Shown piece by piece: positions 1-27,308 of a DNA stretch of 27,308 nucleotides. Source of the stretch: a virus; IMG/VR virus record IMGVR_UViG_3300044908_000101, positions 1-27,308 of that record; one strand, given 5' to 3'. Below the pieces are notes generated by a model. It saw only the letters and a list, made by a program, of their open reading frames with translations. It made no database searches and had not been told where the DNA came from. The stretch's first letter is position 1; every line of letters starts with the position of its first letter. A program made the translations under genes and the position numbers.

Positions 1-747
1 GGTGATACCCAGCTTATTGATCATCGTCGGATCGCTCTGCCTCTCGTACAAGAAGCGATTTACGTTCGGCGCACTCGCCTGGTTCGCGCGATCGACAAAC
101 ATCTTGTAGAGATCGAACATTTTCTGCGCATCCTCCACCCGCGCCGAGGTCTGCGACGAAAGTAGCGCAAGATAGGCAGCGAAATACGGGACCGCGTCCG
201 TGAACAAGTACGGAATGGCCTCCACGTCCGTGTCCGCCGCCAGCGCAGCAGGATAGCACGAGCAGTCGATCAGCAGCGAATAAACGAGATCGGGTGGCGG
301 GTCGAGATAAAAGCTGCCCGACGACATGGTTCCGGCACCGATGCCGGTAATCGAGCCCTGGCCCGACGAGCCCTGCGAGAATTGGCTGAAGACCTGCGGT
401 GCACCGCCCTGCGGAACCGGATTGTTGAACTTGAACAGCCAGTACCACGGCCACGGCCGCGGGCGAATCCACTGATAGCCCGACGCCACCGCATACAACA
501 TCCCGCGCGTGTTGATGACGCCAGCCAAACCGGTGCCCGCGGGCAGAGATATCGATGAGAAGTTATAGTTGCGCGTCCCGATGACCGTTGAAAGCGTCCC
601 AAGCGCTCTGCAGCACTCGGTTTCGGCGGCGAGTTGCCCTCTCGCGACGTTGATGTAGAACGTCAAATCGGCCGTCGCATAAAGCGAGGTCGGCGCCGCG
701 GGGTTCTGCAGGAGCTGCTGTGTGCGAGTCAGGTACGTTTGCAGCAA
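1..747 (-). CDS. Head-tail adaptor-like structural protein, 3' end cut by window
   Basis: This frame stays open from position 747 to the window edge (249 codons, no stop), so the gene continues to the left. The start is a TTG with a strong AAGGAGG-type ribosome site six bases upstream. The ATG 25 bases further upstream lies in another frame. The N-terminus (LLQTYLTRTQQLLQNP, then LTFYINVARGQLAAETE) has the two-helix look of phage adaptor or connector proteins. A Trp-rich stretch (WIRPRPWPWYWLFKF) lies near residue 100. The C-terminal part is helical and ends LYERQSDPTMINKLGI. Position downstream of the capsid gene fits a head-completion or head-tail joining protein. The family assignment is inferred from pattern and context; the coding call itself is firm. 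Confidence 0.75.
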   Translation of the reverse strand, partial: MLQTYLTRTQQLLQNPAAPTSLYATADLTFYINVARGQLAAETECCRALGTLSTVIGTRNYNFSSISLPAGTGLAGVINTRGMLYAVASGYQWIRPRPWPWYWLFKFNNPVPQGGAPQVFSQFSQGSSGQGSITGIGAGTMSSGSFYLDPPPDLVYSLLIDCSCYPAALAADTDVEAIPYLFTDAVPYFAAYLALLSSQTSARVEDAQKMFDLYKMFVDRANQASAPNVNRFLYERQSDPTMINKLGIT

Positions 748-771
748 GGCGCACCTCCTTGCTGGCACGCA

Positions 772-1023
772 TCAGATGAGATTGTAATATATCAGGTTGC
801 GGGACGGATCGCTACGGGATGCATCGATCGTACATTTCCGAATAACACCATCCGACCCTAGGATGTTGATCTGCCTATTTAGCGCCATGTCTTTTTGCTG
901 CGCGCCGTCAGTCGCATTGGTATCATCGATCTGAACGGCCGGCTGCTGCAAGTTCATCGACGGGTAAGCGGAATTATTGCTCCCCAACCCGGCGACAAAC
1001 GTGATGCTGAAGGTCGCCACCAA
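772..1023 (-). CDS. Small hypothetical protein of the head module
   Basis: An 83-residue protein placed between the glycine-rich structural protein and the adaptor-like gene. Its TTG start at 1023 follows directly on the TGA of the upstream gene, with AAGG just before it; a GTG one codon later is an alternative. The N-terminus (VATFSITFVAGLGSNNSAYPS) is followed by a polar stretch and a basic C-terminal part ending NLIYYNLI. I recognise no domain. The zero-base spacing suggests translational coupling and a role in the same head or neck assembly, but this is inference from position only. Confidence 0.6.
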   Translation of the reverse strand: MVATFSITFVAGLGSNNSAYPSMNLQQPAVQIDDTNATDGAQQKDMALNRQINILGSDGVIRKCTIDASRSDPSRNLIYYNLI

Positions 1024-2355
1024 TCACACCTTGAGCGGTTGCAACAGCACGAAGTCGGGCCGCGGACCCATGCTGAAGGTGATCGTGCTGGTCCCGGTGA
1101 TCGTCGACGCGGCGCCGGTCAACAGGCCGCCGTACGGCGACACGATCGGAGTCGGCACACCGAAGAAGAGGCCGCCGTCGTAAATGATGCCTGCCTGCGC
1201 AGCGATCGTACCCGTACCGCCCACCGCCAACTGCGCCTGCAGCGGACGAGGCCGCGCCCAGAGGCCGTACACGCCTGCGCCGCCGATGGAAACGGCGCCT
1301 GCGATCAAGTAAACCGGGGCGTTGGTGATAGTGCCGGTAATCGGCGTCGCCGGACCTGCTGACTGCGGATAGCCGCCGACGCTCGTGAGCAGCGCAGCAA
1401 CCGAGCCCGCACCGACGATCGTAGAGCCGCCGATCACGCTGGTCGAAACGACCGTCTGGCACATGATCGCCGAAACAGTGCCGTTGGTACCGGCGCCCGA
1501 GAGAGTCAACGTGATGTTGTTCGGCGTCGCGAGCGGGGCACCAGGATTGGTGCAGAGCACGCCGCAAATCGACCCCGAACCGGTCACGCTGAACACAGCA
1601 GTCGCGAGCGTAATGCCCGTCGGGATGTTCGGGTCGGTCGGGTTCGACAGCAGCGCAACCGAGTACGTCGTGCCCGACGGATAGCCGGCCCCCGGATTGG
1701 TGAAGGTGAACCCCGACACCGTCCCCGAAGCGATCGTGCAGAAACCGGTCGCCTGGACGCCTCCGATGCCGTTCGCGTTGTTGTTCGGACCGGGAGGCGC
1801 CGGCAGGATGGCAATCGGCGCGACGCCATACCCCGCGCCGGCATTCGCCGTCACGATGGTCGCAGTCGTCATGACGAGCTGGCCGCCGACGATCGGCGCC
1901 CAGGTCGAGCCGCCACCGCCGGTCACGGCGATCGATGTCGTCGCCTGAACATAGCCCGAGCCGTAGGCATTCACGATGCCGCCGACCGGGCAGCCGGTCA
2001 TATTGGCGATGCGATACGAGAAACCGTCGCTCTGGACGTAAATCAGCCCGCTATCCCACGCCGCGGAGGCGATGGTCGACCAAACGCCAGCGGCATTGAC
2101 CGGATCATCGAACTGGAGCACGCAGTAGGAACCGAGCGAGATCAGCCAATCGCCCCTGGGAATCGGGAGCTGATCCCCAGCCGCGAGGCCGACATAGTTG
2201 TTGTTCGCGTCGTAGGGCGCGTTGAACAGTTCGGAAGGATAAAGGTTTTGCGGCAGCTGGAGGCCGACACCAGGCCCGGACATCGGCCCAGACTGGACCA
2301 TCCCCCAAGAGAGGTCGCCGGAGTCCGTGACGCGGGTCATCTTGAACTTCGCCAT
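1024..2355 (-). CDS. Glycine-rich beta-repeat virion protein
   Basis: A 443-residue protein directly downstream of the capsid gene, with AAGGAG upstream of its ATG. The first 140 residues are mixed in composition (YPSELFNAPYDANNNYVG, WLISLGSYCVLQFDD). From about residue 140 to 310 the sequence is low in charge and rich in Gly, Thr, Ser and Ala. It repeats an imperfect unit of the type GSGY..A.TSIAVTGGGG, GAGYGVAPIAIL, GAGYPSGTTYSVAL. The last 100 residues are similar in composition and end PRPDFVLLQPLKV. Such Gly-X-Gly-Tyr beta repeats occur in phage decoration and tail proteins. Its place next to the capsid makes a capsid decoration or head-fibre role plausible, but I cannot name the family. 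Confidence 0.75.
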   Translation of the reverse strand: MAKFKMTRVTDSGDLSWGMVQSGPMSGPGVGLQLPQNLYPSELFNAPYDANNNYVGLAAGDQLPIPRGDWLISLGSYCVLQFDDPVNAAGVWSTIASAAWDSGLIYVQSDGFSYRIANMTGCPVGGIVNAYGSGYVQATTSIAVTGGGGSTWAPIVGGQLVMTTATIVTANAGAGYGVAPIAILPAPPGPNNNANGIGGVQATGFCTIASGTVSGFTFTNPGAGYPSGTTYSVALLSNPTDPNIPTGITLATAVFSVTGSGSICGVLCTNPGAPLATPNNITLTLSGAGTNGTVSAIMCQTVVSTSVIGGSTIVGAGSVAALLTSVGGYPQSAGPATPITGTITNAPVYLIAGAVSIGGAGVYGLWARPRPLQAQLAVGGTGTIAAQAGIIYDGGLFFGVPTPIVSPYGGLLTGAASTITGTSTITFSMGPRPDFVLLQPLKV

Positions 2356-2366
2356 CAGGGCGCTCC

Positions 2367-3410
2367 TTAGAAAGCGTTGTTGCCGATGTTGTAGGCGATG
2401 GCGCCCGAACTCGATTTCGCTGAGACGAGGTTGTAGCCGACCACGACGACGCCTTGCTGGCCGATCTGCCCTAAGGGGACCAACGAGTAGAACCCGCTGA
2501 AGTCGAACGCGGCGTCTTCCGACAGGTACATCGCCGTGTACTTGACGTTGGGGAAGAACGCCTGCCCCTGCGGCACGAAATGGTCGGCGAAGATCGGGAT
2601 GCCGGACACATTCAGGTTCGGAAAGCTGGTCCGGCGGCTGGTGTCCATCGAATAGTTGCCGCCCGGATCCACGAACGCGGTTTCGTTCGTGACGAAGTCC
2701 TTGTTCAGAGTCGCAAAGTCGCCGGGATTCATGACCCCGTAAGTCGGCGCCTCGCCGCCCGCGCTGTCGGTAATGTTTGCCAGCAGCGTAGCCATCGTCG
2801 CGCGGGTGAATCCGGACGTCGACACCGTCGTGTAGGTATTCGCGCCCATGTTGATGTACTGGCCCTTGAAGGCCGAGTTGCCAGCAGCGTTGCGGCTGAT
2901 ACCGCCGTAATTCGGGAAATTGATCCCGTTGTCAAAAGCATCGAGGAAGCTGTTCGGATAGAGGCTGTTCGACGAATTGTTGGTGTAGAGCAAGCGCGCC
3001 ATATTCTGGCGCGTTACCGCGTAAACGTCATTCATGCGCGCCTTGAGCAGGCTGATCTCGCGATCGGTCGCTTGAAGCACGGATTCGCCGAAGGGGAGCG
3101 GGACGGGAACGACCCAGTAGGCCAAGTTCCACTGCCCGTTTTGCACGCCGGGAGTGACGTTGGGAGAATTGAAGCCGCCGCCGTAGCCGGTGAACTGGCC
3201 TTGGACCATCGAATTTCCTTGCATAGGAATCGTGATCTGATTCAACCCGCCGGCCGCGCGCTGAGCGTTACCAGTCAAATAGAATAATGATGGAGAGGCG
3301 AAATATATTTGAACAAAGAGCCGGGGCACGAATGCCCTTCTCGTGGCGGCTGTCAGTTCAGTATAAAGGCTGCCGGCAGGCGGCGCAACACCAATGCCCG
3401 GAAGCGGCAT
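2367..3410 (-). CDS. Major capsid protein
   Basis: A 347-residue protein with a textbook ribosome site (AGGAG, seven bases before ATG), directly after the scaffold-like gene. The order scaffold, capsid, structural proteins is standard in tailed phages. The N-terminal arm (SLYTELTAATRRAFVPRL, residues 14-31) is followed by a glycine-rich loop (QFTGYGGGF). A long helix follows at 117-142 (REISLLKARMNDVYAVTRQN). Beyond it come an A-domain-like region (YGVMNPGDFATLNKDF) and a C-terminal stretch typical of capsid P-domains (AFFPNVKYTAMYLSEDAAFDF). It forms the icosahedral head shell, presumably with the HK97 fold. Pieces of residues 13-45 and 121-143 reappear in the 94-residue protein at 22399-22683. 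Confidence 0.85.
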   Translation of the reverse strand: MPLPGIGVAPPAGSLYTELTAATRRAFVPRLFVQIYFASPSLFYLTGNAQRAAGGLNQITIPMQGNSMVQGQFTGYGGGFNSPNVTPGVQNGQWNLAYWVVPVPLPFGESVLQATDREISLLKARMNDVYAVTRQNMARLLYTNNSSNSLYPNSFLDAFDNGINFPNYGGISRNAAGNSAFKGQYINMGANTYTTVSTSGFTRATMATLLANITDSAGGEAPTYGVMNPGDFATLNKDFVTNETAFVDPGGNYSMDTSRRTSFPNLNVSGIPIFADHFVPQGQAFFPNVKYTAMYLSEDAAFDFSGFYSLVPLGQIGQQGVVVVGYNLVSAKSSSGAIAYNIGNNAF

Positions 3411-3463
3411 GTCAAATCTCCTGTTTACTCAATCGGGCGCAATTTTGCGGGTCGGAGGTCATA

Positions 3464-4066
3464 TCAGCGACGGACTCCCAGCACCGAACCCCTGACTTCC
3501 GCGATCGCCTCGCCAGCCATCTTGCGCAAAAGGCCCTCGTTCTCGCCCTTCGCCTCGATCAGCTTCTTGAGGTCGACATCGCCGTCAGTGAGCGAATCCT
3601 GGAAATTCCATGCGCCGTGCCCGCCAGGCATGACCGGATCCGCGGCCGGGGGCATCTGGCTCTCGATCCACGTCGCCGCGATGGCGACGTCGAGAATCCC
3701 CTTTTCCTCCATGACCGCCTTGACCTTGGCGATCCCGTCATCCGTCCACCTGGCGCGCTTCAGCTTGTCGAAGCCTTCCGCCTGCTCGCGCCGGATATCG
3801 TCCAGCTTGGAATTCTTCTCGCGCTCGGCTTCGGCATCCGCGCGCGCCTTGCGCTCCTCGGCGAGTTCGCGCTCCAGCTTGGAAAACCGGTCCTCGGTCG
3901 GATCGGGACGTTCAAGCTCCTTGACCGCGGGATCTTCCGGATGAACGTCCTTGAGCGCCTCAAGCAGCTTGCGCTTGGCGCTCGGCGACTTGAGCATGGC
4001 GCCAACGGTCTCACCCGTCCGGCGCAGCCGCAGCAACTCGGTTTCGTCGATCTCGACTTGCGGCAC
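3464..4066 (-). CDS. Scaffold-like coiled-coil protein
   Basis: A 200-residue highly charged protein just upstream of the capsid gene. It starts with GTG, which follows directly on the TAA of the preceding small gene. Residues 60-105 form a predicted coiled coil (FSKLERELAEERKARADAEA and on). The C-terminal part is acidic then basic and ends EVRGSVLGVRR. High charge, coiled coil, size and position before the capsid gene are the usual marks of a phage scaffolding protein that guides procapsid assembly. I see no protease signature. Function is inferred from context and composition. Confidence 0.7.
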   Translation of the reverse strand: MPQVEIDETELLRLRRTGETVGAMLKSPSAKRKLLEALKDVHPEDPAVKELERPDPTEDRFSKLERELAEERKARADAEAEREKNSKLDDIRREQAEGFDKLKRARWTDDGIAKVKAVMEEKGILDVAIAATWIESQMPPAADPVMPGGHGAWNFQDSLTDGDVDLKKLIEAKGENEGLLRKMAGEAIAEVRGSVLGVRR

Positions 4067-4246
4067 TTACTTGGTCCCGATGCTGGTGCCGGCATTCGGC
4101 ACGTGGCTGATGGTGAGCGCGCCCGACTTCATCTGCGCCGGCAAGTGCGACTTGCGACCCTGGATGTCGTCCTGCTCCATCCCGACGCGCACGATCTGCT
4201 CGTCAGAAGTCGGAATCGATTTAGCGGGATTGTGGAAGAGGTCCAT
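4067..4246 (-). CDS. Small 59-residue protein before the scaffold-like gene
   Basis: A compact gene with AAAGGA eight bases upstream of its ATG. Its TAA is directly followed by the GTG of the scaffold-like gene. The product begins MDLFHNPAKSIPTSDEQIVR and ends HVPNAGTSIGTK. It is polar, with no membrane segment and no recognised domain. Its N-terminal MDLF resembles the MNLF start of the gene at 4784-4972, which may be chance. Tight packing within the head operon supports a real gene. A minor virion or assembly role is possible but unproven. Confidence 0.75.
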   Translation of the reverse strand: MDLFHNPAKSIPTSDEQIVRVGMEQDDIQGRKSHLPAQMKSGALTISHVPNAGTSIGTK

Positions 4247-4258
4247 CGGCTGAATCCT

Positions 4259-4771
4259 TTACATCGGGGTCGGCGGCTTTTGCGCCGCGGGACTGACGGG
4301 AGGCGGAACGGCCGGTTTCGGCGCGGGCGGTGCAGGCGTCGTTTCAGTCTTTGGGTAAAACGGCGCTTTCGGCGCCTCTACCTTGGCCGGCTCAACCGAA
4401 ACCGGCTCGATCGGCTTCGGAACCTTGTAAGGAGCCGCTCCAACCGCGCCCTCGCAAGCGCGGACTCGCCCTTCCAGCTCCGTCAGCTTCTCGGCATGCT
4501 CGTGCGGCAGCTTGGTCGCATCGTTGACCGACCGGCGAAACTCAACGCCGTCAGTCGTCAGCGCCGCAACATTACCCTCGACAGCCGTGAGCCGGTCGGC
4601 ATTGATTCGCGCCTGCGAAAGCGCCTTGAGCTGCGAATACTCCGCATGACTCATTCGATTGCGAAGATCTTCAAGCCCAGCAGCCAGGACGCGCGCATCA
4701 ATGCTGTGCGTGATATCGGCGTCCGGAGATTTCAACTGCGCGATCAAGGTGTCGAGATCGGTGACGGGCAT
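4259..4771 (-). CDS. Hypothetical protein with coiled coil and Pro/Ala-rich tail
   Basis: A 170-residue protein. The N-terminal two thirds are helical and heptad-like (LDTLIAQLKSPDADITHSI; LTAVEGNVAALTTDGVEFRR; KLTELEGRVRACEGAVGA). From about residue 115 the sequence becomes a Pro/Lys/Ala-rich, probably disordered tail (PAPPAPKPAVPPPVSPAAQK). It lies in the small-gene run between portal and scaffold. The layout of a coiled coil plus a flexible tail would suit a minor head or assembly protein, but no family is recognised. Confidence 0.65.
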   Translation of the reverse strand: MPVTDLDTLIAQLKSPDADITHSIDARVLAAGLEDLRNRMSHAEYSQLKALSQARINADRLTAVEGNVAALTTDGVEFRRSVNDATKLPHEHAEKLTELEGRVRACEGAVGAAPYKVPKPIEPVSVEPAKVEAPKAPFYPKTETTPAPPAPKPAVPPPVSPAAQKPPTPM

Positions 4772-4783
4772 GAGCCAGGCTCC

Positions 4784-4972
4784 TCAATAACCGTGCCCGC
4801 GACGCGGGCGAATGACGTTGACGACGCTCTGAGCATCATCGGCTCGATCAGCGTAGCGCTCCTGCAGCGTCTGCGAGACGCGCACGGGCGCATCGCTGGA
4901 TTCGAAACGCGGCATCGCGCGCTTGACATGCGCGTTGTCCGGCATCGGCGTCTTGTCTTCAAAAAGGTTCAT
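4784..4972 (-). CDS. Small basic hypothetical protein
   Basis: A 62-residue protein whose ATG overlaps the stop of the gene before it (ATGA), a sign of translational coupling. It begins MNLFEDKTPMPDNAHVKRAM and ends in a basic patch (NVIRPRRGHGY). No membrane segment or known domain is visible. It belongs to the small-gene run that precedes the scaffold-like gene. Confidence 0.6.
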   Translation of the reverse strand: MNLFEDKTPMPDNAHVKRAMPRFESSDAPVRVSQTLQERYADRADDAQSVVNVIRPRRGHGY

Positions 4973-5376
4973 GCGGCCATCCCCATGCCGGGCGGCATGC
5001 CTTGGCCGCCGCCAGGCGGCTGCCCGCCCTGTTGGCCTTGCGGCTGCTGCAGCGTCTTATTGGTCTGCGCAGCCTGCGCGTTCTTCATGGCCATCTGATC
5101 GATCGCATTGCGCTCGGACGCCTGCGTGTTCGACCCCGCCGGAACGTGCTTCAGTCCCATTTCAATCATTTTGTTGATGGTCTTGCCGAGGTCGGTCGCG
5201 CCGGCCATCGGCAAGAGATCCATCAGGTTTTTGATCACTAAGCCCAACCGCTGCATGGCAGCCGCCTCGTACCCCTTGTTGGGAGTCGGACCCGTTGCCG
5301 GGCTGACACCCATCGGGGGCGATTGCGTCTGTTGTGGCCGGGGAAGCCCCGACCCTGCAGGAACGGGCTCGGGCAT
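4969..5376 (-). CDS. Hypothetical protein with Gln/Gly/Pro/Met-rich tail
   Basis: A 135-residue protein. Both termini are low complexity: the N-terminus is Pro-rich (PEPVPAGSGLPRPQQTQSPP) and the C-terminus is Gln/Gly/Pro/Met-rich. A helical core lies between residues 35 and 105 (AAAMQRLGLVIKNLMDLLPM). Its ATG shares bases with the TGA of a 13-codon leader ORF (TGATG) and has no strong ribosome site of its own, so translation is probably coupled to that leader. It lies directly downstream of the portal side of the head operon. Function unknown. Confidence 0.65.
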   Translation of the reverse strand: MPEPVPAGSGLPRPQQTQSPPMGVSPATGPTPNKGYEAAAMQRLGLVIKNLMDLLPMAGATDLGKTINKMIEMGLKHVPAGSNTQASERNAIDQMAMKNAQAAQTNKTLQQPQGQQGGQPPGGGQGMPPGMGMAA

Positions 5377-5417
5377 CAGTGGCGGCCCTTGCGCCCTCGC
5401 CGACGATTGCGGATCAT
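5376..5417 (-). CDS. 13-residue Arg-rich leader peptide ORF
   Basis: A very short ORF (MIRNRRRGRKGRH) with a strong AGGAG site seven bases before its ATG. Its TGA overlaps the ATG of the next gene (TGATG). The good ribosome site belongs to this ORF and not to the following gene, so it probably works as a translational leader. A basic peptide that binds nucleic acid is also conceivable. It is the first ORF on the minus strand after the plus-strand operon at 5550-6315. Confidence 0.45.
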   Translation of the reverse strand: MIRNRRRGRKGRH

Positions 5418-5549
5418 TGAAGATCTCCTAGTGTGAGGGGTTGGTCCAAAACAGATGGAGTATCCGACGCTTGGCGAGAACGACCTACGTGGTTTGATAA
5501 GACCGCAAAGGGTTGCAACAGGCTGTAAAAGCGGGTAGGTTCAGCCAAC
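5418..5549. promoter_or_regulatory. Divergent intergenic region
   Basis: This 132-base gap separates the minus-strand small-gene run from the plus-strand operon, so it should hold two divergent promoters. I see no convincing sigma-70 box pair. The best plus-strand candidate is TTGCAA with TAGGTT 17 bases later, about 5514-5542, and it is weak. The GGAG near 5455 is on the wrong side for either gene. Confidence 0.35.
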
Positions 5550-5750
5550 ATGGTCGATGTCCTGTCGAAACGGTGGCTTACACCCAAACAAATCTGCGCC
5601 GACATGGGCGTGCATTACGACGCCTTCAGGCGCATCCTGCGCCGCGGCGACGGCCCTCAATTCAAGCGCTACGGAGCGCGCTACCTGATCCGGAAGGACT
5701 GGTACGAGAAGTGGATCGAAACAAACGAGGATAAAAAATGTTCAGTCTGA
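5550..5750 (+). CDS. Small helix-turn-helix DNA-binding protein
   Basis: A 66-residue protein opening a three-gene plus-strand operon. Residues 9-40 (LTPKQICADMGVHYDAFRRI and on) read as a helix-turn-helix of the excisionase/MerR-like or replication-initiator wing type. A tyrosine- and lysine-rich strand follows (RYGARYLIRKDWYEKWIE), as in AlpA/excisionase-type proteins. It probably binds DNA and may control its own operon or the divergent head genes. The upstream ribosome site is weak (GTAGG). Its last 13 bases overlap the next gene. HTH assignment is by pattern only. Confidence 0.65.
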   Translation: MVDVLSKRWLTPKQICADMGVHYDAFRRILRRGDGPQFKRYGARYLIRKDWYEKWIETNEDKKCSV

Positions 5751-6112
5751 CAATCGTTTTCGGACCCGGCCCGATGGTGTGGACGTTGATGTACAAAAAT
5801 AGAGAAAAAGCAGAAGCTCACCGTAACTTCCTGTACGGCACCGACGACCAAATCAACCTTAGCGACGATTTCGGCCAAGAGGCCTCGCTAAAACGTACCG
5901 AGATTCACGGCTCGATGTTAGAGGACATGGAACAATCCAAACTCGCCCACATCGAACGCGCCCTGCATCAAGCGCGCACGCAAGCAAAAGGCGCGGAGAT
6001 CGCCGACAGCGATCCGGTGCTGGCGCAAGCGCGCCGCCGCGCGCAAGGCGGGATGCCGATCATGCAGCCTATGCCGACGGGATTTTCGCCTAACGGGAGG
6101 TTTCCCACATGA
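5738..6112 (+). CDS. Hypothetical phage protein of the plus-strand operon
   Basis: A 124-residue protein with a purine-rich GAGGATAAAAA site before its ATG, overlapping the upstream HTH gene. The N-terminus is a hydrophobic strand (MFSLTIVFGPGPMVWTLMYK), then a charged helix-rich body (MLEDMEQSKLAHIERALHQA) and a Met/Pro-rich end. The first 60 residues look like a compact beta-alpha domain with an acidic patch (DDQINLSDDFGQ). No enzyme motif is seen. It is expressed opposite to the head genes, so it may be regulatory or a cargo gene. Confidence 0.7.
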   Translation: MFSLTIVFGPGPMVWTLMYKNREKAEAHRNFLYGTDDQINLSDDFGQEASLKRTEIHGSMLEDMEQSKLAHIERALHQARTQAKGAEIADSDPVLAQARRRAQGGMPIMQPMPTGFSPNGRFPT

Positions 6113-6315
6113 ACGTGTACACTTGCACCGACCACGAAGGATTTTGGCCGGTCGGAGTATGCTCAGTAGTTGTAGCAAAAACTGAAGACGAAGCGCATGA
6201 ACTGTTGCGAATAGCGCTAAAAGAACACGGACTCACTAAAGAATTACCCTTCACGCTAATAAAGGTAAACACCGAACAGCCACAGGCGTTTTTACTTTTG
6301 GATGGTGATTACTAA
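6109..6315 (+). CDS. Small hypothetical protein, third gene of the plus-strand operon
   Basis: A 68-residue acidic protein (MNVYTCTDHEGFWPVGVCSV and on) with GGGAGG upstream. Its ATG overlaps the previous stop (ATGA). It reads as one short alpha/beta unit with the helix EDEAHELLRIALKEHG. It ends convergently with the portal gene, sharing four bases, and no terminator hairpin is visible between them. Base composition is more AT-rich than its neighbours. Function unknown. Confidence 0.65.
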   Translation: MNVYTCTDHEGFWPVGVCSVVVAKTEDEAHELLRIALKEHGLTKELPFTLIKVNTEQPQAFLLLDGDY

Positions 6316-8057
6316 CGCCGTCCGCCCCCAAGCGTCTTCGCCAACACCTTCTCGGCCGCCTCCGGATTCTCCTGCATCAACTGCCGGATCATCGCCTGCT
6401 TATTCTTATCCGCCTCGCGGTTCTGAGCCAAGGCGTCCTCCCGATTAGGGAACGGCATGTTGTTAAGCACGTATTCGGTCTGCACCAGCCCTTTTGCATG
6501 AGCGGCCAAGATCAGCTGCGCATTCTCGTCGCTGAAGATCGGGCTGGACGAATGCGAGTCCACGGTGACGCGCCAATCGTCGGGCAAGTCCGTGAGCTTG
6601 AACTCGGTCTGCCGCACATCCTGGATGGTGTCGGCCTTCGTCCAATAGGTCGAATCGTCCTTGGCCTCCTTGATCTCCATCGTGAGATCGGCGGCAACCG
6701 CACAGTTACGCTCGGCGATCAGGGCGCGATCACGCAACGTGGGCGAAGCCGTCTTCATCAACGTGCCCGCATGCGAACCCGCTCGGACCCCCTGCTCCCC
6801 CTGCCCCTGCATGATCGGCGGAAAACCCGAGTTGATATCCATCTGCTCAATTACGAACTTGATCACGGGAAGCAGGTCGGACGAGAACGGCGGCGTAACG
6901 TCCTCGATCTTGGAGTTAGGATCCAGGTTGCCGAAACCGGCCATCCGCATCTGGCCATAAAGTTCGTCGGTAATCCGGTTCTCGCCGGAGAAGAACAGAA
7001 TCCGGTCGACCTGCAGACCGATCAGCCGCCGCATGTCGTCCAGAAGGCCAGCAAGAAACGACTGCGGTTCGGCCAAATTGACCAACTCGCTCTTGCCCCA
7101 GAACCAACCACTGGTCTCGTTGACTTGGATCGACCTGATCGGCTGCTGATGAGAGAGAAGCCCGAGCAAATTTGAGTGCTTCAGCACCTTGCCATCCATC
7201 ACGGGCGGCGAAACCAGAATATCGGGCTCGATCAGCTGCAGCGTGACATAGTCATCATGCCCCTGAATCCAAAGTTCGTGCATCGTGCACGTCTCGGCGG
7301 CGACCTGCGGCCCCATGATCTGGAAGCTGCCGCCGCTCGATACGTTCACCATGCCGCCGGGCAGAGTCCCCGAGAAACCGTTGGGATTTTGCGTCTGAAT
7401 CTGGTTGGTCGACAGCACCTGATGGAAGAACGACTGGTTGGCATCGTGACTCTGCCCCGGCGCCGCGTGCGCTCGAATACGCTCAAACAGCTTCTCAGCT
7501 TTCGGAAGGTGCCAGATGCGCCGCCACACCTCTGGAAGCGTCAATGCAACCGTTTCGCAAGTAGCAATCTGCCGCGAAATGTCAGTCTCAGCCTCATTGT
7601 AGACGCCGAAATTCCAAGGCATGACTAGGCGCGCGTACTGCCGATAAGTTTCATCCGACCCCTCGGACTGCGGCCACTGCTTGACGCCGCACCACCCGTA
7701 CTTGAGCGACTCGAATACGCCACGACCGAACAGAATATCGGTCGATGTCCGATCCCACTGGCGCGTGAGTTGCATCGCGGCCACACGCGCCCGATCCAGA
7801 TCTTTCGGAGCGTGTATACGATCGTAATCCATCGAGAATTTAAGCTCGACGGGAGAGAAAATGTGAGAGGCGATCCGGGAAAGATGGGGGTCGATCTTGT
7901 TGATCAGCGCCTTGTTGCCATCATAGCGGCCGGTCTCGGCGATCTGATTGAGGTTCATGTAATAAGCGGACCGTGAAGCCGACGAGACCCGGCACTGCTC
8001 GACCATGTCGCGGGCGAATTGGAGAAGCTTGTTGTAGTCGGTGGGGACCGTTATCAT
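6312..8057 (-). CDS. Portal protein
   Basis: A 581-residue protein of the right size for a phage portal, the dodecameric DNA-entry ring at one head vertex. Its order relative to terminase (upstream), scaffold and capsid (downstream) is canonical. Supporting features are the N-terminal helical part with KALINKIDPHLSRIASHIFS, the conserved-looking stretch YARLVMPWNFGVYNEAETDI, a central helix with QVDRILFFSGENRI, the clip/stem-like MDINSGFPPIMQGQGEQGVR, and a helical C-terminal barrel region ending in LAKTLGGGRR. Its ATG overlaps the preceding stop (ATGA). The call rests on context, length and general similarity in pattern. Confidence 0.82.
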   Translation of the reverse strand: MITVPTDYNKLLQFARDMVEQCRVSSASRSAYYMNLNQIAETGRYDGNKALINKIDPHLSRIASHIFSPVELKFSMDYDRIHAPKDLDRARVAAMQLTRQWDRTSTDILFGRGVFESLKYGWCGVKQWPQSEGSDETYRQYARLVMPWNFGVYNEAETDISRQIATCETVALTLPEVWRRIWHLPKAEKLFERIRAHAAPGQSHDANQSFFHQVLSTNQIQTQNPNGFSGTLPGGMVNVSSGGSFQIMGPQVAAETCTMHELWIQGHDDYVTLQLIEPDILVSPPVMDGKVLKHSNLLGLLSHQQPIRSIQVNETSGWFWGKSELVNLAEPQSFLAGLLDDMRRLIGLQVDRILFFSGENRITDELYGQMRMAGFGNLDPNSKIEDVTPPFSSDLLPVIKFVIEQMDINSGFPPIMQGQGEQGVRAGSHAGTLMKTASPTLRDRALIAERNCAVAADLTMEIKEAKDDSTYWTKADTIQDVRQTEFKLTDLPDDWRVTVDSHSSSPIFSDENAQLILAAHAKGLVQTEYVLNNMPFPNREDALAQNREADKNKQAMIRQLMQENPEAAEKVLAKTLGGGRR

Positions 8058-8290
8058 TTCATGATGCTTTCGTACAACAACTTATCTAAATGCCTTTTGG
8101 TAATTGCGTACACTTCCTTAAGATGTGGCGACACGTCAAAAAACGACTTCTTAGCCCGCCACTTGGCGGCCTTACGTAAACTACCTAGCGCATAATCGGG
8201 GCGGCCGTCGGCAATATGACGCGCAGCATTTGCATCGTGCCTCTCAGCGTTGGATTCAAAAAAAGCTTCGAGTGACTGATAGTTCGTCAT
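8054..8290 (-). CDS. Small helical protein coupled to portal
   Basis: A 78-residue helical, basic protein (MTNYQSLEAFFESNAERHDA; SLRKAAKWRAKKSFFD) that overlaps the portal start by ATGA. Its chosen ATG shares bases with the stop of the zinc-ribbon gene (TGATG); a GTG one codon earlier is possible. The pattern ARHIADGRPDYALGSLRKAA resembles a TPR-like helical hairpin. Function unknown. Confidence 0.65.
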   Translation of the reverse strand: MTNYQSLEAFFESNAERHDANAARHIADGRPDYALGSLRKAAKWRAKKSFFDVSPHLKEVYAITKRHLDKLLYESIMK

Positions 8291-8862
8291 CACCGAAGGT
8301 ACCCCTTGCTCATGTACGAGGCCTGCAATACGGCGTCCGCCTTTTCCGCATGCGCAGATGTCAAAGCCGTTCCCACCTGTGCGCCCCGGCGCGGCAAAAT
8401 CGACCCGGGGACGCCTTGAGCGATGTGTCCCGTAGCAGCACCAGCCGCATACTCCATTGCGATCGAATTATGATCCGAACCAAAGCCGACATGCGCATTG
8501 GGATTTCTCGCCCGCATGGCATCCATGTGCCTGGTCAGATCGTTAACCACCGGCATGGCAGCGATCTCGCCCTGCTTCATATTGTCGCGGAGATTGGTAA
8601 TCTTGAGGTCGGCCATGTCGGAAGCGTCGCAACCCGCCATCTCGGCGGCCTGATAAACCCGCTCCTGGGACGCCTTCTCCATCGCCTTGTAGACGCCGTC
8701 CGAGCAACGGTTGGCGAAACTCAGGATATTCGGCATGACGACGTCATCGTCAGCGCGATCACTAACAAGCCCGTAGCCGCACGCAGGACAATCATCCGGG
8801 GGATCGTCCACAAGCCATTTGACCTTCTGCTTACAGCCAGGGCACTTAATCACGAAGGGCAT
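8290..8862 (-). CDS. Zinc-ribbon protein of the packaging module
   Basis: A 190-residue protein when started at the ATG at 8862, which has GAGG six bases upstream. An in-frame upstream ATG at 8919 adds 19 residues without a ribosome site and was not used. The N-terminus holds two CPxCG-type knuckles, CPGCKQ and CPACGY, about 18 residues apart, a classic zinc ribbon. The rest is helical (MEKASQERVYQAAEMAGCDA) and ends with a small Gly/Ala-rich part. It may bind DNA or a packaging partner, but no specific family is recognised. Confidence 0.7.
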   Translation of the reverse strand: MPFVIKCPGCKQKVKWLVDDPPDDCPACGYGLVSDRADDDVVMPNILSFANRCSDGVYKAMEKASQERVYQAAEMAGCDASDMADLKITNLRDNMKQGEIAAMPVVNDLTRHMDAMRARNPNAHVGFGSDHNSIAMEYAAGAATGHIAQGVPGSILPRRGAQVGTALTSAHAEKADAVLQASYMSKGYLR

Positions 8863-8984
8863 TCGGAACCTCAAACTAAGTGAGCGGATCGGCGGCATTG
8901 TGACGGTAAAGAACCCCACACGACTGAGGGTCGGCCCCGCCTTCCGTTGTCGGACCTCCGCTCCGGCCCTCGTTATGCGGCCGA
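8863..8984. other. 122-base gap between terminase-side and portal-side genes
   Basis: A GC-rich non-coding gap in an otherwise gapless operon. It holds short self-complementary pieces such as CCGACTAATCGG at its right edge, which overlaps the stop of the preceding gene. I see no strong promoter or terminator in it. Confidence 0.3.
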
Positions 8985-9155
8985 CTAATCGGGGTCAAGA
9001 AGCGCTTGCGTAATGGCGCCTTCCCGAACTTGCGCCAAAGTCACGATGCCGGCGCCGCCAAATTTTTGAAAAACGCGCGTCGGATTCTTAATAGCCTCGC
9101 GCACCGCTATTGGCATCGCAGCAATCCAACCGAACAATGCTCTACGATCCAACAT
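8985..9155 (-). CDS. 56-residue protein with twin-arginine-type N-terminus
   Basis: The start at 9155 is set by an excellent GGAGG site seven bases upstream; longer frames from further upstream overlap the terminase gene. The N-terminus MLDRRALFGWIAAMPIAVRE has a paired arginine followed by a short hydrophobic stretch, like a Tat signal or a short membrane anchor. The remainder (KFGGAGIVTLAQVREGAITQ) is short. The same ML-x-RR-x-L opening occurs in the protein at 22399-22683. Function unknown. Confidence 0.6.
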   Translation of the reverse strand: MLDRRALFGWIAAMPIAVREAIKNPTRVFQKFGGAGIVTLAQVREGAITQALLDPD

Positions 9156-9156
9156 C

Positions 9157-11088
9157 TTAATACCTCCGACCTGTGCCGTAGCGCCAAGCATTGCGAGCGG
9201 CGGCAACTGCATCTCGGCGCCGACCCGCCTGCTTGGCTGCAAAAAACGTCTCCAAGCTATTCTGGTTGAAAAGCGTCACCTGGTCAACTATCGACAGCCG
9301 CTGCCGGGATTCCTCCGCAGCGCGGGTGCGCCGCTCGCCGATCAGCCCCTGGCGAATCTTGGTCATCCAATAATAATTGGCCAGCGCCATTGCGACTGCC
9401 CGGTCGTCGCGCATCGACGACGGCGCCCCGATCGAATCGCCCTCCCGCGAGATCGACCGCATCTCCTCGATCAGATCCATGGACCGGATGCGCAGCTTAC
9501 CATTGGACGCGATGTCGCGCAGCTGCTCCATGATCGTGATCTTCAAACGGGTATTCGTAAGCCAGTGATAATTATACCCCGGCCCCATCGAATCCGGGCG
9601 AGTGTAAATATAAGTCTTGACGTTCTGAAATAGATTCATGAGCCCGCGTTCTTCCAGCGGCTTCTGAACATAAGTCGCGTTCTCAATGTAGAACTTCAAC
9701 GCCTTTATTTCGTTGTAGACGGCGGTGCCGGGACCGTTGAGTTCGAGGATGTATCGGATAACGGCTATAGGACTAGCGCCGTACCATCCCAAGATAGCCG
9801 CCAAGGTCCATGCAAGATGACGTGTTGTTTGGAGAGGCCAAGCGTACTCAGCAACTTGGTCGACCCCGTCCGCATAGCATCGAAGGATTTGAATTGCAGA
9901 ATTGCAGTTGTTCTCGTTTTCTCCATAGGCGGGATCGACTCCTGCGACATAGACACCCTCCGGGGCTGGTTCTTCCCACACCTTCAACTCGGTCGACCGG
10001 GGATTCTCCGACCGGTAAATTTTCATGTCGGCGAACTCTTCGCCAGCCAGGAACATAAAAGACTTGAACTTGCGACTGACATGCTTGTTCGTCATATCGG
10101 TCAAGTCGGCGCCGGCAAAAAATACCGATCCCGTCTGCTGCCAAGCCTCCTCTTCCGTCCAGGCCTGCTCGGCAAGCATGATCGTGTCGTCTTCTTCAAC
10201 GGCCGAGTCGTTCTCGGCGTTCACCTCGGGATTCACCTTCTTGCGAATCCAAGCCAGCTGCTCGGGCGTTATGACGTGGCCGTACTGGTCCCTCACCGCC
10301 TTGATCCGAACCGCCTCTTCCGTCGTCGGTGGGGCGAGTCCATACAATTGAAAATCGGCATGCTCTTGGGGGATGCTCTGGCTAGGCTTAGACCACCAAC
10401 CGAGAAAAAGGCATCTGCAATGATGCGGATCGGCCCTGGCCCTGTCCCACATTGTTTTCCAAGAATTATAGCCTCTCGCGGTAGACTCGCGAATGTACAA
10501 TCGGTCCGGATGTTCCTCGGAAAACGACTGCTCCAACGCCTTGATGCCAACCGGATTCTCATAGGAACAAATCTCGCTCATATGCGCGGTGGTCAGCCCC
10601 TCCGAACGACCAAGCGTACCGCTGGACTTGCTCTCCTTCACACCAGCTGACATAAATAACATTGTCGACTCGTTCTCCAGCGTAAGACTCTCCCGATTGC
10701 CCGAACCAGTGCCCTGGACCGCGGGAAACCGGAGATTGGCAGGCAGGTTCTTAATAAGAGTTACGAGCTCTTTGCGCGCGCTCTCCTTGTGAGGCGCGGT
10801 GTCGAACACCAAGGCGCCCTTCAAGCCGGCGTGAATGCCGAGGTAGAACGCCATCAAGGCGCGGGTGATCGTCGATATGCCGAGCTGGCGGGCCTTGAGA
10901 ACAAAAATATCGTGAATATCTTCTTCCAGCGCGTCAAAGACGGCCGTTATGAACTGAATCTGCCCGTCGTAGAGATGCTCGCCGAGGCAGATGCGGCCCT
11001 TGTCTTTGGAATTTATATAGCAACGGGCCAGGAAGGCGTAAAACGCCGCCTCGACACGATCCCTTTTCGCTTCGCTCCAGCCTGCCAT
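9157..11088 (-). CDS. Terminase large subunit
   Basis: A 643-residue packaging motor. The ATPase part has the Walker-A-like KARQLGIST (residues 65-73, the variant common in terminases) and a Walker-B/catalytic segment LTTAHMSEI (165-173, Glu172). The nuclease part has GVDPAYGE (Asp385), a central acidic YILELNG (Glu449) and a final RDDRAVAMALA (Asp561/Asp562), matching the RNase H-like fold that cuts concatemeric DNA. The start ATG at 11088 has no strong ribosome site. It heads the packaging module, and the portal lies downstream as expected. No small terminase subunit is recognised in the window. Confidence 0.92.
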   Translation of the reverse strand: MAGWSEAKRDRVEAAFYAFLARCYINSKDKGRICLGEHLYDGQIQFITAVFDALEEDIHDIFVLKARQLGISTITRALMAFYLGIHAGLKGALVFDTAPHKESARKELVTLIKNLPANLRFPAVQGTGSGNRESLTLENESTMLFMSAGVKESKSSGTLGRSEGLTTAHMSEICSYENPVGIKALEQSFSEEHPDRLYIRESTARGYNSWKTMWDRARADPHHCRCLFLGWWSKPSQSIPQEHADFQLYGLAPPTTEEAVRIKAVRDQYGHVITPEQLAWIRKKVNPEVNAENDSAVEEDDTIMLAEQAWTEEEAWQQTGSVFFAGADLTDMTNKHVSRKFKSFMFLAGEEFADMKIYRSENPRSTELKVWEEPAPEGVYVAGVDPAYGENENNCNSAIQILRCYADGVDQVAEYAWPLQTTRHLAWTLAAILGWYGASPIAVIRYILELNGPGTAVYNEIKALKFYIENATYVQKPLEERGLMNLFQNVKTYIYTRPDSMGPGYNYHWLTNTRLKITIMEQLRDIASNGKLRIRSMDLIEEMRSISREGDSIGAPSSMRDDRAVAMALANYYWMTKIRQGLIGERRTRAAEESRQRLSIVDQVTLFNQNSLETFFAAKQAGRRRDAVAAARNAWRYGTGRRY

Positions 11089-11106
11089 GCCGACAAGCTT
11101 AGCAAC

Positions 11107-11277
11107 TTAGTGATCTGTCGGCAAGTCTTTAGGTTGCAAGTAAAAATCATCTCCTATTTGATGAATAACACGACCTCTATACTTAAAGTACAGATCAACC
11201 GGAGTCGGCTTAGGTATTTTCTCAAACCTCGACACAACATAATCTGCAAAAGCCTCAGAAAAAGTTTTATAACCCAT
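11107..11277 (-). CDS. 56-residue hypothetical protein upstream of terminase
   Basis: A short AT-rich gene two bases after the stop of the preceding gene, with a GGGGGC purine run as its likely ribosome site. The product starts MGYKTFSEAFADYVVSRFEK and ends LQPKDLPTDH. A strand-turn-strand core (LYFKYRGRVIHQIGDDFYLQ) suggests a small beta fold. It is too short to assign. Its AT-rich codon use differs from the GC-rich terminase. Confidence 0.65.
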   Translation of the reverse strand: MGYKTFSEAFADYVVSRFEKIPKPTPVDLYFKYRGRVIHQIGDDFYLQPKDLPTDH

Positions 11278-11278
11278 C

Positions 11279-11548
11279 TCAACGCCCCCAATGCTGTTGC
11301 TTCTGCTGCGCCGCCCGCAACTCCTCCAGCTGTATCTCCAGCTTGCTTTTTATGGTCCCATAAAATTGGGCTGCGTCCCCCTTCGCATCGATCAGCAGGA
11401 ACTCGATCGGCTCAGTACCGCCGGGCGGAACGATGACACAGGCGCCGCCAAACTCTTGAGGGTTGCGCTCGATCCGTTCCGCCATGACGCGGAAGCGCTC
11501 CGCGATCTTTTGTTCGGAGCGCTCGACAAGGGGTTGGCCGTCGTTCAT
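11279..11548 (-). CDS. Small hypothetical protein with C-terminal coiled coil
   Basis: An 89-residue protein coupled to the upstream gene by an ATGA overlap. A charged N-terminal helix (ERSEQKIAERFRVMAERIER) is followed by a strand region (GACVIVPPGG, PIEFLLID) and a C-terminal helix rich in Gln and Glu (KSKLEIQLEELRAAQQKQQ). Its place just ahead of terminase makes it a candidate packaging accessory or small terminase-like partner, but no helix-turn-helix is evident. Confidence 0.6.
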   Translation of the reverse strand: MNDGQPLVERSEQKIAERFRVMAERIERNPQEFGGACVIVPPGGTEPIEFLLIDAKGDAAQFYGTIKSKLEIQLEELRAAQQKQQHWGR

Positions 11549-12021
11549 ACTGAACGACCTTGTCGCATCTCGTTTACAGTCCGAGGGTCGTCTTCACGAT
11601 GCCGCCCGCGATCGGGGTCACCGTCTCCATGAGCTGCGCGGTACAACTCGAATTCATCCGCCAAACGGCGTACGGAATTTGCGTAGCCTACCGTCATTCC
11701 CAAAGCTTCAGCCGCATCAGCGTAGGCACGCAAGGCAGCCGGTGCTGCTGGATCACGAGCGCCAATTGTAAAATTGGGCCACTCGACAACCGTACCATCC
11801 CGCCGCTTGACGAGGTACTTGCCTTCCGGCGTCGCCGGATTATCCCGCCACAAGCCGTGCATCACAGGTTTTTCACTCATCGGATATCCTCTCCAACCTT
11901 TTCCGCCTTTTGCTACGCGCTCTCGGATGTGCGCGTAGGCGAACTCGATATTCTTTCGGTGGTCGTCAGTCCAGTCGTAATCATCTATAGCTGTGGGAAA
12001 AGTACGGTTTGATCTCGTCAT
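11545..12021 (-). CDS. Hypothetical phage protein
   Basis: A 158-residue protein if started at 12021, which overlaps the KTSC gene by 41 bases. An internal ATG at 11880 with AGAGG eight bases upstream would give a 111-residue form starting MSEKPVMHGLW. The intermediate residues (HRKNIEFAYAHIRERVAKGG) look coding, so I keep the longer form. The recognisable core is GKYLVKRRDGTVVEWPNFTI, then GARDPAAPAALRAYADAAEA and a C-terminal HGDGDPDRGRHREDDP, a pattern I associate with conserved phage proteins of unknown function. Confidence 0.65.
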   Translation of the reverse strand: MTRSNRTFPTAIDDYDWTDDHRKNIEFAYAHIRERVAKGGKGWRGYPMSEKPVMHGLWRDNPATPEGKYLVKRRDGTVVEWPNFTIGARDPAAPAALRAYADAAEALGMTVGYANSVRRLADEFELYRAAHGDGDPDRGRHREDDPRTVNEMRQGRSV

Positions 12022-12196
12022 TGATCATCTGCCCGACCGACGGCGCGTTGGCAAGCCTCTGGGCGACATCCTCGGGGACGCCCTGGTAAGCGGAGACCTT
12101 ACCTGATTTACTCCAGGTTACGAGCAATTCACCCGTATCCGAGTCATAGCCGACTTCGGAGACGACGGAAGAAAAAACAGATTGTGACCAGCTCAT
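11981..12196 (-). CDS. KTSC-domain protein
   Basis: A 71-residue protein matching the KTSC domain pattern: YDSDTGELLVTWSKSGKVSA, then YQGVPEDVAQRLANAPSVGQ and NDEIKPYF. KTSC domains occur alone or fused to other proteins in phages and bacteria; some are proposed to bind RNA or partner proteins, but the role is not settled. The start overlaps the preceding stop (ATGA) and the end overlaps the next gene. Confidence 0.75.
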   Translation of the reverse strand: MSWSQSVFSSVVSEVGYDSDTGELLVTWSKSGKVSAYQGVPEDVAQRLANAPSVGQMINDEIKPYFSHSYR

Positions 12197-12399
12197 GGTT
12201 CCACCTCGTCATAAATTCGTTCAACGTATTCACGCGTCATCTCGGGGTGCTCCAGCATCATCTCGCCGATCACCCAGGACCTGCGCTGTGCGCGAAATTG
12301 TTCGCGTTTTTGCTCAGGACTCATCGCGGCAAACCGAATTGCCGATTCCCGCAAAAGCCGATCAAGTTCCGGTCGCTCCGGCACAGCTGTAAATTTCAT
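12193..12399 (-). CDS. Small helical hypothetical protein
   Basis: A 68-residue charged helical protein (MKFTAVPERPELDRLLRESA; MSPEQKREQFRAQRRSWVIG; HPEMTREYVERIYDEVEP). It is linked by four-base overlaps to the genes on both sides. No domain is recognised. It belongs to a block of small, probably co-translated proteins. Confidence 0.65.
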   Translation of the reverse strand: MKFTAVPERPELDRLLRESAIRFAAMSPEQKREQFRAQRRSWVIGEMMLEHPEMTREYVERIYDEVEP

Positions 12400-12725
12400 T
12401 TCAACTTCTCCTTTTTCAAGGCGTCCAGCATGATGTCCCTGACGATCGGAAATAACACGTCATCCGTATCCTCTATAGTCTCGTCCGCAAACGCCAGGAA
12501 CGGGATCTTCATGACCTTGTTGTCCGGCAGCGGCTTCTGTCCGGCATCGGCCCGGCACAGGATGATCCGGCGACGACTCTTATCATGATCACCTAGAGAA
12601 AAAAACTCTCCTGCGTTCTCCCCAATGTAAGCGTTGCGAATGTGATAAAAGCGATCAGGAAAGCGCCGGAAATAAGTGCCGTCGGCACGCTCCCACAGCT
12701 TCTCAAGGGCTTTGCGGTCGGTCAC
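12396..12725 (-). CDS. Hypothetical protein coupled to the exonuclease gene
   Basis: A 109-residue protein if started at the GTG at 12725, which overlaps the exonuclease stop (GTGA) and is preceded by GGGGGCGAAC. A longer form from 12761 would run 40 bases into the exonuclease and has no ribosome site. The body (ADGTYFRRFPDRFYHIRNAY; SRRRIILCRADAGQ; VMKIPFLAFADETIED) alternates strands and helices. No family is recognised. Confidence 0.62.
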   Translation of the reverse strand: MTDRKALEKLWERADGTYFRRFPDRFYHIRNAYIGENAGEFFSLGDHDKSRRRIILCRADAGQKPLPDNKVMKIPFLAFADETIEDTDDVLFPIVRDIMLDALKKEKLK

Positions 12726-13261
12726 GTTCGCCCCCGCAATTTTAACGCCGCTTGTACACAAATCGCCTGGTGCACCGCGTCTTGCAGAGCGTGGTGAGGA
12801 ATGGTCCTGCGATCAGGCGCGGCTTTGAAATCAAACCCAAACATGGCAAAAACAGTCCTGGTATCGCGAGCATCATAAAATTTCCAAGGGATACAATGCG
12901 GCATGCCACACGCACGATAGGCAGCTTCGAGCAATACAATATCGAATCCCGCCCCGTGAGACCATATGTACTGTCCTTTGTTGATCGCGAACCACTCGGA
13001 AAATTCTCCGAGAACCACAGGTAATGCGACCGGATCTTGTTCAAACACCGCCTGCGCAGCAGCATACCCAGACCACCAAGCTTTTGTCTCCTTACTATAA
13101 GTCAAACCAACTGCATCACACGACGATAAATCTATATTACGATAGAATTCTGCATCGACGTGCGCCGCGTCAAGCTTGAAAGTACAGGCACCTATCGAAC
13201 GAATCACGCTTCCCGGCACCGTTCCAAAAGTTTCGATATCGACCATGACGTGTACAGACAT
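12722..13261 (-). CDS. DEDDh-type 3'-5' exonuclease
   Basis: A 179-residue exonuclease of the DnaQ-like superfamily. Motif ExoI is VDIETFG (Asp8, Glu10), ExoII lies in SHGAGFDIVLLE (Asp107) and ExoIII is HHALQDAVHQA (His156 or His157, Asp161), giving the DEDDh metal-binding set. The stretch YIWSHGAGFDIVLLEAAY resembles the T4 DexA / Rv2179c-type exonucleases, which act on DNA or RNA 3' ends. GAGGGG lies eight bases before its ATG. It may process nucleic acid late in infection or trim RNA; the substrate cannot be read from the sequence. Confidence 0.85.
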   Translation of the reverse strand: MSVHVMVDIETFGTVPGSVIRSIGACTFKLDAAHVDAEFYRNIDLSSCDAVGLTYSKETKAWWSGYAAAQAVFEQDPVALPVVLGEFSEWFAINKGQYIWSHGAGFDIVLLEAAYRACGMPHCIPWKFYDARDTRTVFAMFGFDFKAAPDRRTIPHHALQDAVHQAICVQAALKLRGRT

Positions 13262-13278
13262 ATCATTTACCCCTCAAA

Positions 13279-14325
13279 TCATAACAACGGTTGCTCCCAA
13301 GCCTCATGTACCCGCTCGACGGTCGAGAACAGCACGTTAAAGTTCTGGACTTCCGGCACCAGCCGGCGATCCCTGGCAACCGGAACCGGTCGTCCTCCGT
13401 CCTGCCTGAGCTCGAACGTCGTATAGCCCTTACCCGCCATGTAATCGCGCAGATCCATCTGCGACGCTCCAAACCGGTCGAGCGCGGGCAGGTTCATCTC
13501 GCAGCAAACGAAATCGATTCCTCGCGTCAGCAACTGCCCCGCGCCGATCAAGGCGTGCAGCTCGGCGCCTTCGATGTCCAGCTTCAGCAGCCGCGGCTTC
13601 TGGTCGTAAGCAAGACACCACTTGTCGAGAGTCAACCCGCCAACTGGCGTCCGGTTCAAGGTTCCCTGCAACGGGGCCAGGCTGCTCATGCCGGTATCCG
13701 CCGGCTGATGAAGCGTGACCTGGGAATCCTCGCTCCACAAGGCACGATTGATGACCGTGACGTTCTCGGCGTGGCTGCGCTCCACGTTAATGCGCAGCTT
13801 CTTGAAATTAACCGTGGACGGCTCGAACGCCTCGACATGACCTTCTGAGCCTGTCGAAGAATCGCCAACGAGACGAGACATCACCATCGTGAAAAAACCA
13901 ATGTTGGCGCCTCCGTCAATGGCAAAGTCGCCCGTACGCAGAACACGCCGCATGAGATGAACGGTCTCCGGCTCGCAGGCGCCGTTATGTTCAAGAAAGC
14001 GCTTCGTCATGACGTCAGCAATAAAACCGGGATCGTACACCAAGTCGAACACGATCTCGCGACCGAGTACGGTCATGTGTACGTGCAGGTCGCTGTTCTC
14101 GCGTCGCTGCTCTAACACCGCCTTGGCGAACGCGCCGTCACGCAGCTTCTCTTCCCGCGCCAATTCGGACCGCCCCTTGACAGTAATGACGTAATTAACG
14201 GAATCGCTGGCGCTCATCAGCCCGCGTTCAGTCAGCGCCAGTAACGGTTCCTTCCACCGGCCAATCGGGGCCATCGACTCGCCTTCCGCCGCGATCATCA
14301 GCACGGTCATCTCGTCGTCGGTCAT
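13279..14325 (-). CDS. FkbM-family methyltransferase with N-terminal extension
   Basis: A 348-residue S-adenosylmethionine-dependent methyltransferase. Motif I is DGGANIGFFT (137-146), the acidic ribose-binding strand is VEAFEP (164-169), and the FkbM signature LKLDIEGAE lies at 247-255. FkbM enzymes usually O-methylate sugars or small hydroxyl groups. Residues 1-60 (WKEPLLALTERGLMSASDSV then NYVITVKG) look like a small winged-helix unit seen as separate proteins in phages; here it is fused. The ATG overlaps the stop of the glycosyltransferase gene (ATGA), so the two are probably made together and act on the same glycan. Confidence 0.85.
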   Translation of the reverse strand: MTDDEMTVLMIAAEGESMAPIGRWKEPLLALTERGLMSASDSVNYVITVKGRSELAREEKLRDGAFAKAVLEQRRENSDLHVHMTVLGREIVFDLVYDPGFIADVMTKRFLEHNGACEPETVHLMRRVLRTGDFAIDGGANIGFFTMVMSRLVGDSSTGSEGHVEAFEPSTVNFKKLRINVERSHAENVTVINRALWSEDSQVTLHQPADTGMSSLAPLQGTLNRTPVGGLTLDKWCLAYDQKPRLLKLDIEGAELHALIGAGQLLTRGIDFVCCEMNLPALDRFGASQMDLRDYMAGKGYTTFELRQDGGRPVPVARDRRLVPEVQNFNVLFSTVERVHEAWEQPLL

Positions 14326-14431
14326 CGCCCAGTTCCCTCAGTCGTTTGGCAGCTTCCAGCAGGAGTTCGCGGTCGTCGGCGCCTTGCAAGACTTCGCGCG
14401 CTCTTTTTTCCAACCTGTCGATCAAGTGCAT
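14228..14431 (-). CDS. Possible nested small ORF between glycosyltransferase and FkbM genes
   Basis: A 67-codon frame overlapping the last 110 bases of the glycosyltransferase gene and the first 98 of the FkbM gene. It has a strong GGAGG nine bases before its ATG. The first 37 residues (MHLIDRLEKRAREVLQGADD; ELLLEAAKRLRELGDD) form a convincing charged helical sequence, more protein-like than the Arg-rich glycosyltransferase tail in the other frame. The rest (RRRDDRADDRGGRR) looks like a shadow of the FkbM frame. It may be a real overlapping gene or a gene that lost its own stop. Confidence 0.4.
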   Translation of the reverse strand: MHLIDRLEKRAREVLQGADDRELLLEAAKRLRELGDDRRRDDRADDRGGRRVDGPDWPVEGTVTGAD

Positions 14432-15797
14432 GAATACGATCCTCCAGCGCCAGTGAGATGTCGTTAAAAACGGGCGCCCAGCGCAAGTCTTCGCCCTGAT
14501 TGAACACGCGGTGATTCGACCATACCTGATCCCGGCCATTCGTGCCCAGACGATAGTCCTTGCCCAGTCGGCTGTAGGGCACCCAGCACTCGGTCCCCGT
14601 CAAAGCGCAGATGTGGGCGAGGGCCGATTCGCAGCAGATCACCAGGTCGAGTTGCTTGAGGACGGAGATGGTATCGACGACGTCTCGGATGTAAGGAGAA
14701 AGGTCTCGCACGAGGGGAAGACCGTGATTGTCATACAAGCGCTGGGATTCAGGCCCAATTTGGAGAGCATATAGCTGAATACTTGGGATTCGATATAAGT
14801 CAAAGAATTGCTCGACGGGGATTGACCGATGCGAGTTGATGTCATTGAACGGACTCCCTGCCCAGGCGATGCCGATATGCAGCTTGCGATCCGTAACCTT
14901 CCAATTCAGCGGGAGCTGGACGACCGGGTACGAGATATGCGGTGCTTGTCGGATTTCTTCGGTCGAGAGCCCGAGCGCGGTCGGGAGGCTGACGAAGGTC
15001 GTCCAGCAATCCGCTTCGGGGAGGGGAGCGGGCTTGGGGACGATGTTGATATTTGGGATTCCAACGAAAGCGTGCATGAACAAACGGACAAGCTCGGGTT
15101 GAACCATAAGATGTAAGTAGCGTGCCCTTTTTGCAGCTGCCGGGATAAAGCGCGCAAAGCTGATGGTGTCGCCGAGACCCTGATCAGCATCGACGTAGAC
15201 CGTTTTTTCACTTTCGCCCTCCCATTGTGCATAAGGCAGATTCAGATACGACTTCAGTTTGTACCTGAAACGTACCTCGAACCGTTTGAAGCCTTCATCC
15301 AGCTTCCGAGCTTGGAGCAACGCGAACGCATAAGCGAGTTCGACGATCGGATCGGACGGCATCAAGTCCCACGCGCGCTGCGCCGCCTCCAGCGCTTCGC
15401 CAACCCTGTTCTGGATCGTCTTAATTTGGGAAATGTGAACCCAGCCATACTGGAGGTTGGGATCGACCTTCAAACCCTCCTCGGTCACGCGGAGAGCCTC
15501 TCGCGACTGCCCAAGACCGTGAAGGCGGTAACCGATGTTGACCAGCGCCTTGGCCTTGGTGCCATCATCCAGGCCGCACTCCAAGGCGCGGCGCCAGCAG
15601 GCGATCGCGGACGGGATCGCGTTGAGATCGGAATGGTTGCAGCCGGCCTGGTAAAACGCTTGCCCCCAGGTCGGATCCGCATTGCAGGCGGACGAGAACA
15701 AATGGAGCGCGTGCTCCAGATGCTTGGGATCATCCTTGTTGTTACTGGACGCAACCGCCTGGTTGTAAAAAAGCGTCGCTTGCTGACGGTCACCCAT
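14322..15797 (-). CDS. TPR-containing glycosyltransferase (GT-B type)
   Basis: A 491-residue protein with start chosen at 15797 (AAGG ten bases upstream); earlier in-frame ATGs either overlap the recombinase or lack a site. Residues 15-175 form tetratricopeptide-like helical repeats (SAIACWRRALECGLDD; REALRVTEEGLKVDPN). Residues 198-450 have glycosyltransferase 9/41-like features: VDADQGLGDTISFARF, then GIAWAGSPFNDINSHRSIP and CESALAHICALTG. The architecture of TPR plus GT-B domain suggests transfer of sugar to a protein or glycan acceptor. The C-terminal 30 residues are Arg-rich and may be a by-product of the overlapping frame. It sits upstream of the FkbM gene. Confidence 0.8.
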   Translation of the reverse strand: MGDRQQATLFYNQAVASSNNKDDPKHLEHALHLFSSACNADPTWGQAFYQAGCNHSDLNAIPSAIACWRRALECGLDDGTKAKALVNIGYRLHGLGQSREALRVTEEGLKVDPNLQYGWVHISQIKTIQNRVGEALEAAQRAWDLMPSDPIVELAYAFALLQARKLDEGFKRFEVRFRYKLKSYLNLPYAQWEGESEKTVYVDADQGLGDTISFARFIPAAAKRARYLHLMVQPELVRLFMHAFVGIPNINIVPKPAPLPEADCWTTFVSLPTALGLSTEEIRQAPHISYPVVQLPLNWKVTDRKLHIGIAWAGSPFNDINSHRSIPVEQFFDLYRIPSIQLYALQIGPESQRLYDNHGLPLVRDLSPYIRDVVDTISVLKQLDLVICCESALAHICALTGTECWVPYSRLGKDYRLGTNGRDQVWSNHRVFNQGEDLRWAPVFNDISLALEDRIHALDRQVGKKSARSLARRRRPRTPAGSCQTTEGTGR

Positions 15798-15868
15798 TAC
15801 GAATTTGCCTTCTTCAAAATGGAATCGACATGACATCTCAACGGTGCGCACCACCCACAGGCGGGTTC

Positions 15869-16600
15869 TCAGTGCGTTTGTTCCAGACCCGAGGCATGTT
15901 TCCCCCTCTTCAACATCCGCCACACCGCCAGGGCCGTATACGGCTTGCCATCTCGCCCCAGCATACCCTCATGCGACATCAGCTCGGCGATGCGCGTCGG
16001 ACCTCTGGCACGCGCCTGGTCCCGGAACCAGCGGGCCGCTCGCGCATGCTCCTCCTCGGCTTCGTTCCGCACGAGGACAGACCTGGTGCCCTCTCCGACC
16101 TTGCGCCAGCCGTACGGGACCGGGCCGCCCGTGTGCCCGCCACGCTCGCGCTTGGCGCGCTTGCCGTCGGCGATGCGCTCGCGGATACGTTCGCGCTCCA
16201 ACTGGGCGAATGCCGACATGACCGTGAATATCACTTGCGCAATCGCCGACTCCGCAACCGGCTCGGCGCCGAGATCGAGAAGAATCAAACCGATCTTCTG
16301 TTTCTTGAACCGCTCGATCATCACGCAAGCATCGGCGGCAGAACGGAACATGCGGTCCAACTTAGCCGCTATCAGCACATCTCCCGACTTCGCAGCCGCA
16401 AGCAACTCCTTGCCGGCAGGACGCTCGTGAAGGGGAATGGAACCGGACACGCCGGCATCCGTGTAGGTTTGAAAATCGTACTTGCCGGCCGAGCCGCGCA
16501 GTCCGGCAATCGCCTTGCATTTCGCCAATTGCTCCGCGATCGTGGTCTTGTCGGGACCAGCCTGCTTGAGCGTCGAGGTGCGGGCGTATGAAAGTATCAC
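15869..16600 (-). CDS. Serine recombinase (resolvase/invertase type)
   Basis: A 243-residue recombinase with a GTG start six bases after GGGAG. The catalytic N-terminal domain has SYARTSTLKQ (Arg7, catalytic Ser9), AGVSGSIPLHERPAG and KLDRMFRSAADA (80-91, with Arg83 and Arg86). The linker helix is MSAFAQLERERIRERIADGK. A short recombinase/DNA-binding part follows (GGPVPYGWRKVGEG; IAELMSHEGMLGRDGKPYTA). At 243 residues it is much smaller than large serine integrases, so it is more like a resolvase, invertase or transposon-type enzyme. I saw no flanking inverted repeats that would mark a mobile element. The role in this phage is open. Confidence 0.88.
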   Translation of the reverse strand: MILSYARTSTLKQAGPDKTTIAEQLAKCKAIAGLRGSAGKYDFQTYTDAGVSGSIPLHERPAGKELLAAAKSGDVLIAAKLDRMFRSAADACVMIERFKKQKIGLILLDLGAEPVAESAIAQVIFTVMSAFAQLERERIRERIADGKRAKRERGGHTGGPVPYGWRKVGEGTRSVLVRNEAEEEHARAARWFRDQARARGPTRIAELMSHEGMLGRDGKPYTALAVWRMLKRGKHASGLEQTH

Positions 16601-16601
16601 C

Positions 16602-16811
16602 TTAATCTCCCGCTCTTAAATTACGCGCCCTTTTTTCAACCGCTTTCCAATAATCGTCAATCTCCCTAACCAAATTCTTAGCATCAGCTCGTAACGGCTC
16701 ATGACTTATCGACCATCGAGGCGTCCAAAAATTCCACCATGGACGCTCATTCTCAGCGGCTAAGTTGCCCAAAACCGTACGAGCACGACTTAATAACGTG
16801 CGACCGTCCAT
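16602..16811 (-). CDS. Small hypothetical protein before the recombinase
   Basis: A 69-residue protein with start at 16811, set by GGAGG five bases upstream; an ATG four codons earlier lies inside the operator palindrome. The product is Trp-rich in the middle (RPWWNFWTPRWSISHEP) and helical at the end (AKNLVREIDDYWKAVEKRAR). It is followed by the recombinase gene with one base between. It is more AT-rich than the neighbours. Because a palindrome and TTGACG box lie just upstream, this gene may open a separately controlled transcript with the recombinase. Confidence 0.6.
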   Translation of the reverse strand: MDGRTLLSRARTVLGNLAAENERPWWNFWTPRWSISHEPLRADAKNLVREIDDYWKAVEKRARNLRAGD

Positions 16812-16822
16812 GACTTCCTCCA

Positions 16823-16841
16823 TGTAGTGTTATTCACTACA
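16823..16841. promoter_or_regulatory. Palindromic operator candidate A
   Basis: A perfect 7-base inverted repeat TGTAGTG-N5-CACTACA. It overlaps the stop codon of the epimerase gene and ends three bases before the GGAGG of the gene at 16602-16811. On the minus strand TTGACG lies 15 bases upstream of it, so a repressor bound here could cover a -10 region. The same palindrome occurs at 21908-21926. On the plus strand it is followed by CTTCTTTTTT and could fold as a terminator, but no plus-strand gene precedes it. Confidence 0.5.
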
Positions 16842-17840
16842 CTTCTTTTTTGCCTCCGTCAAGTGTTTCGCCACCCGCCTGATTCCCTCTTCCAAAGTGA
16901 TCTTGGGCTTGTAGAACTGACTCAGCTTGTAGGTGTCGGCAACGCGGTAGAAGACGCCTTCGGGCTTGGTTTTGTCGCAGACGACGTCTTCATAAGAAGT
17001 CGGGCGAACTTCAGCAAGCGCCATCTCAGCCAATTCTCGGAACGATACCGCAATTCCGGTCCCAAGATTAAGCGTATCGCCAGGCTTCAAAACGTCCTTG
17101 GTCTGCATGACCGCTTCGACGATGTCATCGATGTGAATGAAGTCGCGACATTGTTCCCCGGAACCCCAGATCGCGATCGGGTTCTCTCGATTGACGACGC
17201 GGCGGATGATCGACGGGAAGGGGTAGTCGAAGGACTGATCCTCACCGTAGCCGGAGAAGGGGCGATAAATAAGAACATCGGCCCCGTACTGCTTGACTGC
17301 TAGATGCGCTAGATACTCGCCCGTCAGCTTGGCCCATCCATACGTGACATCCGGGCGGCCGAACTTGGTGGCGCCTTGGGTCACAAGCGACTCGGCGAGC
17401 TTGATGTACTGCAGGCGCTGCTGCAACTCGACGGGATAGACGGCGGAAGACGAGAAGTAGATCACCTTCGGTTTTCGATCTGGACCGACGGCAGAAGGTC
17501 TAGCGCCAACTACCCAACGAAAAAACGCGGCGTCGATCTCCAGGTCGACGGCAACATCAAGTGGGGCATTGTCGATCTTCAACCGGCCGCCAACGATCGC
17601 AGCGCAATGAATGATCAAATCGTACTCGTCGGAATGATCCATCGCCACGACACCGTCGCGAACATCCCACATTCGACGAAAACGAACATAATGCGGCGCC
17701 ACTGGGTCATGCCATTTGTGCAGGGGCTCGCCGGCACTCATGTTGTCGAGCGCGACGACTTCCCAGCCATCGCGGACGAGACGACGGGTGAAGGCGCGCC
17801 CGACAAAGCCGGCGGCGCCAGTGATGAGAACGCGTTTCAT
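16830..17840 (-). CDS. NAD-dependent sugar-nucleotide epimerase/dehydratase
   Basis: A 336-residue extended short-chain dehydrogenase. The start at 17840 overlaps the preceding stop (ATGA); the longer in-frame start is rejected. The Rossmann motif is ITGAAGFVGRAF (Gly8, Gly11, Gly14). The catalytic set is FSSSAVY (Ser130-132) and YGWAK (Tyr167, Lys171). RPFSGYGEDQS and CRDFIHIDDIVEAV are typical of GDP- or dTDP-sugar epimerases and dehydratases. It should make or interconvert the nucleotide sugar used by the neighbouring glycosyltransferases. The exact sugar cannot be read from the sequence; GDP-mannose or UDP-glucose derivatives are possible. Confidence 0.88.
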   Translation of the reverse strand: MKRVLITGAAGFVGRAFTRRLVRDGWEVVALDNMSAGEPLHKWHDPVAPHYVRFRRMWDVRDGVVAMDHSDEYDLIIHCAAIVGGRLKIDNAPLDVAVDLEIDAAFFRWVVGARPSAVGPDRKPKVIYFSSSAVYPVELQQRLQYIKLAESLVTQGATKFGRPDVTYGWAKLTGEYLAHLAVKQYGADVLIYRPFSGYGEDQSFDYPFPSIIRRVVNRENPIAIWGSGEQCRDFIHIDDIVEAVMQTKDVLKPGDTLNLGTGIAVSFRELAEMALAEVRPTSYEDVVCDKTKPEGVFYRVADTYKLSQFYKPKITLEEGIRRVAKHLTEAKKKCSE

Positions 17841-18577
17841 TTTTTCTTTACCCGCTTCCTGATCAGTCCGTATTTGCGTCGCAACTCGCGGGCATCGTAA
17901 TAGGGCGAATCGTCGATCGACGCTATTGCCGCCTTGGACGCGCGCCAACCCCGTTCGTGCTCGATCACTTCACCCCAAAGATATACCGTACCGCTTACAA
18001 CCGTGCCCAGTTGTAAGCGGTACGTATATCCGTAAGCACCTGCAGCCACCCGATCCTTGAAAGCATGAACGCCATTATGCGTGGACACATCACCTTCGAC
18101 GATCTCGCCAGGACGCCACACAAAAACCGATCGGTACATGCTGTAAAGAAGACCGTCCGAATTAAGGTGCCAACAACGATAACCAACTATTTCACCGGCT
18201 CTAATACCGGCGTCTTGGATGGTTGGGGTTGTGGTATCGACCGACGTTGCGGCTGTGCCGGCGACTGCGGAGAAGGCGAAATTGGGACCCGGCGAGAGGG
18301 TGGCGAGACCGCCGGTTCCGGCGCCTGGACCGGGTGCTTGGTTGGCACCACCGTGTGCCTGCGCAGAGGACTTCCGATATCTGCCATATATTTTCTCCTT
18401 CCAGACATGCCTGATAAATCGAGCAGCAGGACGAAACAAGGCGATCCCAGGCTCTACGGCACGCCAAAAACGCAAGGTTAAGATCGCCTGCTTCACTTCC
18501 CGATAAACGACTGCTTCATCCTGCCCACGCGAATCGAGCAGCTGTCTTATATAGAGATTATCCGGAAGAGGCCACAT
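17837..18577 (-). CDS. Two-part hypothetical protein with Gly/Pro/Ala-rich linker
   Basis: A 246-residue protein starting one base after the stop of the upstream glycosyltransferase gene. The N-terminal 70 residues are helical (LYIRQLLDSRGQDEAVVYRE; LFRPAARFIRHVWKEKIYG). The middle 60 residues are a Gly/Pro/Ala/Thr-rich linker. The C-terminal domain starts at GEIVGYRCWHLNSDG and includes VWRPGEIVEGDV, GVHAFKD and GTVYLWGEVIEHERGWRASK, a compact beta-rich domain I associate with conserved phage proteins of unknown function. The linker overlaps a second ORF in another frame with a far better ribosome site, so this may be a fusion or contain a hidden gene boundary. Confidence 0.65.
   Translation of the reverse strand: MWPLPDNLYIRQLLDSRGQDEAVVYREVKQAILTLRFWRAVEPGIALFRPAARFIRHVWKEKIYGRYRKSSAQAHGGANQAPGPGAGTGGLATLSPGPNFAFSAVAGTAATSVDTTTPTIQDAGIRAGEIVGYRCWHLNSDGLLYSMYRSVFVWRPGEIVEGDVSTHNGVHAFKDRVAAGAYGYTYRLQLGTVVSGTVYLWGEVIEHERGWRASKAAIASIDDSPYYDARELRRKYGLIRKRVKKK
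18187..18387 (-). CDS. Nested Pro-rich 66-residue ORF
   Basis: A frame inside the linker region of the gene at 17837-18577. It has an excellent AAGGAG site seven bases before its ATG and ends with TAG. The product starts MADIGSPLRRHTVVPTKHPV and continues as a Pro/Ser/Gln/Glu-rich tail ending SKTPVLEPVK. Short Pro-rich proteins with this kind of opening are common in phage genomes, which together with the ribosome site favours translation. Pro-rich frames can also arise as shadows of Gly/Ala-rich frames, so certainty is limited. Confidence 0.5.
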   Translation of the reverse strand: MADIGSPLRRHTVVPTKHPVQAPEPAVSPPSRRVPISPSPQSPAQPQRRSIPQPQPSKTPVLEPVK

Positions 18578-18578
18578 T

Positions 18579-19865
18579 TCATGCCAACCAAAGCTTCGAA
18601 TGATCGAACTTCCACCCGCCAACGGTCGGCTGCGCCTCCTGGAACTGCATCCCGTACAGGAGCGCGGAACCCGAGAGGACGGTCAACCGCAACAGGCGCC
18701 AGGACACGCCTGTCGGGGCGACCACCTGTGTGACCTGGTTGGACGCCTCAGGGAGAAGCGTAGGCCTCACCACATAGCCCGACTTCGTATCCTCGATCTG
18801 AATCTGCCCACCCTTCTCGCCGCCCATCACCATGAAGCGGGCGGTGCCGGAAGCGCAGCATTCGAACTGAGCGCCATTGCTGTTCTCGTTGGACGAAAAC
18901 TCCATAGTTGCCTTCGGTCCAAAGCCACGAGCGGCGAAGCCGCCGAGGCCGGGAGACCATTTGAGCCGCCAGTCGCCGCTCCAGAAGGCGCGATCAAGGG
19001 AATCGAGTTGGTGCGCAAAGACGATCTGCGTGCCGTCGTCACCCCGGAAGCGGACGGGCGGGCCGCCGATATCAAAATCGCTGGCTCGAAGCGCCGCAGT
19101 CGCATCCTTGAACTCGGCAAACGCTGCGTCGTTCCTCCTGTCCTCGACGGGGGCATCCGCGAGCTTGAGGCCCTGGTCGGCGAGAGAAGGCTTCTGGCCG
19201 ATCATCTCAACGGGCGACGGTACCAGCGCAAGCGACGCAAGACCGTTCGAAGCCAGAACCGCATCATTGCCCCAATCCGGGGTCGTCCAGTGATCATTTG
19301 TCCTGAAAGCCCAGTAAGAGCCGATGTCGATGCCGGAAAGCCGGGCGAACGTGCGGCGGTTCTCGGTCGTCCAGTGCGTGCGGAAATGCTTGAGCGTCAG
19401 CTCGGCAGCCTGGCGCGTCAGGATTTGCATGCCCCAGCCGAGGTTATGCACAAGAGCGTACCCGTCTCGCTGGCAAAGGAGTCGATCCACATATGCTCGC
19501 GCAGACACGGCTCCCACTGCAAGACCATCTGCTGCGCCGCGCTCAAAGAGCGCCATTGTCGGACCGAACCAATCGGGGTGTAGAAGGACGTCATTTTCAA
19601 CAAGTCCGACATGCGTGTAGTCTCCCTTGAGCATTTCGGTCAGCGCGTAGACGACAGCGGTATCGGCGCCGCCTTTGACATTAATATGAACGTGATCCGG
19701 CTTCCCTTCCTCCATATAGTCGCCCGCGAATCGCATGCCGGTCAGCGTGTCGCTACCATCGATTATGAACGTCGTGAACTTGTCGGGCTGCAGCAACGGG
19801 ACGATCGTGCGCTTGGACAGGTCGACGCGATCTTTTGTGAGGAAGGCAATTGCCATTTTATGCAT
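18579..19865 (-). CDS. GT-A-type glycosyltransferase with C-terminal beta-rich domain
   Basis: A 428-residue protein; the ATG at 19865 shares a base with the previous stop (TGATG) and follows GGGGAGAG. The N-terminal 250 residues look like a GT-A glycosyltransferase: a first strand AIAFLTKDRVDLSKRTI, FIIDGSD, and the DXD-like VENDVLLHPDWF (END at 90-92), then WGNDAVLASNG. From about residue 265 a second, Gly/Ser/Phe-rich beta domain follows (FWSGDWRLKWSPGLGG; FECCASGTARFMVMGGEKGG), which may bind carbohydrate or the virion. It probably transfers a sugar supplied by the epimerase pathway. Confidence 0.72.
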   Translation of the reverse strand: MHKMAIAFLTKDRVDLSKRTIVPLLQPDKFTTFIIDGSDTLTGMRFAGDYMEEGKPDHVHINVKGGADTAVVYALTEMLKGDYTHVGLVENDVLLHPDWFGPTMALFERGAADGLAVGAVSARAYVDRLLCQRDGYALVHNLGWGMQILTRQAAELTLKHFRTHWTTENRRTFARLSGIDIGSYWAFRTNDHWTTPDWGNDAVLASNGLASLALVPSPVEMIGQKPSLADQGLKLADAPVEDRRNDAAFAEFKDATAALRASDFDIGGPPVRFRGDDGTQIVFAHQLDSLDRAFWSGDWRLKWSPGLGGFAARGFGPKATMEFSSNENSNGAQFECCASGTARFMVMGGEKGGQIQIEDTKSGYVVRPTLLPEASNQVTQVVAPTGVSWRLLRLTVLSGSALLYGMQFQEAQPTVGGWKFDHSKLWLA

Positions 19866-20089
19866 CAATACTCTCCCCACACTTCTATTTCTCCAATCTG
19901 CTCAATTTTATCAGCAACCTCTGAAAAGAAAGGATCGCGAGCAGCGACAGCCATCGCGCGCAAAATAGGCACATGACGTTCTGCCAACTCACTGCCGCAA
20001 GACTCCAACAAGGCGTTCAAAGAATCTGTCCTCCCGCCTCCGAAAGACTTCGTCCCCTTAATCGGCCGCCAGCAAACCGTGACGCTCAT
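19865..20089 (-). CDS. Small hypothetical protein between two glycosyltransferases
   Basis: A 74-residue protein whose ATG overlaps the stop of the DDDN glycosyltransferase gene (ATGA). The sequence begins MSVTVCWRPIKGTKSFGGGR and continues as helices (SLNALLESCGSELAERHVPI; ADKIEQIGEIEVWGEY). It has a low pI and no recognised domain. Its position suggests a partner of the adjacent glycosyltransferases or simply an operon passenger. Confidence 0.65.
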   Translation of the reverse strand: MSVTVCWRPIKGTKSFGGGRTDSLNALLESCGSELAERHVPILRAMAVAARDPFFSEVADKIEQIGEIEVWGEY

Positions 20090-21132
20090 TTCATAACCTC
20101 GTCGCAGTCCGAGCACCAAGCAAGCCCTAGTTCCTGCAGTTTGCCGCGCTCAGGCATCCACGAAGGGAGATTGGTGAACAAGACACGCATGAAGCCGGTC
20201 ACGCTGGTTTGCCCGAGGAAGCCGTCGAGCCAAGCGGTGAAGTCGAGGATGTGCTCAGCGCCCCATTGCTCGGCGGCCAGATCGCGTAGAAGGTCGTGGG
20301 GATTGCGCTGCTGTAGAACGAACGGTTGCCCGAAGTGCACGTGGTAACCGAATTCCCTTGCAACTCTTTGGGCCACGAGACCCGCATATATATCATCGTA
20401 TCGCCCAAACGCAGGCACCATGAGAAAGCAGGGAGCAAGTTCGCGGATAAAGGCGATGTTCTGAGAGTTGAGCGGCGCCCAGGTTTCCCTCGGATCGGTG
20501 ACGATGCCGGCGCGCAGGAGTTCGCTGACCTGGTGCACCTCGGGATGCTGCGAGATGCGGTCGACCGCCGAGGTGTCGGGATCCCCGAGGATCATGCCTT
20601 GGGCGATGCCGATCTTGGCGCCGGTGACGTGCTTAAACCGAACTTCGTCCCAGTCCAATTCTTGAGGAAAGCCGCGCTGCACCACCTTTGGAAAGCACAG
20701 CGACGCAGGATCAAACCATCTGCCGTAATGAGGACGAGCCATCACGCCGTCGAAAAGTTGTCCTCCGAGCACTGGATACGGCTTCCTGCGCCAGTGAAGC
20801 GCCCGCATGAACGCTTCAAAATAAAATGGATCGAGAGGAATATTGTCGTCATCGATACTGACGATCAATTCCGCGCCCCATTTGAGGGCTTCGAGGAGGG
20901 CGATGTTGCGGCGGTCGATCGTGTTCCAGCCGATCAACTCGGAACACTTATACCCTAAATTTTTCTGCGCCGTCTCATTCAAATACGCGCAATTGTCCAC
21001 ATAATTGTACGGAATTACTGGAGGAGACTTGCTATCGCCAGCCACGAAGAAGCGGACGTCCGGATCGTGCGCCCGATAGAGGGAGAGGACACGGGGGACG
21101 TTTATTGTTGTGATTATAAGAGCGGTTTTCAT
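20086..21132 (-). CDS. Glycosyltransferase with DDDN motif (STELLO/RGP-like)
   Basis: A 348-residue protein. The first strand is KTALIITTINVPRVL, followed by FFVAGDSKSPPV and the nucleotide-sugar and metal-binding VSIDDDNIPLDPFYFEAF (Asp-Asp-Asp-Asn at 94-97). This layout resembles the DUF288/STELLO glycosyltransferases and the reversibly glycosylated polypeptide group. Later parts include RGFPQELDWDEVRF and NSQNIAFIRELAPCFLMVP, YDDIYAGLVAQ. It likely uses a nucleotide sugar from the host or made through the epimerase. The exact family (DUF288 versus GT75) needs a profile search. Confidence 0.75.
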   Translation of the reverse strand: MKTALIITTINVPRVLSLYRAHDPDVRFFVAGDSKSPPVIPYNYVDNCAYLNETAQKNLGYKCSELIGWNTIDRRNIALLEALKWGAELIVSIDDDNIPLDPFYFEAFMRALHWRRKPYPVLGGQLFDGVMARPHYGRWFDPASLCFPKVVQRGFPQELDWDEVRFKHVTGAKIGIAQGMILGDPDTSAVDRISQHPEVHQVSELLRAGIVTDPRETWAPLNSQNIAFIRELAPCFLMVPAFGRYDDIYAGLVAQRVAREFGYHVHFGQPFVLQQRNPHDLLRDLAAEQWGAEHILDFTAWLDGFLGQTSVTGFMRVLFTNLPSWMPERGKLQELGLAWCSDCDEVMK

Positions 21133-21133
21133 C

Positions 21134-21397
21134 TCATTCCTGCATCTTGAAGATCGTCGACTGCATCAATCCGAGCGAAAGCAAGCCGCACGGCGTGGCT
21201 TGCCAGAAGTGCCCCATGCGCTTGCCGTCCACGACCTCGCTGTACGCAACTACGAGGAGATCAGGATTGCATTTGCCACTGTCAATATCCCGCAGCAGCT
21301 TCAGCAAGACATCGCGAGGCGTCCAAGCCTTGCCGTCAAGATCACGCTCGGCCTTAATCTCACTAAGAGAAACCGGATGGTCGCTGAAGTCGGTCAT
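21134..21397 (-). CDS. Small hypothetical phage protein
   Basis: An 87-residue protein coupled by ATGA overlap to the ribbon-helix-helix gene. The core TPRDVLLKLLRDIDSGKCNP then DLLVVAYSEVVDGKRMGHFW reads as helix, strand, strand. A hydrophobic, Leu-rich end follows (CGLLSLGLMQSTIFKM). This pattern recurs in phage genomes in my recollection but has no assigned function. Confidence 0.65.
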   Translation of the reverse strand: MTDFSDHPVSLSEIKAERDLDGKAWTPRDVLLKLLRDIDSGKCNPDLLVVAYSEVVDGKRMGHFWQATPCGLLSLGLMQSTIFKMQE

Positions 21398-21624
21398 TCC
21401 ATCGCTCCAATAAACGGTTTGCCTTCTTCAGACCGGGCAGGCTCGGAAGACGTGTGAGCTTCCTGTCGAGTTGATGCCGGCTTATCCTGCGACTCCAACC
21501 ACTGCTTGATGATCATTTGGATCAGACTGGCGAGCGAGAGCTGCCACTTGGACGCCAGCTTGCGCAGGCGCTTCTTGTCGGGGACCGACAACCGGATGCT
21601 GGTCGGATATTCGGGATGCCTCAT
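21394..21624 (-). CDS. Ribbon-helix-helix DNA-binding protein
   Basis: A 76-residue protein; the ATG at 21624 overlaps the preceding stop (ATGA). Residues 8-45 match the ribbon-helix-helix (Arc/MetJ/CopG) layout: strand TSIRLSVP, helix DKKRLRKLASKWQL, helix SLASLIQMIIKQWLES. The remainder is a polar tail. Such proteins bind DNA as dimers and often repress their own operon. The palindrome at 21908-21926 in front of this gene group is a natural candidate target. Confidence 0.72.
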   Translation of the reverse strand: MRHPEYPTSIRLSVPDKKRLRKLASKWQLSLASLIQMIIKQWLESQDKPASTRQEAHTSSEPARSEEGKPFIGAME

Positions 21625-21812
21625 TGAGAATTGGCCTTGAACAATTTGCACCAACCTTGCGGCTCGATCGAACCTTCAACTTTCGTACAGCGATGCCCGG
21701 TTCCGGTAGAGGCCGACGGCAGCGAATAAAAATGCGCGCACCACTGGCACTGCTCCGACGGATTCTTTGCCTTCGTCGTGTAGCCAGCGTCGACCTTGGC
21801 TTTCTTGAGCAT
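21621..21812 (-). CDS. Four-cysteine HiPIP-like small protein
   Basis: A 63-residue protein whose start at 21812 is chosen for GGGAG five bases upstream; the longer in-frame form runs back through the leader into gcrA. Cysteines lie at 22, 25, 42 and 55 (C-x2-C-x16-C-x12-C), with VEGSIEPQGWCKLF at the end, close to the high-potential iron-sulfur protein pattern (C-x2-C ... C ... GWC). It may hold a [4Fe-4S] cluster or a zinc ion. It is the first gene after the palindromic promoter region. Confidence 0.62.
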   Translation of the reverse strand: MLKKAKVDAGYTTKAKNPSEQCQWCAHFYSLPSASTGTGHRCTKVEGSIEPQGWCKLFKANSQ

Positions 21813-21931
21813 CGGGACTCCCGGATAAAAGAAGCGGACGCCCGCGGGGGGCACGGGTGTGTGAAGCGTCCGCCTCCCGGCTCCCTTGGGAGGTCGCCAG
21901 GAAGGAACGTAGTGCAGTTCACTACATCGTG
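21813..21931 (-). promoter_or_regulatory. Promoter and structured 5' leader of the 21621 gene group
   Basis: This non-coding gap follows gcrA. On the minus strand TTGACA (21935-21930) overlaps the gcrA stop and a weak -10 (TACGTT) lies 18 bases later, with the palindrome between them. The leader then holds several inverted repeats: CTCCC-TT-GGGAG at 21881-21892, GCGGACGC with GCGTCCGC (21834-21841 and 21866-21873), and a small CGGG-AGT-CCCG hairpin that contains the ribosome site of the next gene. It may limit translation until unfolded. Confidence 0.5.
21908..21926. promoter_or_regulatory. Palindromic operator candidate B
   Basis: GTAGTG-N5-CACTAC, a perfect 6-base inverted repeat, with the outer T/A pair broken on one side. 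It lies between a TTGACA box and a weak -10 on the minus strand. Read on the minus strand it is TGTAGTGAA-N3-CACTAC, and the copy at 16823-16841 matches it in all those bases. Confidence 0.55.
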
Positions 21932-22411
21932 TCAAGTGCTCCTGGCGGGCTGAAAGCATACCCGCGCGTGCGCCGCGCAGTAGGGAAGCGGGAATTGCCT
22001 GATGGCGCCGCAAAAGAAAAAGCCTTTCTCGCGCGGATCGCCAACTCCGAATTTACAGTGCTCGCGACCAACCGTGAAGATCGTCTTGCGCTGCCGCTTG
22101 GGGATGTCCTGGTCGGCGGGATCGCCGGGCGGATTGCCTTGCGGGTTGACAACAGGTCCGTCGACAATCCTGGAGATGCGCGAGCGGTTCTGGGCGCCGG
22201 GGTTCTTGATGCGAGGATCCTTGCGAGGGAAGCGCCCGCCGAGGCGCGGATGGACCGCGCGCTGCAAACCAAGACGATGCGCCTTGCCCATGATCGCGGA
22301 GCGGGTCAGCGCGAGCTCGGAGGCTATCTGGTAGAAAGACAGGCCGTCGGCGAAGAGCGACTTGAGTTTCTCGACGCGGTCGGGGGTCCAGTCGGAATTT
22401 ACAGTTCCCAT
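21932..22411 (-). CDS. gcrA: GcrA-like cell-cycle regulator
   Basis: A 159-residue protein with both halves of the GcrA family. The N-terminal DNA-binding part is WTPDRVEKLKSLFADGLSFY then QIASELALTRSAIMGKAHRL (residues 8-46). The linker is Arg/Pro-rich. The C-terminal part is CKFGVGDPREKGFFFCGAIR then PLPYCAAHARVCFQPA (Cys119, Cys134, Cys145, His148), the sigma-70-interacting end of GcrA. In Caulobacter GcrA acts with sigma-70 at promoters methylated at GANTC. A phage copy beside DNA methyltransferase genes could redirect host or phage transcription. It overlaps the upstream gene by 13 bases. Confidence 0.85.
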   Translation of the reverse strand: MGTVNSDWTPDRVEKLKSLFADGLSFYQIASELALTRSAIMGKAHRLGLQRAVHPRLGGRFPRKDPRIKNPGAQNRSRISRIVDGPVVNPQGNPPGDPADQDIPKRQRKTIFTVGREHCKFGVGDPREKGFFFCGAIRQFPLPYCAAHARVCFQPARST

Positions 22412-22683
22412 CGTTCATCCAGATACTTAATCGCGAGGTCGGCACGAGAGACTTGGACGAAAAACCGAGGCACGAAAGCCTGACGAGTCACGGCGATCAA
22501 ATCACCATACAGGCTGTCGGCGAGCTGCTTGCGTGTCAACTCGTAAGCAGCGTTCATCCTGATTTTAAGCAAATCCTCCGCCGACGGTAGCGCCTTGATC
22601 GGCATGATCGACGTCACCCGAACGATGGCGGGCGCTGCGACCAACGAAATCAGGCCGGTGATGAGAGAGCGGCGATTCAACAT
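22399..22683 (-). CDS. Twin-arginine-type small protein with capsid-like segments
   Basis: A 94-residue protein overlapping the methyltransferase stop and the gcrA start. Residues 1-26 look like a Tat signal or membrane anchor (NRRSLITGLISLVAAPAIVR). Residues 38-60 (LLKIRMNAAYELTRKQLADS and on) align without gaps to capsid residues 121-143 with 12 of 23 identical. Residues 56-88 (DSLYGDLIAVTRQAFVPRFF and on) align to capsid residues 13-45 with 18 of 33 identical. The order of the two segments is swapped compared with the capsid protein. The function is unknown; export and capsid interaction are both guesses. Confidence 0.68.
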   Translation of the reverse strand: MLNRRSLITGLISLVAAPAIVRVTSIMPIKALPSAEDLLKIRMNAAYELTRKQLADSLYGDLIAVTRQAFVPRFFVQVSRADLAIKYLDERWEL

Positions 22684-23462
22684 TCCAGGTACGCCTTTAT
22701 GAATTCGGCCGCGACTTGCGGAACGATGGCATTTCCGTAGGCGCGCAACTGCTCCATCGCGCCGGTAACCCCATGAGCCACGCGACCCACGGCGGGTTCA
22801 ACCTCCCAGAAACCACATTCTTGCCGTGACTCTGCAAACCGTTCCAACGATTGGCCGTTGGCGTGGGCAAAAGCTGCGCCACTACCCAAGCAAGCGGCTG
22901 ACCGGAAGTCAGCGCGCGTCTGGGCGGTTGCGATCCCAGAAGGGTCCGGCCGTCCCGGCGCGTCGGCGTCGGCCACAAACCAGATTCTTTCGCGGATGTG
23001 CGGAGCGCCGACGCCAGCAGCCGGCAATACGGCCGCCCCGACGGCGTAGTCTTTACTCTCCAGGTCAGCGAGCACAAGGTCGAGCCAAAGGGACGCTCGC
23101 GCAACCTGCTCGCCAAAGACAGTTGAAGGGCGGCAGACGCCGATGAGATGGAACCAGAAAGGCCAGAGGTGCCGCTCGTCAGCAAACCCGCCGCCTTTAC
23201 CTGCCGCGGAGAAAGGCTGGCAAGGACAGCTTCCCGTCCAAACCGGGCGATCAGTTGGCCAACCTGCTGTTGCAAGGGCGAGGGGCCATCCACCGATGCC
23301 GGCGAAGAAATGGCACTGGGTGAAGGGGGCGAGGTCGGCGGGTTTGACATCTTGGATCGGGCGCTCGTCGACGGTTCCAGGGGGAATTAATTGTTTCTGA
23401 ATCAGATTTCGCAGCCATTGGGCGGCGTAGGGGTCGATCTCGTTGTACCAGTTCACCCCCAT
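22677..23462 (-). CDS. DNA (cytosine-5) methyltransferase
   Basis: A 261-residue C5 methyltransferase. Motif I is FFAGIGGWPLAL (52-63), motif IV is GSCPCQPFSAAGK with catalytic Cys81, motif VI is FGEQVA (116-121, a Gln for the usual Asn), motif VIII is RERIWFVA (157-164), and motif X is YGNAIVPQVAAEF (from 242). The distance between motifs I and IV is short, as in compact phage enzymes. The target-recognition part is small. The start at 23462 follows a GCGGGGG run; a GTG two codons later is possible. It modifies cytosines in phage or host DNA, perhaps to avoid restriction. Confidence 0.9.
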   Translation of the reverse strand: MGVNWYNEIDPYAAQWLRNLIQKQLIPPGTVDERPIQDVKPADLAPFTQCHFFAGIGGWPLALATAGWPTDRPVWTGSCPCQPFSAAGKGGGFADERHLWPFWFHLIGVCRPSTVFGEQVARASLWLDLVLADLESKDYAVGAAVLPAAGVGAPHIRERIWFVADADAPGRPDPSGIATAQTRADFRSAACLGSGAAFAHANGQSLERFAESRQECGFWEVEPAVGRVAHGVTGAMEQLRAYGNAIVPQVAAEFIKAYLEC

Positions 23463-23554
23463 CCCCCGCACATGGCATGAGCGGTGACGCCGAGAATTAT
23501 CGCGATCTGGGCGTCGGCGATGAGATGTGCGTAGAGGTTCCAGAGGTCGGGCAT
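23453..23554 (-). CDS. Possible 33-residue ORF before the C5 methyltransferase
   Basis: A short frame (MPDLWNLYAHLIADAQIAII and on) whose stop overlaps the methyltransferase start region. It is hydrophobic in the middle. There is no ribosome site, but TTCACTACA, half of the shared palindrome, ends one base before the ATG. It could be a leader peptide or a chance ORF. Confidence 0.3.
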   Translation of the reverse strand: MPDLWNLYAHLIADAQIAIILGVTAHAMCGGWG

Positions 23555-23588
23555 TTGTAGTGAAAGATTGCATGGGGGGAGGGAGGGG

Positions 23589-24050
23589 TCAAGGGGATTC
23601 CAAAATGAAGGCCGCGATATGACGGCCGGTGCCTTTTCCAACGGAGTTATCCTCAATCGCGAGCCAACGAACGTCGCCAAGGTTGCGGACCCGCGTTCCA
23701 ATTGCGGACAGGAGCATCAATACCCATTTGTCGACGGGATAAACAAGAACAACTAATTTTCCTTTTTGCTGCTCAATTATCGCTTTTCGAACCCAAGCGG
23801 TCGGTCCTTTCTTTTTACCTTCGTGAATTATGCTGCCGAATGGTGGATTGACGTAATTGCGCAGGCCCCATTCACACGTCAGTCCATCAAAGTCGGGCGG
23901 AAGAGGGTGCGGGCAAGGATCGAAATCAAAATTAAATTCAGCATTTAATTGAGCGTAGAGCGCGGGCGGCGTGAGCCAATAATGCTTGCCGTCGGCGCCG
24001 TTGCCGAGGTGGAATTTATTGTTTTGCGGGCGAAGTTGAGATTGGTGCAT
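23589..24050 (-). CDS. Dam-like N6-adenine DNA methyltransferase
   Basis: A 153-residue protein (159 if started at a GTG at 24068). It has the phage Dam-type pattern YWLTPPALYAQLNAEFNFDF then DPCPHPLPPDF and the catalytic NPPF in RNYVNPPFGS. GKLVVLVYPVDKWV and GRHIAAFILESP follow as later strands. NPPF replaces the more common D/NPPY, as in other members of this family. It likely methylates adenines in phage DNA. No ribosome site is visible; TATAAT lies seven bases before the ATG, so a leaderless transcript is possible but the -35 is poor. Confidence 0.8.
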   Translation of the reverse strand: MHQSQLRPQNNKFHLGNGADGKHYWLTPPALYAQLNAEFNFDFDPCPHPLPPDFDGLTCEWGLRNYVNPPFGSIIHEGKKKGPTAWVRKAIIEQQKGKLVVLVYPVDKWVLMLLSAIGTRVRNLGDVRWLAIEDNSVGKGTGRHIAAFILESP

Positions 24051-24229
24051 GGCAGGAATTATAAGCACGAAATGAGAGGGGATGCACTACAAATTTTTGG
24101 AAAAATTCCGGGGGACACGTGGGGTGAGGTGCCTCGAAACTCCTGTCTTCGCAGTCCATCGCCTCGCGCAATGGTTGAGGTAGTGGCGGTTGCGCAGCTA
24201 CATTTTGTCGCATTGTCGCACTTACCCTA

Positions 24230-24283
24230 TTACCGCTGACCTAAGTTACTGAACGGTAAGTAGTGCATGGTCGGCAAGAACAC
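24230..24283 (-). CDS. 17-residue leader ORF with strong ribosome site
   Basis: A GTG start seven bases after GGAGG, reading MFLPTMHYLPFSNLGQR and ending in a double stop TAA-TAG. The ribosome site is as good as any in the window. It lies about 180 bases upstream of the adenine methyltransferase gene. It may be a leader peptide or a gene remnant. Confidence 0.35.
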   Translation of the reverse strand: MFLPTMHYLPFSNLGQR

Positions 24284-24331
24284 CTTATTACCTCCGAGCC
24301 CTGAATCGCACGCCGCTCGCGAGGCGTTTTG

Positions 24332-24385
24332 TTGTAATGATTGAGGAATTTACCCGCTTCATTTCTCAATTGTAACTGAGAAATG
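24332..24385. repeat. Overlapping direct and inverted repeats
   Basis: CATTTCTCA at 24360-24368 pairs perfectly with TGAGAAATG at 24377-24385 (9 bp, 8-base loop). The left arm can instead pair with ATTGAGGAAT at 24340-24349 (one mismatch). The two outer arms form a direct repeat (TTGTAATGATTGAGGAAT and TTGTAACTGAGAAAT). This gives three half-sites or two alternative hairpins, suited to an operator or attenuator in the divergent region. Confidence 0.5.
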
Positions 24386-24501
24386 CGGTTGTAGTACGCG
24401 CGGTGCAACTAATCGAGGATATCGGAGGTGATTCGCTGGCTGAGCGGCGCTTGGTCAAGGGGGGAGGTGCGCTGGGAGACGGCTCGCAGTAGAATGCGAA
24501 A

Positions 24502-24915
24502 ATGACGCTTGACCGACAATCGGAATTTACCCTTGCCGCGCGCGATAGCAGGCCTCTAGAGCACCGCGATTCGCTCCCGGGCAAGACGGAAGCATCGCCT
24601 TTCTGGCGCGCAATGGTGCTCCTAATCGAGCCGCCCTACACCCGCGACAAACTCGTCAATTTCTTCGAACAGCGCGCGCAATACGCGGCAATTCGCAATT
24701 GGCGCTATGGCCATCGCATCCCGCCCGATTGGGCGTCCGAAATGATTCGGCATGAATTAGAGCGGCGCGCTGCAGCGCTCAAAAGCGTGGCCCAGTCACT
24801 CGCTAAACGCGGACCGGGGCCAGCGATCCGCGGCACAGCTCAGCTGCACGCGTGGCGCGCCAAGCAAGCGGAGGAACGCGAGGCAAAGAAAAAGGCCTCC
24901 GAAGAGGCCTCTTAA
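24502..24915 (+). CDS. Hypothetical plus-strand protein, possible DNA-binding
   Basis: A 137-residue basic protein. Residues 34-90 (FWRAMVLLIEPPYTRDKLVN; YAAIRNWRYGHRIPPDWASE; MIRHELERRAAALKSVAQSL) look like a helical domain with a possible helix-turn-helix (AIRNWRYGHRIPPDWASEMI). The last 20 residues are Lys/Glu/Ala-rich and are encoded by a degenerate copy of the terminator cassette repeat, so the gene end may have been rewritten by that repeat. There is no clear ribosome site before the ATG, and an in-frame stop lies nine bases upstream. Confidence 0.6.
   Translation: MTLDRQSEFTLAARDSRPLEHRDSLPGKTEASPFWRAMVLLIEPPYTRDKLVNFFEQRAQYAAIRNWRYGHRIPPDWASEMIRHELERRAAALKSVAQSLAKRGPGPAIRGTAQLHAWRAKQAEEREAKKKASEEAS
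24865..24913 (-). terminator. Terminator cassette copy A (degenerate)
   Basis: AGGCCTC-CGAA-GAGGCCT (24893-24910), read on the minus strand as a TTCG-loop hairpin followed by TTTTTCTTT. The adjacent 17-base segment at 24865-24881 (AAGCGGAGGAACGCGA core) matches copies B and C. The TTGACA box of the other copies has decayed here. It overlaps the 3' end of the plus-strand gene. Confidence 0.6.
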
Positions 24916-24942
24916 ATTCCGCGCCATCCCCAGCCATTAGGC

Positions 24943-24977
24943 CTCGGGTGTCAAGCGGAGGAACGCGAAAAGAAAAG
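24943..24977. repeat. 35-base perfect direct repeat, first copy
   Basis: Identical over 35 bases to 25268-25302. The repeat holds the TTGACA box, the AAGCGGAGGAACGCGA segment and the T-tract of the terminator as read on the minus strand. A shorter match lies at 24865-24881. Confidence 0.9.
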
Positions 24978-24995
24978 AGCGGCCGAAGCCGCTCT
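24943..24995 (-). terminator. Terminator cassette copy B
   Basis: AGAGCGGC-CGAA-GCCGCTCT (24976-24995), on the minus strand a perfect 8-bp TTCG-loop hairpin followed by TTTTCTTTTC. It ends the gene at 25002-25205, whose stop lies six bases before it. A TTGACA box follows (24954-24949), but no -10 or gene comes after it before terminator A. It shares a 35-base identical segment with copy C. Confidence 0.8.
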
Positions 24996-25001
24996 ACCGG
25001 T

Positions 25002-25205
25002 TCAATAAATTTCAACGATCAATTCACCGTCTTTGTAAATATGGACCGCTTCCAAGGGCGCGGACGCTTCGCATGCCCTCTTATAGGCGTCGGACAGCAT
25101 GTATAATGCTTCCCACTTGGCCTCTTTGAATGTGTCCGCTGACCGCTCCGCATCGCACCCGTTGTCAACATCAGTGGCGCTTTGGAATCCTAAAAGTTTG
25201 TACAT
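25002..25205 (-). CDS. Small acidic early-type protein
   Basis: A 67-residue acidic protein (MYKLLGFQSATDVDNGCDAE; FKEAKWEALYMLSDAYKRAC; VHIYKDGELIVEIY) with a GAGGAGAG site before its ATG. It has its own promoter (copy C cassette) and its own terminator (copy B), so it is a single-gene unit. The fold looks like strand, long helix, two strands. Small acidic proteins in such units are often early host-takeover or inhibitor proteins; this is inference from layout only. Confidence 0.72.
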   Translation of the reverse strand: MYKLLGFQSATDVDNGCDAERSADTFKEAKWEALYMLSDAYKRACEASAPLEAVHIYKDGELIVEIY

Positions 25206-25249
25206 GTCCGTCTCTCCTCAATTCAACCGCAAAGTGTTTCGACGCAATT

Positions 25250-25279
25250 ATTAAAGCACGGCTTTGGCTCGGGTGTCAA
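25250..25279 (-). promoter_or_regulatory. Promoter of cassette C
   Basis: TTGACA (25279-25274), an 18-base spacer, then TTTAAT (25255-25250) on the minus strand, within CGTGCTTTAATAATTGCG, an 18-base segment shared with cassette D. It drives the gene at 25002-25205. Confidence 0.75.
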
Positions 25280-25302
25280 GCGGAGGAACGCGAAAAGAAA
25301 AG
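25268..25302. repeat. 35-base perfect direct repeat, second copy
   Basis: Identical to 24943-24977. It joins the T-tract of terminator C to the -35 box of promoter C, which is why the two functions travel together. Confidence 0.9.
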
Positions 25303-25324
25303 GGCCAGCGAATTGCTGGCCCTT
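25300..25324 (-). terminator. Terminator of cassette C
   Basis: AAGGGCCAGC-GAATT-GCTGGCCCTT, a perfect 10-bp stem, followed on the minus strand by TTTTCTTTTC. It lies 14 bases after the stop of the gene at 25338-25538. The stem sequence differs fully from copies A and B while the flank is identical. Confidence 0.85.
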
Positions 25325-25337
25325 GAACGCGAACAGC

Positions 25338-25538
25338 CTATTGACAGGCGCGCCAGTCAGTCTGCCGGTGTTCGCGCCGACCCTGAATATCAATTGTCTT
25401 CAGCATCGAAGCCCGATTCGGCCAAACTTGGTAAACAACGTCAAAGTTCATCCCGGCTTGGCTGCGCTTTGCGGTACGTTCGGGATGTTCCGGAACGTGT
25501 TTAATGCTATCAGCGAAAGAAAGCGTATAGAGTTTCAT
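25338..25538 (-). CDS. Small basic early-type protein
   Basis: A 66-residue basic protein (MKLYTLSFADSIKHVPEHPE; RTAKRSQAGMNFDVVYQVWP; SMLKTIDIQGRREHRQTDW). The start at 25538 follows a GGGGAGTAAGGGAA purine run; a longer in-frame form reaches into the leader. It has its own promoter (cassette D) and terminator (cassette C). It probably forms a small alpha/beta domain. No family is recognised. Confidence 0.7.
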   Translation of the reverse strand: MKLYTLSFADSIKHVPEHPERTAKRSQAGMNFDVVYQVWPNRASMLKTIDIQGRREHRQTDWRACQ

Positions 25539-25576
25539 TTCCCTTACTCCCCTTCCAAGGTGTTTCAACCGCAATT

Positions 25577-25606
25577 ATTAAAGCACGACTTCGGCGCGTT
25601 CGTCAA
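25577..25606 (-). promoter_or_regulatory. Promoter of cassette D
   Basis: TTGACG (25606-25601), an 18-base spacer, then TTTAAT (25582-25577) on the minus strand. The -10 region and the following bases match promoter C (GTGCTTTAATAATTGCG and a nearby GAAACAC). The -35 begins within the T-tract end of terminator D. Confidence 0.75.
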
Positions 25607-25611
25607 GAAAA

Positions 25612-25636
25612 AAGAGCGGCTGCATTGGCCGCTCTT
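25612..25636 (-). terminator. Terminator of cassette D
   Basis: AAGAGCGGC-TGCATTG-GCCGCTCTT, a perfect 9-bp stem, followed by TTTTTTCTTGAC on the minus strand. The stem starts with the same AGAGCGGC as copy B. It lies seven bases after the stop of an ORF remnant at 25643. Confidence 0.85.
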
Positions 25637-25642
25637 GAACGA

Positions 25643-25768
25643 TTAAAACTCAATCTCGGCATAGGCCGGCGCGGGACTCGGTGCCCGAGGGGGTACGCCA
25701 GGCCGCGTCAGATCAATTATTTCGGGCTGAAATATTTCGTGATTATTAAACGCTTTCGGATTTTGCTA
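25643..25768 (-). pseudogene. Possible gene remnant without a start codon
   Basis: A 41-codon open stretch ending in TAA seven bases before terminator D. It reads HEIFQPEIIDLTRPGVPPRA then PSPAPAYAEIEF, which looks coding. It has no ATG, GTG or TTG and is closed upstream by TAG. By the cassette layout a third single-gene unit is expected here, so this may be its decayed 3' end. A CTG or ATT start cannot be excluded. Confidence 0.3.
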
Positions 25769-25800
25769 TCTTTGACGCAGCAAATGAAGGGACAACGAAA

Positions 25801-26085
25801 ATGGCAAAGAAAAACATTATTGCGGTCGGTACTCGTGTCGCCCTTTCTGCGAACTTCCTCCGCAACACAGGGCAGATGACTGGCCCTGCTGGATCGCGGC
25901 GTGGCACTGTTGTGGGTTTTGAAGGCAGTCAATTCGCACGGGTGCGTTGGGATACCGGAGTTGACTACGCGGCATTGTCGGCACAATGGGGCGAAGATTT
26001 CGCCGAAGACGTTCGCGTCAACGGTTCAATGGTGAATATCGGTAATCTTGCTGCAATCGGGTCGTCTGCTATGTCGGCGAATTAA
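25801..26085 (+). CDS. Small SH3/KOW-like phage protein
   Basis: A 94-residue plus-strand protein with GAAGGGA upstream of its ATG. The opening MAKKNIIAVGTRVALSANFL is followed by RRGTVVGFEGSQFARVRWDT, a strand-loop-strand typical of small SH3 or KOW folds that bind nucleic acid or protein. It ends VNIGNLAAIGSSAMSAN. I recall this general pattern in phage genomes, with no set function. An extended -10 (TGCTATCTT) lies about 30 bases upstream, with no clear -35. Confidence 0.72.
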   Translation: MAKKNIIAVGTRVALSANFLRNTGQMTGPAGSRRGTVVGFEGSQFARVRWDTGVDYAALSAQWGEDFAEDVRVNGSMVNIGNLAAIGSSAMSAN

Positions 26086-26255
26086 ATCGCAATCAAGCAC
26101 CAGCGCTCTTGACATACCCCCTGTGAGGTACGCCTCAAGCTGGACGATAACGGTAGCGGATACGTTGTCGTGGCGAATTGAGTCGGCAATCATTCCCGGC
26201 CAAGTCGTACGCCAAGCGCTTTGCGGCGGTGCACCTATACGTAACGGATAAGGAT

Positions 26256-26281
26256 TTTTTGTAACGCCACCGTTACAAAAA
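26256..26281. repeat. Perfect 11-bp inverted repeat
   Basis: TTTTTGTAACG-CCAC-CGTTACAAAAA. The stem has A/T tracts on both sides, so it could serve as a bidirectional terminator for the plus-strand gene ending at 26085 or as part of an origin. Each arm contains the GTAAC pentamer that recurs to its right. Confidence 0.65.
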
Positions 26282-26300
26282 TTCGCTTTCAATTCCAATG

Positions 26301-26449
26301 TGGTAACTGGTGTAACTGTTGTAACTTATATTGGAGTAGAGTAGTAATAACCAACCACCACTCCCCGCCATCCATATATACGCCTTTAATAATACGCTCC
26401 CGATTCCTACAGCTCTATGGGAATCAGTTGTTACACCGTTACCCGTTAC
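26301..26449. repeat. Iteron-like GTAAC cluster
   Basis: Three tandem 9-base units, TGGTAACTG, GTGTAACTG and TTGTAACTT, lie at 26301-26327. Three inverted GTTAC units lie at 26430-26449. Between them is an AT-rich stretch. Tandem iterons flanking an AT-rich segment are a usual mark of replication origins or of a repressor binding array. Confidence 0.5.
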
Positions 26450-26456
26450 AGCGTTT

Positions 26457-26792
26457 TCAGTGTAGTGCCATGAGCCTTTCGTTCGCCGGATCGGCGGTCA
26501 TCATGGCCCACATGGTGAAGTGAAATTCCTTAGCGTTTTTAATTACTTCTCTCGTCTCTGGAGCGTACTCGAACAAGTAGCCCACGACCTCGCTCGCGGC
26601 GTCTCCGAGCGTCGTTTGGAGGGTGATCGGCACCGTTACGCCTCCCAACTTTGCCGCCAACTCCTTGGATTTGACGCGCATGGCGGTTATGATCTTGTCC
26701 AAGTCTTTGATATCGCTGGTCATTACGAAGCTGTGCAGCGTCAAGCCGACTGTCAGTTCCATTGTCAGCAGGTAACTTTCTACCTTTTTCAT
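26457..26792 (-). CDS. Hypothetical protein downstream of the primase/helicase
   Basis: A 111-residue protein whose ATG overlaps the primase/helicase stop (ATGA). It contains MELTVGLTLHSFVMTSDIKD, helix DKIITAMRVKSKELAAKLGG, strand VTVPITLQTTLG and a helical end (APETREVIKNAKEFHFTMWA). No family is recognised. It is probably co-expressed with the replication gene. Confidence 0.65.
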   Translation of the reverse strand: MKKVESYLLTMELTVGLTLHSFVMTSDIKDLDKIITAMRVKSKELAAKLGGVTVPITLQTTLGDAASEVVGYLFEYAPETREVIKNAKEFHFTMWAMMTADPANERLMALH

Positions 26793-27308
26793 TTATCCAG
26801 TTCCTTTTCTCGCGTGTAGCCTCTAAATACAAATTTGCCATCCCGAACTAGCTTTGGGCCTTCCCAGCCATTTTTACGCATGGCGTGCGCCACTCTTTTT
26901 GTCATCCAATGGCTTTGCTGTGCGCTCGGAATTTTCAAAATCATTTCGAGCACGTCCCGCGACGAGATGATTTTGCCCTTGATATCTGTCAAAGCATCTT
27001 CCCACGGGTCGGTCTCCCGCCGGCTTTCTTGCCTGACCGCGGCTTCCCCCCAGAATTTCGGATGCAGAATAAGCGACGCTCCCCGTTCCTTGACGAGCGC
27101 TTCCGCCCACAGTTGGTCCCGATCCCGACGCAACCCTTCCAAATCTATATCTCCAGTTGCGATAGGCCAGAACCTCCTATTGCCGGTTGGTGAAGTCAGG
27201 TACAGGTTGGGGTTGGTGGTGGCGTACAGCACGCATGTCCGCGGCTTGTCGACCCTGAAATGGCCATAGGCGGGCCTGGCGCGGTCCGTGGTGCGGCTTG
27301 CGAAAGCC
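26789..27308 (-). CDS. VapE-type primase/helicase, C-terminal part (5' end outside window)
   Basis: The frame is open to the right edge, so at least 172 codons of a larger gene are present. The visible sequence has FASRTTDRARPAYGHFRVDK, then CVLYATTNPNLYLTSPTGNR and RFWPIATGDIDL, the characteristic end of the virulence-associated E / primase-helicase ATPase domain (arginine-finger region before the conserved GNRRFWP). DQLWAEALVKERG follows, then a C-terminal winged-helix-like part (SSRDVLEMILKIPSAQQSHW; TKRVAHAMRKNGWEGPKLVR). These proteins unwind and prime DNA in phage replication. An internal GTG could be mistaken for the start. Confidence 0.85.
   Translation of the reverse strand, partial: AFASRTTDRARPAYGHFRVDKPRTCVLYATTNPNLYLTSPTGNRRFWPIATGDIDLEGLRRDRDQLWAEALVKERGASLILHPKFWGEAAVRQESRRETDPWEDALTDIKGKIISSRDVLEMILKIPSAQQSHWMTKRVAHAMRKNGWEGPKLVRDGKFVFRGYTREKELDK

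Follow-up and report, generated by a model that had tools for sequence, protein, structure and literature searches.

Putative PeSL-like terminator-promoter modules at a probable small-gene exchange locus of non-T4 phages

The locus described here raises the question of whether the hairpins and promoter-like elements that separate single small phage genes are modules through which such genes are swapped between related phages. It lies in a virus contig of 27,308 bases, a phage fragment of 27.3 kb that was analyzed over its whole length and is referred to below as the window. A sequence-only reading had proposed recombining modules of this kind. The comparison with related phages supports the proposal, as different, non-homologous genes were found at the same position, together with remixed module halves and scars of gene replacement. 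We consider it likely that the elements are composite terminator-promoter modules, similar to the promoter early stem-loops (PeSLs) of T4-type phages, in an accessory-gene exchange hotspot of a phage that is not of the T4 type.

The window encodes a large terminase, whose matches to phage terminases are weak and include none of the T4 type, and the end of a Prim-Pol/VapE-type primase, for which the Pfam match was obtained on the orthologue in a related contig (L008). A serine resolvase (Pfam PF00239), a GcrA-type protein (PF07750), a C5 DNA methylase, and a Dam-like methylase are also encoded. GcrA is an alphaproteobacterial cell-cycle regulator. Because the phage carries a GcrA gene, the host of this phage group is probably an alphaproteobacterium; scans of species genomes with the cassette and the terminase gave no match, either to a host or to a prophage. 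The genes of the GcrA-type regulator (21932–22411), the C5 methylase (22677–23573), and the Dam-like methylase (23589–24068) adjoin one another on the minus strand, and their products could couple the transcription of phage genes to DNA methylation, in the manner of host GcrA. Between the terminase and the replication genes, a run of sugar- and nucleotide-type genes (13279–21132, minus strand) is unusual for a small phage fragment. It includes an FkbM-type methyltransferase (Pfam) and, as judged by eye, a possible NAD-dependent epimerase and a glycosyltransferase-like protein.

The features of the locus are listed in Table 1. Read along the minus strand from 25710 to 24865, they comprise a gene remnant, terminator C, promoter C, gene 1, terminator D, promoter D, gene 2, terminator B, which is followed by a −35 box without a −10 box, and finally terminator A. 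The four minus-strand hairpins that had been pointed out were all recovered, each with a U-rich tail and each more stable than shuffled sequence (z −3.5 to −5.7). Searching the whole window against Rfam at the gathering score gave no match, and a tRNA scan was negative. The idea of hairpin A as a two-way terminator was discarded, as no T-run follows any of the hairpins on the plus strand.

Table 1. Positions of the cassette elements and neighboring genes in the window.
Feature	Coordinates	Strand	Details
Remnant, last 21 codons and stop, ...PSPAPAYAEIEF then stop (...PAYAEIEF then stop)	25643–25710	−	versus L008 4629–4696, 95% over 125 nt
Cassette C terminator hairpin AAGAGCGGCCAATGCAGCCGCTCTT, then T-run	25612–25636	−	fold −15.1 kcal/mol, z −3.9
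Cassette C promoter-like element	25570–25606	−	TTGACG 25606–25601, 18-nt spacer, TTTAAT 25582–25577, in GTGCTTTAATAATTGCG 25586–25570
Small gene 1, 66 aa, MKLYTLSF...	25338–25538	−	no family match
Cassette D terminator hairpin AAGGGCCAGCAATTCGCTGGCCCTT, then T-run	25300–25324	−	fold −19.8 kcal/mol, z −5.7
35-nt segment: tail, CGCGTTCCTCCGCTTGAC flank, part of spacer	25268–25302	−	identical to 24943–24977
Cassette D promoter-like element	25243–25279	−	TTGACA 25279–25274, 18-nt spacer, TTTAAT 25255–25250, GTGCTTTAATAATTGCG 25259–25243
Small gene 2, 67 aa, MYKLLGF...	25002–25205	−	no family match; ORF, leader at same spacing
Copy B terminator hairpin AGAGCGGCTTCGGCCGCTCT	24976–24995	−	fold −15.4 kcal/mol, z −3.5
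Copy B, 35-nt repeat up to TTGACACCCGAG	24943–24977	−	−35 at 24954–24949, without −10 or gene
Copy A terminator hairpin AAGAGGCCTCTTCGGAGGCCTTTT, within convergent ORF 3′ end	24890–24913	−	fold −15.7 kcal/mol, z −4.3
Convergent gene, 137 aa, MTLDRQSEF...RAKQAEEREAKKKASEEAS	24502–24915	+	orthologues at same place in L004, L006, L008
Leftward-facing 94-aa gene past shared upstream region	25801–26085	+	

The 35 bases that had been described as identical in two copies are indeed shared by B and D; when the region was dinucleotide-shuffled 1000 times, exact repeats did not exceed 14 nt. Exact repeats of at least 17 nt in the whole window consist of this segment, the promoter identity of C and D, and one related 17-mer in A; none was found elsewhere in the window. 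The claim that all four hairpins have nearly the same flank did not hold for C, whose terminator half is 45–57% identical to those of A, B, and D, which is the level of chance.

Additional copies in related genomes had been named as the test of the proposal, and three phage contigs supply them. Exact IMG/VR scans with the two shared segments identified L004 (3300043783_000152), L006 (3300044946_000177), and L008 (3300021420_000028), which are contigs of 63.7–66.6 kb. All three carry the same elements at the same locus, between the Prim-Pol/VapE primase and the convergent gene of ~137 aa, with different, non-homologous genes. The surroundings are conserved: the GcrA genes beside the region are 91–96% identical, and the primase end and a 111-aa gene are 97% identical between the window and L008. 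The small-gene region flanked by these conserved blocks differs in every phage. Using the leader sequence, the convergent gene, and GcrA as queries added no close relatives to these three, and exact 17-mer matches in L003, L005, and L007 were rejected as chance matches in unrelated contigs. Among 42 distant relatives found via a small neighboring protein, no promoter segment or comparable repeated cassette was detected except in L025, which is L004's own contig. The cassette DNA showed no similarity to anything in 50,697 phage records, a plasmid collection, or species genomes. The intergenic sequence beside the primase and 111-aa genes (window 26230–26460; L006 6020–6320; L008 2650–2870) contains 8–9 GTAAC/GTTAC motifs, compared with 0.4–0.6 expected from shuffling. 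This set includes the inverted repeat TTTTTGTAACGCCACCGTTACAAAAA and possibly represents replication-origin iterons or repressor operators.

Cassettes C and D had each been described as continuing from the terminator into a TTGAC box ending in G or A, an 18-nt spacer, TTTAAT within a shared segment, a leader, and one small ORF, and this arrangement was confirmed. The pattern TTGAC-N16-18-TTTAATAATTG has eight matches in the four records (~224 kb), all of them at this region and on one strand, the transcribed one, and none in reversed controls. Likewise, all 12 TTTAATAATYR sites of the four records lie within this region. Five of the eight matches are full terminator-promoter cassettes (window C, window D, L004, and L006 copies 1 and 2), and the remaining three are a second promoter version, P′ (TTGACTCCCGTTTTAAATCGTGTTTAATAATTG, spacer 16). 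The spacing of the boxes is constant at 16–18 nt, with a spacer sequence that varies. A standard sigma-70 promoter scan reported no promoter at these elements because TTTAAT lacks the A that is usual at position 2 of the −10 box, which counts against a promoter role; the TTGAC...TTTAAT elements are regarded as putative promoters on the strength of their conservation. Farther upstream, GCAAAATCCGAAAGCGTTTAATAATCACG (window 25740–25750, minus strand), together with the sequence upstream of it to 25771, looks like P′ minus its middle. This stretch is perhaps another decayed cassette; its TTTAATAATCA core recurs at this position in each of the four records.

To compare the parts of the modules, the junctions were cut at CTTG into a terminator half and a promoter half, for which chance identity had a null mean of 54% and a maximum of 67%. 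The terminator halves were of two types. Window C, L004, L006 copy 2, and L008 have the C type, whereas A, B, D, and L006 copy 1 have the tail type, to which the convergent gene's true 3′ ends also belong in all four phages. The promoter halves do not track this grouping. C and D have only the promoter half in common. L006 copy 2 combines a terminator half that is 82–84% identical to the C types, and at the chance level of 53% to that of window D, with a promoter half that is 83% identical to that of window D and fully identical over the spacer and −10 segment. The terminator half of window D matches the end of the convergent gene in L006 at 94% identity and the L008 element L008_D at 98%, and the right halves in these two comparisons are at chance level. 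These mixed halves indicate that exchange occurred at the joint of terminator and promoter, and several breakpoints lie at this boundary, CTTGAC.

No match to Pfam or PHROG was obtained for the small genes or for the convergent gene. A homologue of gene 1 (59–62% identical) is located in an unrelated 89-kb phage record, in a tightly packed gene cluster with no cassette, which shows gene 1 to be real and the cassette to be a property of the phage group and not of the gene. Gene 2 has one weak homologue (L009, 35% identity). The five genes downstream of the five full cassettes are mutually unrelated (best blastp E value, 0.41), and P′ is located upstream of a DUF932 gene in L004 and L008 and of an unrelated gene of ~92 aa in L006. 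A promoter and leader stretch of 51–55 nt recurs at 94–96% identity across the phages before unrelated genes. A leftward-facing gene beyond the region shows the same behavior: window 25710–25808 is 95–96% identical to L006 and L008, in which this upstream region leads to a 64-aa gene unrelated to the 94-aa protein of the window.

Gene replacement has also left scars. The gene to which the remnant belongs is intact in L004 (5881–6183, minus strand) and L008 (4394–4696), and ~1.45 kb is absent from the window relative to L008, comprising P′, the DUF932 gene, and most of the remnant's gene. The new gene of L004 (MALRK...) is preceded by nine leftover codons of the L006-type gene MTRWKYMGD. A terminator and a −35 box without a −10 box or a gene are found in window B, L008 C, and L008 D. 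Judged from its sequence, copy B is a decayed cassette that has kept its −35 box and lost its −10 box and its gene. The earlier suggestion that copies A and B lie together as if a gene had been lost is thus correct for B and incorrect for A, which is the 3′ end of the convergent gene.

Hairpin A is situated wholly inside the convergent ORF, whose orthologues in L004, L006, and L008 are 46–93% identical and have variable 3′ ends. The A/B/D flank, CGCGTTCCTCCGCTTG, reads on the opposite strand as QAEER(E), with which the conserved codons of the convergent gene end. The −35 box overlaps the QAEERE codons, and the real gene end of L004 reads CGCTTGACGGGC. A is a predicted terminator that overlaps the convergent gene's true 3′ end, as opposed to half of a lost cassette. 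L008_D retains a longer decayed stretch resembling the convergent gene, and one module type is best explained as a copied 3′ end of this gene fused to a promoter. Separately, the region between terminator D and the final terminator of L008 (4880–5540) contains a frameshifted stretch resembling the convergent gene, as well as a minus-strand ORF (MQRFHLSFVYKG...) without a promoter cassette.

The modules thus recur before differing genes, with mixed halves and replacement scars around them. We infer that the hairpins terminate transcription and that the TTGAC...TTTAAT elements initiate it. Every module would then stop transcription of the preceding gene and start that of the one small gene after it, so that every small gene would be a self-contained transcription unit. 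Recombination at or inside a module could replace the neighboring gene and leave the transcription of other genes unharmed, which would be possible because related phages share the modules. As additional shared sequence, the A, B, and D modules bring the final codons of the convergent gene in antisense. Shared module sequence presumably guides the exchange and is not simply retained by later selection. Against this reading, the independent exchange events are few, as only four phages are known, and no copy turned up beyond this phage group in the collections scanned. It is tentatively proposed that non-T4 phages independently evolved a connector with interchangeable halves at a fixed CTTGAC joint, the convergent-gene antisense tail being one terminator type that is repeatedly copied in as genes are added.

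The main rival is ordinary moron accumulation, by which illegitimate recombination would strike anywhere, selection would retain those inserts that have a promoter before and a terminator after them, and the repeats would be no guide. We regard this as a serious possibility that nevertheless falls short of being probable. The C- and D-type halves have only ~6 nt (CTTGAC) of homology in common at the breakpoint, a length that would not suffice for ordinary homologous recombination, and this joint could be explained by illegitimate recombination together with selection; the 21-codon remnant and the nine L004 codons show breakpoints outside the modules too. However, a promoter and leader stretch of 51–55 nt that is 94–96% identical before unrelated genes means that signals are reused and not newly acquired with each gene, and the gene 1 homologue occurs elsewhere without a cassette. 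Guided exchange and random recombination with selection may both act. Another account, in which A, B, and D are decayed local copies of the 3′ end and terminator of the convergent gene and any likeness to a promoter is secondary, seems unlikely. The flank does encode QAEERE on the opposite strand, and D and L006 copy 1 have terminator halves that match true gene ends in L006 and L004, but the identical promoter halves (TTGAC...GTGCTTTAATAATTGCG plus leader) would be left unexplained, as would cassette C, which has a terminator with no relation to that tail. Tail duplication is likely the origin of one module type and insufficient as a full account.

Site-specific recombination was also considered, with integron-like cassettes or a comparable system using the hairpins as recombination sites. 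Single small genes between hairpins with variable stems and conserved flanks would fit it, as would the serine resolvase (PF00239) of the phage. This is very improbable, however, as attC boxes (GTTRRRY/RYYYAAC) are absent beside all four hairpins, the boundaries are ragged with gene remnants, and a T-run follows every hairpin, with a −35 box after most of them. Hardly any credence can be given to the spread of a mobile REP- or MITE-like repeat into the region. Short near-identical copies with hairpins recall such elements, but the copies are confined to this locus in all four records, are absent from phage, plasmid, and genome collections, and are each oriented with the genes.

T4-type PeSLs, which are described second-hand in PMC4503421, are composite conserved promoter-terminator motifs that are said to mediate modular shuffling. 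As with PeSLs, a terminator stem-loop and a promoter lie here between small accessory genes in a plastic region for which shuffling among related phages is proposed. A hairpin with a T-run followed by TTGAC-N16-18-TTTAAT was found in window C, window D, L004, and both L006 copies, and the motif is conserved among related phages whose flanking genes differ. Neither a T4-type myovirus nor a T4 early promoter was found when the cassette was compared with the 50,697 phage records and the relatives of the terminase were inspected. Unlike PeSLs, the modules reside in a phage with a Prim-Pol/VapE primase and GcrA that is unrelated to T4, each genome has one to three complete promoter copies, all at one locus, the coding tail of a convergent gene is present in antisense in one module type, and terminator and promoter halves are exchanged separately. 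The cassettes would work like PeSLs. They are not members by descent, given a phage with no relation to T4 and the lack of any cassette match among the phage records. The primary papers on PeSLs in T4-type phages are reportedly those of Arbiol 2010 and Comeau 2014.

Lambdoid morons are single small accessory genes with their own promoter and terminator, the signals being individual to each. Small genes 1 and 2 resemble them at the sequence level, as each has its own predicted promoter and terminator and lies between conserved genes; unlike in morons, a common cassette is reused here before unrelated genes. The haloarchaeal virus HGTV-1 has a repeated promoter box and inverted repeat before many ORFs, which have been likened to PeSLs, but its motif has an archaeal TATA-type promoter and precedes most ORFs of one genome half (PMC3950731). 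In Cluster K mycobacteriophages, the short SAS/ESAS repeats precede numerous small genes that belong to different families, and some of them include an inverted repeat; SAS differs in that it sits at the start codon, has a proposed role in translation, and forms no terminator-promoter unit (PMC3203893).

If the interpretation as PeSL-like exchange modules is true, gene-swap connector cassettes would not be peculiar to T4-type phages and would have had a separate origin in an unrelated group. The locus would provide a compact system of ~4 kb in which recombination guided by shared regulatory sequence can be tested against retention by selection only. Furthermore, TTGAC-N16-18-TTTAATAATTG after a terminator would offer a handle for finding the accessory genes of such phages, which change fast and almost all lack a family match.
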